The notes beneath the pieces are model-generated. The model saw only the letters and a program-made list of their open reading frames with translations. It was not told the DNA's origin and did not search any database. The position numbers and the translations under genes are program-made. Source: Parafrankia elaeagni (GTDB taxonomy: Bacteria > Actinomycetota > Actinomycetes > Frankiales > Frankiaceae). Taken from it: a DNA stretch of 64,000 nt. This document shows, in pieces, positions 1-64,000 of the stretch (the stretch's first letter is position 1; the number at the start of each line of letters is the position of its first letter). The stretch spans positions 66,679 through 130,678 of the forward strand of contig NZ_KB893715.1 of NCBI RefSeq assembly GCF_000374165.1. Direction: 5' to 3'.

Positions 1-2
1 GG

Positions 3-755
3 CTCCAGGAGTGGTTGCGGCCCTTCGGTTCGGTCACGGCGGTGCACTGGCTGGGACAGGTGGCGCAGCGGTACTTCCACCTGTACGGCGCCACCCGCGA
101 GCAGGTGGGCGGGCTCGCGGTGTCCTCCCGGCGGCATGCCGGTCGCAACCCGGACGCGGTCTACCGGACGCCCATCACCATCCAGGACTACCTGGACGCC
201 CGGATGATCTCGGACCCACTCTGCCTGTTCGACTGCGACGTGCCGGCCGACGGCTCGGTCGCGATCGTGGTCTCGGCCGCGGACACCGCGGCGGACCTGC
301 GTTCGCCGGTCCGGATCGCGGCCCTGGGCAGCGCGCTGTCGACCCGTCCCTTCTGGGACCAGTGGTCCCATCCGCTGGACTTCCCGTCAGCGGACGCCGC
401 CCGCCAGATGTGGACGCGTACGGATCTGCGTCCGTCCGACGTGGACGTCGCCCAACTCTATGACGGGTTCTCCATCCTGACGCTGATCTGGCTGGAAGCC
501 CTCGGTTTCTGCGGCCGCGGGGAGGCCGCGCAGTTCGTCGCCGGGAGCAGCCGCATCGATCTCGATGGTGAGCTGCCCCTGAACACCGGCGGGGGCCAGA
601 TGTCCGGCGGCCGGGTGCACGGCTACAGCCTGCTCTACGAGGCCGCGGTCCAGCTGCAGGGGCGGGCGGGCGAGCGCCAGGTGGCGGGGGCCGAGGTGGC
701 GGTGGTGGGGGCCGGTGGCGGACCGCTGGGAGGCTGTTTCCTGCTCACCGCCTGA
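3..755 (+). CDS. Thiolase-like lipid-transfer protein, C-terminal part (5' end outside window)
   Basis: The reading frame is open from the window edge (L-Q-E-W-L-R-P-F...) and stops at 755, so only the last 250 residues are present. The sequence resembles the C-terminal half of the SCP2/sterol-carrier-type thiolases that actinobacteria use in steroid and fatty-acid side-chain degradation. Visible family features are VAQRYFHLYG and the late motifs DVAQLYDGFS and LNTGGGQMSGGRVHG. The canonical Cys near the N-terminus cannot be judged because that part is missing. Such proteins often act with a DUF35 partner as acyl-CoA lyases or thiolases. The family call is firm; the substrate is not known. 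Confidence 0.8.
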   Translation, partial: LQEWLRPFGSVTAVHWLGQVAQRYFHLYGATREQVGGLAVSSRRHAGRNPDAVYRTPITIQDYLDARMISDPLCLFDCDVPADGSVAIVVSAADTAADLRSPVRIAALGSALSTRPFWDQWSHPLDFPSADAARQMWTRTDLRPSDVDVAQLYDGFSILTLIWLEALGFCGRGEAAQFVAGSSRIDLDGELPLNTGGGQMSGGRVHGYSLLYEAAVQLQGRAGERQVAGAEVAVVGAGGGPLGGCFLLTA

Positions 756-1007
756 TTCCACGGCTACCGCGTCCCACGGCTACCGCGCCGGGACGCCGTA
801 CTTCGTCGGCCCGTGTTTCCCTCTCGTGGAGGAGGCATGGGCCTCGACGTCGTTGCCGGGAGCCGTGTGCCCGTACCCGACTGCCGACCACACGCCGTGA
901 CTTTTTCGGCACGTCCACGGAGACTCTCGACGACGTCTTCCATTGCACTAATGAAACGAAGTATGTTCCCGCTGTCTCAGTTGTCTTGTTCACATAAGGG
1001 GGTAGTG

Positions 1008-2258
1008 GTGGCTGTCCGCAAGGGGGCAACCCGTTTAGTTTCACTGAGTCTGGGACTCACGCTTGCCGCGTCCTTAGGCCTGGCGGCATGTGGCAGTGAC
1101 GACGACTCGTCGGACGCCTCGTCCGGCGGTGCCACAGCGGTCGGTCCGGAGCCGACCGGGCCGCCGATCAAATTCATGATCATCTCGCAGTTGACGGCGG
1201 CGAACCAGGCCGATACCACGATGTCCGTGGCGGCGGCGGAGGCCGCGGCGGCTTCGATCAATGCCAGGGGTGGCGTCAACGGCAGCCCGATCCGCATCGA
1301 AGCCTGTGACGACAAGTTCAACCCGAACACCGCCACGGCCTGTGCCCGTCAGGCTGTGACCGATGACGTCGTCGCGGTGGTCGGTGGAATCAGCGGCCAG
1401 GGCGACGCGACGAACCCGATCCTGGAGGAGGCCAACATCCCGGCGGTCGGCAACTACGCCATCTCGCCGTCCGACTTCTCCAGCGAGATCGCCTTCCCGC
1501 TGATGGCGGGTGCCCCCACGGCGATCGCGGGAGCGGCGCGCGCACTGGCGCAGGCCGGTGCGGAGAAGGTCAGCATCGTCTACACCGATATCTCGCAGGG
1601 CGCCGCGTCCACGGCGTTCGTCGAGGTCGGCCTCAGGGGCACCGGCGCGGAACTCGGTGCCAAGGTTCCGGTCCCGCTGGGCTCCACCGACGTGGCTCCG
1701 CTCGCCGCGGCGGCGGCTCGGGACTCCGACGGCATCGTGATCGCTCTGCAGCCCTCGGAAACGATCAAGTTCATTCAGACGGCCCGCCAGGCCGGCATCG
1801 ACCTGCCGTTCGCGACGCCCTCCATCGACGCGGACCTGGTGGAGAAGCTGGGTGCGGCCGCGGAGGGACTGACGGTCGCCAGCCTGTACGCGCCGCTCAC
1901 CTCGGACGTTCCCGGCATGAAGGCCTTCAAGGCGGACATGGAGCAGTTCGCGCCGGACGCCAAGCTCAGCGACTGGTCGGTAGGCGCCTGGCTCGCGGTG
2001 CAGACGGTGGCCAAGGTCATCGAGGAGGGGCAGTTGTCCGAGATCGACGGGCCCAGCCTGCTCGCCGAACTGGGCACAATCAAAAATCTGGACATGCAGG
2101 GAATCCTCCCGCCGTACTCCACGGACAAGCCGGCCAGCCTCCCCGGGCTCAGCCGGTTGTTCAACCAGAGCATCCAGTTCGGAAAGGTCGAGGACGGCGA
2201 GATCGTCCCGACGGACGGCAAGTGGGTGACCCCGCTGATCCCGGCGACTGGCGGCTGA
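1008..2258 (+). CDS. Branched-chain-amino-acid-type ABC transporter substrate-binding lipoprotein
   Basis: The protein has 416 residues from GTG 1008; an adjacent in-frame GTG at 1005 is equally possible. An AAGGGGG ribosome-binding site lies just upstream. A lysine/arginine n-region (VRKGATR), a hydrophobic stretch and a lipobox LAAC with Cys at about residue 28 mark a secreted lipoprotein. The mature part is a type I periplasmic-binding fold (Peripla_BP_6 / LivJ-like), with GGVNGSPIRI and AVVGGISGQGDATNP typical of the ligand-cleft loops. No permease or ATPase genes lie beside it. A strong hairpin follows the stop. In this type of actinomycete such orphan binding proteins often serve aromatic or acyl substrates; the ligand here is unknown. 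Confidence 0.88.
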   Translation: MAVRKGATRLVSLSLGLTLAASLGLAACGSDDDSSDASSGGATAVGPEPTGPPIKFMIISQLTAANQADTTMSVAAAEAAAASINARGGVNGSPIRIEACDDKFNPNTATACARQAVTDDVVAVVGGISGQGDATNPILEEANIPAVGNYAISPSDFSSEIAFPLMAGAPTAIAGAARALAQAGAEKVSIVYTDISQGAASTAFVEVGLRGTGAELGAKVPVPLGSTDVAPLAAAAARDSDGIVIALQPSETIKFIQTARQAGIDLPFATPSIDADLVEKLGAAAEGLTVASLYAPLTSDVPGMKAFKADMEQFAPDAKLSDWSVGAWLAVQTVAKVIEEGQLSEIDGPSLLAELGTIKNLDMQGILPPYSTDKPASLPGLSRLFNQSIQFGKVEDGEIVPTDGKWVTPLIPATGG

Positions 2259-2279
2259 CACCTGGCCTCGCACGTCGCG

Positions 2280-2317
2280 GGCCGGTCCTCCTCGGGAAGC
2301 ACCGAGGAGGACCGGCC
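2280..2317 (+). terminator. Perfect 16-bp hairpin after the binding-protein gene
   Basis: Arms 2280-2295 and 2302-2317 are perfectly complementary with a 6-nt loop. There is no U-tract, as is common for actinobacterial terminators. It lies between the convergent binding-protein and oxygenase genes and could serve both. Confidence 0.75.
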
Positions 2318-2403
2318 TGTCTGCGACTGATGTAAGGCCGACTGATTTTCAGGTCGACCAGCGTCGGCTCGCGCGAGGTCAGCTCCAGCGGCTCGACGGG
2401 TAC

Positions 2404-3516
2404 CTACGGCCGGTCCAGTCCGAGTTCGGCCGTCACGTCGCGGCCCGGGTCGCCGTCGGCCAGATAGCTGGTGTCGCCCCGGATCTGCCGCTCGACCAGA
2501 GCGAGGAAGAGCCTGCGGTAGCGCAGGCCAGCGGTGTCGAACCGGGAGTTCAGGTCCTTCTCACCGTCAGGGCGCAGGTAGAGGGAGTTCTGCGGTTTCA
2601 GCGCCCAGTTGTCCTGGCGCCCGACGAGATGGGCGGACAGCGGCATCATCGCCCGGGCCCAGGCCGGACCGCGCTGGGGGTTGAAGGAGACCGTGGTGCG
2701 ACAGCGGTTCGTGCTCTCGGGGTTGGCGGGGTGGACCATCCGGACCGACATCCCCGGCCGGAAATCGCCGTGGAGCAGGCAGACCCCGCTGCGGACGTAC
2801 ACCAGCGTCACTGCCCTGAAGTCCTGGAACTCGGACTTGGCGAGCTGACGCTGCGCCTTCGGCGTCCGGCGCCCGGTCGCGGTGCGCGTCATCGTCACCG
2901 TCTCCGAGGTCGATGTCACCTCCACGACGTCGTCATCGGAGAGGGCGTCGCCGGTCAGCGACGAATGCAGGTAGTCGGCGTGGGTCAGGTCGAGAAGGTT
3001 TTCGCAGACCAGCTCGTAGCTGCAGTCGAAGACCACGTTGGCGAGCTGGTGACGACGCAGGCCGCGGTCCTCGGGGAGGAACGGGATTGCGGGGATCAGA
3101 TCGGGGGAAGCGTTCGCCGGATCCCCGTACCAGACCCAGACATACCCATATCGTTCGACGCTCGGGTAGAACCCGCTGCCGCCGGTGAAAGAGCTCGCCC
3201 GCCTCCGGCCCCGCTCCCGATCGGCGGGCGAGTCCTCGCTGGCGACCAGCGAACCCTCCGAACGCCACAGGTGGACGGGCAGCCCGTGGATGGCGCGGCG
3301 CAGTCCCCGCCGGCCGACGAGGCTGGTGTGCGCAACGGGAAACCAGGTGTCGCGCAGGCCGAACGACCCGGGCCGGAAGTCCGTGGTGATCGAGGTCGAA
3401 CGGCGTCGGGTCCGCTCGTCCGGTGCGTTGTCGCCGAGCGGGTCGTCGGTCTGCGGCCCACGGTCACCGGATACGTGCGGAACCTCAGTCGAGACAGCGC
3501 TGTAACCGGTGCTCAT
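2404..3516 (-). CDS. Rieske-oxygenase catalytic subunit lacking the Rieske cluster ligands
   Basis: This 370-residue protein has the overall order of a vanillate/ketosteroid-type Rieske non-heme iron oxygenase, but the cluster-binding part is gone. After VHLWRSEGSLVASED (residues 81-95), where CxH and CxxH should follow, there is a short Arg/Ser-rich linker, and the sequence resumes at YPSVERYGYVWVWYGDP. The catalytic domain looks intact: NLLDLTHADYLH supplies Asp176, His179 and His184, and Asp327 in RFDTAGLRYRR is the likely third iron ligand. ATG 3516 has an AGGAG site. It starts 18 bp after the stop of the upstream gene, which has the opposite loss, so the two probably work as one hetero-oligomeric oxygenase. 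The substrate is unknown. Confidence 0.82.
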   Translation of the reverse strand: MSTGYSAVSTEVPHVSGDRGPQTDDPLGDNAPDERTRRRSTSITTDFRPGSFGLRDTWFPVAHTSLVGRRGLRRAIHGLPVHLWRSEGSLVASEDSPADRERGRRRASSFTGGSGFYPSVERYGYVWVWYGDPANASPDLIPAIPFLPEDRGLRRHQLANVVFDCSYELVCENLLDLTHADYLHSSLTGDALSDDDVVEVTSTSETVTMTRTATGRRTPKAQRQLAKSEFQDFRAVTLVYVRSGVCLLHGDFRPGMSVRMVHPANPESTNRCRTTVSFNPQRGPAWARAMMPLSAHLVGRQDNWALKPQNSLYLRPDGEKDLNSRFDTAGLRYRRLFLALVERQIRGDTSYLADGDPGRDVTAELGLDRP

Positions 3517-3534
3517 GACTTCTCCTGTTCGTCA

Positions 3535-4644
3535 TCACGCGCTTGTTGTCGTTGTCGTGGGCTCCGGGTGGATGAGGTCGACGGCGGGATCCGCGACGGT
3601 GGCCGAGCGGTCAGCCGCCTGCTCCAGTCGGCGCGCCGCGCGGGTGCTCCGGGTCAGCGCGACGCGGGCCGCGACCAGGGCCGCGACCCCGCCTGGGCCC
3701 GCCACTGTGAGATGCCAGCGAACGACGGTCCGGTAGCCACCGGTCGGCGTCAGCCCCAGCGCGACACGGGCCTGGTGCAGCGCGGGAGTGGTGTCGCTCT
3801 CCACGAGGAGGAGGGAACCGCCGGAGGCGATGGTGACCGTGCTTGCCCGGGAACCGCGTAGCGCCCGATCGTAGGTCGCGATCCTGCGGACCGCGAAGGT
3901 CAGTCGCTCCCGGCGAACTGAGACGGCGGCGCCGTCAGGCTTCTGGTCGAGAACCCACGGGGCCGCGATCTCGTCTCCGGAGCCGAACAACCATCCCAGG
4001 CCGAGCGCCGCACCGGGGTTGACCAGCAGCGCGTCGGCGACCTGCCGATGGGGGGCGCGGACCTCGACGGTGCCGGCGAGTGTCCGTGGGCAGCCGGCGG
4101 GGGATCCGTCACGCTCCGCCGCCGCTCGGCTGGGCGCGCCACCGTCGAGCCAGCCGGGTGCGGGCGGCGCGGTCGCCGTCCCCCCGGTCCAGGCGAGGGC
4201 GAAGGGGCCCGTCTCGACGACGGGGAAGGCTGCGACGGCGATGCGGCTCGAAGGCTTCTCGCCCGGACGGAAATTGGGGATCAACGCGCACTGCCCGGAG
4301 CGGCCGTCAAAGGCCCAGCCGTGGTAGCCGCACTGCAGCAGTCCCTGTTCGTTGACCCTGCCCAGGGACAGCGGCAGCCGGCGATGCGGGCAGCGGTCGG
4401 CGAGCGCACACACGATGCCGGCATGGTCGCGGTAGACGGCCAGGGACCGTGCGCCCAGGAGCACCGGGACGGGACTGGTGGTGATCTCAGCCCGATGGCC
4501 GAGCGGCCACCAGGCATCGGCGAGAGCGAAAGACTGGCGGGCCGGGGGGGTTCGGGCGGCCGGCGCGCCGGGGGTGCCGGGAGACTCCCCGTGCGGTTTC
4601 TCGCCAGGAGCGACCTGGGCCGTTTGGGCAGGGCTGCTCGGCAT
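3535..4644 (-). CDS. Rieske-domain oxygenase subunit with degenerate catalytic domain
   Basis: This protein has 369 residues and starts at ATG 4644 with a GAGG site. The N-terminal half holds an intact Rieske [2Fe-2S] motif, with Cys85 and His87 in [11 protein letters not shown] and Cys105 and His108 in [10 protein letters not shown]. In the C-terminal half the usual NxxDxxHxxxxH iron motif is absent; the equivalent stretch reads [14 protein letters not shown]. The rest retains a START-like length. It is the first gene of a two-gene operon with the Rieske-less partner at 2404-3516. The simplest reading is that it passes electrons to the mononuclear iron of that partner. No reductase gene is adjacent. 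Confidence 0.82.
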
Positions 4645-4679
4645 GCCTACCTCGATTCTGCGTCACGACGCGTCACACG

Positions 4680-4720
4680 GATCTACATTTTAGGCGGAAT
4701 CTGTCTCCTATGTGTAGATC
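4680..4720. promoter_or_regulatory. Inverted repeat in the divergent oxygenase/ALDH promoter region
   Basis: GATCTACA (4680-4687) and TGTAGATC (4713-4720) form perfect 8-bp arms separated by 25 bp, starting 36 bp upstream of the Rieske operon start codon. It may be an operator for the oxygenase operon. Function is inferred from position only. Confidence 0.4.
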
Positions 4721-4844
4721 ATCTGTGGTGGGGTGGCGGTTCGGTGTTGTGTGCCTCGGGGTGCGGCCGACCTTGACCGTCGGGCTCGCCCGACCTAGCC
4801 TGAGTGCAGGTGTAACTATCTATGTTCAATATGTCTTAAGCTCA

Positions 4845-4892
4845 TGGCGTCTCACGTTCGTGGCGTCTCACGTTCGTGGCGCCTCACGTTCA
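4845..4892 (+). repeat. Three tandem 16-bp repeats upstream of the aldehyde dehydrogenase
   Basis: The unit TGGCGTCTCACGTTCG occurs twice exactly and a third time with two changes (4877-4892). The array ends 84 bp before the dehydrogenase start codon. Such iterons upstream of a gene can be regulator-binding sites. Confidence 0.7.
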
Positions 4893-4976
4893 GGTGTCCT
4901 GTTGTCATGTGTCGTGGGTCCGGGCGTCTTGTGCCTGGGTGGGCGTGATGAATCCGCTTCCCCGAGAGGAGCTCGC

Positions 4977-6452
4977 GTGGAGCACCAGCTGTACATTGAT
5001 GGACGGTGGGTGCCAGCTACTGGCGGCAGAACGCTGCCGGTCGTCAATCCCGCAACGGAGCAGGTGATCGCCGAGGTCGCCAACGCCGGGGCCGCGGACG
5101 TCGACCGGGCCGTGGCGGCCGCGCGCCAGGCCTTCGACACCGGCCCATGGGGAAGGACGACACCGGCCGAGCGGGCCGTGGTGCTCCGCCGCTTCCGCGA
5201 CCGGCTCGTCGAACGCAAGCAGGAGATCACCGACCTCGTCATCGCCGAGGTCGGCACGCCCGTCTTCCTGGCCAACGGTCTCCAGGTGCAGGCGGCGCTC
5301 GAGCATCTGTCCGACATGGTCGACCGGGTGCTCACCACCTACTCCTTCAGCCGGCCGCTGCCGCCGTCAGTGGGTGCCCCGGGCCGAGCGAGCCTCGGTC
5401 AGGGCGTCGTGGTGCAGGAGCCGGCCGGGGTCGTCGCCGCGCTGACCCCGTTCAACTACCCGTTCCTGGTCGCCATCTCGAAGCTCGGCCCCTCCCTCGC
5501 GGCCGGCTGCACGGTGGTCCTCAAGCCGGCGCCGACCACACCGTTGACCGCGCTGCTGCTCGCCGAGGTTGCCGCGGAGGTGGGATTCCCCCCCGGGGTG
5601 CTCAACATCCTCCCCTCGGACGACACCGACGCGGGCCAGCGGCTGTCCTCCCATCCCGGGGTGGACGTCGTCACCTTCACCGGCTCGGTTCCGGTCGGGG
5701 GTGCGATCCTCGGCCAGGCCGCGCCGACCATCAAGAGGGTGGTCCTCGAACTGGGCGGCAAGAACGCCGACATCGTCCTGGACGATGCCGATGTCGAGCG
5801 GGCCGTCGAGCACTTTGCCTACAGTTTCGTCCGTAACAGCGGCCAGGGCTGTGGCTGCATGAGCCGCCTGGTGATCCACGAGAGCCTGCACGACGAGGCG
5901 GTGGAGCGGCTGACGGCGCTGGTCTCGTCGTTCAAGGTGGGGGATCCGCGTGATGCCGCGACGGACCTGGGCCCGATGATCAGCGAGGCGCAGCGGGCCC
6001 GCGTCGAAGAGTACGTCCGGATCGGGGTGTCCGAGGGCGCGAATCTGGTTCATGGCGGAGGACGTCCCGCTGACCTTGATGTCGGCTACTACGTCAACCC
6101 GGCGATCTTCACCGAGGTGAAGAGGACCATGCGGATCGCCCGTGAGGAGATCTTCGGGCCCGTCGCCGTGGTCATCCCGGTCGGGGACGACGACGAGGCC
6201 GTCGCGGTCGCCAACGACACCGACTTCGGGCTCAACGGTGCGCTGTGGAGTGGAGACCCCGCGCGCGGATTTGCTGTCGCCAGGCGGGTCCGAACCGGGC
6301 AGATCGCGCTCAACGGCGGTGGTGGCGGTATCAGCCCCCAGGCTCCGTACGGCGGGTACAAGCTCAGCGGCATCGGCCGGGAGTTCGGCGAGGCCGGGCT
6401 GGCCGAGTACCTGGAGACGAAGGCCATCCTGTGGGGCGTGGCGGCCGGCTGA
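4977..6452 (+). CDS. NAD(P)-dependent aldehyde dehydrogenase
   Basis: The protein has 491 residues from GTG 4977, preceded by AGAGGAG. It is a full-length member of the aldehyde dehydrogenase superfamily: a cofactor-binding loop around FTGSVPVGGAI, the general-base Glu in VVLELGGKNAD, and the nucleophile in NSGQGCGCMSR, where the first Cys after GQG is the catalytic thiol. It oxidises an aldehyde to the acid. It lies divergent to the Rieske oxygenase operon across about 330 bp of repeat-rich DNA, so a shared aromatic or terpenoid catabolic role is possible. A perfect 17-bp hairpin follows the stop. Confidence 0.9.
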   Translation: MEHQLYIDGRWVPATGGRTLPVVNPATEQVIAEVANAGAADVDRAVAAARQAFDTGPWGRTTPAERAVVLRRFRDRLVERKQEITDLVIAEVGTPVFLANGLQVQAALEHLSDMVDRVLTTYSFSRPLPPSVGAPGRASLGQGVVVQEPAGVVAALTPFNYPFLVAISKLGPSLAAGCTVVLKPAPTTPLTALLLAEVAAEVGFPPGVLNILPSDDTDAGQRLSSHPGVDVVTFTGSVPVGGAILGQAAPTIKRVVLELGGKNADIVLDDADVERAVEHFAYSFVRNSGQGCGCMSRLVIHESLHDEAVERLTALVSSFKVGDPRDAATDLGPMISEAQRARVEEYVRIGVSEGANLVHGGGRPADLDVGYYVNPAIFTEVKRTMRIAREEIFGPVAVVIPVGDDDEAVAVANDTDFGLNGALWSGDPARGFAVARRVRTGQIALNGGGGGISPQAPYGGYKLSGIGREFGEAGLAEYLETKAILWGVAAG

Positions 6453-6468
6453 GGTGAACCGGGCCGGC

Positions 6469-6506
6469 ACGAGGGCCCCGAGCCGGCATCGGCTCGGGGC
6501 CCTCGT
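6469..6506 (+). terminator. Perfect 17-bp hairpin between convergent genes
   Basis: Arms 6469-6485 and 6490-6506 pair perfectly around a GCAT loop. It lies just after the aldehyde dehydrogenase and just before the 3' end of the convergent CoA-transferase gene, so it is a likely bidirectional terminator. Confidence 0.8.
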
Positions 6507-6550
6507 CGTCCTTCGGTCGCGCGGGTGCCGGCGGCTCTCGTGTCGAGGCC

Positions 6551-7768
6551 TCAGAGAATGGCGCCTGACTCCTTGTGGGCGATGATGTCCTCCCAGGACA
6601 GGCCCAGCTCCAGCAGAAGCTCCTCGGTGTGCTGACCGTGGGCGGGCGCGGCTGGTGTATCGGGCGGGGTCTCGTCGAACTGGACGGGGTTGGCGGCGAC
6701 CGCCAGCGGCTGACCGCTGGTGGTCTCGAGGGTGCGAATCAGCCCGTTGGCGATGACAGCCGGGTCCTGGTGCACCTCGGCCGGGGTCTGCAGCGGAGCC
6801 CAGACGCCTTCGAAGCCGACGAAAGCATTCTTCCACTCCGCGAGCGTCTTCGACTCGAAGATCCCCTTGAGGGTCTGTGTGCATTCGCGAGAGTTGCGAC
6901 CGCGAGCTCCGTGGTCGACGAACCGGGGGTCCTCGACCAGCTCAGGATGACCGAGCCGGGTGACGAGCTCCGCCCAGTACCGATCGGACTGGAGCAGGGT
7001 GAGGTTGAGGTGACGGCCATCGCTCGTGCGGTAGATGCCGACGGTCGGGTTCACCAGGTTCTCAGGGTCGTAGCGGAACACGTCCTGACCCTCGCGCAGC
7101 GGCGCGGAGGCGACATCGACCGAGAGGTTCCACAGCGCGACGCCCAGCAGCGAGACATCCACCACCGAGGGCACCCCGGTCTTCTGCCGCCGGTACAGCG
7201 CCGCCGTGATGCCGCCGGCGATCGACAGCCCGCCCGTCACGTCCCCGAACGCGGAACGCATCCGGGTGGGATGGGTCTGCTCCGGCGGGGACAGTGCGTA
7301 GCCGATACCGCCCCGTGCCCAGTAGGTGGCGGAGTCGAAGCCGCCCTGATCGACATCGGGGCCGCGCTGGCCGTGACCGGAACCGCGAACGTAGATGATG
7401 TCCGGATTGTGCTTGCGGATGTCCGCCAGCTCGATTCCTAGCTTGCGGCGGGCCTCCGGCAGAAAGTTGGTCACGAAGACGTCGGAGTTCTCCACGAGTT
7501 TGTAGAGCAGCGCGATTCCCTCGGGGTTCTTCAGGTCGATGCCGATGCTGCGCTTGCCCCGGTTCGGAACCTCGATCATGTAGTTGAGGCCGCCGGAGGC
7601 GGCCGGCATGAATCCGGAGTTGATGAGGCCCCGCTGGGGATCCCCGGACACCGGATGCTCCACCTTCACGACGTCGGCGCCCCACTCCGCGAGTATCGCT
7701 CCCGCCGCGGGGACGAACGTCCACATGGCGACCTCGAGTACCCGCACGCCCGCCAGCACGTCCGTCAT
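6551..7768 (-). CDS. CaiB/BaiF family (family III) acyl-CoA transferase
   Basis: The protein has 405 residues, the normal length for family III CoA-transferases, which move CoA between carboxylic acids through an aspartyl-CoA thioester. The N-terminus LAGVRVLEVAMWTFVPAAGAILAEWGADVVKVE is split here in description only: VRVLEVAMWT and LAEWGADVVKVEHP are the recognisable family blocks. The catalytic Asp is the one in VPSVVDVSLLG. RSAFGDVTGGLSIAGG is the conserved glycine loop. The gene is co-directional with the two SDR genes at 7852 and 8828 and probably forms a catabolic group with them. The acyl substrate cannot be read from sequence. Confidence 0.88.
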   Translation of the reverse strand: MTDVLAGVRVLEVAMWTFVPAAGAILAEWGADVVKVEHPVSGDPQRGLINSGFMPAASGGLNYMIEVPNRGKRSIGIDLKNPEGIALLYKLVENSDVFVTNFLPEARRKLGIELADIRKHNPDIIYVRGSGHGQRGPDVDQGGFDSATYWARGGIGYALSPPEQTHPTRMRSAFGDVTGGLSIAGGITAALYRRQKTGVPSVVDVSLLGVALWNLSVDVASAPLREGQDVFRYDPENLVNPTVGIYRTSDGRHLNLTLLQSDRYWAELVTRLGHPELVEDPRFVDHGARGRNSRECTQTLKGIFESKTLAEWKNAFVGFEGVWAPLQTPAEVHQDPAVIANGLIRTLETTSGQPLAVAANPVQFDETPPDTPAAPAHGQHTEELLLELGLSWEDIIAHKESGAIL

Positions 7769-7851
7769 CGACTACCTCCACAGTCATCGATTTCATCCGG
7801 CAGCCCGTAGGACGGTGCGGCCGAGGCCAGAGGATCGGTCAGGCGGTGCGC

Positions 7852-8604
7852 TCAGCTGAACGCCCGGACCGAAAGTTCGCTGATCACCGACCCGTGCGCC
7901 TGCCTGAGGGTGACCAGGACGGCCTCGGCCACCCGCTCCGGTGGCTGGGCCACGGCGCCCGAGACCCGGGCTTTGAACCCGCCGGCCTCCCAGGCGGCCA
8001 ACGCTTCGGCCAGCATCGCCTCGTCCCAGCTGTCCTTGAAGGTGGTCACGGTCTGGCCTATGCGCAGCAATGTGACGCGGATGCCGTCGGCACGCAGCTC
8101 ATGAGTCAACCCGTAGGTGATTGTCTCGAGCGCCGCCTTCGTCGCGGCGTACACCACCAGGTAGGGGAACGGGTCGGTGACCGACTCCGAGGAGATGTTG
8201 ATGATCTGCGGCCGGGGCGATCGTCGCAGCAGCGGAACCGCGGCCCGCACGGTGTACATCGGGCCGAGCAGGTTGGTGCCCACCTCTTGGCGCAGCTCGT
8301 CATCGCTGGCCTGTTCGATCCGGTGGGGCCGCGCGGACGCGGCGTTGTTGATCAGCACGTCGAGCGCGCCGAACCGGTCGGCCACCTGCGCGAACGCGGC
8401 CCGCACATCATCGGGATCGCACAGGTCGGCGGGCAGCGGGAGAGCGGCTTCGCCCAGCTCTCCGGCGGCGGCGTCCAGGCTGGCTCCCGGGCGGGCGAGG
8501 AGTCCGACGCGGTAGCCGTCTGCGGCGAGTGCCCGGGAGATCGCGAGACCGGTACCTCGGGAGGCCCCGGTGACCACGGCGACCGGGCGACGCTCGGGGC
8601 TCAT
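7852..8604 (-). CDS. SDR family oxidoreductase
   Basis: This is a classical short-chain dehydrogenase of 250 residues starting at ATG 8604. The dinucleotide-binding loop is VTGASRGTGLA, the structural NNA motif is present (LINNAASARP), and the catalytic residues are the Ser in INISSES and the Tyr/Lys pair in VVYAATKAAL. It lies 83 bp upstream of the CoA-transferase gene and probably shares its transcript. The substrate is probably a hydroxyacyl or alicyclic alcohol/ketone, but this is only inferred from the neighbours. Confidence 0.88.
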   Translation of the reverse strand: MSPERRPVAVVTGASRGTGLAISRALAADGYRVGLLARPGASLDAAAGELGEAALPLPADLCDPDDVRAAFAQVADRFGALDVLINNAASARPHRIEQASDDELRQEVGTNLLGPMYTVRAAVPLLRRSPRPQIINISSESVTDPFPYLVVYAATKAALETITYGLTHELRADGIRVTLLRIGQTVTTFKDSWDEAMLAEALAAWEAGGFKARVSGAVAQPPERVAEAVLVTLRQAHGSVISELSVRAFS

Positions 8605-8827
8605 GCAACACCGTCCGCACCGTCGAGGCTGGGACGGTCGGCCCGGAGCATCTCGCGGGGTGTCCCGCAGGCATGTAACATATTGGGCATCGGATGTATA
8701 TTACGTATTGAGTTCTGAGGGCGTCAAGGACGCCGCCCGGATACTCCAGCGCCTCGTCCGGTGTGCGTCGGGGTCGGCAGACAGGGACGAGCTGATTCGT
8801 GCCCTTCCAGCTGGAGGGCGCGAGCGC

Positions 8828-9577
8828 TCAGATCCGGTCGACCCTCCCACCGTCGACGGTGATGGTCTGGCCCGTGATGAAACTGCTGTCGTCCGTCACC
8901 AGGAAAAGCAGCGTACTCACCAGATCCTGGCTGCGGCCGTGGCGTTGGATCTTCTGGGCGGCGATCAGGCGGTCCTGCTCGTCGAGGGAGAGGGAACGCA
9001 GGGTGAGCCGGTTGTCGAGAAGGCTCGGGGCGATGCCGTTCACGCGGATGTTGTCCTTCGCCAGCTCGCTCGCGAGGGCGATCGTCAGTCCGTTGACTGC
9101 GAGTCGAGAGACGCCGTAGGGATTACGAGGCACGTACGCCGCCACCGACGACCGATTGATGATCACTCCTCCCCCGCGTGCACGCATGCTCGGCACACAG
9201 GCTCTGGCGGCCATCAGCGGGCCCAAGGCGTTGACGGCGAACAGCTCGTGGAGTGCCTCCCCGGAGATCTCCAGACTGCTCGCGTAGTACTGGCGGAGGT
9301 GTCGGCCCGCGTTGTTGACTAGAATATCGATGCCGCCGAAATGGGCGATCGCTTCCTCCGCCATCGCCTCGGGTGACCAGTTGTCGGTGACATCGACCGC
9401 GACGGCGATCGCCTCGCCACCCTTGGCCACGATCTCGGCCGCGGTCACATTTGCCTTGGCCACGTCGATGTCAGCGGCGACCACCCGCGCGCCCTCGTCG
9501 GCCAGAGCTCGGGAGAACATGCGGCCGACACCCCCGCCCGCACCGGTGACCACCGCGCACCTGTCGAGGAGTCTCAT
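8828..9577 (-). CDS. SDR family protein with Lys-to-Arg change in the catalytic YxxxK motif
   Basis: The protein has 249 residues from ATG 9577; an in-frame GTG at 9616 would add 13 residues but shows no clear ribosome-binding site. It has the Rossmann loop VTGAGGGVGR, the NNAG motif and the typical C-terminal block FITGQTITVDGG. The catalytic Tyr is in NPYGVSRLAVNG, where the residue four after Tyr is Arg instead of the usual Lys; the codon reads CGA. Such a change would weaken proton relay and cofactor ribose binding, so activity may be altered. It runs in the same direction as the neighbouring SDR and CoA-transferase. Confidence 0.85.
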   Translation of the reverse strand: MRLLDRCAVVTGAGGGVGRMFSRALADEGARVVAADIDVAKANVTAAEIVAKGGEAIAVAVDVTDNWSPEAMAEEAIAHFGGIDILVNNAGRHLRQYYASSLEISGEALHELFAVNALGPLMAARACVPSMRARGGGVIINRSSVAAYVPRNPYGVSRLAVNGLTIALASELAKDNIRVNGIAPSLLDNRLTLRSLSLDEQDRLIAAQKIQRHGRSQDLVSTLLFLVTDDSSFITGQTITVDGGRVDRI

Positions 9578-9856
9578 CGGCTTCTGGTGCCGTACCTCTG
9601 GATCGTCCAGGGTCACGTGAGGCCGCGGCCGGACGGAACAAGCTGGCTGGACCGGTGGTGCCAGATCGGTTGTTCCGTCGTGCCGGAGGTGGTCCTGGCC
9701 ACCGGTCGGTTCATGCTGGCTCCGTCAGTCGACATACGTGGCTGGCCTCGAGCGGCCAGCCACAGCATGCGTCGCACTGTACAGAGGCTGTTTTACATGC
9801 GCTAGTCGCTGTGGAGGGCCGTCATGGCTGCCCGCCGGCCCCTACGGCAGCTGTGC

Positions 9857-10528
9857 TCAGCCTGTGGAGGCGAGCGGGCTATCCACTTCGGTCACGGTGC
9901 GTGCCGACAGGAAGTAGGGCGCGTGTGAGGTCGGCCTGGCCCCCTGGGCGGGGACGGTGGCCGTGTGTACAGGGAGACAGCCCAGCATCGACCGGGTGGC
10001 ATCACGCAGGGAGACGCTCGCGTCGCTGCCGCATCCCTGTGGCACCTGCTGATACGACGCGGCCAGCCGGACCACGATCTCCGCGACCTGCCACGGATCG
10101 AGCCGCGCGAGATCCTGGCGAACGCTGCCCGCGGCGGGCGCGAGCGCACGTGCGACCGGGGTGATGAGTTCGTCGATATGGTCGGCCAGGAAAGACCGGA
10201 CAAACCAGGGATCGACATCCACGACGTTCAGGAACTCGGAGTCGTGGGTGAAGGACAGCAGGTGTTCCACAACCACGTCGACCCGCCGATCGAGCCCCGG
10301 CTGGCTGGCGATCATCCGGTTGAGCTGCGTCTCGAAGGTCGTCCTCAAGTGCGTCGCGAGTGCCGCGAGCACCTCGTCCTTGGTCGAGAAGTACCGGTAC
10401 ACAGTCCCGCGGGAAAGGCCTGACTGGCGACTTATGTCGGCCATGGTCAGGCGCTGCGACCCCAGCCGCGCGAGGACCGTGAAGGCGCTCGAGAGGATCC
10501 GCTGCGGGGTGTCCGCGGAAGTAGCCAC
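9857..10528 (-). CDS. TetR family transcriptional regulator
   Basis: The protein has 223 residues from GTG 10528 with a GGGAG site. The N-terminal helix-turn-helix reads MADISRQSGLSRGTVYRYFSTKDEV. The C-terminal ligand domain shares the block TPVARALAP and DPWxVAEIxVRL with the TetR protein at 11924-12541, so the two are paralogues. A TCGCGA-T-TCGCGA repeat sits 15 bp upstream of its start codon and may be its own operator. It may also control the SDR/CoA-transferase group to its left. Confidence 0.87.
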   Translation of the reverse strand: MATSADTPQRILSSAFTVLARLGSQRLTMADISRQSGLSRGTVYRYFSTKDEVLAALATHLRTTFETQLNRMIASQPGLDRRVDVVVEHLLSFTHDSEFLNVVDVDPWFVRSFLADHIDELITPVARALAPAAGSVRQDLARLDPWQVAEIVVRLAASYQQVPQGCGSDASVSLRDATRSMLGCLPVHTATVPAQGARPTSHAPYFLSARTVTEVDSPLASTG

Positions 10529-10543
10529 GTCTCCCAGTCTAGA

Positions 10544-10556
10544 TCGCGATTCGCGA
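10544..10556. promoter_or_regulatory. Possible autoregulatory operator of the TetR gene
   Basis: TCGCGA occurs twice around a central T, giving a 13-bp palindrome immediately upstream of the TetR start codon. Binding is inferred from position. Confidence 0.35.
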
Positions 10557-10658
10557 GTTCACGCTGTGACTGGCGACGCATTTTTGACGAAAAGTATCCA
10601 ATGGACATTTATCGCCCAAACTGTTTAGTGCTACAGCTCACACGTAACTGGTCAGGTC

Positions 10659-10856
10659 TCAGGGCCACTCGCCGGGTTGCTTGACGGGGAAGCGGCTCGG
10701 GGCGGCGCGCCGGACGGCGTGGGGGTGGGAGCGTTCGCGGTGATCGTTGTGTTTCGTGGGCCGGGTGATCTCTGTGATGATCTGGTCGAGGGCGTCGCGC
10801 TGCCGGTCAGGGGAAAGGGCCGGCGGGTCGGAGAGCTGCCGGCGGATGACTCTCAC
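10659..10856 (-). pseudogene. C-terminal remnant of a DDE (IS4-type) transposase
   Basis: About 65 residues (VRVIRRQLSDPPALSP ... SHPHAVRRAAPSRFPVK) match the C-terminal tail pattern of IS4-type DDE transposases, with an arginine-rich end. The rest of the gene is missing upstream, and no terminal inverted repeats are visible. It is one of several decaying mobile-element pieces between 10.6 and 13.0 kb. Confidence 0.55.
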
Positions 10857-10987
10857 GGGTGCGTCCGAACCTGACCCAGCCGGTTCGCTGTCTCCCCGAC
10901 GTCGGCTCCCAGCGCTCCTCGAACCGGCCCCGGTCCGTGAGCGTCCCGGCCAGCCGGGACGCGATCTCCTCACTCCACCGCTACCGA

Positions 10988-11422
10988 TCACAGGGTGCCG
11001 AGACGCGCGCCGAGCAGCTCCCGCACCTTGTCGAGTACCACGGCCGACCTGTCGGCGTCGACGAGTTCGGCATGTCTGCCGACCAGGCCTGCGCCCCGCC
11101 ACTCCTGGGGGACGTCCGCCCCGCGTGGCATCACCAGAAAATGGAAGTGCAGCGCGTTCTCCCCCTGGTACATGGAGTACACGCGCTCGGCCCCGGTAGC
11201 CTCGCGGACCGCCCCGGTCAGGGCGACGAGCAGAGGTCCCAGCCGCAGCGCCGCCTTCTCGTCCACGTCCCAGGCGCCGTCGTTGTGCCGGTCCGGGAAG
11301 AGCATCATCCAGCCGGGGACCGGGACCGGGCTGGCTATCGTCCACTCGCCATCCCGGTAAACGATCTGGGCGTCCGTGGCGGATGAGCCGAGTTCGCAGA
11401 TGTGACAAGCGGTCAAAGACAT
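10988..11422 (-). CDS. HIT-like (histidine triad) domain protein
   Basis: The protein has 144 residues from ATG 11422, with a GGGAG site upstream. It begins MSLTACHICELG, with a CxxC-like start that is typical of HIT-like proteins, and carries the core NALHFHFLVMPRG near residue 95, matching the HxHx part of the histidine triad. HIT proteins act as nucleotide hydrolases or transferases. The last His of the classical triad is not obvious, so the catalytic class is uncertain. It stands alone, flanked by mobile-element remnants. Confidence 0.65.
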   Translation of the reverse strand: MSLTACHICELGSSATDAQIVYRDGEWTIASPVPVPGWMMLFPDRHNDGAWDVDEKAALRLGPLLVALTGAVREATGAERVYSMYQGENALHFHFLVMPRGADVPQEWRGAGLVGRHAELVDADRSAVVLDKVRELLGARLGTL

Positions 11423-11599
11423 TCGGAGACTCCCATCCCCTCGCCCGGAGCAAGGGTCGACCAAGACCGAAGCGTCCCACAACGGTACACTTTTATCAAA
11501 TCTTGTTCTTTTCGCATCAAACCGTCAAGTCTGGCTCCGGGATCCAGGGTGGGGCCGGTTAGCGGGAGCCGCCCGGCGCCAGTCCCGCGGGCAACGGTC

Positions 11600-11905
11600 C
11601 AGCGTTCCGCTCTCACTCTGGGCGCGCTGAACTTCGGTGGCGCGGCAGGATACGGCGATATCGGAGAGCATGCTGTTGAGCGCTTTCGGTGTCGGCATCA
11701 ACATGATCGACACGACTGACTTCACCACGCCGGCGAGAGCGAGCGCGTCGTCGGGGACGTGCTCGCCCGGTCGGGCCGGCGCGGCGAGGTGCTCATCGTC
11801 ACCAAGTGCGGCATGCGCCCGGGGTCGACGATCAACGACGGCGGAGCTTTCCGCCGTCACATCGCTGCCTCGTGTGAACGGCGGCGGAACGTACGGATTC
11901 AGCGC
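11600..11905 (+). pseudogene. Frameshifted N-terminal fragment of an aldo/keto reductase
   Basis: Three frames carry consecutive pieces of an aldo/keto reductase N-terminus: SALTLGALNFGG (frame of 11600), then FGVGINMIDTTDFTTP, then VLARSGRRGEVLIVTKCGM and RRHIAASCE. The order and content match the family pattern, including the NFG and IDT motifs around the active-site Asp. At least two frameshifts separate them, and the C-terminal two thirds of the barrel is absent. It is dead. Confidence 0.6.
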
Positions 11906-11923
11906 GCAGAAACTGGGGAAAAC

Positions 11924-12541
11924 TCAGGAACCGAGTTCGGAGACCTCGTCCCATCGCGCGTCCACTCCAGCGGGTAGTGCCCGTGCCTCGCGGCCGAGGA
12001 GACGGTCGACCACCTGGTCAAGGTCCTCCGCGGAGCGCAGTCCGTTGGATGGATTCACCTGGGCATAGGAAAAGCATAGCCGGACGAGGATCTCTGCCAC
12101 GGACCACGGGTCGAGCCGGGGAAGGCCGGAATGGTCGTCGCCCGCGACGGGAGCCAGCGCCCTCGCGACCGGAGTGACTATCTTGTCGAAGTTCCTCGTC
12201 ATGAAGTCCCGGACGAGGGTCGGTTCGGAGACGAGAATCCGCGCAAGATCGGGATGGCGACCGAAGTCGAGAATAGCGGCGATCACTACGTTGACCCGAC
12301 GATCAAGATCTGGATCGGAGGCCACGCCCCGTGTCACCGCTGACTCGAAGGACTCGAGGACGTGGTCCTCGATCGAGTCCAGCAGGGCGGCCCGGGAGGT
12401 GAAGTGTCGGTAGAGCGTGCCCCGCGAGACGCGGGCCTCGGCACCAACATCGATCATGGAAAGCTTCCGCACCCCGTGTCTGGCGATCGCGGCGATCGCA
12501 CCCTCCCGAATGCGGTGCAGCGCATCGCCATTCTCCCTCAT
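11924..12541 (-). CDS. TetR family transcriptional regulator
   Basis: The protein has 205 residues from ATG 12541. The helix-turn-helix is MIDVGAEARVSRGTLYRHFTSRAAL. The C-terminal domain contains TPVARALAP and LDPWSVAEILVRL, shared with the regulator at 9857-10528. A TGAACA-N5-TGTTCA palindrome lies 18 bp upstream of the start codon. Its target is not evident because the neighbours are pseudogenes, so it may act elsewhere or be a relic of a lost operon. Confidence 0.85.
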   Translation of the reverse strand: MRENGDALHRIREGAIAAIARHGVRKLSMIDVGAEARVSRGTLYRHFTSRAALLDSIEDHVLESFESAVTRGVASDPDLDRRVNVVIAAILDFGRHPDLARILVSEPTLVRDFMTRNFDKIVTPVARALAPVAGDDHSGLPRLDPWSVAEILVRLCFSYAQVNPSNGLRSAEDLDQVVDRLLGREARALPAGVDARWDEVSELGS

Positions 12542-12559
12542 CGCCCTAGCATAGCGTTC

Positions 12560-12576
12560 TGAACAATCCCTGTTCA
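12560..12576. promoter_or_regulatory. Palindrome upstream of the TetR gene
   Basis: TGAACA (12560-12565) and TGTTCA (12571-12576) pair perfectly with a 5-bp spacer, directly before the TetR start. A candidate autoregulatory operator. Confidence 0.45.
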
Positions 12577-12794
12577 GTCCGATCCATCGCCGAGGCATGG
12601 CAGTTTCGGTGATCTGTCTCACTTTCATGCGCGAGATGAGGGCCCTCGTCTCGCACCTCAGCCGGCGGGATGCCCGTCCTCGCTGTCGGGTCTGACTCAA
12701 CACCTCATCGCCGCGATGGCCCGGACCGCCGGGCGGGACGGCCTGAGCCTGCGCGGAGCCCCGCCGGAGCCGCAACCCGGCCGGCTCCGTACGG

Positions 12795-13009
12795 CTACCG
12801 GCCTACGCCCCGGACCTGAACCCGGCCGAGGGGGTGTGGTCCCAGCTCAGGCACACCGCCGTGGTGAACCTGGCCGCCCGCGCCCTCGACGAGGCCCACC
12901 AGGCGGTCAGGCGCAGCCTGAAACGGCTGCAGTACCAGCCCGCACGCTCCTCGGGTTCCTCGCGGAAACCGGCCTGGCCTGGAAGGAGCTGTGGTCAACA
13001 TGGCTCTGA
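12795..13009 (+). pseudogene. C-terminal remnant of an IS630-type transposase
   Basis: The frame beginning at 12795 reads LPAYAPDLNPAEGVWSQLR, the hallmark end of the DDE domain of IS630/Tc1-type transposases, where the Glu follows DLNPAE. It continues through HQAVRRSLKRLQYQP and then jumps frame to GFLAETGLAWKEL before stopping at 13009. The N-terminal half of the transposase and any inverted repeats are missing, so this is a dead remnant. Confidence 0.7.
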
Positions 13010-13110
13010 ACACTGGAATTCAGCAACCGAACACCGGTGAGGTCGATGCTGGAAGCCAGGCTCCCAGCGTTCTCGCACATCCGGAACCAGCCTCTCCGCG
13101 ATCCAGCAAT

Positions 13111-14847
13111 TCACTTCTCAGCGATTGACTCCAGTCGGCGTCGTGGATTCTTGGGACGGCGGTCACTCCGAGGGGCCGACCCGTCGTGGACGACGTACCG
13201 ACCGGTACCTGCTCGCTTGGCGGCGTACATGGCCACGTCGGAAGCGTTGAGGAGCGCGTTCGGGTCGGTGAGGCCCTCGTCGGACACCGCGATACCGGCG
13301 CTCGCGGTCAGCGTTACCAGGCCTTCGTCGAGGTCGATCGGGGCCGCCAGCCGGGCAATCACCCGATGGGCGACGCGTTCGATCTCGGGGAGGGAATCCA
13401 CCTGCTCGCACAGAATGGCAAACTCGTCACCGGCGAGGCGGGCGACCACATCACCGGGACGCACCGACGTGCGGAGGCGATCGGCGACCTCGCGCAGGAT
13501 GTGGTCGCCGGCCTGATGGCCGTAGGTGTCGTTGACCGCCTTGAAGCCGTCGAGATCAATGAAGACGATCCCGGTGCTCTGGTCGGCCCGGCCCAGGAGA
13601 CGGGCGAGCCGGTCGAGCAGGGCGACGCGGTTGGGTAGATCGGTGAGGCCATCGTGCAGTGCGCGGTATCGGATGTCGTCCTCCATCGCGAAGCGTATGG
13701 CGGCCGATCCGAGCACGTCAGCGACGGCCCTGACGAAGTCCGCTTCGCGATCGGCGAGCGGCCCGCACTCCGGTTCGAAGTCCACTGACGGGGGGCGTTC
13801 TGCCCGCTGATGACCAGGGGGGGTGGATCGGAAGACGCTGATGATCGCGGTGGGTTCGCCGGGTCGCCCGATCGGCACCGGCGTCACCCACCAGCCGTCC
13901 ATCCAGATGTTCTGTGCGGATTCCCGGGTGGACTCGTGGGCGGCAGTTGCTCCGATGAGAGCGGCCGGCGGTTCCGGTCCAGCCCGAGCGACCAGATGGG
14001 GGCCGTCCTCGTGGCAGGGGAGCTCGTGCAGGGTCACCGTGGCGCCGAGGTGCTCGGAAAGCACCCGGGCAGCGTGGCGCCACAGCGAACCCGGCTCGGC
14101 GGAGTTGAGCGCTCGGCGCGCGAGGTCGGCGATGGTGGCCTGCTCCGCGTAGGAGCGTTCGCGATCGGTGACGTCCGTGGCGACGATGGCAACGGAGGCC
14201 ACCTGTCCTCGGTCGTCCAGGACCGGCATCATGTGCAGATCGGCGTATCGTCCCATTGTCTGGATGATCTGAGTCTGTGGTTGGCCGGCCAGGGCACCAC
14301 GTACCAGTGCGAGGGCCGCTTCCTGCTCGATGAAGCCTTCGAAGATGTTGGTGCCAGGGGGGATCCTGAGGGTGGCACACATCCTCCCGTTCGCCCCGCC
14401 GCTCGAGAGCACCTTCCCGGTCTGGTCCACCAGGTGGATGGAGACCGGGCTGTTGTCCATCACCATCTGAAGGTTGCGGTGCGCCTCCTGCTGCTCGGAC
14501 ACGTCCTGGATCTGGCTGATGAGGCACAGCTCACCCCCCACGACCTCGGTGGTGGCGGTGACCGATATATGAACCAGGCTGCCGTCCGGCCGAACGAAGG
14601 ATCTCACCATCCGGATATCGGAAAGTCTGCCATCGATCATTGACCGGCGGAGGTCGAGATCAGTTTCGAGATCGTCCCGTGGCACCAAGAGGTTCCAGGT
14701 CATGGCGAGCAGTTCTGTCTCGCTGAGGCGGAGTATGCGGCAGCAGGCCGGATTGACCCACCAGATGCGGTTGGTCTCCAGCCCCACGAGCATCGTGCCG
14801 ATTTCGAGTCGATCGAGGAGTGCGTCGTAATCGATCTCGATGTCCAA
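13111..14847 (-). CDS. PAS/GAF-domain diguanylate cyclase (GGDEF)
   Basis: This 578-residue cytosolic sensor has two PAS-like domains (about 1-120 and 125-240), a GAF-like region (about 245-400) and a C-terminal GGDEF domain (about 410-565). The active-site signature reads AGDEF, a variant accepted in active cyclases, and it is preceded at the right distance by RPGD, the RxxD inhibitory site for feedback by cyclic-di-GMP. DGLTDLPNR and FIDLDGFKAVND are typical substrate-loop blocks. No EAL domain follows, so it should make rather than degrade cyclic-di-GMP. The absence of membrane segments and the PAS/GAF array point to an intracellular signal such as a redox or small-molecule ligand. Confidence 0.9.
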   Translation of the reverse strand: MDIEIDYDALLDRLEIGTMLVGLETNRIWWVNPACCRILRLSETELLAMTWNLLVPRDDLETDLDLRRSMIDGRLSDIRMVRSFVRPDGSLVHISVTATTEVVGGELCLISQIQDVSEQQEAHRNLQMVMDNSPVSIHLVDQTGKVLSSGGANGRMCATLRIPPGTNIFEGFIEQEAALALVRGALAGQPQTQIIQTMGRYADLHMMPVLDDRGQVASVAIVATDVTDRERSYAEQATIADLARRALNSAEPGSLWRHAARVLSEHLGATVTLHELPCHEDGPHLVARAGPEPPAALIGATAAHESTRESAQNIWMDGWWVTPVPIGRPGEPTAIISVFRSTPPGHQRAERPPSVDFEPECGPLADREADFVRAVADVLGSAAIRFAMEDDIRYRALHDGLTDLPNRVALLDRLARLLGRADQSTGIVFIDLDGFKAVNDTYGHQAGDHILREVADRLRTSVRPGDVVARLAGDEFAILCEQVDSLPEIERVAHRVIARLAAPIDLDEGLVTLTASAGIAVSDEGLTDPNALLNASDVAMYAAKRAGTGRYVVHDGSAPRSDRRPKNPRRRLESIAEK

Positions 14848-15149
14848 AATCGACCACCCCCCGCGCGCACCGATGCAACAGCTGGATACCCGATCCAGCT
14901 ACCTCGAAACACCAGGTATAATACATATTACTCTGTGTGCTCATGCTGGCCGATTGTGACAGCCTGTGGGCGGGTCGGGGGAGTGAGGGCTGTATCTCGG
15001 GTCGGGGCGCGCACGCGGTCCCGGCGGGAGTCGCCGATGCTGATCAATGCGGAGCTGACCGGAACGCGATGGGCATGTCCGCGTGCATGGATAAACGTCT
15101 AGACTGACAGTGTTCATCCTGCGCAATACGGTTGATGGAGGCTGGCTAG
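14848..15149. other. Intergenic region, no gene seen
   Basis: This is a divergent promoter region between the diguanylate cyclase and the VOC gene. An AT-rich patch (GGTATAATACATATTAC, about 14914-14930) could hold the cyclase promoter, and TAAACGTCTAGACT near 15092 the VOC promoter. Nothing else stands out. Confidence 0.4.
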
Positions 15150-15596
15150 ATGGCGTTGACCGGCCTGGAGATCCACCACCACGCGGTTCGGATGCGACCC
15201 GATGCCGTCGCCGAGACCCGCGCTTTCTACGAGGACGTGCTCGGGCTGTCCCCCGACCCGGGTGTCCGCGAGATTCCAGGCGTGCCGCTGTTCTGGATGG
15301 ACACAGGCAACGACACTCAGATCCACCTCTTCGGCGTGGAAGGCGTGTCGAGGTACGCCCGCCGACCGGACCGGGATCCGTTCACCTCGCACGTGGCGTT
15401 CGGTGTCCCCGACATTCTCCAGGCGCGGACGGAGCTGGATCGACTGCACGTCGAGTACTGGTCGGTCGGGCGCGACAAACGTCAGCAGATCTTCCTCTAC
15501 GACCAGGCCGACAACATGATCGAGCTGCATCAGATCGATACCTGTCGCTGCAGACAGAGCACCCGCCCGGCGCCTGGCGGGCCGGCGATCGACTGA
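15150..15596 (+). CDS. VOC family (glyoxalase/bleomycin-resistance fold) protein
   Basis: The protein has 148 residues starting at ATG 15150 with a GGAGG-like site upstream. It has the beta-alpha-beta-beta-beta repeat of the vicinal oxygen chelate fold: GLEIHHHAVRM ... RAFYEDVLGL in the first half and FTSHVAFGVPDI ... IFLYDQADNMIELHQ in the second. Metal ligands are probably the first-strand His, the second-repeat His (SHVAF) and the terminal Glu (IELHQ). These proteins act as dioxygenases, isomerases or lyases; the reaction is not predictable here. The last 20 residues are Cys/Pro-rich and look disordered. Confidence 0.82.
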   Translation: MALTGLEIHHHAVRMRPDAVAETRAFYEDVLGLSPDPGVREIPGVPLFWMDTGNDTQIHLFGVEGVSRYARRPDRDPFTSHVAFGVPDILQARTELDRLHVEYWSVGRDKRQQIFLYDQADNMIELHQIDTCRCRQSTRPAPGGPAID

Positions 15597-15710
15597 TCGG
15601 GCCGGCAATCGCCTGGCCCGTGCCCAGGCCGTGCGCGCGATCGGAACGGACACGACGACGCCCGGACTCTGGGCGCACAGTGGTGTCGCGGGACGCCCCG
15701 CTCGCTCCGG

Positions 15711-16469
15711 TCAGCGGGCCTGCATCCGGATCGCCCCGTCAAGCCGGATGGTCTCGCCGTTGAGCATCGGGTTCTCGATGACGTGCAGGGCGAGTGCCGC
15801 GTACTCCTCCGGGACGCCCAGCCGGTTCGGGTGCGGGACGGAGGCGCCGAGGGAGTCGCGAACCTTTTGCGGCAGTCGGGCGAGGATCGGGGTGTCGAAC
15901 AGACCGGGCGCGATGGTGGTGACCCGGATCTTCCTGCTGGCCAGGTCACGGGCGGCCACCAGGGTCATCCCGGCGATGCCGGCTTTGGCCGACGCGTAGG
16001 GGATCTGACCGATCTGGCCTTCCCAGGCCGCGACGGAGGAGGTCAGAACGACGACGCCACGCTCGTCCTCGACCTCGTCGTTGCCGGCCATCCGCGCCGC
16101 GGCCAGTCGTAGGACGTTGAAACTGCCGACCAGGTTGATGCGGACGACCTGTTCGTAGGTTTCCAGCGAGCCGGGGTTACCATCCCGGTCGATGATCCGC
16201 AGCGCGCCTCCTCGCCCGGCGCAATGGACCACCGCGCGCAGGGGAGCCTCGTTCGTGGCGAGGTCGATCGCGGCCTGAACGGCTTCGGTCTCGGTGACGT
16301 CAGCGGGGGCGAACAGGGCGTTGATCTCGTGAGCCACCTCCTTGCCCGCGGACGTGGGCAGGTCGAGGATGACGACGCGGGCGCCTCTCGTCGCGAGTCG
16401 TCGGGCGGTGGCGGCGCCCAGACCTGATGCGCCGCCGGTCACGACGACTGATGCTCCGTTGACGTCCAT
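15711..16469 (-). CDS. SDR, 3-hydroxyacyl-CoA dehydrogenase type-2-like
   Basis: The protein has 252 residues from ATG 16469; the longer open frame upstream has no family similarity. It shows VTGGASGLGAAT, the Ser in VVLTSSVAAWEG and the Tyr/Lys pair in YASAKAGIAGM, ending with NGETIRLDGAIRM. The insert after CAGRGGALRIIDRDGNP and the C-terminal FDTPILARLPQKVRDSLG are characteristic of the HSD10-type 3-hydroxy-2-methylacyl-CoA dehydrogenases. It would oxidise a 3-hydroxyacyl-CoA with NAD, consistent with the many acyl-CoA genes around it. Confidence 0.85.
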   Translation of the reverse strand: MDVNGASVVVTGGASGLGAATARRLATRGARVVILDLPTSAGKEVAHEINALFAPADVTETEAVQAAIDLATNEAPLRAVVHCAGRGGALRIIDRDGNPGSLETYEQVVRINLVGSFNVLRLAAARMAGNDEVEDERGVVVLTSSVAAWEGQIGQIPYASAKAGIAGMTLVAARDLASRKIRVTTIAPGLFDTPILARLPQKVRDSLGASVPHPNRLGVPEEYAALALHVIENPMLNGETIRLDGAIRMQAR

Positions 16470-16780
16470 AGGGCGGACTCCTGGGTGCGGCGGGCCGATC
16501 GGGTCGGCACGGTGGCTGTGTACATGCGCAGGGTGGGGTGTGCAGGCCAGGTGTGCGGGGCTGCAGCCGGGTCGACCCGGATCAGCGGCCGGCTGTTCAC
16601 CGCGCCGGATTCGTCGCCCCGGAGGCATGCACACCGAGGGCTTCCACCAGCAGGGCCGCCCTCGTGTCCGGGTCGGGAACCCTTATGTCGGCGGACAGGA
16701 GAAGCTGATGCGTCGCTTCCGCTTCCGCTTCCGTGCTCGTGGTGCCAACCTTGCCCGGACAGATGTCGTCCGTGACGCCG
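16470..16780. other. Intergenic region, no gene seen
   Basis: No convincing coding frame. It contains a short run of GCTTCC repeats near 16713-16733 and otherwise looks like non-coding or decayed sequence between the SDR and lipoamide dehydrogenase genes. Confidence 0.4.
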
Positions 16781-18163
16781 CTAGTTGTGGGAGTGCAGTG
16801 GCTTGCCGGCGAGAGCGAGGTGAGCCTCGCCGAGCGCCTCGGAGAGGGTCGGGTGCGGATGGACGAGCTGGGCGACCTCGGCGGGGTGGGCCTCCCAGTT
16901 GGTGATCAGCTGGGCTTCGGCGATGAGCTCGCCGACCCGGTCGCCTACCATGTGGACGCCGACCACGGGACCGTCCTTGACCGAGATCACTGTCACGGCC
17001 CCCGCGGTGCGCAGAATCTGCGCCTTCCCGTTGCCCGCCAGGTGGTACGTGGCGGTACTGATCTCCCCGTGGCGTTCCCGTGCGGCGGCCGTGGTCAGGC
17101 CCACGGAAGCCACCTCGGGGTGGGAGTAGGTGACTCGGGGAATGGTGTCGTAGTCGATCGGGATCGGGTTCAGCCCGGCGAGCAGCTCTGCCACGAAGAT
17201 GCCCTCGGCGAAGCCGACGTGGGCGAGTTGGAGCCCTGGTCGCAGATCACCGAGCGCCGAGATGGTGGGGATGTTCGTCCGGAGGTTCCGATCGACGAGG
17301 ACGTGGCCGCGTTGCAGCGTAACGCCGACCTCGTCGAAGCCGAGACCGTCGGAGACCGGGCCACGCCCGACGGCGACGAGCAGCAGCTCGGCTTCGATCG
17401 TCGTCCCGTCCTCGAGGGAGACCGTCACCGCGTTGTCGGCGGTCTTGACCTCGGCGAACCGTGCCCCGAGGCGCAGGGCGATGCCCCGCTTGCGGAACGC
17501 ACGCTCGAGCAGCTTCGAGCTGGCCTCGTCCTCGGCAGGCACCAGGTGGTCCAGTGCCTCGACGATGGTCACCTCGGCGCCGAACGAGCGCCAGACGGAC
17601 GCGAACTCGCAGCCGATCGCACCCGCGCCGAGGACGACGGCCGAGCGGGGCACCCGCTCCAGCGCCAGTGCGTCATCGCTGGTGATGACCGTGCGGTGGT
17701 CGAGGTCGAGGCCCGGGAGGGTTCGGGTGGCCGAACCGGTGGCGAGCAGGACGTGCCTGCCCTCGATCACTCGCTCCCCGACGGCCACCGCGGTCGGGGA
17801 CACCAGCCGGCCATGCCCCTGGACGATCTCGATCCCGCGGGCCTTCACCAGCCCGGTCAGGCCCTTGTACAGGCCGGCGATGACGGAGTCGCGGTACGCA
17901 CCGACCTTCGTCATGTCGATGCCGTCCAGGGTGGCCCGGATTCCGAAGTGCTCGCTGTCGTTGACGGTGTCGACGACCTCAGCCGCGTGCAGGAGTGCCT
18001 TCGTGGGGATGCATCCTCGGTGCAGGCAGGTACCGCCGATCTTGTCTTTCTCGACGAGGACGACCCGAAGACCCAGTTCCGCGGCGCGCAGCGCGGCAGC
18101 ATACCCGCCGCTGCCGCCGCCGAGAACAACCAGGTCGACGGGGCCGGCTGCTGTGTCCGTCAC
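16781..18163 (-). CDS. lpdA: Dihydrolipoamide dehydrogenase (E3)
   Basis: The protein has 460 residues from GTG 18163, the standard length. It has the FAD-binding loop VLGGGSGGYAAALRA, the redox disulfide in GGTCLHRGCIPTK, the NAD-binding loop LGAGAIGCEFASVW and the C-terminal His-Glu acid/base pair in HPHPTLSEAL. It reoxidises lipoyl groups of 2-oxoacid dehydrogenases or the glycine cleavage system. No E1 or E2 gene is adjacent. Because it sits beside a leucine-type catabolic block, it may serve a branched-chain 2-oxoacid dehydrogenase encoded elsewhere. Confidence 0.93.
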   Translation of the reverse strand: MTDTAAGPVDLVVLGGGSGGYAAALRAAELGLRVVLVEKDKIGGTCLHRGCIPTKALLHAAEVVDTVNDSEHFGIRATLDGIDMTKVGAYRDSVIAGLYKGLTGLVKARGIEIVQGHGRLVSPTAVAVGERVIEGRHVLLATGSATRTLPGLDLDHRTVITSDDALALERVPRSAVVLGAGAIGCEFASVWRSFGAEVTIVEALDHLVPAEDEASSKLLERAFRKRGIALRLGARFAEVKTADNAVTVSLEDGTTIEAELLLVAVGRGPVSDGLGFDEVGVTLQRGHVLVDRNLRTNIPTISALGDLRPGLQLAHVGFAEGIFVAELLAGLNPIPIDYDTIPRVTYSHPEVASVGLTTAAARERHGEISTATYHLAGNGKAQILRTAGAVTVISVKDGPVVGVHMVGDRVGELIAEAQLITNWEAHPAEVAQLVHPHPTLSEALGEAHLALAGKPLHSHN

Positions 18164-18266
18164 ACCAGGGTCCCTTCGTTGATCGCGGTCATCACAAGGC
18201 AGTCACCACGGCCACAGTCCCGGTCGGCCGCGCGCGGGCCGCGGTGCCTGGTGCCGTGGCAGGCAT

Positions 18267-18306
18267 GGTTCTAGAAGTTCGGACCAGGTTCTAGAAGTCC
18301 GGACCA
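18267..18306. repeat. Tandem 20-bp duplication containing TTCTAGAA
   Basis: The unit GGTTCTAGAAGTTCGGACCA (18267-18286) is repeated at 18287-18306 with a single T-to-C change. Each copy holds the palindrome TTCTAGAA. It lies between the lpdA start and the end of the broken acyl-CoA dehydrogenase gene. Confidence 0.85.
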
Positions 18307-18310
18307 GATG

Positions 18311-18890
18311 TCATCGTGCCGGCGTCGTCGCCCAGGCCCACAACCGAGTGGTCGTCAGGTGAAGGGGCCGATCGGTGGTGGAGCCGATGGCGCCGTGTAC
18401 CTGATGGCCGAGTTTCACGACCACCTGGCGTGGCCCGGCCCGGCACCACCGCGCCGGTCGGGGACATCGTCACCGTGATCGTGGCCACCCCCGCCGGATC
18501 CACGGTCGGATCGGCGACGGCGAGTGGCCCCGGGGGCAGTGGGAACCCCTCGGCGGCCAGGAGCCCCCCGCCGAGAAGGACACTGTCCGCCAGGGGGAGG
18601 AGTGCCCCGAACTCGCCGGCGGCTTTGATCAACATGGCGGCCTCACGCAGGCCACCGCCGGATCCGTCCAGATCCCCTTTGGTGGAGATGCGGGTGAAGC
18701 CGATCCGGAGGAGTCGGTCCCCCCATCGGTGATCCCACGCGGTTGCGGCGTGGTGCTCGTCCTGACCGGCGGGGTTGCTCTCCGCGGTCGGGCAGGCGTA
18801 GCCGCCGGAGAGATCTCGCGCGGTCTGCGTGACCATCCATGCCTCGTCGAGGCCGTCGACCTTGGAGGCGGTGCAAGTCGCTTCGATCAC
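18311..18890 (-). pseudogene. Acyl-CoA dehydrogenase gene with internal deletion and frameshift
   Basis: The first open part carries an acyl-CoA dehydrogenase N-terminal pattern: GSGGGLREAAMLIKAAGEFGALLPLADSVL is the region, recognisable by GSGGGLREAA and LLPLADSVLLGGG. A different frame near the end reads KLGHQVHGAIGSTTDRP and then TTRLWAW, the C-terminal helix that ends these enzymes. The central FAD- and substrate-binding portion is missing and the two ends are out of frame. It faces the enoyl-CoA hydratase gene across a GTTAGC operator, so it probably once belonged to the same regulon. Confidence 0.55.
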
Positions 18891-19053
18891 TTACGCAGCC
18901 CCCTTCGATCGGTCGCACACCCTGGCGGCCATGGACCCTGTGCGGCGAACTCGGTCCGTCGTCATGGTTATAGCGCCTAGTGCACAGGGAGCACAATTTT
19001 TGTCGCTGATGTTTAGCTCGGGCGAGGCGGAGCCGGCGACGGAGACCTGGACA

Positions 19054-19079
19054 GAGATGTTAGCAATCGCTAACATCTC
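19054..19079. promoter_or_regulatory. GTTAGC operator, site A (26-bp palindrome)
   Basis: GAGATGTTAGC and GCTAACATCTC are perfect 11-bp arms around AATC. It lies between the divergent acyl-CoA dehydrogenase remnant and the enoyl-CoA hydratase. The core GTTAGC-N4-GCTAAC recurs at 49261 and 50515, with a variant at 20177. Confidence 0.75.
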
Positions 19080-19188
19080 CCGCGCGGGTCAGTGCCCGAT
19101 GACTGACAGTACCGACATCCCTTCGGCAGGGCCTCGCGACTGCGGCCTCGTGGGAGTTGGAGTCGAGCGCAGCGGACGGGAGAATGCG

Positions 19189-20037
19189 ATGGGTCAGGCG
19201 TCCGGGAAGTCGACGGAATCTGTCGACCATGGCGGGAGTACTGCGGTCGCTGGGCCGGATCAGGCGGAGCGTGCCCTCGTGATCGGACTGAACGAGGGCG
19301 TGCTGACCCTGACCATTGATCGGCAGGCTCGGCGCAACGCGCTGAACGACGAGATCACGGACGGGCTGACCGCCGCCCTCCAGACGCCGCCGCCTGGAAC
19401 ACGGGTGATCCTGCTCCGCTCGGCCGGCGAGCGGGTGTTCTGCGCCGGCGCCGATCTCGCCGTGATGGAGAACGAGTCGACCGGCCTGGAACAGCATGCC
19501 GCGCGGGGGGGAATCCGTGGCGTGCTGATGGCGATGCGGGAGTGCCCCCTGCCGGTGATCGCCCGGGTACAGGGTCTGTGCCTTGCCGGCGGTGTGGGTC
19601 TGGCCGCCGGCTGCGATCTTGTGGTGGCCTCGGAGCGGGCGGAGTTCGGGCTCCCGGAGGTCAACCTGGGGCTGTGGCCGTTCATGGTGAGCGCGTTGTT
19701 GGCTCGGCACGTCTCGCCAAAGGTCGCGATGGACATGATGCTGACCGGTCGGCGGGTCGGGGCGGTCGAGGCGCGGTCGATCGGGCTGGTCTCCCGTGTG
19801 GTGCCGGCTGAGGACCTCGACGCGGAGGTGACGACCTTGGTCAAGGAGCTCGCGGCGCGGGCTCCCGTGGCGGTGCGGATGGGAAAGGAGGCGTTCACGG
19901 CGGCGGCCGAGACCTCTGTGCCGCACGCGCTCACCGCGATGCAGGCCCAGCTCTCCCTGCTCACCCAGACCGCCGACGCGGCCGAAGGCGTCGCGGCCTT
20001 CTTCGCCCGCCGGTCGCCGAAGTGGACCGGACGATGA
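19189..20037 (+). CDS. Enoyl-CoA hydratase/isomerase family protein
   Basis: The protein has 282 residues from ATG 19189, chosen for the ACGGGAG site; in-frame starts at 19129-upstream (ATG 19099) and an ATG inside the operator at 19057 are possible. The crotonase fold is clear: RRNALNDEITDGL, the oxyanion-hole region CAGADLAVM and LCLAGGVGLAAGCDLVVAS, then GLPEVNLGLWPF. Of the two catalytic glutamates of true hydratases, the second (in LPEVNLG) is present, while the first position holds Gly, so it may be an isomerase, hydrolase or a 3-methylglutaconyl-type hydratase. It precedes the leucine-degradation genes, where a methylglutaconyl-CoA hydratase would be expected. Confidence 0.85.
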   Translation: MGQASGKSTESVDHGGSTAVAGPDQAERALVIGLNEGVLTLTIDRQARRNALNDEITDGLTAALQTPPPGTRVILLRSAGERVFCAGADLAVMENESTGLEQHAARGGIRGVLMAMRECPLPVIARVQGLCLAGGVGLAAGCDLVVASERAEFGLPEVNLGLWPFMVSALLARHVSPKVAMDMMLTGRRVGAVEARSIGLVSRVVPAEDLDAEVTTLVKELAARAPVAVRMGKEAFTAAAETSVPHALTAMQAQLSLLTQTADAAEGVAAFFARRSPKWTGR

Positions 20038-20159
20038 TGCGACCGACGATGGCGCGATCCGAGGACTGACGGTCGGCGGCCGGTCGCACTGGCGACGGCC
20101 TCGTGGTCGGGCTGACCGGCCGTGTGGCCGAGCTCCTCTCGACACGGACATTATCGACG

Positions 20160-20192
20160 ACTAACGTTGGTCTTATGTTAGTAACCACTAAC
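20160..20192. promoter_or_regulatory. Variant operator, site B (GTTAGT-N4-ACTAAC plus a third half-site)
   Basis: ACTAAC (20160-20165), GTTAGT (20177-20182) and ACTAAC (20187-20192) reproduce the half-site, then palindrome layout of site D at 50499-50530. It overlaps ATG 20175, the apparent start of the carboxyltransferase gene. Confidence 0.65.
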
Positions 20193-20850
20193 GTCGCCCC
20201 GCTGGCCTCGGACGGGCATTCGCCGGTCGCTGAGGTCGCTGCGCGGATCGAATCCGCCGCGCCGCTCCGGAGCAGGGTTGATGTCACCGCCGATTCGGCC
20301 CGCCGAAACGCCGCCGCAGCTGCCGATCTTGTCGGGGAGCTGAAGGGCAAACTTGCTCATGCCTCCCTCGGCGGGCCCGAGGCATCTCGTCGGCGGCACG
20401 TCGAGTGGGATCGCCAAACACGGCGCCAAGATGGTCAATGCGGTGGCCTGTGCTCGGGTTCCGAAGTTCACTGTCGTGATCGGTGGTTCGTTCGGCGCGG
20501 GAAACTACTCCATATGCGGCCGCGCCTATTCGCCGCGCTTTATGTGGACGTGGCCGAACTCGAGGATCTCGGTGATGGGTGGCGATCAGGCGGCGGCCGT
20601 GCTGTCGACCGTCCGGCGCGACGCGATCGAGGCGAGGGGCGGGCAGTGGCCCGCGCAGGAGCAGGCGGCCTTCGAGACGCCGATCCGTGATCAGTACGAA
20701 CGGCAGGGCAACCCCTATTACGCCACTGCCCGGCTCTGGGACGACGGCGTGATCGACCCGGCGGACACCCGCACGGTGTTGGGTCTGGCGCTCTCGGCCG
20801 CGGCGAACGCGCCGCTGGACCCGGTCGGCTACGGCGTCTTCCGGATGTGA
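20175..20850 (+). pseudogene. Acyl-CoA (methylcrotonyl-CoA) carboxylase carboxyltransferase subunit with internal deletion
   Basis: The first frame begins at ATG 20175 and carries an N-terminal carboxyltransferase pattern up to [21 protein letters not shown]. At about 20407 the sequence jumps to [20 protein letters not shown], which belongs well into the C-terminal half, in another frame, and continues through [19 protein letters not shown] and [13 protein letters not shown] to a normal C-terminus at 20850. Intact methylcrotonyl-CoA carboxylase beta subunits have about 530 residues; roughly 300 are missing. Codon use on both sides looks normal, so the loss is probably recent. It is followed 7 bp later by the intact biotin-carrying alpha subunit. 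Confidence 0.8.
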
Positions 20851-20857
20851 GGGCCGA

Positions 20858-22978
20858 ATGTTTGACACTGTGCTGATCGCCAACCGGGGTGAGATCGCGG
20901 TCCGGGTGATGCGGACCCTGCGGGAGCTCGGTGTCCGCTCGGTCGCGGTCTTCTCCGACGCCGACGCCGACGCGCGACACGTCGCGGAGGCGGACGTCGC
21001 CGTGCGGCTCGGCCCGGCCCGCGCGCTGGACTCCTACCTCAACATCGGGAAGGTGCTCGCCGCCGCGGTCGAGACCGGAGCGCAGGCGGTGCATCCCGGC
21101 TACGGCTTCCTCGCCGAGAACGCGGCCTTCGCGCAGGCCTGCGCCGATGCCGGAATCGTCTTCATCGGGCCGACACCGGGTGTGGTCGACCTGATGGGAA
21201 ACAAGATCGCGGCGAAGCGCACGGTCGCCGCGGCCGGTGTTCCCGTGGTTCCGGGCCGGGTCGAGCCGGGCATGTCCGACGCCGACCTGGTCACCGCTGC
21301 GACCGAGATCGGGTACCCGGTGCTGGTCAAGCCGGCCTCGGGCGGCGGGGGCAAGGGAATGCGGCTCGTCCGCGAGCCGGCCGGGCTGCCCGACGCGCTC
21401 GTGTCGGCCCGCAGAGAGGCCGCCGCGTCCTTCGGCGACGACACTCTTTTCGTCGAACGGTTCATCGACACGCCGCGTCACATCGAGGTGCAGGTCCTCG
21501 CCGACACGCACGGGCACGTGGTGCATCTCGGCGAACGGGAGTGCAGCCTGCAGCGTCGGCACCAGAAGATCATCGAGGAGGCGCCGTCGGTGCTGCTGGA
21601 CGCCGCCGCCCGGGCGCGGATCGGGGCAGCGGCCGTCGACGTCGCCACCGCTGTCGGGTACGTCGGCGCCGGCACGGTGGAGTTCGTCGTGGGCGCGGAC
21701 CGTCCGGACGAGTTCTTCTTCATGGAGATGAACACTCGGCTTCAGGTCGAGCATCCGGTGACCGAGCTGGTCACCGGGGTCGATCTCGTCGCCGAACAGC
21801 TCCGGGTCGCCGCCGGCGAGCCCCTGCGATTCACCCAGGCAGATGTGCGTATGACCGGCCACGCCGTCGAGGCCAGGGTGTACGCCGAGGATCCGGCCCG
21901 AGGGTTTCTCCCGACCGGGGGCGACGTCCTCGCGCTGCGGGAGCCGTCCGGGGCCGGGGTGCGGACGGATTCGGGTCTCATGGCCGGAGCCCCGGTCGCC
22001 GCGACCTACGATCCGATGCTCGCCAAGGTCGTTGCCTGGGCCGAGGACCGTCCCAGCGCCCTTGCCCGGCTCGACGCCGCGCTCGCGGGCACCGCGGTGC
22101 TGGGCGTGACCACCAACATCGCCTTTCTTCGCCGTCTGATCGAACATCCCGACACCCGTACGGGTCGTCTCGACACCGGTCTGGTCGAGCGCCATATCGA
22201 CGCGTTGACGACCCATGGTCTGGAAGGCCCGTGTCCGTCCGGCGAACCCGATCCCGACGCGGCGCTGGAAGTGTTCGCTCTGATCAGCGCGACGAGGATG
22301 GTGCCGGGCGGGCCGGTCGTCGACCCGTGGGACGTGCCATCGGGATGGCGCCTCGGCGAGCCTGCCTGGTCCCGGTGGTCGGTCGTCACGCCCGGCGGTG
22401 GCCAGGGCGGGGCAGTGCGCGAGGTCGCGGTGCTGGACGGGGGAGAGGGCCGGCTCGCGGTGCGCCTTGACGGCGGCACTGCCCGTGAAGCCTCCTTGCG
22501 ATGGCTCCCCGCGCCGCCCCCGGGGCAACCGGCCGAAGTGGTGGTCACCGTCGACGGCCAGGCCCGGCGATGGCTGATCGCCGTGACCGGGCGCACCGTC
22601 TGGGTGGGCGCCGGCGGCTCCGCCTGGCCGCTGACGGAGCGTTCCGTGGAGGCGGGTGATGACCGTGCCGCCGTCGCGGGCGGCGGGGAGGCACGCAGCC
22701 CGATGCCGGGCACCGTCGTGGCGGTGCGGGCCACTGCCGGGGACACCGTCGCGCAGGGAGCGCCGCTGGTGGTCGTGGAGGCCATGAAGATGGAGCACAC
22801 GGTCGTCTCGGCCCTCGCCGGCCGGGTGAAGGACGTGCTGGTCCGGACCGGGGATTCGGTGGCGCTGGACGCGCTCCTCGCCGTCGTCGAACCCGACGTG
22901 GTCGGAGATCCCGACGTGGTCGTGGCCCCGAACGGTGGCGGGGACACCCTCCCGACGAGCTTGGCGAATGCGGAGTAA
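20858..22978 (+). CDS. Acyl-CoA (probably methylcrotonyl-CoA) carboxylase alpha subunit: biotin carboxylase plus biotin carrier
   Basis: The protein has 706 residues from ATG 20858. The N-terminal biotin carboxylase domain (about 1-445) has FDTVLIANRGEIAVRV, the ATP-grasp loop ASGGGGKGMRLV, ERECSLQRRHQKIIEE and EMNTRLQVEHPVTE. A linker domain follows, and the C-terminal biotinyl domain (about 600-680) carries the biotin-attachment Lys in EAMKMEHTVV. It carboxylates biotin with ATP and bicarbonate and passes CO2 to a carboxyltransferase subunit. The adjacent HMG-CoA lyase and the broken methylcrotonyl-type carboxyltransferase point to leucine degradation, but with its partner gene broken it needs a beta subunit encoded elsewhere. 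Confidence 0.92.
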   Translation: MFDTVLIANRGEIAVRVMRTLRELGVRSVAVFSDADADARHVAEADVAVRLGPARALDSYLNIGKVLAAAVETGAQAVHPGYGFLAENAAFAQACADAGIVFIGPTPGVVDLMGNKIAAKRTVAAAGVPVVPGRVEPGMSDADLVTAATEIGYPVLVKPASGGGGKGMRLVREPAGLPDALVSARREAAASFGDDTLFVERFIDTPRHIEVQVLADTHGHVVHLGERECSLQRRHQKIIEEAPSVLLDAAARARIGAAAVDVATAVGYVGAGTVEFVVGADRPDEFFFMEMNTRLQVEHPVTELVTGVDLVAEQLRVAAGEPLRFTQADVRMTGHAVEARVYAEDPARGFLPTGGDVLALREPSGAGVRTDSGLMAGAPVAATYDPMLAKVVAWAEDRPSALARLDAALAGTAVLGVTTNIAFLRRLIEHPDTRTGRLDTGLVERHIDALTTHGLEGPCPSGEPDPDAALEVFALISATRMVPGGPVVDPWDVPSGWRLGEPAWSRWSVVTPGGGQGGAVREVAVLDGGEGRLAVRLDGGTAREASLRWLPAPPPGQPAEVVVTVDGQARRWLIAVTGRTVWVGAGGSAWPLTERSVEAGDDRAAVAGGGEARSPMPGTVVAVRATAGDTVAQGAPLVVVEAMKMEHTVVSALAGRVKDVLVRTGDSVALDALLAVVEPDVVGDPDVVVAPNGGGDTLPTSLANAE

Positions 22979-23007
22979 CCGCGGACAACGGATGTGGGGA
23001 GAGGCTG

Positions 23008-24048
23008 ATGTACCAGCCTGACGTGCACCGGACGGACGGTCTGCCCGACTCGGTGACGATCTACGAGGTGGGCGCGCGGGACGGGCTGCAGAACGAGTCC
23101 GCCGTCGTGGACGTCGAGGTGAAGGCCGAGTTCGTGCGTCGGCTCGCGGCCGCCGGCCTGAAGGCGATCGAGACGACCAGTTTCGTTCCGGCGACATGGA
23201 TCCCGCAGCTGGCCGACGCGGCCGAGCTGCTCGAACGCCTCGGCCCGCCACCCGTCGGTGCCCGACGGCCGGTGCTGGTCCCCAACCTGCGGGGCCTGGA
23301 GCGGGCACTGGACGCGGGAGCCGTCGAGATCGCGATCTTCGGTAGCGCGACCGAGACCTTCGCGAAGCGCAACCTCAACCGCACTGTCGACGAGTCGCTG
23401 ACGATGTTCGCGCCGGTCGTCGAGGCCGCCAGGTCCCGCGGTGTCGCCGTGCGCGGCTACCTGTCGATGTGCTTCGGCGACCCCTGGGAGGGGGCCGTCG
23501 CTCCCAAGCAGGTCGCGGCCGTGGCCCGGCGAATCGTCGACCTGGGTGTCGACGAACTCTCGCTCGGCGACACCATCGGCGTCGCGACCCCCGCCCACGT
23601 CGAGGTCCTGCTCGCGGAGCTGGCCGGCGTCGGGATCGGCCCCGGGATCCTCGCCGTGCACTTTCACGACACCTACGGTCAGGCGCTGGCCAACACCCTG
23701 CCCGCCCTGCGGGCCGGCGTCCGCACGATCGACGCGTCCGCGGGCGGGCTGGGTGGCTGCCCGTACGCGAAGAGCGCCACAGGGAACCTCGCTACCGAGG
23801 ACCTGGTCTGGATGCTGCACGGACTGGGCATCGACACCGGCGTCGATCTCGCGAAGCTGAGCCGGACAAGCCTGTGGATGGCCCAACGGCTCGGTCGACC
23901 GAGCCCGTCACGGGTCACCCGGGCGCTCGCGGGCCAGCTCGCGGAAGAAGCCACCCAGGCGGGCGGCCAGTCCACGAATCATGAGACTGCCGCGGGGCGC
24001 GACGGGGCCGAGCCACCACGAACAGCGAAAGGGGCTGATGATGCCTGA
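23008..24048 (+). CDS. Hydroxymethylglutaryl-CoA lyase
   Basis: The protein has 346 residues. It cleaves HMG-CoA to acetyl-CoA and acetoacetate, the last step of leucine degradation. The DRE-TIM barrel signatures are all present: IYEVGARDGLQNES with the catalytic Arg-Asp, ETTSFV, the metal-binding HFHDTYGQA and the cysteine loop GGLGGCPYAKSATGN. The last 40 residues are a hydrophilic extension beyond the usual length. It follows the carboxylase alpha gene by 29 bp, and its stop overlaps the start of the acyl-CoA dehydrogenase, so the three are one transcription unit. Confidence 0.93.
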   Translation: MYQPDVHRTDGLPDSVTIYEVGARDGLQNESAVVDVEVKAEFVRRLAAAGLKAIETTSFVPATWIPQLADAAELLERLGPPPVGARRPVLVPNLRGLERALDAGAVEIAIFGSATETFAKRNLNRTVDESLTMFAPVVEAARSRGVAVRGYLSMCFGDPWEGAVAPKQVAAVARRIVDLGVDELSLGDTIGVATPAHVEVLLAELAGVGIGPGILAVHFHDTYGQALANTLPALRAGVRTIDASAGGLGGCPYAKSATGNLATEDLVWMLHGLGIDTGVDLAKLSRTSLWMAQRLGRPSPSRVTRALAGQLAEEATQAGGQSTNHETAAGRDGAEPPRTAKGADDA

Positions 24049-25192
24049 CACCCGGTTGAGCGAAGAGCACGAGACCCTGCGCAAGACGGTCGAGGAGTTC
24101 GCGCGGGAGGTGGTCGCGCCGGCCGCCGCCCACCACGACGAGGCGAAGACCTTTCCCTACGAAGTCGTCGCGCAGATGGCCGAGATGGGCCTGTTCGGAT
24201 TGCCGTTCCCGGAGTCCTACGGCGGTCAGGGCGCCGACTACTTCGCGCTGTGCCTGGCGATCGAGGAACTCGCGCGGGCGGACTCGTCGGTGGCCATCAC
24301 ACTGGAAGCCGGGGTCGGCCTGGGCGCGATGCCGATCTACCGGTTCGGGACGGAGGCACAGCGGGAGGAATGGCTGCCGGTCCTGGCCGGCGGTCGGGCG
24401 CTGGGCGCGTTCGGCCTCACCGAGCCGGGCGCCGGCAGCGACGCAGGGGGCACCCGGACCACCGCCCGGCTGACGGACGGAGAGTGGATCATCAACGGCT
24501 CGAAGGCGTTCATCACGAACTCGGGGACGGACATCACCCGGGTGGTGACGGTCACGGCTGTCACCGGTGAGCCGGTCGACGGCCGGCCGGAGATCTCCTC
24601 GATCATCGTGCCGGTACCGACCCCGGGATTCGCCGCCGGGGCGCCCTACTCCAAGGTCGGTTGGCACGCCTCCGACACCCGACCGCTGTCGTTCCAGGAC
24701 GTGCGGGTGCCGGCCGAGAACCTGCTCGGCGAGCGTGGCCGCGGCTACGCGAACTTCCTCCGGATCCTCGACGAGGGCCGCATCGCCATCTCGGCCCTCT
24801 CCGTGGGGCTCGCGCAGGCGTGCGTGGACGAGAGCGTGAAGTACGCGAAGGAGCGGGAGGCGTTCGGCGCGCCGATCGGGCGTAACCAGGCCATCGCCTT
24901 CAAGCTCGCGGAGATGGAGACCCGGACTTATGTCGCGCGGTCGGCCTACTATGACGCGGCATGGCGGATGCTCGCGGGCCTGCCGTTCAAGAAGGAGGCC
25001 GCGATGGCGAAGCTGTTCGCCTCGGAGGCGGCGGTGACCAATGCCCGCGAGGCGACCCAGATCCACGGTGGATACGGGTTTATGAACGAGTATCCGGTTG
25101 CCCGGCACTGGCGTGACTCGAAGATCCTGGAGATCGGTGAGGGCACCAGCGAAGTGCAGAAGATGTTGATCGCACGCCATCTCGGCCTCTGA
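24041..25192 (+). CDS. Acyl-CoA dehydrogenase (isovaleryl-CoA or other short/branched chain)
   Basis: The protein has 383 residues from ATG 24041, with AAAGGGG six bases upstream; the ATG at 24038 is the alternative. It overlaps the HMG-CoA lyase stop. It has the FAD/substrate blocks AFGLTEPGAGSDAGGT and WIINGSKAFITNSG, plus EATQIHGGYGFMNEYPV. The Glu in IGEGTSEVQKM occupies the catalytic-base position of short- and medium-chain enzymes, whereas classical isovaleryl-CoA dehydrogenases carry the base elsewhere. Context favours isovaleryl-CoA oxidation in leucine breakdown, but a butyryl- or 2-methylbutyryl-CoA substrate is also possible. Confidence 0.9.
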   Translation: MPDTRLSEEHETLRKTVEEFAREVVAPAAAHHDEAKTFPYEVVAQMAEMGLFGLPFPESYGGQGADYFALCLAIEELARADSSVAITLEAGVGLGAMPIYRFGTEAQREEWLPVLAGGRALGAFGLTEPGAGSDAGGTRTTARLTDGEWIINGSKAFITNSGTDITRVVTVTAVTGEPVDGRPEISSIIVPVPTPGFAAGAPYSKVGWHASDTRPLSFQDVRVPAENLLGERGRGYANFLRILDEGRIAISALSVGLAQACVDESVKYAKEREAFGAPIGRNQAIAFKLAEMETRTYVARSAYYDAAWRMLAGLPFKKEAAMAKLFASEAAVTNAREATQIHGGYGFMNEYPVARHWRDSKILEIGEGTSEVQKMLIARHLGL

Positions 25193-25211
25193 GGAACGGG
25201 CGCATCAGATC

Positions 25212-25599
25212 ATGAAGAAGATTGTCGAGGCCGTCCTGGCCCAGACTCCCCGTGGTGAAGCCCGGAAAGCCGAGTTCGCCGCCCTGCCGGTGCCCGACGC
25301 TTACCGGGGGGGTGGTGGTCCGTAAGGACGAGGTGGGCATGTTCGAGGGCCGGGCGTCGCGGGACAAGGACCCCCGTGAGTCCCTGCACCTGGACGAGGT
25401 GGCGACCCCCGAGATCGGGCCGGGTGAGGCCCTGGTGGCTGTGATGGCGTCGTCGGTGAACTACAACACGGTGTGGACGTCGATCTTCGAGCCGGTGTCG
25501 ACGTTCGGGTTCCTCGCCCCGGCCGAGGGACTCGGCGTGCGCGACAAGGCCGCCCGGGCCCGCCACCTCACCGCCATCAACCGCTTCCGTGACGTGTAG
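25212..25599 (+). pseudogene. ccr: Crotonyl-CoA carboxylase/reductase gene with internal deletion and G-run frameshift
   Basis: It begins normally (MKKIVEAVLAQTPRGEARK ... LPVPDAYRG), breaks frame in a run of seven Gs at 25306-25312, and continues as VVVRKDEVGMFEG and VMASSVNYNTVWTSIFEP up to STFGFL. That N-terminal segment of about 100 residues is joined directly to APAEGLGVRDKAARA and HLTAINRFRDV, the normal C-terminus. About 300 residues of the NADPH-binding and catalytic core are missing. The intact enzyme carboxylates crotonyl-CoA to ethylmalonyl-CoA, the committed step of the pathway whose later genes lie at 50.6-55.4 kb, so a functional copy should be sought elsewhere. Confidence 0.82.
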
Positions 25600-25674
25600 G
25601 GATCGGGTTCTCCGTCGTCATGTACCCCCGGAATGCCTGGGCGCAGGCTGATAGCCTCCAGGAGGAGGAGGGGT

Positions 25675-26382
25675 GTGCCTGTGCCAGCAGAGGTCGTCCG
25701 ACGCGTGCCGGACGAGGAGGCTCTTTCGGGTGATCCAGAGCATCGGTCATCCGAATGCACGAGCACGAACCCCGAGGTACTGGTTGACGACTCGGAAAGC
25801 GCCCGTCCAGCGAGGTCGAAGCCTACTCCTCGCTCGACCCGGCGGCAGGACCTGCTGCGCGCGGCGGCCCGCCTGTTCGCCGAGCGTGGTTTCCGAGGCG
25901 TGGGCATTGAGCAGATCGGTGCGGCGGTCGGGATCCGTGGGCCGGGTATCTACCGCCATTTTCCGAGCAAGGACGCGGTGCTGGTGGAGCTGCTCGTCGG
26001 GATCAGCCGGCACCTCCTGGACAGTGCCAGGGAGTCCCGTCGCAGTGGCGGGACTCCCACCGAGATCCTCGACCGCCTCGTCCGTCGGCATGTCGATTTC
26101 GCCCTGGAGAATCCGGATCTGATTGTCATCCAAGATCGTGATCTCTGGAGTCTCCCGGATGAGGCGGAGCACGACGTTCGGCGGTTGCAGCGGGCGTACG
26201 TCGAGCAATGGGTTCAGGTCCTGCGTCAGGTACGGTCGGGTCTCGATGTCCCGGCCGCCCGGGCGCGGGTCCACGCACTGTTCGGACTGATCAATTCAAC
26301 CCCCCACAGTGCGAGTGACCTTGACCATGCCGATATGGCCGTCATGTTGCACGAGATGGCGATCGGCGCGCTCCGGATCTGA
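25675..26382 (+). CDS. TetR family transcriptional regulator
   Basis: The protein has 235 residues from GTG 25675, placed seven bases after the strong AGGAGGAGG site; the open frame extends further upstream but without support. The helix-turn-helix is GIEQIGAAVGIRGPGIYRHFPSKDAV, after a charged, probably disordered 55-residue N-terminal tail. The ligand domain contains LENPDLIVIQDRDLWSLPDEA, which resembles acyl-CoA-responsive regulators of actinobacterial fatty-acid genes. As the last gene of the leucine block it is a candidate regulator of that block and perhaps of the GTTAGC regulon, although no such palindrome lies in front of it. Confidence 0.85.
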   Translation: MPVPAEVVRRVPDEEALSGDPEHRSSECTSTNPEVLVDDSESARPARSKPTPRSTRRQDLLRAAARLFAERGFRGVGIEQIGAAVGIRGPGIYRHFPSKDAVLVELLVGISRHLLDSARESRRSGGTPTEILDRLVRRHVDFALENPDLIVIQDRDLWSLPDEAEHDVRRLQRAYVEQWVQVLRQVRSGLDVPAARARVHALFGLINSTPHSASDLDHADMAVMLHEMAIGALRI

Positions 26383-26768
26383 ACGGGGGCGGGCCGTTCG
26401 CGTGGAGAGTGTCTCACCTCTCACCTCCCTGCCGGCAATTCCCGAACCGGGGTGGCAGCGGTTCCACCAGCTCCCCATCAACCCGTCCGGGACCAGCCGC
26501 CCGGCGAGGCTGCTCTCTAGCACATCCATGATCAGAGATGTATCCGGAGTAGCCGCGCAGGCCACGCATCGAAGATGCGGCCAGCATGGGAACGATCGGT
26601 TCCAGGTTGGCCGTAGGTAATTTGAACGAAGTGCGTATAGTGTGTTTAATTTGGTCCGTGGTCCGTGGTCCGTGGTCCGTGGTCCGTGGTGATGGTTCAG
26701 GCTGCGAGCTGGGGTGCCGCGAGCAGAACCTGACCGCGTCCATCAGGAAGTCTAGGCGGAGGTGTGCT
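26383..26768. other. Intergenic region with a short tandem repeat
   Basis: No convincing gene between the TetR stop and the molybdo-oxidoreductase. The only structured element is the GGTCCGT array at 26653-26690, preceded by AT-richer sequence (TAGTGTGTTTAATTTGG, 26637-26653) that could hold the promoter of the downstream operon. Confidence 0.5.
26653..26690 (+). repeat. GGTCCGT tandem repeat, five copies plus a partial
   Basis: Five exact 7-bp units (26653-26687) and GGT. A 7-bp period changes spacing by less than a helical turn per copy, so copy-number change could tune the promoter of the operon starting at 26769. Confidence 0.9.
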
Positions 26769-29104
26769 GTGTCGAGCCGACGGCGAGCCCCGGAGGAGCC
26801 CGAGAACGTTCGGGTATCAGCGCCTGCGTCCTACGCTGCCGGCCTGGCGGGCGTCGGCCATGCCCTCGCGCAGTCTCGCGACCGGATGGGTGTCCGGCGC
26901 AGCGTAACCACGCTCCGCCTCGTCAACCAGGAGCACGGCTTCGACTGCCCCGGCTGCGCATGGCCCGATCCGGGCCCGGGGGAGCGCTCGAAGGCAGAGT
27001 TCTGTGAGAACGGAGCAAAGGCGGTCGCCGAGGAGGCGACGCTCCGGCGGGTGACACCCGATTTCTTCGCGGCGCATTCGTTGGCGGACCTGGCCGGTCG
27101 GTCTGGCTACTGGCTGGGCAGTCAGGGCCGGGTCACCGAACCCATGCACCTCCCGCCGGGCGCGGACCACTACGTCCCGGTCAGCTGGTCGGAGGCCTTC
27201 GGGATCATCGCCGGCGAGCTGGCGGCACTGGACAGCCCCGACGAAGCGGCGTTCTACACCTCGGGACGGACGAGCAACGAAGCGGCGTTCGTGTACCAGC
27301 TCTTTGCCCGGACGTTCGGCACGAACAACCTGCCGGACTGCTCGAACATGTGCCACGAGTCTTCCGGCGCGGCGCTGACCTCCACCATCGGGATTGGTAA
27401 GGGTTCGGTGACGCTGGCGGATCTGGAAGCCGCTGATCTGGTCCTGGTCGTCGGTCAGAACCCGGGTACCAACCATCCCCGGATGCTCTCGTCGCTCGAA
27501 CGCGTCAAGCGAGCCGGTGGAAGTATCGTCGCGATAAATCCGTTGCCCGAGGCATCCCTTCTGCGATTCAAGAATCCGCAGCGTGCCCAGGGTGTCGTCG
27601 GACCGGGCACGAAGCTCGCTGACCAGTACCTGCAGATCAGGTTGAACGGCGACATGGCTCTTTTTCAGGCCTTGTCGCGGCGGCTTCTCCAGGCGGAGGA
27701 CGCAGCCCCGGGCACGGTGCTGGACCGCCCGTTCCTGACCGAGCACACCACCGGATTTGCCGAGTTCGCCGAGCATGTCCACCACCATCTCACCGAGGAT
27801 GAGATCGCGGAGGCCACCGGTCTGCGTGCCGCCGAGATCGACGAGCTGGCCAGCCGGGTACTTGCCGCAGACAAGATCATCGTCTGCTGGGCGATGGGCC
27901 TCACACAGCATGCCAACTCGGTCGCGACCATCCAGGAAGTCGTCAACTTCCTGCTGCTGCGTGGAAATATAGGACGTCCTGGTGCCGGTGTGTGTCCTGT
28001 GCGCGGGCACTCCAACGTGCAGGGTGACCGGACCATGGGCATCTGGGAGAAGATGCCGGAGACGTTCCTCGAAGCGCTCGGCGCCGAATTCGGATTTGAA
28101 GCGCCTCGCCACGAGGGCTATGACGTCGTCGAGACGATACGCGCCATGCGCGATGGTCGGGTGAAGGTCTTCATTGGCATGGGCGGGAACTTCGTCGGAG
28201 CAACGCCGGACACGGCGGTCACCGAGGCCGCTGTGCGCCGTTGTCGACTGACCGTTCAGGTGTCGACGACGCTGAACCGCTCCCATGTCGTGACCGGGCG
28301 GCAGGCACTCATTCTCCCCACGCTCGGTCGGACCGAGACAGACACGCAGGCCGGCGGTCCGCAGCTTGTCACGGTCGAGGACTCGATGGGCGCCGTCCAT
28401 GCCTCCCGCGGCGCCCTTCGTCCGGCCGGGCCCGAGCTCCGCTCCGAAGTCGCGATCGTCTGCGGCATGGCTGAGGCGACGTCCGCGGCGCGGCAGCCGG
28501 CGGGGATGCCCGCCGGCCCCGCCGTCGACTGGGCCGGCCTCGCCGCCGACTACCGGAGCATCCGGGCCCACATAGCCAACGTGGTCCCTGGGTTCGCTGA
28601 CTTCGAGCGCCGGCTCGCCGAGCCCGGCGGCTTCCTCCTGCCACACCCGCCGCGCGACAGTCGAACGTTCGACACCCCCACCGGGCGCGCGGCGCTGACC
28701 GTGAATGTCTGTGAGGTGCTCCGGGTCCCACCGGCTCACCTGCTCCTGCAGACTGTTCGGTCCCATGACCAGTACAACACCACGATCTACGGGCTGGACG
28801 ACCGGTACCGGGGAGTACGCCAGGGTCGCCTGGTTGTCTTCGTCAACCCCCTCGACCTGGACAGGCTTGGCATTGCCGACGGCTCGCACGTCGACCTGGT
28901 GAGTGTCTGGGAGGATGGCCTCTCCCGCCGTGCGGAGAACTTCCGGGTCGTGTCGTATCCCACCGCTCCGGGGTGCGCTGCGGCCTACTTCCCGGAGACC
29001 AACATCCTCGTCCCTTTGGACAGTACGGCCAGACGAAGCAATACCCCGACGTCGAAGTCGCTCGTCATCCGTCTGGAAAAGCATGCGGAGAACAAGGAGA
29101 TGAC

Positions 29105-29114
<10 letters not shown>
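26769..29114 (+). CDS. FdhF/YdeP-type molybdopterin oxidoreductase
   Basis: The protein has 781 residues from GTG 26769, with GGAGG six bases upstream. It is a full-length member of the FdhF/YdeP branch of the DMSO-reductase superfamily: [12 protein letters not shown] and [11 protein letters not shown] near the N-terminus, [15 protein letters not shown], and [17 protein letters not shown], where the Cys in NMCHE is at the usual molybdenum-ligand position, not selenocysteine. [10 protein letters not shown]-type nucleotide binding ([13 protein letters not shown]), [13 protein letters not shown] and a C-terminal Asp-decarboxylase-like fold follow. Members are linked to acid resistance and formate-type oxidation, but the reaction is unproven. 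Its stop overlaps the ScoB start by 10 bp, an unusual operon partner. Confidence 0.9.
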
Positions 29115-29746
<632 letters not shown>

Positions 29747-30318
29747 GTCCTGGTGCCGTGACAGCTCGGACGTGGTCGGCGGCCATCAGCCGCTGATGAC
29801 GGGTCGCTGCCCTGAATGAGTCCCGGGCGCCTCGCCCTGGTGCAGAGAGGCTCACCCTGGCCTACCTGCGTGACGTGCTCGACGGCGACCATGGTGGCTG
29901 GTCCGCGGTGCTTCAGGACCTGGGGGCAGGCCCCGGTCCGCTGGGGCTGTCGGGTCCCGCCAGGACCCGACACCGGCCGTCGAGCATGATCGATCCGCGT
30001 GGCCGTCATGCGCGGTCAGGCGGCGCTCACTGGTGTTGCGCCGGGGGGATGGCCTGAAGCGGATCGGCATCCGGCCGCTATGAGCACCCAAAATGGGCAG
30101 CCCGTTCCACTTGGGTAGGCTGAGTGCATGACCCCTCCCGTGGCGCCCGGGGGTGACCCTGCCAGCCGGCGGGCCGCCGCTGCCCCTGGCGTCACCGAGC
30201 TGCTTGCCGCCGCGGTTCGGTGCCGTCGGTAGCAGACGCCTTCCGCCGCCCGACCGGCACCGCGTTGATCAAGTCGCACACCCCGACGTCCGTGACCCGA
30301 GAGAGACTGGAGTAGCAC
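29747..30318. other. Intergenic region, no gene recognised
   Basis: Short open frames on both strands show no recognisable family and no good ribosome-binding sites. CCTACCTGCGTGACGTGCT near 29861 reads as AYLRDVLDGDHGG in one frame and could be a scrap of a decayed gene, but it is too short to name. The 3' end holds the promoter of the PPOX gene. Confidence 0.4.
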
Positions 30319-30720
30319 ATGTCCCAACTCGTCATTCCGGAGACCCACCGCGACCTGGTGACCTCCTCGACGGTGGCCTTGTCCACCTTCAACCCGGATG
30401 GCAGCATCCAGACCACCGCGGTGTGGATCCTCCTCGACGAGGACGGTGTTCTGCGCACGTCGCTGGCGAAGAATCGCAGGAAGTACCACAACCTGCTCGC
30501 CCGTCCGCAAGCGACGGTGTTCGCCATCTCGCCGACGAACCCGTACCACACGCTTGAGGTGCGCGCGCGGGTCGAGATGGTCGACGATGACCCGGAGCGT
30601 TCCACCATGGCCAGGATCATTGCCCCCTACGGCATGACGCTGGAGGCGATGGCAGACCAGGCGAAGGAGGACCGCGTGGTCGCCACCTTCCACGCGCTCC
30701 GTGTCCGGGCGGCGGGCTGA
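30319..30720 (+). CDS. PPOX-class split-barrel flavin/F420-binding protein
   Basis: The protein has 133 residues from ATG 30319 with GGAG upstream. It is a pyridoxamine-5'-phosphate-oxidase-like split barrel of the small actinobacterial type: SSTVALSTFNPDGSIQTTAVWIL forms the first strands (recognisable as VALSTFNPDGS and TTAVWILLDEDG), then KNRRKYHNLLARPQ, the phosphate-binding Arg/Lys region, and LEVRARVEMVDDD. Many relatives bind coenzyme F420 and reduce unsaturated lactones or biliverdin-like substrates. It appears monocistronic. Confidence 0.85.
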   Translation: MSQLVIPETHRDLVTSSTVALSTFNPDGSIQTTAVWILLDEDGVLRTSLAKNRRKYHNLLARPQATVFAISPTNPYHTLEVRARVEMVDDDPERSTMARIIAPYGMTLEAMADQAKEDRVVATFHALRVRAAG

Positions 30721-31236
30721 GGCCACCGTCGGGCCCCTGGACGAGGCCGTCAGAGTTGCCGGCGTCGACCCGGGAGGGCAGCCGCCAGTGCGGGAACGGG
30801 CCACGGCGGCCGGCCTGGCCTGCTCCACGCGATCTTCGACCGCTATCGCCCCGCTCTGGACCTTGACGGCGCGGCTCTCGGCCCTGATCTCACCGGTGCG
30901 GTGACGAGATCTACCGCCGGATGTCCCGGAAGTGGACACGTGAGCCGCGGATCATGCCAGCGATCTTCGCGGAGATACTGACTCGTCCTGATGATTCTAC
31001 GGTCCTGCGGATGACCAGGGATCTCGTCCCGTACTCACCTCTGTCGAGCCCTCCTGACCTGGAGAGGGCCTGCGGCATCCTCGCCGAGGCCTTCGTGCGC
31101 GCCGTCGGCGTCGAGCCGGAGCAGGCCGGGCAGGGCGGCCATCGTGGTGGCAGTGACGAGCGGCGTCTGGCAGGGGGCCGGGGCGCGTCGTAGCTCGACG
31201 GGCCCGGCGCCCGGAGGGAGAGCCGCCACGCAGGCG
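30721..31236. other. Intergenic region, no gene recognised
   Basis: An open frame at 30921-31193 starts MSRKWTREPRIMPAIFAE but lacks a ribosome-binding site and any recognisable family. The segment contains no hairpin or repeat that stands out. It separates convergent genes. Confidence 0.35.
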
Positions 31237-32055
31237 TTACGCCTGCATGGCGGCATCGTGGAAGCGGCGCGCGTCGGCCCAGGAGGGGGTGTGGGCGGTG
31301 AAGCCGCCGTCAACCGGGATGGTGCAGCCGGTGATGAAGTACGCCCGGTCGGAGGCGAGGAAGGACACCACCTCGGCGATGTCCTCCGGATCGGCGAGCC
31401 GCGGGGTCAGGTGGTGGGTGAGCATCATCTCCTGCACCTCGGGGGGAAGGCCGGCCTCGAGCGCGGGCGTCTTCACCAGACCGAGCGCGAGGGCGACGGA
31501 GCGCACACCCTGCTTGCCGTACTGCGCGGCGATGTTGCGGGTGAAGCCGATGACCGCGGCCTTGGAGGTCCCGTAGGCGGGCCGGGAGGGCTCACCCAGC
31601 ACCCCTGTGCCGGAGGCCGTGTTGAGGACGACGCCGCCGCCGCGCTCGAGCATCGCCGGGATGGCGTGCTTGGCGCCGAGCATGTAGCCACGCAGGTTCA
31701 CCCGGAAGATCTGGTCCCAGTGCTCGGCGTCCATGTCGATGATCGCGCGGTCGCGGCTCATCGACGCGGGGGTCTGGAGGGCCGCGTTGTTGTGCAGGAT
31801 GTCGAGACCGCCGAACTCGCGCACCGCGGTCGCGATCATCGTCGCGATCTGCTCCTCCTCGACGACGTCGACCGTCACTGCCGTGGCCCGGCCGCCGGCG
31901 GCCGCGATCTCCTTCGCGACCGCCTCGGCGGCGGCTCCGTTGATGTCCGCCACGACCACGGCCGCCCCCTCGCGGGCCAGCACTCGGGCGGTTGCGGCGC
32001 CGATTCCGGACGCGCCTCCGGTCACGATCGCCACCTTGTCGGTCAGTTCCGCCAT
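31237..32055 (-). CDS. SDR family oxidoreductase
   Basis: The protein has 272 residues from ATG 32055, with a perfect AAGGAG site. It has VTGGASGIGAATARVLA, HNNAALQTPASMSR, the catalytic Ser in LNTASGTGVLG and YGTSKAAVIGF with the Tyr/Lys pair, ending in FITGCTIPVDGGFTAH. The length and the extended C-terminus SWADARRFHDAAMQA resemble the 3-oxoacyl-reductase-like SDRs that occur in steroid and terpenoid pathways. It is transcribed alone, away from the SDR-like gene at 32705. Confidence 0.88.
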   Translation of the reverse strand: MAELTDKVAIVTGGASGIGAATARVLAREGAAVVVADINGAAAEAVAKEIAAAGGRATAVTVDVVEEEQIATMIATAVREFGGLDILHNNAALQTPASMSRDRAIIDMDAEHWDQIFRVNLRGYMLGAKHAIPAMLERGGGVVLNTASGTGVLGEPSRPAYGTSKAAVIGFTRNIAAQYGKQGVRSVALALGLVKTPALEAGLPPEVQEMMLTHHLTPRLADPEDIAEVVSFLASDRAYFITGCTIPVDGGFTAHTPSWADARRFHDAAMQA

Positions 32056-32704
32056 CCTGATCTCCTTCGTCGGCACTGATGTTTCGCACTGAGAGGACGC
32101 CGTCGGGTGCCCGGGGCCGGGCACGCTGCCAGGACGGTGGGACAGCCGTTGATCTGGCCCTGCCAGCCGACCGACACGCGGCTGCCTGGCCCGGGGCCGG
32201 TGGCAAGCGTCCGCCTCCGGCCGCAACCGTGAGACTAATTGAACACGCGACGTACTATCTGGTTAACATAGATGCACCTGGGATCGCGGTCAAGATCGAA
32301 TAAGCATAGTGAACAAGATTGGTATCGTCCGTCGTGGTGTAGATCATCGGTGCCGATTTCGTCGAACCGGCCGCCAGGACACCTGCCTCCGCGGCATGGG
32401 GCGAGCGGTCCAGCCTTCTGCGGATCGGCCCGTGGCTCGCGGCGGAGATCCTGCTCGTGTTGACTTTTCCCCAGCCAGGTCAGCCCAATGGCGCGTTCGC
32501 CCTGGTCGGTGGCGTCCACGCCGCCACTGTCACCACGACCTCCTCATGCGGCCGATGTAGGTGCCGTCGTCAGCGCTATAGTGCCTGGTGTACGGAAGAT
32601 GCAACTAGTGTGCATAGTGTTTCGGGGGCGGTCGCGAGTGGTGGTGGGCCCCCGGCGGGTCTGCTCGTCCCTCGTCCTGCCCCCCGCACAGAAGAGGACT
32701 GATC
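32056..32704. other. Long divergent intergenic region
   Basis: No gene seen. Two AT-richer patches stand out: 32234-32300, which contains ACGTACTATCTGGTTAACA, and 32575-32620, which holds GCTATAGTGC and the imperfect palindrome ATGCA-N7-TGCAT (32599-32615). They probably serve as the promoters of the flanking divergent SDR genes. Confidence 0.4.
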
Positions 32705-33385
32705 GTGCCTACTCTCGCCATCGTCGGCGCCGGCTCCGGTATGGGCCTCGCCATCGCACGCACCTTCGGTGCCCGCGGCTTCGACGTTGCCCTGATCGCC
32801 CGCACCCCCGCCAAGCTGGAGACACTGGTCGCCCAGCTCGGCGAGGAGGGCATCACGGCGGTGGCGTTCCCCGGCGATGTGATGGACCGTTCCTCCCTCA
32901 CGGCCGCTCTCGAGGCCGCCCGGAGCCACTTCGGTGCCATCGACGTGCTGGAGTACTCCCCGGCTCCGCGGTCCCCAGTGCCGGGTCTCACCATGGTCGT
33001 CCCCTCGGAGACGACGGTGGACAGCCTCCAGGCGCCGCTCGAGTACATCCTCTACGGCGGCGTCACCGCGGCCCGCGCGGTCCTGCTCGGGATGCGGGAG
33101 GCCGGCGCCGGCACGCTGCTGTTCACCACCGGCGGCGGCTCGGTCGACCCCAGACCCATGTTCGGCAACGTCAATCCCGCCGCCGCGGCGCTGCGCAACT
33201 GGGTCATCAACCTGCACAAGGAGTTGGACGGCAGCGGAGTGCAGGCCGCGCACGTGGCGATCAACGTCTGGATTGGTGAGAACGGTCCCGAGGGCATCCC
33301 CTCGGCCACGCCCGAACAGATCGCCCCCGTGTACTGGGACCTCTACGAGCAGCGGGACAAGTCCGAAATCGTCTACAACGGCTGA
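32705..33385 (+). CDS. SDR-fold protein lacking the catalytic Tyr-Lys pair
   Basis: The protein has 226 residues from GTG 32705. The N-terminal cofactor loop is IVGAGSGMGLAIARTFGARG, shown here by VGAGSGMGLA, and the fold continues with FPGDVMDRSSL and VLEYSPAP, where classical SDRs have NNAG. At the active-site position it reads FTTGGGSVDPRPMFGNVNPAAAALRNWVINL, in which the expected YxxxK is absent; the matching segment is NVNPAAAALRNW. It may bind NADPH without dehydrogenase activity or use another mechanism. It is followed 37 bp later by a thioesterase gene. Confidence 0.8.
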   Translation: MPTLAIVGAGSGMGLAIARTFGARGFDVALIARTPAKLETLVAQLGEEGITAVAFPGDVMDRSSLTAALEAARSHFGAIDVLEYSPAPRSPVPGLTMVVPSETTVDSLQAPLEYILYGGVTAARAVLLGMREAGAGTLLFTTGGGSVDPRPMFGNVNPAAAALRNWVINLHKELDGSGVQAAHVAINVWIGENGPEGIPSATPEQIAPVYWDLYEQRDKSEIVYNG

Positions 33386-33422
33386 CCGGCGCCGTGAGAC
33401 GGCTTCGGCCGGGAGGAGAGGC

Positions 33423-33896
33423 GTGACCACAGAAGGCGGGCCGAGGCTTTGCCGGGGCTGTCTCCCGAACGACCGATGCAGGTACGGGATCGCTCACGAG
33501 CGGCTGACCGACGGGGTCCTGACTGTCGGTCTGCGCTGCCCGGCCCACTACGAGGCCGGGCAGGGAATTGCGCACGGCGGCTGGACCGCGGGGGTGATGG
33601 ACGAGATCCTCGGCCATGTACCCGGCCACCACGGCCAGTTCGCGGTCACCGGGCAGCTGGAGATCGACTTCCTGCGTCCGGTTCCGCTGGAGCGGGACCT
33701 GCTCGGGCGGGCGTGGGTGGAACGCCGGGACGGCCGCCGCTGGTATGTCGCCGGAGTGCTGGCCATGGCGGCCGAGCGGCCTGGCGACCAGACGGAGCTG
33801 GCGCGGGCCCGGAGCGTGCTCGTCGCCCGGGATCAGGATCATTACCGCCGACATGCGACGTGGCTGGCCGACTGGGATACTGCCAGGCGGACGTGA
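33423..33896 (+). CDS. PaaI-like hotdog-fold thioesterase
   Basis: The protein has 157 residues from GTG 33423, after an ideal GGAGGAGAGG site. The hotdog core is visible: PAHYEAGQGIAHGGWTAGVMDE, with GIAHGGWTAGVMDE matching the HGG-motif helix, then GQLEIDFLRPVPLERDLLG. The first 20 residues include four Cys/His-type residues (LCRGCLPNDRCRYG) that could bind a metal. Such proteins hydrolyse acyl-CoA thioesters. It is probably co-transcribed with the SDR-fold gene upstream. Confidence 0.85.
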   Translation: MTTEGGPRLCRGCLPNDRCRYGIAHERLTDGVLTVGLRCPAHYEAGQGIAHGGWTAGVMDEILGHVPGHHGQFAVTGQLEIDFLRPVPLERDLLGRAWVERRDGRRWYVAGVLAMAAERPGDQTELARARSVLVARDQDHYRRHATWLADWDTARRT

Positions 33897-34002
33897 GCGG
33901 GCCCCTGGCCCGCCCACGAAGTACCCGTTGCCAGCGCGGCCACTGACCGCGCTCCCGGCGGACGAAGAAGGGGCCGTGCCCCGGGGCCGCGGGGGACCGC
34001 CG

Positions 34003-35229
34003 CTACATGAAGTTTCGGGTGTGCAGGCCGGAGATCTCGGCCGATTCGGCCGCAGTGAACCCGATCCGTTCCAGCCGGTGGCGCCGTCCTTCGTCCATCT
34101 CCGCCTGCAGCCGCTGGACCGCGCGGAAGCCGGCGCCCACGGCTTCGGGGGTCCACTCTCCGGCGGCGAGCACCACCAGGGAGTCGAGGACATCCTGGTT
34201 GAGTCCGGCCGTGTGAGCGAGGGAGTCGTGGCGGCGCTCGACCGCGGCCCGTAACCGTCCCCGCAGCTCGGGTTGCCGTTCGGCATGACGTTCCAGATGG
34301 GCGACACCGAAGGCGACGTGCCGTGCCTCGTCCTGCCGGGCGAGGCGACACACCTGGCGGGTGACGGGGTCGGGAGCGTGCCGGTCGAGGAAGCCGAGCA
34401 GACTGAGAAAGGTGCCTTCGCCGAGGACGGAGAGCAGAAAAGACGCCAGGGCGAAGTCCGGCTCCCGCAACAGCGTGGACAGCGACATCCGCCCGCCTGC
34501 CGAGGATGTTCCCAGCGGCTGCCCCCGTGACGCCGCTCGGCGGGAGAAGACCTCGACGTGGCGGGCCTCGTCGGCGACCTGGACGGCGAGCAGCGCCACC
34601 ACCTCGCGGAAGTGGGGATGGATACGGCCGAGCAGCCGCGCCGGGATGACCAGTGCCGCCTGCTCGTTCTCCACCAGATAGGTCATGATCTGGACGACGG
34701 CGCCTTCGATGTCGTCCGGGACCTGACCGCCGGGCCCGTCGGCCGCCGCACCCCAGTCGATCGCGGTCGCGGGGTCCCACTGGGATGCGGCGGCCTGTGC
34801 GTAGAGCCGTGGGACGATGTCGGCCCAGACGACGTCGCGTGACCGGAGGTCGAACAGGCCGGGGGGCACGTCGCCGACCTCGCCCGCCTCCACCAGCGCA
34901 CCGCGAGCCGCGAGGCCCCAGGTGGGGTCAGGCTCCCCGACGATCCCCTCGACTCCCGGGCCGCCCGCGCGCCGGGCACCCGTCCAGCGCCCGCGCTCCG
35001 CGGCACCGACCTCGATGCGGCATCGTGTGGGGTGTTCCCCCTCCACCCGCCACACCCGATGCCCGCGGGCCCGTCCCCAGGCGGCGACGTGGACCGCCAG
35101 CGCGGGGGAGCGTCCTGTCACCTCCAGTTCCGCGCCCGGCGGGAGTCCGGCGACGGTCCGGGCCACCAGCAGATGGGCGCCCTCGTCCATCCCCAACCCC
35201 GCCAGGTCGAGCGTCGGGTGGGGAATCAC
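34003..35229 (-). CDS. TusA-like domain fused to a ferritin-like diiron domain
   Basis: This 408-residue protein starts at GTG 35229, which overlaps the stop of the PhnD-like gene (GTGA), so it is translationally coupled. Residues 5-60 (LDLAGLGMDEGAHLLVART ... WGRARGHRVWRVEG) look like a TusA sulfur-carrier fold, but the CPxP motif is replaced by GMDEGA, so no sulfur-carrying Cys is present. Residues about 130-370 form a four-helix bundle with two DEARH motifs (DEARHVEVF and DEARHVAFG) and further glutamates in VENEQAALV and GEGTFLSLL, which can bind two irons. It is likely a diiron oxidase or oxygenase acting with the coupled flavoprotein; the chemistry is unknown. Confidence 0.7.
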   Translation of the reverse strand: MIPHPTLDLAGLGMDEGAHLLVARTVAGLPPGAELEVTGRSPALAVHVAAWGRARGHRVWRVEGEHPTRCRIEVGAAERGRWTGARRAGGPGVEGIVGEPDPTWGLAARGALVEAGEVGDVPPGLFDLRSRDVVWADIVPRLYAQAAASQWDPATAIDWGAAADGPGGQVPDDIEGAVVQIMTYLVENEQAALVIPARLLGRIHPHFREVVALLAVQVADEARHVEVFSRRAASRGQPLGTSSAGGRMSLSTLLREPDFALASFLLSVLGEGTFLSLLGFLDRHAPDPVTRQVCRLARQDEARHVAFGVAHLERHAERQPELRGRLRAAVERRHDSLAHTAGLNQDVLDSLVVLAAGEWTPEAVGAGFRAVQRLQAEMDEGRRHRLERIGFTAAESAEISGLHTRNFM

Positions 35230-36077
35230 GGCAGGTAGCCCCTCGCCGTCACCTCGCCGTGCGCGTCATAGAAGCCGCTGCGTCCGACCGCCTCGTCAAG
35301 GTCGGCATAGCCGGATGTGCGGCCCGGCCGCCAGGCGGTGAGTCCCTCCAGGTCGAGCAGCGGTCGCACCGCCGGGTCGGCGTAGGACATCGACAGCAGC
35401 AGGTCGACGAAGGCGGAGACCAGGTCAGCGGGCGCGCTGTCGACCGCTGTCATGTTGCAGTGGTCGTAGGGACCCGTGACGTCGATGACCCGGGTAGCTC
35501 CGGGGAGGAGCGTGCCTTCGGTGACGAACAGCAGGTGGTTGGCGTCGGTCATGCAGGCTGCGGTGACCTCGCCGGCCGCGAGGGCGCGGGCGGCGTCCCG
35601 CTCGCCGCCGATGTGGTCCCCGTGCAGCCCGACCCCGACGTCGAAGCGGCGCACGGTGACGTCCACACCGGGACGTAGCCCGCCACGCCGCAGGTACTCG
35701 AGCGGGATCAGGGTGGCCTGCGGCGAGTCGACCGCGCCGACCGCGACGGCCGCGCCGCGCAGGTCGGCGATCGACCGGACCGCATCGTCCTCGCGAACGA
35801 CCACGACGGACCGCAGGTCGAGGTCGGTGTCACGCATGGCCACCGCGCGCACGGTCCGCCCTCGGGAGCGGGCGAGGCGCTCGGCCCGGATCCAGGCCAG
35901 CGGGGAGTTCCAGGCGGTGTGGATCCTTCCGGCGAGAAGATCCTCCACCTGGGACTCGTAGTGGGAGTACAGGACGTAGTCGAAGGGGAACCCGGCGGAG
36001 CGCAACCAGTCCCGGAAGCCGGACCAGATGGTCACGACCTTCGGGTCGTAGGCGACCGCCCCCATGATCATCCTCAT
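35226..36077 (-). CDS. PhnD/NMT1-like substrate-binding protein without signal peptide
   Basis: The protein has 283 residues from ATG 36077, overlapping the upstream stop (ATGA). It is a type II periplasmic-binding-protein fold of the phosphonate/thiamine-precursor type: MRMIMGAVAYDPKVVTIW, YSHYESQVEDLLAGRIHTAWNSPLAW (shown by LLAGRIHTAWNSP), DLRSVVVVREDDAV and LRGAAVAVGAVDSPQAT. There is no signal peptide or lipobox, and no permease or ATPase nearby. A cytosolic binding or catalytic role is therefore more likely than transport. Thi5-like pyrimidine synthases show that this fold can act inside the cell, but the key residues of that family are not evident. Confidence 0.75.
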   Translation of the reverse strand: MRMIMGAVAYDPKVVTIWSGFRDWLRSAGFPFDYVLYSHYESQVEDLLAGRIHTAWNSPLAWIRAERLARSRGRTVRAVAMRDTDLDLRSVVVVREDDAVRSIADLRGAAVAVGAVDSPQATLIPLEYLRRGGLRPGVDVTVRRFDVGVGLHGDHIGGERDAARALAAGEVTAACMTDANHLLFVTEGTLLPGATRVIDVTGPYDHCNMTAVDSAPADLVSAFVDLLLSMSYADPAVRPLLDLEGLTAWRPGRTSGYADLDEAVGRSGFYDAHGEVTARGYLP

Positions 36078-37240
36078 GGTGCCGGCTGTTCGTCGAGAAG
36101 AGGCAGCCCGAGACACGCGCGCCCGACGAAGTCGTGCAGCGCCTCCGTCGTCGGCGCCATGACCCGGGCGGCGAGCGAGTCGCGGAAATGCCGCTCGAGA
36201 TCGCGTTCCCGGCGCAGCGCGGATCCGCCGCACAGCCGCAGGACGCCGTCCCCGACCGCTGCAGCGGCCTCCGCCGCGACGGCCTTCACCTGCAGGACCC
36301 GCAGAGTGGCGTCCGGGCGCCCGGTCTCCAGCGCCACGAGGGTGTCCGCGAGGAAGGCCCGCGCCTCGTCCGCACGGATCCGTAGTTTCGCGAAGGCCGC
36401 ACGGCTGGCGGGCCGCTGTGCCAGGGTCACGCCGAGGTGTTCCAACCGGGTCTCGGTGAGGTGCGTGGCCGCCTCGGCCAGCAGCGTCTCGACCAAGCCC
36501 AGCGAACAGGCCGCGGAGAGCACCAGGAAGGTCGGCAGAGCCGCCGCGAGCGCGACCTCCAGGCCCGCGCCGTCGGCGGCGATCATGGCTGACTCCGGCA
36601 GTCGGAGGGCGCTCGCCGCCATGGGCCGAGAGGCGTTCCCCCGCAGAGCGACACCATCGAACCCGCCGTTCACCGCCAGCCCGGTCGTGCCGGCCGGCAC
36701 CAGCCACAGCGTCATGCCCGTGGAGTCGCCCACCGGCCGACTGGACCACACGTAGCTGTCGGCCTCCCCCGCTGAGGTCACCCAGCTCTTCGATCCGTTG
36801 AGCTCGACGCCGTCGGCCGCCGCCGTGGCGGTGCCCAACGGCGCCCAGAAGTGGCTGCGCGAGCCGAGTTCGGAGAAGGCCAGCGTGCTGATGTGATCGC
36901 CGGCGGCGATCGACCGGCGGACTTCGATCGGCCCGTGGGCCTCGATCACCGCCGTCGCCGCCAGGTGCATCGTGACGACCATCGCCGTCGAGGCGCACGA
37001 CCCCGCCAGAGCCTCGACCGTCCGCACGGCATCGCGCAACCCCAACCCGAGGCCGCCGACATCCCGGGAGCTGAGCACGCCGAGCAGCCCCGCGTCCCCG
37101 AGCGCCCGAAGGGCCGCCCGCGGATAGGCGCCGTTCTGGTCGATCTCCCGGGCCTGGGGGTCGACGGCGGAGCGGATCACCTCCGCAAGGATGGAGCTCA
37201 CCTCGGCGGTCGTCGTGGGATCATCAACTTTCAAGATCAA
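36074..37240 (-). CDS. Acyl-CoA-dehydrogenase-fold flavoprotein, first gene of a three-gene operon
   Basis: About 388 residues from TTG 37240 (a second TTG at 37234 is possible); AAGGA lies just before it, and the longer frame upstream has no family similarity. The fold is that of acyl-CoA dehydrogenases: YPRAALRALGDAGLLGVL, STLAFSELGSRSHFWAP, ELNGSKSWVTSAGEAD and LRLCGGSALRRERDLERHFRD. The usual EGTSE base is replaced by APTTEALHDF. This pattern recalls flavin-dependent oxygenases of the DszC/hydroxylase branch more than dehydrogenases. The following two genes overlap it by 4-bp junctions, so the three products probably work together. Confidence 0.8.
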   Translation of the reverse strand: MILKVDDPTTTAEVSSILAEVIRSAVDPQAREIDQNGAYPRAALRALGDAGLLGVLSSRDVGGLGLGLRDAVRTVEALAGSCASTAMVVTMHLAATAVIEAHGPIEVRRSIAAGDHISTLAFSELGSRSHFWAPLGTATAAADGVELNGSKSWVTSAGEADSYVWSSRPVGDSTGMTLWLVPAGTTGLAVNGGFDGVALRGNASRPMAASALRLPESAMIAADGAGLEVALAAALPTFLVLSAACSLGLVETLLAEAATHLTETRLEHLGVTLAQRPASRAAFAKLRIRADEARAFLADTLVALETGRPDATLRVLQVKAVAAEAAAAVGDGVLRLCGGSALRRERDLERHFRDSLAARVMAPTTEALHDFVGRACLGLPLLDEQPAP

Positions 37241-37392
37241 TATTCCTTTTCCTCGCGGACCGCGACCGGCGCGGATCCAGCCCGGCGCACTGGTCGAGAC
37301 GGGCACCGGACGGACCCCGGGCCCTTCCGCCGCGGGTGGCTGGTCGGCGGGTCGTCGGGTCGGTCGGGCCTCACTATTTCGGGCAGCACATT

Positions 37393-37416
37393 GAGCAGAT
37401 GTGACAGTATCTGCTC
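37393..37416. promoter_or_regulatory. 24-bp palindrome in the divergent promoter of the 34-37.7 kb cluster
   Basis: GAGCAGAT and ATCTGCTC are perfect 8-bp arms around GTGACAGT, 31 bp before the NifU-like start codon. It is well placed to control both the NifU-like gene and the divergent three-gene operon. Confidence 0.6.
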
Positions 37417-37447
37417 TGCATGTTGCAGGCTACCCGGAGGTGTCGCT

Positions 37448-37714
37448 GTGCTGGATGAAGCTGAGGTTGTTCGCTACTTCGACGATCTGCGAGCCCTGGT
37501 TCAGGGCGACGGCGCGGACTTCACGCTCGTCGCGGTGGATCCGGCGACCCGCGCGGTGCGGGTCCGCCTCGAGATCGAGGACGCGTCCTGCCAGGAATGC
37601 GTGCTGCCCCGAGACTTTCTCGAGCAGGTCGCCCTGGATGCGTTCCGGCGGCTGGTGCCCGCTGTCCAGCAGGTGAGCATCGATGATCCCCGGGAGACGC
37701 AGGCTCCGGTCTGA
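37448..37714 (+). CDS. NifU C-terminal-like small protein
   Basis: The protein has 88 residues from GTG 37448, seven bases after GGAGG. Its size, acidity and pattern DGADFTLVAVDPATRAVRVRLE, followed by DASCQECVLPRDFLEQVAL, match the NifU/NfuA-type thioredoxin-like domain with its CxxC motif, here CQEC. Such proteins carry or deliver [4Fe-4S] clusters. It faces the flavoprotein/PhnD-like/diiron operon across a shared palindrome and may mature an iron-sulfur or diiron partner. It is also the nearest gene to selD, 111 bp from its 3' end on the opposite strand. Confidence 0.75.
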   Translation: MLDEAEVVRYFDDLRALVQGDGADFTLVAVDPATRAVRVRLEIEDASCQECVLPRDFLEQVALDAFRRLVPAVQQVSIDDPRETQAPV

Positions 37715-37825
37715 GTTCTCCGACCGGTCGACGGCCGGCCGGCCATGACCCCGTTTGGCCGCCGCCTTCCGGACCGTCCGTTCCGGACCGTCGCGGGCCG
37801 GGTCGGCGGCATCAGTTCACCCACG

Positions 37826-38824
37826 TCAGCGCACGATGATGGTGAGGTCCTCGCGCCGGGGGACGAGTTCACCGACGACCGGATAGCCCGGCACTTCCCC
37901 CGCGACGAGGAGCCCGCCGGAGGTCTGCGCGTCGGCGAGCAGCAGCCGCTCGGTCTCCGAGACGAGGCTCAGATCGGCATGCGGGGCGACCCAGTCGAGG
38001 TTGCGCCGGCTGCCGCCAGGGACGTACCCGTCCCGCGCGGAGGATCTGGCGCCCTCCAGGTAGGGAACGGCGGCCGCGTCGAGAACGGCGGTCACTGCGC
38101 TGCCGCGTGCCAGCTTGTGCAGGTGGCCCAGCAGGCCGAAGCCGGTGATGTCCGTGGCGCAACAGGCACCCGCGGCGAGCGCGGCGGCGGCGGCGGCGCG
38201 ATTGAGCGTGGTCATCGTGTCGATGGCGTGCGCGAACACCTCCCCGGTCCGCTTGTGCCGGTTGTTGAGGACGCCGAGCCCGAGCGGCTTGGTCAGAGTG
38301 AGCGGGTCTCCGGGCCGGCCGGCATCGTTGCGCAGCAGCCGCCGGGCATCGGCGATCCCGGTGACGGCCATGCCGTACTTGGGCTCGGGGTCGTCGATGC
38401 TGTGACCGCCGGCGAGATGGCACCCCGCGAGCCGCGCGATGTCGGCGCCGCCACGCAGAACCTCCCGGATCAGGTCGACCGGCAGCTTGTCCCGAGGCCA
38501 GCCCAGCAGGTTCACCGCGACGAGGGGGCGCCCGCCCATGGCGTAGACGTCCGACAGCGCGTTCGCCGCCGCGATGCGCCCCCAGTCGTAGGGATCGTCC
38601 ACGACCGGGGTGAAGAAGTCGGCCGTCGCCACGACGGCGGTGTCACCGTCGATCCGGACGACCGCCGCATCGTCACCCGTGGCCAGGCCGACCAGAAGGT
38701 CCGGCGCCGCGTCGCCGACCAGCCCCGCGAGCAGGCCGTCGAGTTCGCCCGGAGGGATCTTGCAGGCACACCCGCCGCCCTGGGCGAACTGGGTCAGGCG
38801 GAGGGGTGTCTTCGACGATGGCAC
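37826..38824 (-). CDS. selD: Selenophosphate synthase
   Basis: The protein has 332 residues from GTG 38824. It makes selenophosphate, the selenium donor for Sec-tRNA, from selenide and ATP. The catalytic loop GGGCACKIPPGEL has Cys at the position that is Sec in some species, followed by the essential Lys. ATP-binding features are TGDDAAV, DFFTPVVDDPYDWGRIAAANA and HLAGGHSIDDPEPKYG. No ribosome-binding site precedes the start, so the message may be leaderless. It is divergent from tRNA-Sec, separated by only 39 bp. Confidence 0.95.
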   Translation of the reverse strand: MPSSKTPLRLTQFAQGGGCACKIPPGELDGLLAGLVGDAAPDLLVGLATGDDAAVVRIDGDTAVVATADFFTPVVDDPYDWGRIAAANALSDVYAMGGRPLVAVNLLGWPRDKLPVDLIREVLRGGADIARLAGCHLAGGHSIDDPEPKYGMAVTGIADARRLLRNDAGRPGDPLTLTKPLGLGVLNNRHKRTGEVFAHAIDTMTTLNRAAAAAALAAGACCATDITGFGLLGHLHKLARGSAVTAVLDAAAVPYLEGARSSARDGYVPGGSRRNLDWVAPHADLSLVSETERLLLADAQTSGGLLVAGEVPGYPVVGELVPRREDLTIIVR

Positions 38825-38827
38825 TGG

Positions 38828-38856
38828 TAGAACATATACCGTGCTACTTGTATAGT
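38828..38856 (+). promoter_or_regulatory. Probable promoter of tRNA-Sec
   Basis: TAGAAC (38828-38833) and TATAGT (38851-38856) are spaced by 17 bp, with TATAGT eight bases before the mature tRNA 5' end. This fits a housekeeping sigma promoter. Confidence 0.55.
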
Positions 38857-38863
38857 CAGCCCT

Positions 38864-38959
38864 GGAAGCGTGTGGGTGCCTGGTGGCCCCCTCGGTCTTC
38901 AAAACCGGTGTGGCCCGGCATCCGGGCCAGGCGGGTTCGATTCCCGTCCGCTTCCGCCA
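38864..38959 (+). tRNA. selC: tRNA-Sec (anticodon TCA)
   Basis: A 96-nt tRNA with CCA encoded. The acceptor stem GGAAGCG pairs with CGCTTCC before the discriminator G and CCA, the D-arm is extended, the anticodon loop is CTTCAAA with TCA, the variable arm is long (TGGCCCG-GCAT-CGGGCCA), and the T-loop is GGTTCGATTCC. The long variable arm and TCA anticodon identify it as selenocysteine tRNA. The eighth acceptor pair reads T-C, a mismatch compared with the canonical 8-bp stem. It lies just upstream of selA. Confidence 0.94.
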
Positions 38960-38983
38960 GACCGTTACCCTCATCCACCCCTC

Positions 38984-40300
38984 ATGGAGCCGTCGATCGA
39001 CACCGATCCCCGCCGCGACGTGCCACGCACCGACGTGGTCCTGGCGGACGACCGTCTCATCGCGGCCGGCATGCGCCTCGGCCACGAGCGGGTACGAGCA
39101 GCGGTCCGTTCGGCTCAGGACCTGGCCCGGGCCGGAAAGATCGCTCCCGAGGACGTCGTACAGGCCGCGATCGCCGCGCTGCCGGCCCGGGCCACCACGT
39201 TGCGCGAGGTCGTCAACGCGACCGGCGTGCTGCTGCACACCAATCTCGGTCGGGCGCCGCTGTCCGCCGCGGCCCGGGACGCGGTGTCCGCCGCTGCCGG
39301 GTTCGTGGACGTCGAGTACGACGTGGAGACCGGCCAGCGGGCCGATCGGGGCCGCGGGACGCTCGATGCCCTGCGCACGGCCGTCCCGGACGCCGGTGAC
39401 GTCCTGGTCGTCAACAACGGGGCGGCGGCGCTGCTGCTCGCGGTCAGCGTGCTCGCCGCGGGGCGCGAGGTGGTGATCAGTCGTGGCGAGCTGGTGGAGA
39501 TCGGCGCCGGATTCCGGCTGGCCGACCTGGTAGAGACGACCGGCGCCCGGGTGCGCGAGGTGGGCGCGACGAACCGTGCGACCCTGCGGGACTACGCCGA
39601 GGCGATCGGGCCGGACACGGGCTGCGTCCTCAAGGTCCATCCGTCGAACTTCCTCGTCACCGGTTTCGTCGCGGCGGTGCCGGTGCCGGACCTGGTGACG
39701 CTCGGTCGGCCGGTCGTCACCGACATCGGGTCCGGGCTGCTGCGGCCCGACCCGATGCTGCCGGCGGAACCCGACGCGGCCAGCGCGCTCAGCGGCGGCG
39801 CCACTCTCGTCACCGCGAGTGGGGACAAGCTGCTCGGCGGACCTCAGGCCGGGCTCCTGCTCGGCGCCGCCGACGTCGTCGCCCGGGCGCGCCGGCACCC
39901 CCTCTCTCGCGCCCTGCGCGTCGACAAGATTACTTTGGCCGCCCTGGAAGCCACTCTGCGTGGTCCCCGAACGCCGACCCACGAAGCCCTGCATGTCTCG
40001 CCCGCCGCACTGTGCGCCCGAGCCACCCGACTCGCCGAGCGGCTTCTCGCCGCCGGTGCGGACGCCCGGCTCGTTGCCACCGAGGCGGCTGTCGGCGGCG
40101 GCGGCGCGCCTGGGGTGGGACTCCCGTCGGCGGCTGTGAGCCTGCCCGCCCCGTACGCGATCGCGCTGCGCCACCGTGACCCGGCGGTCGTGGGCCGCGT
40201 GGAGAGGGACCGGTGCCTGCTGGACCTGCGGGCCGTCCCGCCGGACCGGGACGAGGATCTCTTCCGGGCGGTGACCGCGGTACACGGTGCCCTGTCGTGA
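38984..40300 (+). CDS. selA: L-seryl-tRNA(Sec) selenium transferase
   Basis: The protein has 438 residues from ATG 38984, 24 bp after the tRNA. It is the PLP enzyme that converts Ser-tRNA-Sec to Sec-tRNA with selenophosphate. The PLP Lys lies in TASGDKLLGGPQAG. Other landmarks are NATGVLLHTNLGRAPLS, VEYDVETGQRADRG, VVNNGAAALLLA and VHPSNFLVTGF. The N-terminal tRNA-binding helices are shortened compared with the E. coli protein. The stop overlaps a possible GTG of selB (GTGA at 40297), pointing to one transcript. Confidence 0.95.
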   Translation: MEPSIDTDPRRDVPRTDVVLADDRLIAAGMRLGHERVRAAVRSAQDLARAGKIAPEDVVQAAIAALPARATTLREVVNATGVLLHTNLGRAPLSAAARDAVSAAAGFVDVEYDVETGQRADRGRGTLDALRTAVPDAGDVLVVNNGAAALLLAVSVLAAGREVVISRGELVEIGAGFRLADLVETTGARVREVGATNRATLRDYAEAIGPDTGCVLKVHPSNFLVTGFVAAVPVPDLVTLGRPVVTDIGSGLLRPDPMLPAEPDAASALSGGATLVTASGDKLLGGPQAGLLLGAADVVARARRHPLSRALRVDKITLAALEATLRGPRTPTHEALHVSPAALCARATRLAERLLAAGADARLVATEAAVGGGGAPGVGLPSAAVSLPAPYAIALRHRDPAVVGRVERDRCLLDLRAVPPDRDEDLFRAVTAVHGALS

Positions 40301-40377
40301 CCGGCCAGAGGACGCGTGACAGGGGTGGGGCCCGCGCGCCCGCGGGCCCACCGGGCACGACTGCCTCGGCGCCCACC

Positions 40378-42135
40378 ATGCACGTCGTCGCGACCGCGGG
40401 TCATGTCGATCATGGCAAGTCGACGCTGGTCCGGGCGCTGACGGGGATGGAGCCTGACCGGTGGGCCGAGGAACGCCGCCGCGGCATGACCATCGACCTG
40501 GGCTTCGCGTGGACGGATCTGCCTTCCGGTCAGCGGGTGGCGTTCGTCGACGTGCCCGGGCACGAACGCTTCGTCTCGAACATGCTGGCCGGTGTCGGGC
40601 CGGTGCCCGCCGCGATCCTCGTCATCGCCGCCGACGAGGGGTGGCGGGCCCAGACCGAGGAGCACGTCGAGGCGCTGCGGGCGCTCGGCCTGCGCCACCT
40701 GGTGGTCGTAGTCACCCGGTGTGACCTCACTGACCCGACGCCCGTGCTGGCCGAGGTCCGTGGTCGACTCGGGGAACGGTCGCTGGAGCCGATCGCCGCG
40801 GTCGCGGTCAGCGCGGTGACGGGCCAGGGGCTGGACACACTCCGTACCGCGCTCGACCGGCTGGTCGCCGTGCTCCCCGGGCCGGCGGCGACCGCCCCGC
40901 TGAGACTCTGGGTGGACCGCGCGTTCACAATCCACGGTGCCGGTCTGGTCGTTACCGGGACGCTGGCTGCCGGCCGGATCGCGGTCGGCGACGAGGTCGA
41001 CCTCGCGCCCGGCGGGCGCGGTGCCCGGGTCCGCGGCCTGCAGGTGTGCAAGGAGCGGCGCACGGAGGTCACGGGCGTGGCCCGGGTGGCGGTCAACCTG
41101 CGCGGTGTCGCGGCCGGCATCGTGCGCCGCGGGGACGCGCTCGTCGCGCCGGGCACCTGGCGCGCGGTCGAGGTCACCGACGTCCGGCTCAGCGAGCCGC
41201 TGCCCGCAGCCGAGCTGACCCTGCACATCGGTTCGGCCGCCGTCGGAGCCCGGGTCCGGCCGCTCGGTCCGGCGCCGTCACGGTTCGCCCGGTTGTCCCT
41301 CGCGGCACCGCTGCCGTTGCGGGTGGGTGACCGGGGCCTGATCCGCGATCCCGGACAGCACCGGATCGCCGCCGGCGTCGTCGTGCTCGACGTGGCGCCC
41401 GGGCCGCTGCGCCGCCGTGGTGGCGCAGCGGCCCGGGCAGCCGCGCTGTCGGCGGTGGACGTCCCGCTTCCCGACGACATGGTGCGGTGGCGGGGGTCGG
41501 TGCGTCGTGCAGACCTTCGCTCCATGGGAGTCTTCGGCGAGAGCCGGTCGTCGGTCGGAGTGCGGGACTGGCTCGTGTCACCGGACCAGTGGGCCCGCTG
41601 GCAGCGTTCGCTCGGCGAGTTTCTCGACCACCCGGTCGATCCCCTGGCCCGGGGCCGCACCCCGGCGAGTCTGGTCCACGACCTGTCCCTGCCCGACGCC
41701 GTCCTGCTCGACCGGCTGGTCAAGGCCGTCGGTGCGGTGTCAGTCGATGGGTGGGTGCGCCGCCCGGGGGCGGTGCCGCGGTGGGCCGACGCGACCGAGC
41801 AGGCTCTGACCCGCATCGAGGCACGGCTCCGGGCCGCTCCCTTCGCCGCACCGGAACAGCCCGAGCTGACCGCCCTGGGACTGTCCCGCCGGGAGCTCGC
41901 CGCCGCCGTCCAGGCCGGCCGGCTGATCCAGATCGACCCCGGCATCTTCCTGCTGCCGGGGGCGCTCGACGTCGCGGTGGAACGGCTGCGTCAGCTGCCC
42001 GACCTGTTCACCGTCGCCGACGTCCGGCGGGTGCTCAGCGCGACCCGCCGGGTGGTGCTGCCCCTGCTCCAACACCTCGACGCGGCCGGCCGGACAAGCC
42101 GCGTCGACGCGGCTCACCGCCGGGTCGTCCGCTGA
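40378..42135 (+). CDS. selB: Selenocysteine-specific elongation factor
   Basis: The protein has 585 residues from ATG 40378; GTG 40297, which overlaps the selA stop, would add 27 residues of low similarity but would couple translation. GTPase motifs are GHVDHGKST (G1), GMTIDLGFAW (G2), DVPGHERFVSNML (G3) and TRCDL (G4). Domains II and III follow (GAGLVVTGTLAAGRIAVGDEV), then C-terminal winged helices (about 420-585) that recognise the SECIS RNA hairpin, ending LPLLQHLDAAGRTSR. It delivers Sec-tRNA to UGA codons. With selD, tRNA-Sec and selA, the whole bacterial Sec system lies within 4.3 kb. Confidence 0.95.
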   Translation: MHVVATAGHVDHGKSTLVRALTGMEPDRWAEERRRGMTIDLGFAWTDLPSGQRVAFVDVPGHERFVSNMLAGVGPVPAAILVIAADEGWRAQTEEHVEALRALGLRHLVVVVTRCDLTDPTPVLAEVRGRLGERSLEPIAAVAVSAVTGQGLDTLRTALDRLVAVLPGPAATAPLRLWVDRAFTIHGAGLVVTGTLAAGRIAVGDEVDLAPGGRGARVRGLQVCKERRTEVTGVARVAVNLRGVAAGIVRRGDALVAPGTWRAVEVTDVRLSEPLPAAELTLHIGSAAVGARVRPLGPAPSRFARLSLAAPLPLRVGDRGLIRDPGQHRIAAGVVVLDVAPGPLRRRGGAAARAAALSAVDVPLPDDMVRWRGSVRRADLRSMGVFGESRSSVGVRDWLVSPDQWARWQRSLGEFLDHPVDPLARGRTPASLVHDLSLPDAVLLDRLVKAVGAVSVDGWVRRPGAVPRWADATEQALTRIEARLRAAPFAAPEQPELTALGLSRRELAAAVQAGRLIQIDPGIFLLPGALDVAVERLRQLPDLFTVADVRRVLSATRRVVLPLLQHLDAAGRTSRVDAAHRRVVR

Positions 42136-42264
42136 CGAGTTCCGCGAGAACGGGGCGGCCGCGTTCCCCGTCGGGGTCCTTGACCGGCGAGGTTCGACCC
42201 CGGAGGGCTCCCGGTGCGGCTGCCGCCCGGCGGCGCTCTGTGGGTCGGCGCGAGGGCCTGCTGG

Positions 42265-42948
42265 TCAGGGTTTGTGGCTCGGGCGCTGTCGCCTGGCGGC
42301 ACGCAGCATCGCCTTGTACATCTGGCGGGGCCGGGGCGGGTCGGGCAGGGGTTGGGCGGTGGAGGCCGCGCAGGCCTGGAGGAGGTAGCCGACGAGACGG
42401 CGCCAGGCGTCGGGGGCCGCGTCGGTGGTGGCGGTCAGGACGCCGGCGTTGGCCATGAGGAACATCGGCATGTCCTCGGTGACGAAGTCGGCGCGGAGCT
42501 TCCCGGCGGCCTTGGCCCGCTCGATGAGGGTGGTGAAGTCGGCGAAGGCACGGTCGCGGGCGGCCTCGAACTGTTTCGCGGTGGGGAAGGTCATGGTCAG
42601 CACCGTGGTGAAGCCGCGGTCGCAGGCCTGCATGGCGCAGATCTGTTCGACGTAGCCGCAGAACCCGTGCCAGGGGTCGGGGTCGGTGAGCGCCTGGCGG
42701 GCGGCGTCGGCGTAGGCGTTCATCTTGGCCTCGAAGGCGGCCGCTATCAGGCCGGCGCGGGTTGGATACCGCCGGTAGAGGGTGCCGACGCCGACTCCGG
42801 CCCGCCGGGCGATGTCCTCCATCGGCACATCGAGGCCGAGTTCGGCGAAGACCTCGCGGGCTGCGGTGACGATGCGCTGTCGGTTGCGCTCGGCGTCGAC
42901 ACGAAGCCCGGTGCTGCTGGGGGACATGGGTGGTGGCGTCGAGGCCAT
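42265..42948 (-). CDS. TetR family transcriptional regulator
   Basis: The protein has 227 residues. The helix-turn-helix is MEDIARRAGVGVGTLYRRYPTRAGL. The ligand domain is the type with GYVEQICAMQACDRGFTTVLTMTF and PMFLMANAGVL, shared with the TetR protein at 48389-49132, so the two are paralogues. It is divergent from the quinone oxidoreductase gene, and two copies of CAAGTGGA-N8-TCCACTT lie in the 99-bp gap, so it very probably represses both itself and the redox operon. The ligand may be a quinone or electrophile. Confidence 0.9.
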   Translation of the reverse strand: MASTPPPMSPSSTGLRVDAERNRQRIVTAAREVFAELGLDVPMEDIARRAGVGVGTLYRRYPTRAGLIAAAFEAKMNAYADAARQALTDPDPWHGFCGYVEQICAMQACDRGFTTVLTMTFPTAKQFEAARDRAFADFTTLIERAKAAGKLRADFVTEDMPMFLMANAGVLTATTDAAPDAWRRLVGYLLQACAASTAQPLPDPPRPRQMYKAMLRAARRQRPSHKP

Positions 42949-42962
42949 CGCATCTCCTGAGG

Positions 42963-42986
42963 CAAGTGGAAGACACCGTCCACTTG
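42963..42986. promoter_or_regulatory. Operator 1 of the TetR/quinone-oxidoreductase pair
   Basis: CAAGTGGA and TCCACTTG are perfect 8-bp arms with an 8-bp spacer, 15 bp upstream of the TetR start codon. Confidence 0.8.
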
Positions 42987-43005
42987 TATGCTACGTTGTG
43001 TCCCT

Positions 43006-43029
43006 CAAGTGGAGAAAGCCATCCACTTC
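43006..43029. promoter_or_regulatory. Operator 2 of the TetR/quinone-oxidoreductase pair
   Basis: CAAGTGGA and TCCACTTC with the same 8-bp spacer, 43 bp from operator 1 and just before the AAGGAG site of the oxidoreductase. Only the last base breaks the symmetry. Confidence 0.8.
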
Positions 43030-43047
43030 TTTCGTAAGGAGATCGAC

Positions 43048-43971
43048 GTGCGTGCTGTTGTGATCGCCGAGGAGGGTGCGCAGCCGACGGTTGCCGAGCT
43101 GCCCACACCGCAGCCGGCTGCCGGTGAGGTGCTGGTACGGGTGCAGGCGTCCTCAATCAACGGGTTCGACCTCTCCGTAGCCGGTGGTCATGTGGCCGGG
43201 ATGATGGAGCACCGCTACCCCTTGGTGCTTGGCAAGGACTTCGCAGGCACGGTCGCCGCTGTCGGGGACGGCGTGACCCGGTTCTCCGTCGGGGACGCGG
43301 TGTTCGGAGTGGTGACCAAGCAGTTCCTCGGTGACGGCGGTTTCGGGGAGTACGTCACGGTTCCCGAAGAGATCGGCATCGCTGCCCTGCCCGGGGGGGT
43401 CGAGGTGGCAGCTGCGGGAGCGCTCGGTCTGGCCGGCACGGCCGCGCTCGACGCGCTCGACGCGGTGACGCCACAGCCGGGTGAGACCGTGCTGGTCAGC
43501 GGAGCGACCGGAGGAGTCGGCGCGGTCGCGGTCCAGTACGCCGCCGCGTCCGGCGCACGGGTCATCGCGACCGCCCGCCCCGGCGAGGAAAGCGAGTTCG
43601 TCCGTAACCTCGGTGCCCACGAGGTGGTGGACCACACCGGCGACGTGCCCGCCCAAATACGCGCGGTCAGCCCCGGTGGCGTCGATGTGATCGTGCACCT
43701 GGCCGGTGACGGCGCGGTGCTGGCCGGGCTGCTGACGGAGAAGGGTCGGATCGCCAGCACGATCGGCTTCGGCCCCGACCAGCACCCGGCAGCCACGTTC
43801 GTCATGGCCAACCCGACCGGCACCACTCTGGACCGGCTCGCCGGCGATGTCGCCGCCGGTCGCCTGCGGGTGCCGGTCGCCCGGGCCTACCCGCTGGCCG
43901 AGGTGCCGGCCGCGTTCGGCGACTTCGCCGGCGGCACGGTGGGCAAGCTCGGTATCACCGTTGCCTCCTAG
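43048..43971 (+). CDS. Quinone oxidoreductase-type (zinc-free) medium-chain dehydrogenase/reductase
   Basis: The protein has 307 residues from GTG 43048, preceded by AAGGAG. It is an NADPH-dependent quinone or enone reductase of the Qor/zeta-crystallin type. Typical blocks are SSINGFDLSVAGG, YPLVLGKDFAGTVAAVGDGV, VSGATGGVGAVAVQYAAASGARVIATA (recognisable by SGATGGVGAVAVQ) and the closing PLAEVPAAFGDFAGGTVGKLGI. The Cys/His zinc ligands of alcohol dehydrogenases are absent. It leads an operon with a DoxX protein, controlled by the divergent TetR gene. Confidence 0.92.
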   Translation: MRAVVIAEEGAQPTVAELPTPQPAAGEVLVRVQASSINGFDLSVAGGHVAGMMEHRYPLVLGKDFAGTVAAVGDGVTRFSVGDAVFGVVTKQFLGDGGFGEYVTVPEEIGIAALPGGVEVAAAGALGLAGTAALDALDAVTPQPGETVLVSGATGGVGAVAVQYAAASGARVIATARPGEESEFVRNLGAHEVVDHTGDVPAQIRAVSPGGVDVIVHLAGDGAVLAGLLTEKGRIASTIGFGPDQHPAATFVMANPTGTTLDRLAGDVAAGRLRVPVARAYPLAEVPAAFGDFAGGTVGKLGITVAS

Positions 43972-43998
43972 CAGTTCGGAACACAGGGACATACGGCG

Positions 43999-44370
43999 AT
44001 GAACGTCACCCTATGGATCATTCAGGGCCTGCTGGCGGCAGCGTTCGCTCTGGCCGGCGTGCAGAAGGCCACCCAGCCGAAGGACAAGCTGGTGGGCCGC
44101 CTGCCCTGGGTCGAGGACTTCTCGCAGAACACCGTGCGGTTCATCGGTGTGGTGGAACTGCTGGCCGCGCTCGGGCTGGTCCTGCCCCGGGCCACCGGGA
44201 TCGCGCCGGTTCTCACCCCGCTGGCCGCGACCGGACTCGCGATCACCATGGCCCTGGCCGCCGTGACCCACCTCCGGCGGCGGGAACCCTCCGGCATCGC
44301 GGTCAACGCCGTCCTGCTTGGGCTCGCTGTTCTCGTCGCGTGGGGTCGGTTCGGCCCCTATGGTCCCTGA
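43999..44370 (+). CDS. DoxX-like membrane protein
   Basis: This 123-residue protein has four hydrophobic segments (about residues 4-22, 47-65, 69-88 and 97-117), the DoxX/DoxD topology. The N-terminal LLAAAFALAGVQKATQPKDKL and FIGVVELLAALGLVLP are family hallmarks. DoxX proteins couple to thiosulfate/quinone or superoxide and detoxifying redox enzymes in the membrane. Its position 27 bp after the quinone oxidoreductase suggests a shared quinone-stress role. A strong hairpin follows. Confidence 0.85.
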   Translation: MNVTLWIIQGLLAAAFALAGVQKATQPKDKLVGRLPWVEDFSQNTVRFIGVVELLAALGLVLPRATGIAPVLTPLAATGLAITMALAAVTHLRRREPSGIAVNAVLLGLAVLVAWGRFGPYGP

Positions 44371-44409
44371 CCGGCACCCCACCAGGCGGCACGCCAGGTA
44401 AGTCCTCCC

Positions 44410-44455
44410 CGGCTCGACCGCCCCCGCGGGATTCCCCGCGGGGGCGGTCGAGCCG
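44410..44455 (+). terminator. 21-bp perfect hairpin after doxX-like gene
   Basis: Arms 44410-44430 and 44435-44455 pair perfectly around an ATTC loop; a very stable GC-rich terminator separating the DoxX gene from the NmrA-like gene. Confidence 0.85.
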
Positions 44456-44557
44456 CCCCCTCTACCAGCCCAGCCCGGCCCGGCCCGATCATCCTGCGGC
44501 GAGCACAGCGGCGCTTCGTCTTCGCGGCGGGACAGTCCAACGTCAGGAGAACTCGTC

Positions 44558-45409
44558 ATGTCCGTCCTCGTCATCGGTGCCACCGGCGGCCTCGGCCGTC
44601 TGCTGGTGACCGAGCTGCGCAAGGCCGCCCTCGCCCCGGCTGAGATCACCGCCGCCGGCCGCAACAAGGAAGTCCTCGACGCCTTCGCGGCCGAGGGTCT
44701 GCGTACCGCCCACGTGGAACTCGGCGACGCGGCCCGGATCCGCGACGCCGTCGCGGGACACGAGCAGGTGGTGCTCATCTCGGGCAAGGACCCCGACCGG
44801 CTGCAACAGCACCGCCACGTCGTCGACGCCGCCGCGGCCGCCGGTGTGCGGCACTTCTACTACACAAGCGGCATCCGGGCTGACGATCCCGGTTTCGCCC
44901 TCGGTGCCGACCACAAGGCCACCGAGGACAGCATCAAGGACGCCGGTCTGCGCCACACCATCCTGCGTAACGGCTGGTACATCGAGAACTTCATCCCCGC
45001 GATGCGGGTCGCCGCGCAGACCGGTGTTCTCACCGCCGCTGTCGGTGACGCCCCGATCTCTCCTGTCGGCCGCCGTGACCTCGCCCAGGCGCTGGCCGTC
45101 GCCGTCACCACCGGTGGCCACGACAACCGGACCTACCACCTCACCGGCGACCGCGATTACACCTACCACGACATCGCAGCCGCCATGGCCGACGTCCTGG
45201 GCACGCCGGTGCACTACCAGCCGGTCTCCGTCGAGGAGTACCGCGCGCTGCTGATCGGGACCGGGATCGACGAGGCGACCGCCGGGTTCCTCTCCGCGCT
45301 CGACCAGAGCATCGGAAGCGGCGTGCTGGCCCACGCCGGCAACGACCTCAGCCGCCTGATCGGTCATCCCACGATGTCCCTCGCCGAAGGTCTCCGGCAG
45401 GACCACTGA
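44558..45409 (+). CDS. NmrA-like NAD(P)-binding protein (azoreductase/quinone-reductase type)
   Basis: The protein has 283 residues from ATG 44558 with AGGAG upstream. It has an atypical SDR fold: VLVIGATGGLGRLLVTEL, VRHFYYTSGIRADDPG and the HTILRNGWYIENFIPAM block that marks the NmrA/QorB branch of NADPH-dependent quinone reductases. ISPVGRRDLAQALAVAV forms the substrate side. It belongs to the redox group that begins with the TetR operators at 43.0 kb, although a terminator lies between, so it may have its own promoter. Confidence 0.87.
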   Translation: MSVLVIGATGGLGRLLVTELRKAALAPAEITAAGRNKEVLDAFAAEGLRTAHVELGDAARIRDAVAGHEQVVLISGKDPDRLQQHRHVVDAAAAAGVRHFYYTSGIRADDPGFALGADHKATEDSIKDAGLRHTILRNGWYIENFIPAMRVAAQTGVLTAAVGDAPISPVGRRDLAQALAVAVTTGGHDNRTYHLTGDRDYTYHDIAAAMADVLGTPVHYQPVSVEEYRALLIGTGIDEATAGFLSALDQSIGSGVLAHAGNDLSRLIGHPTMSLAEGLRQDH

Positions 45410-45445
45410 CATCCAGCCCTGGCAGCATCGGGAGGAACCCGCACC

Positions 45446-46090
45446 ATGAACGTAACCGTCTTCGGCGCTACCGGCGCCATCGGACAGATCGTCGTTGACG
45501 ATCTGCTGCGCGCCGGCCACGACGTCACCGCCTATGCGCGTAACCCGGCCAAGATCCCGCCGTCCTGGGAGGAGAAGAGCGTGGCGGTGATCATCGCAGA
45601 GATCACCGACGCCGCCTCGATCGACAAAGCCGTGGCCGGTGCCGACGCTGTCGTCTCGGCGCTCGGTCCCAGCATGGACCGCAAGGCCACCGGTCTGCCC
45701 CTGGTCGAGGGCACCCGTCTTGTCATCGAGGCGATGCGGCGGCACGGTGTCCGGCGGTTCGTCGGCAACGGCACACCGAGCATCGTCGACGAGCGTGACA
45801 AGCCCACCTTCCAGCAGAAGCTCGTCGGCTTCATGGGACGCACCTTTCTGCCGCGCGCGTACCGGGAGCTGCTCGGCATGTCGGAGATCATCACCACCAG
45901 CGGCCTCGACTGGACCATCGTGCGTTTCAGCGCGCCCAAAAACGGCCCGGCGCGCGGGGTGCGGCGCCAGGGGTTCTTCGGCACCGACAAGATCGGCATG
46001 AAGGTCACCCGCGCGGATATCGCGGCCTTCACCGCCGCTCAGATCACCGACGACCGCTATGTCAGGGCCGCACCCGCGATCAGCAACTAG
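45446..46090 (+). CDS. NAD(P)-binding NmrA/epimerase-like protein
   Basis: The protein has 214 residues, begins 36 bp after the previous gene and has a GGGAGGA site. The Rossmann loop FGATGAIGQIVVDDLL and ADAVVSALGPSMD, then MRRHGVRRFVGNGTPSI, place it among the short atypical SDRs (BVR-B/flavin-reductase-like). It probably reduces flavin, biliverdin-like or quinone substrates. It is co-directional with and probably co-transcribed with the gene at 44558. Confidence 0.85.
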   Translation: MNVTVFGATGAIGQIVVDDLLRAGHDVTAYARNPAKIPPSWEEKSVAVIIAEITDAASIDKAVAGADAVVSALGPSMDRKATGLPLVEGTRLVIEAMRRHGVRRFVGNGTPSIVDERDKPTFQQKLVGFMGRTFLPRAYRELLGMSEIITTSGLDWTIVRFSAPKNGPARGVRRQGFFGTDKIGMKVTRADIAAFTAAQITDDRYVRAAPAISN

Positions 46091-46095
46091 TGCGC

Positions 46096-46144
46096 CGACC
46101 ACGATCCTTTCCGGGTTTGGTCAGGCCGCTTGTGATCGTGGTCG
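46096..46144. terminator. Inverted repeat after the NmrA-like genes
   Basis: CGACCACGATC (46096-46106) and GATCGTGGTCG (46134-46144) are perfect 11-bp arms with a 27-bp loop, five bases after the stop codon. A terminator or a regulator site. Confidence 0.5.
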
Positions 46145-46165
46145 TTCCCAACGCGTTGCGGTGTT

Positions 46166-46199
46166 CGACGCGGGCGTGTCCGCGGACGCGCCCGCGTCG
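46166..46199. repeat. Strong 34-bp palindrome (hairpin/cruciform)
   Basis: CGACGCGGGCG and CGCCCGCGTCG pair perfectly around a centre that itself contains the palindrome GTCCGCGGAC. It lies between the NmrA-like gene and the LLM gene. Confidence 0.7.
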
Positions 46200-46343
46200 T
46201 GGGGCTCGCAGGACGGTGGGGTGGCGGGCCCTGCGGGCACGGGTGTCCCGCTCGTCGACGCCAGAGCGCCCGATCCCCAGCACCCTGCCCAGCGTTTCCT
46301 CACAACCCACGAACGTCTGTAGTCAGCGCACTAGGGAGCTGTT

Positions 46344-47384
46344 GTGACCTTCGAGCTCGGCGTCTACACCTTCGGCAACACCCCCCGGCTGGCCAGCGGC
46401 CGATGTGGTCCCACCGCTCACGCGATCCGGGACGCGCTGGAGGCGATCAAGCTGGCGGACGAGGTCGGGCTGGACTACTTCGGCGTCGGGGAACATCACA
46501 TGCGGGCGATGCCACTGTCCTCCCCGACATCGCTGGTCAACGCCGCGGCCGCCGCCACGAACCGGATCACGCTGAGCACCGCGGTCACGGTACTGACGAC
46601 GGACGACCCGGTCCGGGTCTACCAGCAGCTCGCGACGGCGGCGTCGATAGCGCCCGGGCGGGTCGAGCTGGTCGCCGGCCGCGGCTCGTCGGCGATCACG
46701 TTCCCGCTGTTCGACTACGACGAGCGCGACTACGACATGCTCTACTCCTCCAAGCTCCGGCTGCTCATGGCGATCAACGCCGGCGAGAACGTCACCTGGC
46801 ACGGCCCGCACCGGACCCACCCACTACAGGGGGTCACCATCTTCCCCCGCCCGGAGCAGCCGCTGAAGATCTGGCTCGGCACCGGGGGCAGCCCCGAGTC
46901 GGTCTACCGCGCCGTCGAGTTCGGACTGCCGATGTTCCTCGGCATCCTCGGCGGCACACCCGAGCACTGGGCACAGTACGGGCACGCCTACCGCAGCGCC
47001 TGGGCCCAGGCCGGCCACCCTGCCGAGCAGGCCGACATCGCGGTCGCCGTCCACGGGTTCGTCGCCGACACCGACGCGCAGGCCCGGTCGACCTACCTGG
47101 AGTACGAGCACCGGATGATGGCCGAAGGCATGGCGGAACTGGGCCGCCCCGCCCCACCGCCCGGTGCCCGCGCCGCCGCGTTCGAGCGTGGCGGGATGGT
47201 CTTCGTCGGCAGCCCCAACGAGATCGCCGACCGCATCCTGCACCTGCACGGACTCCTGGGTCACAGCCGCCAGATCCTGCAGATGGACGTCGGTGGCATG
47301 CCGCACCGCGACGTCCTGCACGGCATCGAACTGCTCGGGACGAAGGTGCTGCCCCAGATCCGTGCCGAGCTCGGCGCACCATGA
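46344..47384 (+). CDS. LLM-class (luciferase-like) flavin-dependent oxidoreductase
   Basis: The protein has 346 residues from GTG 46344, after AGGGAG. The bacterial-luciferase TIM barrel is evident: LADEVGLDYFGVGEHHMRAM, TNRITLSTAVTVLTTDDPVRVYQQLATA (shown by TAVTVLTTDDPVRVYQQL), SIAPGRVELVAGRGS and PLKIWLGTGGSPESVYRA. These enzymes use FMNH2 or F420H2 for oxidation or reduction. FMN versus F420 cannot be decided from these motifs. It lies between the redox group and the siderophore-interacting gene. Confidence 0.9.
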   Translation: MTFELGVYTFGNTPRLASGRCGPTAHAIRDALEAIKLADEVGLDYFGVGEHHMRAMPLSSPTSLVNAAAAATNRITLSTAVTVLTTDDPVRVYQQLATAASIAPGRVELVAGRGSSAITFPLFDYDERDYDMLYSSKLRLLMAINAGENVTWHGPHRTHPLQGVTIFPRPEQPLKIWLGTGGSPESVYRAVEFGLPMFLGILGGTPEHWAQYGHAYRSAWAQAGHPAEQADIAVAVHGFVADTDAQARSTYLEYEHRMMAEGMAELGRPAPPPGARAAAFERGGMVFVGSPNEIADRILHLHGLLGHSRQILQMDVGGMPHRDVLHGIELLGTKVLPQIRAELGAP

Positions 47385-47451
47385 CGCCGCGTGCCGGCCG
47401 CGCATCGACCGCGGGAGGTCCCGGAGCGTGGTCGATGCGCGGCGAAAGCGG

Positions 47452-48321
47452 TCAGGGTCGCAGGGCCGCCTGCTCCTCGGTCTCGACCTGGTTGTTCCAG
47501 TCGCGCTTGGCGGTCTGCCAACCGTCCTCGTCGTGCCCGGCCCGCCAGTAGCCGGAGATCGACAACCATTCCATCGGCACCCCCCGCTCGACGCGCAGCA
47601 GGCGACGCAGTGCCTTGACCGCGCCCGCCTCACCGTGCACGAACACATCTCCGGTGCCGGCCGGGAATTCGACCGCGGTGACCGCCTGGACCAGCAGCTC
47701 ACCCACGGGCCGGTCACCCCGGTGTAGCCACTGGACCTCGACGCCGGCCGGCGTCCGCAGATCCTGTTCCTCCTCCCGGCCGGCGATCTCGACGAAGGCG
47801 AAGACCGGCCTGCCCGCAGGGATGCGGACGAGCGAGGCGGCGATGGCAGGAAGCGCGCTCTCGTCTCCCGCCAGCAGGTGCCAGCCGGCCCCGGGGCTGG
47901 GAGTGTAGGCGCCGCCGGGGCCGTTGAGCAGAATCTCGGTTCCCGGCGCGGCGGCGGCGGCCCAGGGCCCGGCGAGGCCCTGGTTGCCGTGCACCACAAA
48001 GTCGATCGTCAGCTCGCGGGCGTCCGGATCCCAGGCCCGCACAGTGTAGGTACGAGTCCGTGGCCAGTGCTCGCGTGGCAGCTCGGCGCGTATGACCTGC
48101 AGGTCGAACGGTTCCGGATAGGCCACCCCGGGGACGGGGAACAGCAGTTTGACGTAGTGGTCGGTGAAGTCGCCGGCGGTGAACCGGTCCAGGCCGGGGC
48201 CGCCGAACACGACGCGGACCATGTGGGGGGTGAGGCGCTCGGTGCGCAGAACCGTCGCGCGGTGCGGGGTGGGGAACCGTCGCTCCGCTGGACGGTTGGT
48301 CTGACCAAGGCGTTCTGCCAT
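47452..48321 (-). CDS. Siderophore-interacting protein (FAD-dependent ferric reductase)
   Basis: The protein has 289 residues from ATG 48321; a longer frame starts at 48378. The FAD-binding 9 domain (about 20-130) has HMVRVVFGGPGLD, HYVKLLFPVPGV and the flavin motif RTRTYTVRAWD, followed by the SIP domain with LLAGDESALPAIAASL and the C-terminal ISGYWRAGHDEDGWQTAKRDW, which matches the conserved GYWRxG helix. It reduces ferric siderophores in the cytosol. The TetR gene at 48389 precedes it in the same direction with a 67-bp gap and probably controls it. Confidence 0.92.
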   Translation of the reverse strand: MAERLGQTNRPAERRFPTPHRATVLRTERLTPHMVRVVFGGPGLDRFTAGDFTDHYVKLLFPVPGVAYPEPFDLQVIRAELPREHWPRTRTYTVRAWDPDARELTIDFVVHGNQGLAGPWAAAAAPGTEILLNGPGGAYTPSPGAGWHLLAGDESALPAIAASLVRIPAGRPVFAFVEIAGREEEQDLRTPAGVEVQWLHRGDRPVGELLVQAVTAVEFPAGTGDVFVHGEAGAVKALRRLLRVERGVPMEWLSISGYWRAGHDEDGWQTAKRDWNNQVETEEQAALRP

Positions 48322-48388
48322 GTAGGTCGCACTCCTCGTCGTCAGTTGCCTGTGATGCGGGCGATCTGCTGGCGCCATGGGGTCGTCA

Positions 48389-49132
48389 TCACGACCGACC
48401 TTCCTCCTGAGGGGCCGGATCGTCGTCGGTGGCGGGGTCCGACGGAGTCGGCCCGGAGCGACCGAGGCGGATCATGGCGCGGTACAGCGCGGTGGGGGCG
48501 GGTGCCGGCGGCGGGCTCGGGATGTCGGCCCCCGCCATGGCATAGGCGCGGAGCATGTGGCCGACCAGGCGGCGCCAGGTGCCGGGAACGGTGTCCTGGG
48601 TGGCGGCGATGACGCCCGCGTTGGCCATCAGCAGGATCACAAGGTCTTCTGAGGTGAAGTCATCGCGTAGATGCCCGCTGTGCTGGGCGCGGGCGACGAG
48701 TTCGACGAAGTTGTCGTACGCCTCGGCCCGGCGCCTCTCCAGCGCCCTGGCGGCCGGGAAGGTCATGGTCAGTACCTCGGCGAAGCCCCGGTCCGCGGCC
48801 TGCATGGCACAGACGGCCTCGACATAGCCGACGAAGCCGCGCCACGGGTCGTCGTCAGCGAGAGCGGCGGCGCCAGCGGCGGCATAGCCATCCATGCGGT
48901 CGGCGAAGACGGCGTTGATGAGTTCGTCGCGGGTGGCGAAGCGGCGGGCGAGAGTCGCCTTGCCGACGCCGGCCTCGCGGGCTACCGAGGCCATCGACAC
49001 GCTGAGCCCCTCGGCGGCGTAGAGGCGGCGGGCGGCGGTCAGGATGCGCTCGCGGTTGCGCTCGGCGTCCGCGCGTAGCCCCGCCTCGGCCCGTCCACCC
49101 GGGCCGTCCTCGGGAGCTGCGGAAGGGGACAT
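48389..49132 (-). CDS. TetR family transcriptional regulator
   Basis: The protein has 247 residues. The helix-turn-helix is MASVAREAGVGKATLARRFATRDEL. The effector domain GYVEAVCAMQAADRGFAEVLTMTF and VILLMANAGVI matches the regulator at 42265-42948 closely, so the pair arose by duplication. Upstream lies AGTGGAACGGG-TTG-CCCGTT, which shares the AAGTGGA half of the 42.9 kb operators. It is probably the first gene of an operon with the siderophore-interacting protein. Confidence 0.88.
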   Translation of the reverse strand: MSPSAAPEDGPGGRAEAGLRADAERNRERILTAARRLYAAEGLSVSMASVAREAGVGKATLARRFATRDELINAVFADRMDGYAAAGAAALADDDPWRGFVGYVEAVCAMQAADRGFAEVLTMTFPAARALERRRAEAYDNFVELVARAQHSGHLRDDFTSEDLVILLMANAGVIAATQDTVPGTWRRLVGHMLRAYAMAGADIPSPPPAPAPTALYRAMIRLGRSGPTPSDPATDDDPAPQEEGRS

Positions 49133-49260
49133 CTCGCTTAGCCTAACGCAAGTGGAACGGGTTGCCCGTTTCTGGCCCCTGACGCGGGCCGGCCGGCTGC
49201 CTGCTTCCTACGTTGCGGGAGCCAGTGCTCGGACGGTCCCTCCTCGCCTCTGGACGCGCT

Positions 49261-49278
49261 TGTTAGCGGCCGCTAACA
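49261..49278. promoter_or_regulatory. GTTAGC operator, site C
   Basis: TGTTAGC-GGCC-GCTAACA is a perfect 18-bp palindrome, 94 bp upstream of scoA. Same core as sites A (19054) and D (50499). Confidence 0.78.
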
Positions 49279-49372
49279 TCGGGCGCGTTGGTGACGGTAG
49301 GTGCGGTGCCCCGCATACGCGCCGACGCGGGCGGTGCAATGGCCCTGGCTCGATTCGAGGACGGTGTGAGCT

Positions 49373-50131
49373 GTGGACAAAGTCGTCGCCAGCGCGGCTG
49401 ACGCGGTCGCTGGCGTAGGAGACGGCGCCTCGTTGGCCGTCGGTGGGTTCGGTCTGTGCGGGATACCGACAGCACTGATCAAGGCACTGCTGACGGCCGG
49501 GGTCACCGATCTCGAAACAGTCAGCAACAACTGCGGGATCGACGACTGGGGGCTCGGGCTCCTCCTGCGCGCTGGCAGGATCCGCCGCACCACCGGCTCC
49601 TACGTCGGCGAGAACAAGGAGTTCGAACGGCGCTTCCTGTCCGGAGAACTGGAGGTCGAGCTCGTGCCGCAGGGAACGCTGGCCGAGCGTCTGCGTGCGG
49701 GCGGTGCCGGCATCCCGGCCTTCTATACCCCCGCGGGCGTGGGCACCCAGGTGGCTGACGGTGGGCTTCCACTCCGCTACGACAGCGCGGGTGGCGTCGC
49801 ACTCGCCTCGCTGGCGAAGGAGACCCGCATTTTCGACGGAGCCGCCTACGTGCTGGAGCGCGCCATCGTCTGCGACTTCGGACTGGTGCAGGCATGGAAG
49901 GGTGACCGTCACGGCAACCTCGTATATCGCCAGAGCGCGGCCAACTTCAACCCGCTGTGTGCAGCAGCCGGGCGGATTACCATCGCCGAGGTCGAGGAGC
50001 TTGTCGAGCCCGGTGAGCTCGATCCTTCCTGCGTGCATACCCCGGGGATCTTCGTGCAGCACGTCGTGCACGCTCCCGAAGTGGCCAAACGCATCGAGAA
50101 GCGAACAGTGAGTACGCGGGCGTCGATCTGA
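49373..50131 (+). CDS. scoA: 3-oxoacid CoA-transferase subunit A
   Basis: The protein has 252 residues from GTG 49373. It is the alpha subunit of 3-oxoacid CoA-transferase. Landmarks are SLAVGGFGLCGIPTALIKAL, ETVSNNCGIDDWGLGLLL, SYVGENKEFERRFLSGELEVELVPQGTLAERLRAGGAGIPAFYTPAGVGT in order (recognisable by SYVGENKEFERRF and VPQGTLAERLRAGG) and the closing HTPGIFVQHVVH. The beta subunit gene that normally follows is missing; the nearest is at 29105. It carries its own GTTAGC operator, so it is co-regulated with leucine and ethylmalonyl-CoA genes, consistent with acetoacetate activation. Confidence 0.92.
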   Translation: MDKVVASAADAVAGVGDGASLAVGGFGLCGIPTALIKALLTAGVTDLETVSNNCGIDDWGLGLLLRAGRIRRTTGSYVGENKEFERRFLSGELEVELVPQGTLAERLRAGGAGIPAFYTPAGVGTQVADGGLPLRYDSAGGVALASLAKETRIFDGAAYVLERAIVCDFGLVQAWKGDRHGNLVYRQSAANFNPLCAAAGRITIAEVEELVEPGELDPSCVHTPGIFVQHVVHAPEVAKRIEKRTVSTRASI

Positions 50132-50498
50132 ATCCGTTGCTGACGTGGCCGGCCACCCGGCCACCCGGCCAGACGGAGCCGTCGACGGTGGAGCGACAGC
50201 GGTGGGCTCGTCGACGGTGAAAAGGGGCCCCAGACGGTAGGCCACGGTCTCGACGGACTGGCTGCCGACGGGCGGGCTGCTCGACGACGGTGAGACAAAC
50301 AAGGACATAATTGTTGTCGACGAGGCTGCAGGGAATTTCATAGCCGGTGGCGTTGTGCGCGAACTGGATCGGGAAACTCGTCGGCCGTCGGGAAGCCTTC
50401 GCGACGCGCAGCTCGGCCGAGGCGACGACCTATGAGACATCGAGGTTGACGTGGGCTATCCCACAGGCCTCGGTTGGTCGACGCGGACGCGGCTCGCC
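50132..50498. other. Intergenic region, possible decayed coding sequence
   Basis: No intact gene. On the minus strand one frame reads ELRVAKASRRPTSFPIQFAHN and GYEIPCSLVDNNYV, which looks protein-like but is interrupted and not assignable to a family. The right end holds the mcl promoter and operator D. Confidence 0.35.
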
Positions 50499-50530
50499 GC
50501 TAACATCCATACATGTTAGCGAGCGCTAAC
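50499..50530. promoter_or_regulatory. GTTAGC operator, site D, with extra half-site
   Basis: GCTAAC (50499-50504), then after 10 bp GTTAGC (50515-50520)-GAGC-GCTAAC (50525-50530). The half-site plus palindrome layout is the same as at site B. It covers ATG 50513, which is in frame with mcl. Confidence 0.78.
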
Positions 50531-50602
50531 ATCTGGAAGGTGCTGGCCGCGTTCGAGCGAGTGCCTGTGGATCTTTCGCTGTCGAAGGGAGCTCCGGGAC
50601 TT

Positions 50603-51553
50603 ATGCCGCAGCGTGCTCGTCGGTCGTGTCTGGCCGTACCCGCCTCGAATCCGAAAATGTTGGGAAAGGCCCAGAGCCTGCCCGCCGACCAGATCTTCTG
50701 TGATCTGGAGGACTCCGTCGCCCCGGGTGCGAAGGAGTCGGCGCGGGACAATGTGGTCGCGGTGCTGAACGAGGGTGACTGGGCAGGGAAGACCCGGGTG
50801 GTCCGGGTGAACGACCTGACCACGAAGTGGACATACCGGGACGTGATCACGGTGGTCGAAGGGGCGGGGGCGAACCTGGACTGTGTCATGCTGCCGAAGG
50901 TGCAGACCGCGGCCCAGGTGCAGTGGCTCGATCTGTTGTTGACGCAGATCGAGGAGGTGATGGGGTTCGAGGTCGGGCGTATCGGTATCGAGGCGCAGAT
51001 CGAGAATGCGCTGGGCCTGTCGAACGTGAAGGAGATCGCGTTCGCGAGCCCCCGGATCGAGACGATCATTTTTGGCCCGGCGGATTTTATGGCGTCCATG
51101 AACATGCCGTCCCTGATCGTCGGTGCGCTCAATCCGGACTATCCGGGGGACCCGTTCCACTACGTCCTGTTCAAGATTCTGGAGGCGGCCCGCGCGCGGG
51201 GGGTACAGGCGATCGACGGGCCGTATCTGCAGATCCGCGATGTGGACGGCTACCGGACGGTCGCCCGGAAGGCCGCGGCTCTGGGTTATGACGGCAAGTG
51301 GGTGCTGCATCCGGGACAGATCGAGGCGGCGAACGAGGTCTTCGCGCCCCGGCAGGAGGACTACGACCACGCCGAACTGATCCTGGATGCCTATGCGTGG
51401 CACACCTCGGACGAGGGCGGCCTGCGGGGAGCGGTGATGCTCGGCGAGGAAATGATCGACGAGGCGTCACGGAAGATGGCCGAGGTCATCGCGGGCAAGG
51501 GCCGCGCGGCCGGGATGGAGCGCACCGCCAAGTTCGACCCCGCCGCCGGCTGA
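50603..51553 (+). CDS. mcl: L-malyl-CoA/beta-methylmalyl-CoA lyase (HpcH/CitE family)
   Basis: The protein has 316 residues from ATG 50603; ATG 50513 inside operator D would give a longer, possibly leaderless product. It is a TIM-barrel CitE-type lyase: RRSCLAVPASNPKMLGKA, the metal-binding IFCDLEDSVAPGAKESAR, VMLPKVQTAAQV, GIEAQIENALGLSNVKEI and GKWVLHPGQIEAANEVF. In the ethylmalonyl-CoA pathway it cleaves beta-methylmalyl-CoA to glyoxylate and propionyl-CoA. The three following genes are the preceding steps of that pathway, which supports the name over citrate lyase. Confidence 0.88.
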   Translation: MPQRARRSCLAVPASNPKMLGKAQSLPADQIFCDLEDSVAPGAKESARDNVVAVLNEGDWAGKTRVVRVNDLTTKWTYRDVITVVEGAGANLDCVMLPKVQTAAQVQWLDLLLTQIEEVMGFEVGRIGIEAQIENALGLSNVKEIAFASPRIETIIFGPADFMASMNMPSLIVGALNPDYPGDPFHYVLFKILEAARARGVQAIDGPYLQIRDVDGYRTVARKAAALGYDGKWVLHPGQIEAANEVFAPRQEDYDHAELILDAYAWHTSDEGGLRGAVMLGEEMIDEASRKMAEVIAGKGRAAGMERTAKFDPAAG

Positions 51554-51653
51554 ACTGCCTGGGGCCTGTCGGTTCCGCATTCAGGTCAGGTACAGGGTGC
51601 CGTGACGCTACCGGCCAGCGGACCGGAGCTCACCCCAAGGTTGTGACAGGAGC

Positions 51654-52859
51654 ATGGAGATGGGCAGGATCGCGCAGACCGACGGGCTGACCGAGGTGCA
51701 GGCCGACATTCTCGCCGCGGTGCGCACGTTCGTGGACAAGGAGATCCTTCCCTACGCCACCGAACTGGAGCACTCCGACGAGTTCCCCGAGGCGATCGTG
51801 GCGGCGATGCGGGAGATGGGACTGTTCGGTATCACCATTCCCGAGCAGTACGGCGGGCTGGGCGAGTCACTGCTGACCTACGCTCTGGTCGTCGAGGAGA
51901 TCGCCCGGGGGTGGATGAGCGTCTCCGGGGTGATCAACACGCATTTCATCGTCGCTTATCTGGTTCTTCAGCACGGTTCGGACGAGCAGAAGCGGCGGCT
52001 GCTGCCCCGGATGGCGACCGGGGAGCTGCGGGGGGCGTTCTCGATGAGTGAGCCGGGCTGCGGTTCCGACGTCGCCGCGATCACTACCCGCGCCGACCGT
52101 GACGGCGGCGACTATGTGCTCAACGGGGCGAAGATGTGGCTGACCAACGGCGCCCGCGCCGGTGTGGTCGCCACCCTGGTGAAGACGGACGAGGGTGCCG
52201 ACTCCGTCTACCGGAACATGACCACGTTCCTGCTCGAGAAGGAACCCGGTTTCGGTACCCACGGTGGAATAACCATCCCCGGAAAACTTGAGAAGATGGG
52301 CTACAAGGGTGTCGAGACCACCGAGATGATTCTCGATGGCCACCGGGTCCCCGCGAGCAGCATCCTCGGTGGGCCCACCGAGGCCGGCCGTGGTTTCTAC
52401 CAGATGATGGACGGTGTCGAGGTCGGCCGGGTCAATGTCGCCGCCCGCGCCTGCGGAATCATGATCCGGGCGTTCGAGCTCGCGATCGCTTACGCGCAGC
52501 AACGGCGCACCTTCGGCCGTCAGATCGCCGACCATCAGGCGATCGCGTTCAAGCTCGCCGACATGGCCACGAAGGTCGAGGCCGGTCATCTGATGATGGT
52601 CAGCGCGGCTCGCAAGAAGGACGGCGGGCAGCGCAACGACGTCGAGGCCGGCATGGCCAAGTACCTCGCCAGCGAGTACTGCCACGAGGTCACCACCGAG
52701 GCGTTCCGCATCCACGGCGGGTACGGGTACTCCAAGGAATACGAGATCGAACGTCTCTACCGCGAGGCACCGTTCATGCTCATCGGCGAGGGCACGTCTG
52801 AGATCCAGAAGAGGATCATCAGTACGGCCCTGCTCAAGGAATACAGACTGCGTGGCTGA
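51654..52859 (+). CDS. mcd: Acyl-CoA dehydrogenase, probably (2S)-methylsuccinyl-CoA dehydrogenase
   Basis: The protein has 401 residues from ATG 51654 with AGGAG upstream. The acyl-CoA dehydrogenase fold is complete: FGITIPEQYGGLGESLL, AFSMSEPGCGSDVAAIT, YVLNGAKMWLTNGARAG, RTFGRQIADHQAIAFKLADMATKVEAG and FRIHGGYGYSKEYEIERLYREAPFM (short blocks of these are clear). The catalytic Glu is in LIGEGTSEIQKR. The order mcl-mcd-mch-ecm is the pathway order in reverse, so methylsuccinyl-CoA is the most likely substrate. This is an inference; the fold alone does not prove it. Confidence 0.82.
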   Translation: MEMGRIAQTDGLTEVQADILAAVRTFVDKEILPYATELEHSDEFPEAIVAAMREMGLFGITIPEQYGGLGESLLTYALVVEEIARGWMSVSGVINTHFIVAYLVLQHGSDEQKRRLLPRMATGELRGAFSMSEPGCGSDVAAITTRADRDGGDYVLNGAKMWLTNGARAGVVATLVKTDEGADSVYRNMTTFLLEKEPGFGTHGGITIPGKLEKMGYKGVETTEMILDGHRVPASSILGGPTEAGRGFYQMMDGVEVGRVNVAARACGIMIRAFELAIAYAQQRRTFGRQIADHQAIAFKLADMATKVEAGHLMMVSAARKKDGGQRNDVEAGMAKYLASEYCHEVTTEAFRIHGGYGYSKEYEIERLYREAPFMLIGEGTSEIQKRIISTALLKEYRLRG

Positions 52860-52897
52860 GAATATACGGAATACTTCTATCTCGATGAGGGGCGGGC

Positions 52898-53407
52898 ATG
52901 CAGTTCGGCCGTTACTACGAGGAGTTCGAGGTCGGCGCCGTCTACAAGCACTGGCCGGGTAAGACCGTCACCGAGTACGACGATCATCTGTTCTGCCTGC
53001 TCACGATGAACCATCATCCGCTGCACATCGATGCGAACTACGCCGAGCGGACCACGCAGTTCAAGCGGAACGTCGTCGTCGGGAACTACGTGTACTCGAT
53101 CCTGCTGGGAATGTCGGTCCCCGACGTCTCCGGTAAAGCGGTCGCGAACCTCGAAGTGGAGTCCCTGCGGCACGTCGCGCCGGTCTTCCACGGCGACACC
53201 GTCTACGGCGAGTCCACCGTTCTGGCGAAGGTGGAGTCGAAGAGCCGGGAGGACCGCGGCATCGTGACGGTCGAGACCCGCGGGCACAACCAGGACGGCA
53301 CGCTGGTCTGTATCTACCGTCGCAAGGTCATGGTGCCGAAGCAGGCGTACGGTGCGGCGCACGGCGGTGAGCAGCCCGGCCGCCCGCAACCGACGGGAGG
53401 CGCCTGA
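52898..53407 (+). CDS. mch: MaoC-like dehydratase, probably mesaconyl-CoA hydratase
   Basis: The protein has 169 residues from ATG 52898, in a single-hotdog size typical of actinobacterial MaoC-like hydratases. FEVGAVYKHWPGKTVTEYDDHLF and LTMNHHPLHIDANYAERT contain the (R)-hydratase active-site pattern, with Asp/His in the TxxDxxxF...NxHPLHxD arrangement. EVESLRHVAPVFHGDTVYGES follows. Its place between the putative mcd and ecm points to hydration of mesaconyl-CoA to beta-methylmalyl-CoA. It ends one base before the ecm start codon region (TGACATG), so coupling is tight. Confidence 0.82.
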   Translation: MQFGRYYEEFEVGAVYKHWPGKTVTEYDDHLFCLLTMNHHPLHIDANYAERTTQFKRNVVVGNYVYSILLGMSVPDVSGKAVANLEVESLRHVAPVFHGDTVYGESTVLAKVESKSREDRGIVTVETRGHNQDGTLVCIYRRKVMVPKQAYGAAHGGEQPGRPQPTGGA

Positions 53408-53408
53408 C

Positions 53409-55445
53409 ATGACCAGCATGTCCAGCGGCGAACGCCCGGTACTCGAACAGTCCGGATCTGAATGTCCCGATCGGGACCGGCCGTGGATCATCCGCACCTA
53501 CGCCGGGCATTCCAGCCCGGTGGAGAGCAACCTCTTGTATCGGCGGAATCTGAAGAAGGGGCAGACCGGACTGTCGGTGGCGTTCGACCTGCCGACGCAG
53601 ACCGGCCACGACCCGGATCACGCCCTGGCCCGGGGCGAGGTCGGCAAGGTGGGGGTGCCGATCGCGCATCTGGGGGACATGCGGGCGTTGTTCGACGGTA
53701 TCCCGTTGGCGAAGATGAACACGTCGATGACCATCAACGCGACGGCGATGTGGTTGTTCGCTCTCTATCAGGTTGTTGCGGAGGAGCAGGGCGTCGATCG
53801 GGGCGAGCTGACCGGTACGACGCAGAACGACATCATCAAGGAGTACCTGTCGCGGGGGACGTACGTGTTCCCACCGGGGCCGTCGCTGCGCCTCACGACG
53901 GATCTGATCGCGTACACGGTGGCCCGGGTGCCGCGGTGGAACCCGATCAACATCTGCAGCTATCACCTGCAGGAGGCCGGGGCGACGCCCGTCCAGGAAG
54001 TGGCCTACGCGATGTGCACGGCGATCGCGGTGCTGGACGCGGTGGTCGCGGCCGGCCAGGTGCCGGCGGAGCGGATGGGTGAGGTGTGCGCCCGGATGTC
54101 GTTCTTCGTGAACGCAGGCGTGCGTTTCGTCGAGGAGATGTGCAAGATGCGGGTGTTCGTCGAGCTGTGGGACGGGTTGCTGCGTACCCGGTACGGGGTC
54201 ACTGATCCGGGCCAGCGGCGGTTCCGGTACGGGGTGCAGGTCAACTCGTTGGGGCTGACCGAGGCGCAGCCGGAGAACAACGTCGTCCGGATCGTGCTGG
54301 AGGCGCTGGGCGTCACGCTGTCGAAGGACGCCCGCTGCCGGGCTCTGCAGCTGCCGGCGTGGAACGAGGCGCTGGGCCTGCCGCGGCCGTGGGATCAGCA
54401 GTGGTCGTTGCGGACCCAGCAGATTCTGGCTCTGGAGACCGATCTGCTGGAGTACGAGGACCTGTTCACCGGGTCCGTGGTCGTCGAGCGGCGGGTGGCC
54501 GAACTGGCGGCGGCGGTGACCGAGGAGATCGAGCGGGTCCAGGCGATGGGTGGGGCGGTCGCCGCGGTCGAGAGCGGTTACATGAAGACCCAGCTGGTGG
54601 CCTCGCAGGCCGCGCGGCGGGCCCGGATCGAATCGGGCGAGGACGTCGTGGTCGGGGTGAACCGTTTCACCGAGACGGAGCCGAATCCGCTGCTGGCCGA
54701 TCTCGATACGGCTGTGCAGACAGTCGACCCGGCCGTCGAGGAGGCGACCCGGGCCCACGTCGCGGCGTGGCGGGCCGCCCGTGACACGGCTGGCGCGGCC
54801 GAGGCCCTCCTGGCCCTGAGGGAGGCGGCGAGGACGAATGTCAATCTGGTGCCGGCGACCTTGGCATGTGCCCGTGCGGGAGTGACGACGGGGGAGTGGT
54901 CGGGGGTACTGCGGGAGGAGTTCGGCGAGTACCGGGCGCCGACCGGGGTGTCCGGCGCGGGGACGGCCGCCGGAGGCACGGACACCGGTGTGATACGGGA
55001 GCTCGTGACTCAGACCGGGCATGAGCTGGGGCGACGGCTGCGGTTGTTGGTAGGCAAGCCGGGGCTGGACGGGCATTCCAACGGCGCCGAGCAGATCGCC
55101 GTGCGGGCCCGGGAGGTGGGCTTTGAAGTGATTTACCAGGGGATCAGGCTGACCCCGGCGCAGATCGTCGCCGCCGCCGTGGAAGAGGACGTGCACCTGG
55201 TGGGACTCTCCGTACTGTCCGGTTCACACATGAACCTGGTGCCCGAGGTGCTCGCCGGGCTGCGCGCGGCGGGTTTGGGGGAGGTGCCTGTCGTGGTCGG
55301 CGGGATCATCCCGGCCGCGGATGCGGTGCGATTGACCGAGATGGGCGTCGCGGCGGTTTTCACGCCCAAGGACTACGGTCTGACCGACATCATGCGCGGC
55401 ATGGTGAACGTCGTACGGACAGCGCACGGGCTCGACCGTGCGTGA
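53409..55445 (+). CDS. ecm: Ethylmalonyl-CoA mutase (adenosylcobalamin-dependent)
   Basis: The protein has 678 residues from ATG 53409. The N-terminal barrel (about 1-520) shows the methylmalonyl-CoA mutase family pattern: RPWIIRTYAGHSSP, GLSVAFDLPTQTGHDPDH, MNTSMTINATAMWLFALY, LTGTTQNDIIKEY and NICSYHLQEAGATPVQE. The C-terminal cobalamin domain (about 545-675) has GKPGLDGHSNGAEQIA, where the His ligates cobalt. The LDGHSNGAEQIA version, instead of QDGHDRGAKVIA, is diagnostic for ethylmalonyl-CoA mutase. It converts ethylmalonyl-CoA to methylsuccinyl-CoA. The upstream enzyme Ccr is present in this window only as a broken gene. Confidence 0.93.
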   Translation: MTSMSSGERPVLEQSGSECPDRDRPWIIRTYAGHSSPVESNLLYRRNLKKGQTGLSVAFDLPTQTGHDPDHALARGEVGKVGVPIAHLGDMRALFDGIPLAKMNTSMTINATAMWLFALYQVVAEEQGVDRGELTGTTQNDIIKEYLSRGTYVFPPGPSLRLTTDLIAYTVARVPRWNPINICSYHLQEAGATPVQEVAYAMCTAIAVLDAVVAAGQVPAERMGEVCARMSFFVNAGVRFVEEMCKMRVFVELWDGLLRTRYGVTDPGQRRFRYGVQVNSLGLTEAQPENNVVRIVLEALGVTLSKDARCRALQLPAWNEALGLPRPWDQQWSLRTQQILALETDLLEYEDLFTGSVVVERRVAELAAAVTEEIERVQAMGGAVAAVESGYMKTQLVASQAARRARIESGEDVVVGVNRFTETEPNPLLADLDTAVQTVDPAVEEATRAHVAAWRAARDTAGAAEALLALREAARTNVNLVPATLACARAGVTTGEWSGVLREEFGEYRAPTGVSGAGTAAGGTDTGVIRELVTQTGHELGRRLRLLVGKPGLDGHSNGAEQIAVRAREVGFEVIYQGIRLTPAQIVAAAVEEDVHLVGLSVLSGSHMNLVPEVLAGLRAAGLGEVPVVVGGIIPAADAVRLTEMGVAAVFTPKDYGLTDIMRGMVNVVRTAHGLDRA

Positions 55446-55599
55446 GACATCTCGCGGTGATCACGTCTCGAGGGCCGGAAGGGACGTTGGCCGACTACGG
55501 GGCGTTCCGGTTCGACTTCTGGAAGGCGGTGGCGAAGGCGGCGAAGCCCATGGCCAGTGCCTGGCCCCGTCTTCCGCACGTGGGGTTCGCAAAAGGCAG

Positions 55600-55634
55600 G
55601 GGGGTGAGCGACGGCAGCACCGTCGCTCACCCCC
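55600..55634. terminator. Bidirectional hairpin between convergent ecm and amidohydrolase genes
   Basis: GGGGGTGAGCGACGG (55600-55614) pairs perfectly with 55620-55634 around a CAGCA loop. An A-run precedes it, so it gives a U-tract for the minus-strand gene. Confidence 0.85.
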
Positions 55635-55648
55635 TGTACGAGGTGTGG

Positions 55649-57001
55649 TCAGGACCACGACCAGTTCTTGCGGAACGGGTACGGCATGTCGTCGTTCTTG
55701 TCCGCCGGGATCTCGTCGCCGGACAACGGAGTGCGGATCTGGTCGAGCGTCTGGGTGTTGATGCGGGCGGCCACAGTCTGCAACGCAGCCATGTCCAGCC
55801 CGTAAGCCCGTACAGCGTTCTCCCCGGCCATCATCAGCACGTCACGCTCCGGCAGCCCACCGAACGCGAACCGTTGGTGCAGGTGCGTCTGCGGCTCGGT
55901 GTCGCCGGGCTCTGGCCAGCGCCAGGTGCCCTCCAGATGCGGATAGTCCGAACCCCAGATGAGGTTCCCGGAGAAGCCGCCCTCGACGGCATGCCTGGTC
56001 TCGTGCGGGCACAGCCACCAGGCACCGAACACGGATCGCCGGCACGACTCGCTGGGCAGTTCGGGCACGCGCTGACGCAGCGAGTAGGCGGCCGGACCCT
56101 TGTAGACGGAGTCCATCTCCAGCATCTGCTGTTCCCACCAGTCGCCGGAGATCTCCGTGATGACGACCTTCAGCCGGGGGTGCCGGTAGAACACGCCGCC
56201 GTATGCCAGCCAGTGCAGGTGACGGCGTGCCATCCAACCCCCGCCCTCGATCATCTGCACCGCCGGCCCCTCGACGCCGGTGTAGCGCCAGGTACCGTCC
56301 TGGCCGCCGTGGCCGATCAGCGGCATGTCGAGGTCCTCGGCGGCGGCCCAGAACGGCTCCCAGATCGGCCGGTTGTACTCGGGGATGCCGCTGATCGGCG
56401 CGGGGAAGTTCACCGCCTTCAGGCCGTGCTCGCGCGCCCAGGTCATCTCCTTGACAGCGGCGTCGATGTCCCACAGCGGGACGTAGGCGAGGGCGACGTG
56501 TCGCTCTGGCTGGATCGTGATCTGATCGGCGAGCCAGGCGTTGTAGATGTGATAACCCACCGCCGACAACCTCGGGTCGTCGCCGACCTCCGCGGATTCG
56601 AACGGGCTGGTGCGGAACGGGATCGGCTCGCCGTTCTGACTGCCGTGCAGGATGACCGCTGCCGCCACGCCGTCCGCGTCGTAGTCCCGCAGACGCTGGT
56701 GCATGTCGTAGTGCCCGGTCGTCTGCGAGTTCTTGACCAGCTGGTTTATCATATCCGGCGCTCCGGGATGCAGAGCGCCGTTCCTCTCACGCGCGCCGCC
56801 GAACATCTTCTCGTTGCCGAGGCCGACCAGAGTGTCCTTCTCGGCGGCGAACCGGTCGAACTCGTCGAGGTACTCCTTCGGGCAGTACGGGCGAAGGTCC
56901 TCGACGAGACGGGGCCCGATGTGGGTGTCTCCCGACACCACGACCACCGGCGCGTCGCCGCGGGTCTCAGACGCTCCTAATTCGGCGAATGTCGCTGTCA
57001 T
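55649..57001 (-). CDS. Amidohydrolase family protein (ACMSD/2-like, metal-dependent)
   Basis: The protein has 450 residues from ATG 57001. The amidohydrolase-2 barrel is visible: the first metal motif in VVVSGDTHIGPRLV, the His in LIGHGGQDGTWRY, the conserved VVITEISGDWWEQQM and the metal Asp in IWGSDYPHLEGTWRWPE. These enzymes decarboxylate or hydrolyse aromatic and steroid-like carboxylates. A second, frameshifted member of the family starts at 63671. It lies opposite the ecm operon and is not part of it. Confidence 0.88.
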   Translation of the reverse strand: MTATFAELGASETRGDAPVVVVSGDTHIGPRLVEDLRPYCPKEYLDEFDRFAAEKDTLVGLGNEKMFGGARERNGALHPGAPDMINQLVKNSQTTGHYDMHQRLRDYDADGVAAAVILHGSQNGEPIPFRTSPFESAEVGDDPRLSAVGYHIYNAWLADQITIQPERHVALAYVPLWDIDAAVKEMTWAREHGLKAVNFPAPISGIPEYNRPIWEPFWAAAEDLDMPLIGHGGQDGTWRYTGVEGPAVQMIEGGGWMARRHLHWLAYGGVFYRHPRLKVVITEISGDWWEQQMLEMDSVYKGPAAYSLRQRVPELPSESCRRSVFGAWWLCPHETRHAVEGGFSGNLIWGSDYPHLEGTWRWPEPGDTEPQTHLHQRFAFGGLPERDVLMMAGENAVRAYGLDMAALQTVAARINTQTLDQIRTPLSGDEIPADKNDDMPYPFRKNWSWS

Positions 57002-57563
57002 GGCGTGCCCTTCTCTGTGTTCTGTGCGGACGGAGCCGCCGCCGTGTGCGGACGGGGCCTGCGGGCCAACGGGCGGGTGCGAGCCCGGCGCCACAGCGCA
57101 CCGGCGAGGCTCCGAGCCGGTCGACCGGTGTGTGGCTCGGCCACGGGCTCCCCATGGCCCGGGTGACAGAATGGCTAAACTATGTACCATTAGTCTCATC
57201 CTGGCAAGCCTGTCGAGGACGCTCTGTGGTCGTGCACGGCAGGGCAGGGCGCGGAGTGATCCGCTGCTCCTGTCCTGATTCTGTCCGTGGGAGGGGAGCC
57301 CGCCGACCGAAGCCACGTCCGGCCGCAGTGGCACCAAGATCCCCATGGCCAGCCGGTGCCTTGGGCTGGACCGCGGTTTCGCCTGCCGTCCCAGGAATGA
57401 CCGGTTGGGTCAGATGGACAATTTTCGTCTAACATGTTCTAAAGCTGCGGCCGGGGGTGGGCTGGCGGGAGTCGGAGCGTCAGCCGAAGCGGGTGTCGAG
57501 CGTATCCGGGTGGCCGGGATCGATCCCACCCCGGTGTCCCCGCTGCGTCGAACGGAGACAACC
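57002..57563. other. Divergent intergenic region, no gene seen
   Basis: About 560 bp between the amidohydrolase and the VOC-like gene. AT-rich patches at 57170-57200 (GGCTAAACTATGTACCATTA) and 57418-57440 (ACAATTTTCGTCTAACATG) may be the two promoters. No coding frame with family similarity was seen. Confidence 0.4.
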
Positions 57564-58553
57564 ATGTACGACTTTCTGATAGCCGCCGATCTGATGGTTC
57601 CGGACCCGGACGGGCATGCGGAACTGCTGGTCGAGAAACTTGGCGTGCACTCGCATCCCCGGTGGCGCCAGGCTCCGGAGTCGATGAAGTCCGGCCTGGA
57701 CAGCACCCACAACTACATAGCCCACTTCCTGCGGGTGAACAAGTCCCTGGCGCAGGCCCCGACCCGGCTCGAGCCCCAGCACCACTGGGACGTCCCGAAC
57801 GCCGTCGATCCCTCGTTCGGCGCGCACCTGCGCAGCCTCGAGGAGTTCCAGGGGGTTCACCGGCCGATCAAGACCCACTCCATCACCGTCGCCTACAACG
57901 ACATCGAGAACCTGCTCGAACGGCTGGTGAGCCGGCGGCTGCCCTTTCGGGTCGCTCCGCGGGACGAGGTGCTGTGGTTCGCCCGTGTATGGACGGGCAT
58001 AACTCCCGAGGACCCTGTCTACCGGGGTGCCGTGGACGGAGGCCTGAGTATCGAGTTTCACTCCGGGGTCCCGCTGCAGCTGCCGGCCGAGGCCTACACG
58101 GAGCCGTACCCGGAGCCGGTCGATCCGGCACCGGGAGAGATGATCCGGATAACCGCCCGGGCCAATCTGGTGCGTGACCTCGACTCCACGCTGGGCACCC
58201 TCGCGGCAAATCTGGACTGGGAGCCGATCGGGCCTGTGGAGGTGTTCCCGGAGGAGGGGATCCGGCGGGCCCGGCTCGGCTTCAGACTCGCCCACAGCGC
58301 AACCATTGATCTCATCGAGCCGACCCGATGGGCCTGTGAGACGGGTCAGTACCTGCACACCTACGGGCCGGGTCCGTATTACATCAGGATCGCGGTCAAC
58401 GGTCTGGATGCCAAGGCCGATGACCTCAGGAATCGTGGCACGCGGTTCTCCTGGCTTCCGGAGAGCCCGGCGGCCGGCGGTCGGCGCATCCAGATCGACC
58501 CCGCGGAGCTTGCTGGCACCCTGATCGAATTCGTCGAGTGGGTGCCACGGTGA
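57564..58553 (+). CDS. Two-repeat VOC/glyoxalase-like protein
   Basis: The protein has 329 residues from ATG 57564, with CGGAGA upstream. Beta-strand and helix spacing suggests two vicinal-oxygen-chelate units: residues about 1-140 (LIAADLMVPDPDGHAELLVEKLG, RPIKTHSITVAYNDIENLLERLV) and about 190-325 (ANLVRDLDSTLGTLAANLDWEP, YYIRIAVNGLDAKADDLRNRG). The second unit keeps a closing LIEFVEW like the Glu-containing last strand of VOC proteins. No pathway can be assigned; the neighbours suggest catabolism of a cyclic compound. Confidence 0.6.
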   Translation: MYDFLIAADLMVPDPDGHAELLVEKLGVHSHPRWRQAPESMKSGLDSTHNYIAHFLRVNKSLAQAPTRLEPQHHWDVPNAVDPSFGAHLRSLEEFQGVHRPIKTHSITVAYNDIENLLERLVSRRLPFRVAPRDEVLWFARVWTGITPEDPVYRGAVDGGLSIEFHSGVPLQLPAEAYTEPYPEPVDPAPGEMIRITARANLVRDLDSTLGTLAANLDWEPIGPVEVFPEEGIRRARLGFRLAHSATIDLIEPTRWACETGQYLHTYGPGPYYIRIAVNGLDAKADDLRNRGTRFSWLPESPAAGGRRIQIDPAELAGTLIEFVEWVPR

Positions 58554-58804
58554 GGATGCCGAGGACGGCTCACCTCACGACGTCGGCTTGCTGCTCTCGT
58601 CGTCGCCTCGACCGCGATCTGGCGTCATAACCTTCGTTCGTTCTCGCTCGGCGGATCGAAGCCACGACCGTGCCGGATGCCCGGCCGGTGTCATCGTTCA
58701 GGACCCTCGCGGAGAGTGCGGAGCTCTCGGCCGGGTGATGATCGGCTCCGGGTGGGCTGACCATCACCCACCGAGGTGGCGGCCCTGGTCGGGGTGGTGG
58801 TGGG

Positions 58805-60082
58805 TCAGTCCCAGACGACGTGGACGGCGGCAGGGCTGCGGAGCATCATGCCGCGGATCTCGGGCGCGGGCTGGTCGGGGTCGAGGCGCAGGTTGGGCAT
58901 CTCGTCCAGGAGGGCGTCGATGGTCTCGTGCATCTCCGCGCGGGCGGCGTTCATTCCGGGGCAGAGGTGCGGGCCGAGGCCGAATCCCAGCCCGGTCCTG
59001 AACTTACGGTGAAGGTTGAAGGCCTCGGGATCCTCGAAGACGTCCTCGTCGCGGTTGGCGGAGCCGGTGCACAGGGTGATGCCCGCATGGGCCGGGATGG
59101 TAACGCCACGCACCTCGACCTGACGGGTCGTGATGCGGCCGATCACCACGGCGACCGGTTCGATGCGCATCCCCTCGTCGATCGCGGGGAGGATGAGGGA
59201 GCGGTCCTGCCGTAGCTGGTCGAGCACCTCCGGTCGCTGCAGCAGCAGAGTCGTGACGTTCAGGAACGAGCGCGTGGTCGTCTCCGACGCCGGCGTGAGC
59301 AGCACGCGGATGAAGCCCGCGATCTGTTCGTCGGTCATCCGCTGCCCCTCGAAGTCCGAGCGGATCATCCGGCTCATGAGGTCATCGCCATCGCTGCCCA
59401 GCGCCCGGCGCTCCTTGACCACGCCGAGCAGCTGCTCATAGGTCACGTTGGAGGCCTCGAGCCCGCGACGCCGCGCGTTCATTGTCTCTTCGGGGTTGCT
59501 GCGGTTGATGCCCATCGAGGCGAGCTGTTGGACGAGGGCACGGTAAGCGAACGCGTCGTACGCCTCCTGGTCCTCGGGCAGGCCGATGACCTGGTAGATC
59601 ATCTTGACTGGGAAGGCCAGCGCGAGATCGACGAGGTTGGTCCGCTTGTCGGGGGTGGCGGCGATGCCGCGGACCATCTGCCGCGCCACGGGACGCATGA
59701 CCTCCTGCCGCCAGGACTCCACGAGGCGGCGGGTGAAGGCCGGCGCATACAGGCCGCGGTGCAGCCGGTGCTCCTCGCCGTCCATGCCCAGGACGACTCG
59801 GCCGAACAGTGGCTCCATTACTTCCATGATCACTCTGCTGGAGAACGTCGCGGCGTCGCGGAGCGCGGCGGTCACGTCTTCATAGCGGAAGAGCGTGTAC
59901 ATCGGGCGGCTGCCGTCGGCCGACGCGGCCATGGCCGGAAGGCCGAACTCGCCCATGATGTCGCCCTCCATGACCGGCGTCTCGCGACGCCGCTCGGCGA
60001 ACAGGGGGTACGGGTCGCCGATGAGGGTGGACCCCACCTCCCGGCTCAGCTCGTCGAAGACACTGCTGATCGTCGCGCTCAT
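58805..60082 (-). CDS. Cytochrome P450
   Basis: The protein has 425 residues from ATG 60082 with GGAG upstream. The heme-thiolate loop is FGLGPHLCPGMNAARAE. The K-helix ExxR is in DEGMRIEPV, and the I-helix oxygen-activation segment reads LTPASETTTRSF, with Ser-Glu instead of the more usual Gly-x-Asp. It is a soluble class I bacterial enzyme that needs ferredoxin and reductase partners, which are not encoded nearby. A second, divergent P450 lies at 60326. The substrate is unknown. Confidence 0.93.
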   Translation of the reverse strand: MSATISSVFDELSREVGSTLIGDPYPLFAERRRETPVMEGDIMGEFGLPAMAASADGSRPMYTLFRYEDVTAALRDAATFSSRVIMEVMEPLFGRVVLGMDGEEHRLHRGLYAPAFTRRLVESWRQEVMRPVARQMVRGIAATPDKRTNLVDLALAFPVKMIYQVIGLPEDQEAYDAFAYRALVQQLASMGINRSNPEETMNARRRGLEASNVTYEQLLGVVKERRALGSDGDDLMSRMIRSDFEGQRMTDEQIAGFIRVLLTPASETTTRSFLNVTTLLLQRPEVLDQLRQDRSLILPAIDEGMRIEPVAVVIGRITTRQVEVRGVTIPAHAGITLCTGSANRDEDVFEDPEAFNLHRKFRTGLGFGLGPHLCPGMNAARAEMHETIDALLDEMPNLRLDPDQPAPEIRGMMLRSPAAVHVVWD

Positions 60083-60325
60083 CGCTCTCCTTGGGCACCT
60101 GGGGGCACACTTGCGGATGTTGGCAATATAAACAGATAGTGCTCAAATCGTCTCATCGATCGTACGCCTTGACCGGCCTTCCGGCCACTGCCTAGACTGA
60201 GCAGATCGTTCGAAATATGTTCGATGTGTCCTGTAATTCGGTGTCCCGGAACCGAGTGGATCCCGGTGGCGGCGCTGGACGTCCCCGTCGAACAACCGCA
60301 TGAGGCGACGAGAGGACCGCGGACG

Positions 60326-61591
60326 ATGGCGAGGAGCGAGACCCATCCGGCGGCGGACGGGCTGCCGGCGACCTTAGTGGACTATGACGGTCCGCGTCCG
60401 CTGTCGCCGGAGGAGGTGGAGTACTTCGCGACCCACTTCGACCACCACCACCCCGCCTTCGGGCAGGACCCGCACCCCGTCTACAAGACAATGCACTCCC
60501 GATGCCCGATCACCTGGAGTGACAACTACGGCGGGTTCTGGATCGTTACCGGGTTCGACGAAGGGCGCTACGTCTGGCAGAACCCCGACTTGTTCGCGGC
60601 CCAGCCGTCCGTAAGCGTGCCACACGGGCTCGGCAACTCCCGGCCGCTGCTGCCGCTGGAGGTCGACCCGCCGCTGCACACCAAGCACAGGATGCTGCTA
60701 GCCCCGGTCTTCGCCCCCAATCGGATGAACGCGCTGGAACCGAAGATCCGTCAGATCTGCGACGAGCTCATCGACGCGTTCATCGACCGCAAGGAGTGCG
60801 AGCTTGTCTCCGAGCTGGCCCAGCCCCTTCCCACCAAGATCTTCGTCGACCTGCTCGGCCTTCCACGGGAGGAGGCGACGCGGTTCCAAAGCTGGAACTA
60901 CCAGATCTTGCACAGTCAGCACACCGACTCGACCGGCGGGGTCCGCGCGAAGGCCGGTGCCGAGGTCAGGGCCCGGCTCGCCGAGATCCGCGACGAGCGC
61001 AGGCGGAACCGCCGTGACGACATCATGAGCGTGCTCATCGACTCCGAGATCGACGGTGAGAAGCTCGATGATGAGGAGATCCTCGACCACGCCTTCCTGC
61101 TGTTCCTGGCCGGGCTTGACACCGTGCAGGGAGTGATCGGCTTTCAGTACCTCTTCTTGTCGCAGCACCCTGAGCACCGCGACCGCCTGGTGCGGGAGCC
61201 CGAGATTATCGGCCGGGCGGTCGAGGAACTGTTGCGCTGGGACGGTGCTGTCATCGCCGGGCGCAACCTCACCAGGGACGTCAGCTACGCCGGGGTCTCG
61301 ATGAAGAAGGGCCACCCGATCATCGTCGTGAACCGGGCGCTGGACCGCGACCCCCGGGTCTACACCGACCCGGAGACGGTCGACTTCGATCGCGACCCCA
61401 AGGGCACGATGGCCTTCGGAGCCGGCCCGCACCGCTGCGCCGGCTCGCATCTCGCCCGGCTCGAGCTCAGGATTGTGCACGAGCACATGCACCGGCGGAT
61501 CCCGACCTACCGCCTCAAGCCGGGCCACGTCGTGCGAACCCGCGGCGGAAACGTCGCCGGCGTCGACACGCTCCCCCTCGTCTGGGACTGA
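60326..61591 (+). CDS. Cytochrome P450
   Basis: The protein has 421 residues from ATG 60326. The heme loop is MAFGAGPHRCAGSHLARLE, the I-helix is LFLAGLDTVQGVIG with the canonical AGxDT, and ExxR is in VEELLRWDG. The alternative frame upstream to 60224 lacks similarity. With the divergent P450 at 58805 it shares a 243-bp promoter region that contains the direct repeat GTTCGA-N5-GTTCGA (60208-60224). The pair is likely induced together for hydroxylation of a hydrophobic substrate. Confidence 0.93.
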   Translation: MARSETHPAADGLPATLVDYDGPRPLSPEEVEYFATHFDHHHPAFGQDPHPVYKTMHSRCPITWSDNYGGFWIVTGFDEGRYVWQNPDLFAAQPSVSVPHGLGNSRPLLPLEVDPPLHTKHRMLLAPVFAPNRMNALEPKIRQICDELIDAFIDRKECELVSELAQPLPTKIFVDLLGLPREEATRFQSWNYQILHSQHTDSTGGVRAKAGAEVRARLAEIRDERRRNRRDDIMSVLIDSEIDGEKLDDEEILDHAFLLFLAGLDTVQGVIGFQYLFLSQHPEHRDRLVREPEIIGRAVEELLRWDGAVIAGRNLTRDVSYAGVSMKKGHPIIVVNRALDRDPRVYTDPETVDFDRDPKGTMAFGAGPHRCAGSHLARLELRIVHEHMHRRIPTYRLKPGHVVRTRGGNVAGVDTLPLVWD

Positions 61592-61600
61592 CACCGGGCA

Positions 61601-61696
61601 CCAGGCGCCTTTCTCCGCGAGGGCGCGGGCGCGTCCCACACCCCCGCCGGCTCCGGTGACGATGGCGCACTTTCCTGCGAGCGTCGTCAGTCGTCC
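61601..61696 (-). pseudogene. N-terminal stub of an SDR gene
   Basis: The minus strand reads LAGKCAIVTGAGGGVGRAR then ALAEKGAW, an SDR cofactor loop that stops after about 30 residues where the P450 3' end begins. No start codon or continuation was found. It resembles the SDR at 8828-9577 in its VTGAGGGVGR loop. Confidence 0.55.
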
Positions 61697-61715
61697 TCCC
61701 AGGCGGACACTGCCT

Positions 61716-61759
<44 letters not shown>

Positions 61760-61921
61760 AGGGCAAGACCGACGGCCGACCCGACCTCTATCTCCGGTGA
61801 TGTATGGCGATGATCAGGGGCACGGCGAGCTGGAGGTAGTGGCGCACCGGCCGGGCTCGCCGCGCCCAGCCGGTGCACCACGTTCGGCGGTCCTCCTCGA
61901 CAGTGCTCCGGACAGCCGTGC

Positions 61922-63184
61922 TCAGGACAGCGGCATGACCTTGCCACAGATGTGGGGCGGGTCCTGCACCGAGAACGACGCAGAGGTGAACCGGACGAAC
62001 GAATAGCAGCGTGAGACGTCCTGGTACGCCGTGAGGTCCAACGCTCCCGGGAGGAAGCCACCGGCCGTGTAGTCGCGAACCTGCCGCAGGTTGCGGATGA
62101 GATCCGACCTGGTCGGGCAGTCACCGGCTCGCCGGACGCCCTCGATGAACATGTCGGCCATGATCCAGCCGTTCACCGCGATGGTCCGCTCCGGCGGCTG
62201 GGATTCAGGTGCGTATCGCGCCATGGCCTGACGGAATTCCTGGTGAACCGGAAGGTTCAGCTCGAACGGGAGAATGTCCAGGTAGACGTACACGCCGTCG
62301 AGGAGTGGGCCGTACCGCCGGAGGGTGTCCGAGTCGTAGAGGCTGCCCGGCGTCAGGACGACCTTGAGGGACAGCCCGCCCGTCCGGACCGCTTCCATCA
62401 GCGAGATGGCCTGCGGAAGGAGAACCATTCCGGCCACGGTGTCCGCGCCGGACGCCTTGATCTGTTGTATGGCCTGCGTGGAGAAGAGCCCGTTCCCGTT
62501 CATATCGATTTCTGCCACCACCTCGACGCCGGCGGTCCGCATGCTGTTGGCGATTGCCTCCCGACCCCCCTGCGAGATCGGGTCGGCGAAGACGCCGAGG
62601 ACAGCGGCCTTGGTTCCGCCGCGGGCTCGGACGAACTCCCCCCACGTCGTCGTGGACGAGGTGGGGGAAACGGATCTGGACCACGAGAACATGTTCTCGA
62701 GTGTCGACCAGGACGGCTCGAGGCCTGGACCGAAGACCGGAACACCCTGATCATGCAGGTACTCCGCGGACCCCCTGGTAGCTGTCGTCAGCTCAAGAAT
62801 CGAGAAGACCCCTTCGCGTTCCACGAGCGCCTCGGCGGCGTTCTGGTTGCCCTCGTCGGTGCCGAAGTCGTCCTGCCAGACAAACGTGAGGCTGCGCCCG
62901 TTCACGCCGCCCTCGGCGTTCTCCGAAGCAAAGCGCGCCTCGACCCCGGACTGGAAGCTGCTGAACACGTTGGCCATCTGGCCGCTGTTCGGGTAGATCA
63001 GACCGGCCTTGATGGCGTCAGACGTGACCCCGGGGCTGACACAGGCGGCGCCGGGGCTTCCGTCATCGCCGCCGATGCCGCAGGCCGTCGCAGCGGCGAG
63101 GGTGACAGCGGCCAACGCTGCCGCACGGCGGCTGTGCCCGCCGCCGGGACGCCGGGGTCGTAAGTGTCCTGTGCCTGTTTCCAC
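61922..63184 (-). CDS. ABC transporter substrate-binding lipoprotein (branched-chain-type)
   Basis: The protein has 420 residues from GTG 63184, with an AAGGAG site seven bases upstream. A basic N-terminus (RPRRPGG ... SRR), a hydrophobic segment and TACGIGG with Cys near residue 35 indicate a lipoprotein, although the lipobox ATAC is weak. The mature domain is a Peripla_BP_6 fold: KAGLIYPNSGQMANVFSSFQSG, ARFASENAEGGVNGRSLTFVWQDDFG and VNGWIMADMFIEGVRRAGDCPTR. It carries two extra Cys pairs near the C-terminus that could form disulfides. No permease genes are nearby. Confidence 0.87.
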   Translation of the reverse strand: METGTGHLRPRRPGGGHSRRAAALAAVTLAAATACGIGGDDGSPGAACVSPGVTSDAIKAGLIYPNSGQMANVFSSFQSGVEARFASENAEGGVNGRSLTFVWQDDFGTDEGNQNAAEALVEREGVFSILELTTATRGSAEYLHDQGVPVFGPGLEPSWSTLENMFSWSRSVSPTSSTTTWGEFVRARGGTKAAVLGVFADPISQGGREAIANSMRTAGVEVVAEIDMNGNGLFSTQAIQQIKASGADTVAGMVLLPQAISLMEAVRTGGLSLKVVLTPGSLYDSDTLRRYGPLLDGVYVYLDILPFELNLPVHQEFRQAMARYAPESQPPERTIAVNGWIMADMFIEGVRRAGDCPTRSDLIRNLRQVRDYTAGGFLPGALDLTAYQDVSRCYSFVRFTSASFSVQDPPHICGKVMPLS

Positions 63185-63670
63185 AATTCTCCTTGGAAAA
63201 GAGAGCAACACGTGAGGGGCCTGGCGGTGCAGGTTGCTCTCGTTTTCCGGTTTGTCCGGTTTCGCCGGGTGAGTGAGGACCTGGTATGCCGCCATTTCTT
63301 CTCCATGGCCGCGGCGAAAGACGCCGCATTCCCCTCGGAGGAGCACGGGCATCCTTGCCGCGGTGGGTGGCTAGGAGTCGGCAGCCCACGGATTGCGTAC
63401 TAAGCAAATTGTGTTCTGTCTGAACAGTCGGCACAGCATACATGCGCGCCTTGGCACCCTCCGGGCGCCCGGCTGCCAGGTTCGCGCAGCCCGGTTGCGC
63501 CAAGGCGGCGTGACGGGGTCAGGGGTTGGTCGTGTCGCGTTGGCGAGGCGGTTAGTGGCCTGCTGAGCGACAGCCTTCGATCTTGACGCCTGCCTGTGGT
63601 GTACGTATTCTACAGATGTTGTTCGATCAGTCCTGCATGTGGGGTGGGCGGGTGTCGACAGCTGGAGTGC
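63185..63670. other. Divergent intergenic region, no gene seen
   Basis: No supported coding frame. GTACTAAGCAAATTGTG near 63399 and GTATTCTACAGATGTTG near 63604 are the only AT-rich, promoter-like patches. A short GTTC-N5-GAAC element lies at 63413-63425. Confidence 0.35.
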
Positions 63671-64000
63671 ATGATCTCGGTCGGCGATCATGCACTGGAG
63701 CATCCGCGGATGTGGCTGGACCGGCTGCCGGCGCGGTTCGCGGAGGCAGCGCCGTGGGTGGTGCCTGAGAGGGAGGAGGGGTTCTGGGTGTGTGAGGGGC
63801 GGCGGGTGCCGACGACGGGGCTGGGGGCGTCGGCGGGTCGGGACCTCAGGGAGTTCACGACGAAGCCGCTGCGGTTCGACGAGATGCGACCGGGGTGCTA
63901 CGACTCGGCGGCGCGGCTGGCGGACATGGACGTCGACGGGGTGGCGTCGCTGTGCTTTTGTCGTTCCCGCGGTTCTGCGGGCAGGTGTTCCACGAGGCGG
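63671..64000 (+). pseudogene. Amidohydrolase N-terminus with a probable frameshift, running off the window
   Basis: The frame from ATG 63671 reads MISVGDHALEHPRMWLDRLPARF, DEMRPGCYDSAARLADMDVDGVASLCF, the normal start of the metal-dependent amidohydrolase family to which 55649-57001 belongs, with GDH instead of the usual DDH at the first metal motif. After LCF at about 63958 the family sequence continues only in another frame (FPRFCGQVFHEA), so one base has been lost in or near CTTTTG. It may be a sequencing error or a true pseudogene; the rest lies outside. Confidence 0.6.

Follow-up and report, generated by a model that had tools for sequence, protein, structure and literature searches.

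Two adjacent genes on the minus strand of the window (the whole 64,000-nucleotide stretch of Parafrankia elaeagni DNA analysed here) encode two alpha-like oxygenase subunits, which we call R and F. R (3535..4644, minus strand; 369 aa) bears a Rieske site and has no iron site; F (2404..3516, minus strand; 370 aa) bears a mononuclear iron site and has no Rieske site. Both reading frames are full length and in frame. The R stop lies 18 bp from the F ATG, as given in the preliminary description of this DNA, and the sequence between them contains a Shine–Dalgarno-like AGGAGA (3521..3526, minus strand). In translation, the Rieske motif of R reads CPH...CGYH, with the ligand stretch C85–H87...C105–H108 encoded at 4321..4392 (minus strand), and F contains the iron-site motifs NLLDLTHADYLH and RQDNW. 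N173, D176 (the presumed bridging aspartate), H179 and H184 of F are encoded at 2965..3000 (minus strand), and D302, the late aspartate and presumed third iron ligand, at 2611..2613 (minus strand; translation of 2605–2619). A short segment of F (3166..3240, minus strand), recognized from the translation and from alignment gaps, stands in place of both Rieske cluster loops.

The two proteins match different halves of an oxygenase in Pfam. R matches Rieske (5.4e-19) and, below its cut-off, Rieske_2, and no catalytic-domain family at E ≤ 1; flavin, NADH and plant-type ferredoxin domains are also absent from the window R, which has Rieske domains only. The sole match of F at E ≤ 1 is VanA_C (2.8e-27), with no Rieske family at that level. 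Membership of the CAO/PaO family was found for neither chain at E ≤ 1. In NCBIfam, the best match of both is the 4beta-methylsterol monooxygenase SdmA (NF052579), weakly, at 54.7 bits for R and 30 for F against a cut-off of 600; unlike R and F, SdmA is modelled as a single chain of 351 residues. By both sequence and fold, dicamba monooxygenase is the closest solved structure for R and for F. The alpha-subunit fold extends across the whole chain in the pair, and in a structure search the predicted model of R aligns with whole oxygenase chains; the predicted model of F is poor (pLDDT 58, and below 50 near the iron ligands). With VIA and Foldseek, all matches among the best 50 listed per search are Rieske oxygenases.

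The pair recurs in other genomes. At 31/31 loci (28 in 25 genomes and 3 on plasmids), R immediately precedes F on the same strand; these loci belong to Actinomycetota and Proteobacteria. Judged by eye, the F start falls between 8 bp inside the R end and 66 bp beyond it, several loci overlapping slightly. A search of 59 genomes, the window's own included, at E ≤ 1e-10 returned F in its own genome, one strong relative and two weak matches (about 1e-11). The strong relative (57% identity, 3e-122) is on a contig of another family in the same class, and an R relative adjoins it with a 4-bp overlap. Scanning genome contigs with a two-member F alignment gave 29 loci, 15 of which (L007–L021) are close (37–65% identity), each preceded directly by an R relative. 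The remaining 14 loci match at E 3e-15 or weaker; 13 of them contain complete oxygenases and L034 is cut at a contig end. The hosts of the 15 close loci are Streptomyces, a Mycobacterium-labelled bin (the same contig as L004), Paraburkholderia, Marinobacter, Pseudomonas, Spongiibacter, a Cellvibrionales bin, a Hyphomonadaceae bin and sphingomonads. Those 15 genomes and two family samples yielded 12 more loci, all paired; the only further F match at E ≤ 1e-20 in the 15 genomes, L054, is a complete oxygenase.

Larger samples, in which the top few candidates per genome were scored, gave the same arrangement. Among 298 Sphingomonadaceae, F occurs in 6 genomes, as 8 copies; the identical 6 contain R, also as 8 copies, each beside F. 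Four of 72,556 plasmid records carry F at E ≤ 1e-30, and the three whose surroundings were read are all paired. A sample of 396 Actinomycetota genomes, including the window's own, returned only the window's own F at E ≤ 1e-40, so that in this phylum the pair looks rare, at least among the top candidates scored per genome. With F-like genes defined at E ≤ 1e-40 in genomes and 1e-30 in plasmids, no orphan F was seen among the F loci with surroundings read (28/28 genome loci and 3 plasmids paired), nor was either gene found alone beside complete oxygenases, the arrangement that the preliminary description had named as speaking against a two-chain enzyme. Three genomes (G461, G456 and G701) hold two copies of the pair; the second copies in the first two (L052 and L053) score lowest or nearly lowest against both profiles and are the most diverged F members.

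The division of ligands between the chains is invariant. In a profile–profile comparison (16-row F against 16-row R), the N-terminal domain of F aligns to the Rieske domain of R with E 3.9e-9, and in this alignment C85, C105 and H108 of R are opposite gaps and H87 is opposite Ala. We then read the ligand columns from a joint alignment that combined the 31 F and 31 R proteins with 28 complete oxygenases. In the Rieske columns, 31/31 R and 28/28 complete oxygenases have C, H, C, H, whereas in 31/31 F the first pair is substituted and the second gapped. Conversely, 31/31 F retain N, D, H, H, D in the iron columns, and in R the Asn, the second His and the late Asp are each kept in 0/31. The first-His column is H in 3/31 R, perhaps an alignment effect. 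Because the 28 complete proteins were chosen by motif, only their late Asp (present in 27/28, with 1 gap) is an independent count. Neither chain therefore has both sites: the Rieske site is present in 31/31 R and 0/31 F, and the whole iron site in 31/31 F and 0/31 R. By ligand pattern, each metal site is present once across the two chains, which are complementary at 31/31 loci. The earlier residue assignments thus hold, both for R (Cys85/His87 and Cys105/His108 kept, iron site lost) and for F (Asp176/His179/His184 and a late Asp kept, Rieske loops lost), as does the expectation that the retained ligands would be conserved across relatives.

Three minor features of these alignments may be recorded. 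The column of the bridging Asp (D176 of F) is D in 27/31 R although the iron site is gone, perhaps again an alignment effect. R proteins of L053, L062, L063 and L064 differ at the middle position of the first Rieske motif (CAH, CVH, CRH), with the ligands constant. A chance C.H...C..H string in the L064 F frame falls outside the ligand columns.

Each protein alone lacks one essential metal site, so one or both genes might be decaying pseudogenes or might encode non-catalytic regulators. We consider this highly improbable, because both frames are open and the retained ligands are invariant at all 31 loci, and because dN/dS lies well below 1 for every domain in eight proteobacterial gene comparisons (Nei–Gojobori; the window genes, whose relatives are too distant, are outside this set). 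The ratios span 0–0.39 over all four domains, the metal-less ones included: 0.08–0.23 for the Rieske domain and 0.11–0.39 for the metal-less domain of R, and 0.03–0.38 for the metal-less domain and 0–0.24 for the catalytic domain of F, with values above 0.3 coming from the more diverged comparisons (dS 0.7–1.25). All four domains are thus under purifying selection in the proteobacterial relatives. Chance or decay as the source of the pattern was rejected on the invariant ligands, the joint alignment and dN/dS, and the earlier view that these are not two dead genes stands for the relatives by dN/dS and for the window by its intact frames and ligands.

Both chains retain both domains. Fission of one gene into half-genes was rejected on this ground, and duplication followed by reciprocal loss is the better fit. 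No fused single-chain relative of the pair was present among the matches, L054 and L022 being ordinary complete oxygenases. In trees built from the Rieske and the catalytic parts, R forms one clade (97/91) and F forms one clade (99/97), both separate from the 28 complete oxygenases; the Rieske part has few columns, the catalytic part has long branches, and the complete proteins are a small sample, mostly from the F search. Distances among F and among R correlate (r = 0.95), as expected anyway for adjacent genes. Most likely, the pair arose once, when a single-chain oxygenase of the VanA/dicamba-monooxygenase type was duplicated and the copies underwent reciprocal loss, a loss now fixed across phyla. 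Adjacent oxygenases at L028–L031 were rejected as extra pairs since their proteins are complete in the joint alignment; these loci hold closely spaced groups of three complete Rieske oxygenase frames, in actinomycetes, and may be biosynthetic.

A complementary pair that recurs, adjacent, in distant bacteria and near genes for the breakdown of ring compounds very probably works as one enzyme. In known oxygenases, electron transfer is reported to be intersubunit, over about 12 Å as against 45 Å within a chain (PMC12445004), and the bridging Asp, next to an iron-ligand His, is reported to be conserved universally and to be indispensable for electron transfer (PMC5033481). F retains this residue (D176, 31/31). 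Since transfer from cluster to iron is intersubunit and F keeps the bridging Asp, R would donate electrons and F would catalyse only across the R-to-F interface. From these sequences we infer a physical R–F complex, its metal content and its electron path. R and F would be unlike alpha-type subunits that together make up one Rieske non-heme iron oxygenase; R would hold the [2Fe–2S] cluster and accept electrons from a ferredoxin or reductase, and F would provide the substrate pocket together with the mononuclear iron and its bridging aspartate. With the subunits arranged head to tail, the R cluster would face the F iron across the subunit interface, the site of electron transfer in ordinary homotrimers, and this placement would render the two lost metal sites dispensable.

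Rieske oxygenases are understood to form C3-symmetric oligomers, with electron transfer from one subunit to another, and a strict 1:1 head-to-tail ring of R and F does not fit this symmetry. The balance tips slightly towards an undescribed bacterial family: an obligate two-chain enzyme, born once, present in at least two phyla together with terpenoid-ring islands, and having a non-C3 assembly in which each productive Rieske-to-iron contact would join an R to an F, so that the metal-less domains could serve in substrate binding or regulation. With one metal site per chain, electron transfer could only be intersubunit, so that the intersubunit-transfer rule becomes testable by mixing, and each metal centre could be altered without touching the other.

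Rather than being a stable subunit, R might act purely as a Rieske-type electron carrier, binding an F homotrimer only transiently, much as an outsized Rieske ferredoxin would. The conserved part of R is indeed its Rieske domain, with a mean pairwise identity over the 31 loci of 54% compared with 31% for the remainder (the two parts of F have 50% and 53%), and R also matches Rieske ferredoxin models, weakly. We judge a carrier role for R unlikely.

Splitting the two centres over two chains is already known, from the chlorophyllide a oxygenase of Micromonas (MpCAO) and, differently, from the caffeine N7-demethylase NdmC/NdmD/NdmE; of these, the preliminary description cited NdmC/NdmD but not MpCAO. 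MpCAO, likewise a Rieske oxygenase in two chains, is active with a non-native reductase, and proposals for its assembly include a heterodimer and a trimer of dimers (PMC9615114). Of its chains, one reportedly bears the Rieske cluster and the other bears the mononuclear iron, in work by Kunugi in 2013. MpCAO is eukaryotic and chlorophyll-specific, whereas R and F are bacterial, of the VanA/dicamba-monooxygenase type, encoded by adjacent genes and found in a catabolic setting; the pair would be the bacterial counterpart of this two-chain enzyme. In the open-access literature searched, we found no report of this bacterial pair, and a search there for the two CAO chains by name returned none. Both DdmC, the dicamba monooxygenase (PDB 3gb4, 3gke), and the VanA type have both metal centres in one chain, unlike R and F. 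A parallel in logic only is offered by the heteromeric acyl-CoA dehydrogenases ChsE4/5 and ChsE1/2 and a MaoC-type hydratase of steroid breakdown, whose subunits must combine for activity on polycyclic substrates (PMC8399759); these enzymes and their chemistry are unrelated to R and F.

In the caffeine system, the iron-bearing chain likewise lacks a Rieske cluster, which is supplied in trans, and NdmC/NdmD is reported as the first split-off Rieske domain (PMC4408171). NdmD has its Rieske domain fused to a reductase, whereas R is a whole alpha-like subunit without reductase domains. The NdmC/NdmD system also needs the glutathione-S-transferase-like NdmE; no NdmE-like gene is annotated in the three plasmid stretches with the pair, whose gene tables are incomplete. 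The precedent of NdmC, an oxygenase without a Rieske cluster whose extra cluster sits on the reductase NdmD (PMC4408171), together with the presence of other Rieske oxygenases in the window genome, suggests that F could use another Rieske donor, R having a separate role and the adjacency being historical. This is very unlikely given that R adjoins F at 31/31 loci, that the 6 genomes with F, out of 298 Sphingomonadaceae, are precisely the 6 with R and that R has no reductase domain in Pfam.

The setting of the pair is catabolic and includes a linkage to a ring-hydroxylating dioxygenase, which the preliminary description does not mention. In the window, the pair's neighbours are a CoA-transferase, two short-chain dehydrogenases, a TetR regulator and a divergent aldehyde dehydrogenase; at other loci they include a P450, a fumarylacetoacetate hydrolase, an acyl-CoA dehydrogenase, a luciferase-like oxidoreductase and a flavoprotein resembling ketosteroid dehydrogenases (below the model cut-off). 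Five pair genomes encode a ring-hydroxylating alpha subunit some 21–60 kb from the pair; the alpha on the window contig is 50% identical to that of Paraburkholderia xenovorans LB400 (G464:C3:604144-605541) and about 42 kb from the pair. With a DitA1-like profile, A5, built from an alignment of six such alphas from five pair genomes, an alpha was detected in 20/25 pair genomes (best match per genome at E ≤ 1e-199), on the pair's contig in 18 of the 20, about 9–82 kb away. The alpha on the pair's contig in G461 is a weaker match (3e-145), and in G456 and G460 the alphas are on contigs other than the pair's. In G452, G453, G844, G867 and G891, no alpha was found at E ≤ 1e-60, and these 5/25 pair genomes imply that the substrate is not uniform or that the linkage is not functional.

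Co-occurrence was also seen in the family and plasmid samples. Among 299 Burkholderiaceae, 7 carry the pair and 4 a full-length alpha, all among the 7 (18 further genomes with partial alpha matches only, 8.6e-66 to 1.9e-61, were not counted). Among the 298 Sphingomonadaceae, alpha (E ≤ 1e-100), F and R are all in the identical 6 genomes. The LB400 alpha is matched at E ≤ 1e-50 by 56 of the 72,556 plasmids; among 15 listed alpha plasmids, 5 reach 50% identity and 4 of these are the four F plasmids, so that 4/4 F plasmids have such an alpha. In the fifth, of Caulobacter FWC26, F was not found. Hypergeometric odds for co-occurrence are 1e-12, 1e-7 and 4e-18, values that overstate the association because kinship, the centring of the samples (the Burkholderiaceae and Sphingomonadaceae samples are each centred on a pair genome, with 2 known pair genomes apiece) and co-transfer of islands are ignored. 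On a Massilia plasmid, the pair, alpha and beta subunits and a P450 lie inside 8 kb; there the labels 'Rieske 2Fe-2S domain-containing protein' and 'oxygenase' illustrate how annotation can mask the pair.

For LB400, a dit cluster for resin acids has been reported, with DitQ as a P450 and DitA as a ring-hydroxylating dioxygenase (PMC10710418 and PMC13063091). We infer that the linked alpha of LB400 is DitA1 of resin-acid breakdown; no DitA1 model is among its NCBIfam matches, and no paper joining dehydroabietic, Rieske and LB400 was found in the open-access literature searched. The strain name Dha-51 presumably points to dehydroabietic acid. Because of the dit cluster in LB400, the assignment of its alpha to DitA1 and this strain name, resin-acid-like diterpenoids are probably the substrates, being the likeliest candidates above all for the 20 alpha-bearing genomes. 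The pair would have spread across phyla together with a cluster for the catabolism of polycyclic terpenoid-like compounds, and may act in their breakdown by oxidising an intermediate at a ring carbon or a methyl, making it an enzyme candidate for uncharacterised steps of resin-acid-like terpenoid degradation. Taken whole, we believe it highly likely that the pair is an obligate two-chain Rieske oxygenase that originated by duplication and reciprocal loss, with a terpenoid-like ring intermediate as its probable substrate.

The window only touches the catabolic island of its contig, which comprises two alphas and a ferredoxin reductase. The DitA1-like alphas of the window genome (G000, contig C46) are at 26313–27728 and 46511–47908, outside the window, and an HcaD-like ferredoxin reductase, below its model cut-off, accompanies them (L072:11204-12502). 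Finally, the Novosphingobium resinovorum plasmid pSA2, typed as conjugative, has genes annotated for coenzyme F420 synthesis and an F420-dependent oxidoreductase (L076:36307-40931) less than 10 kb from its split pair.
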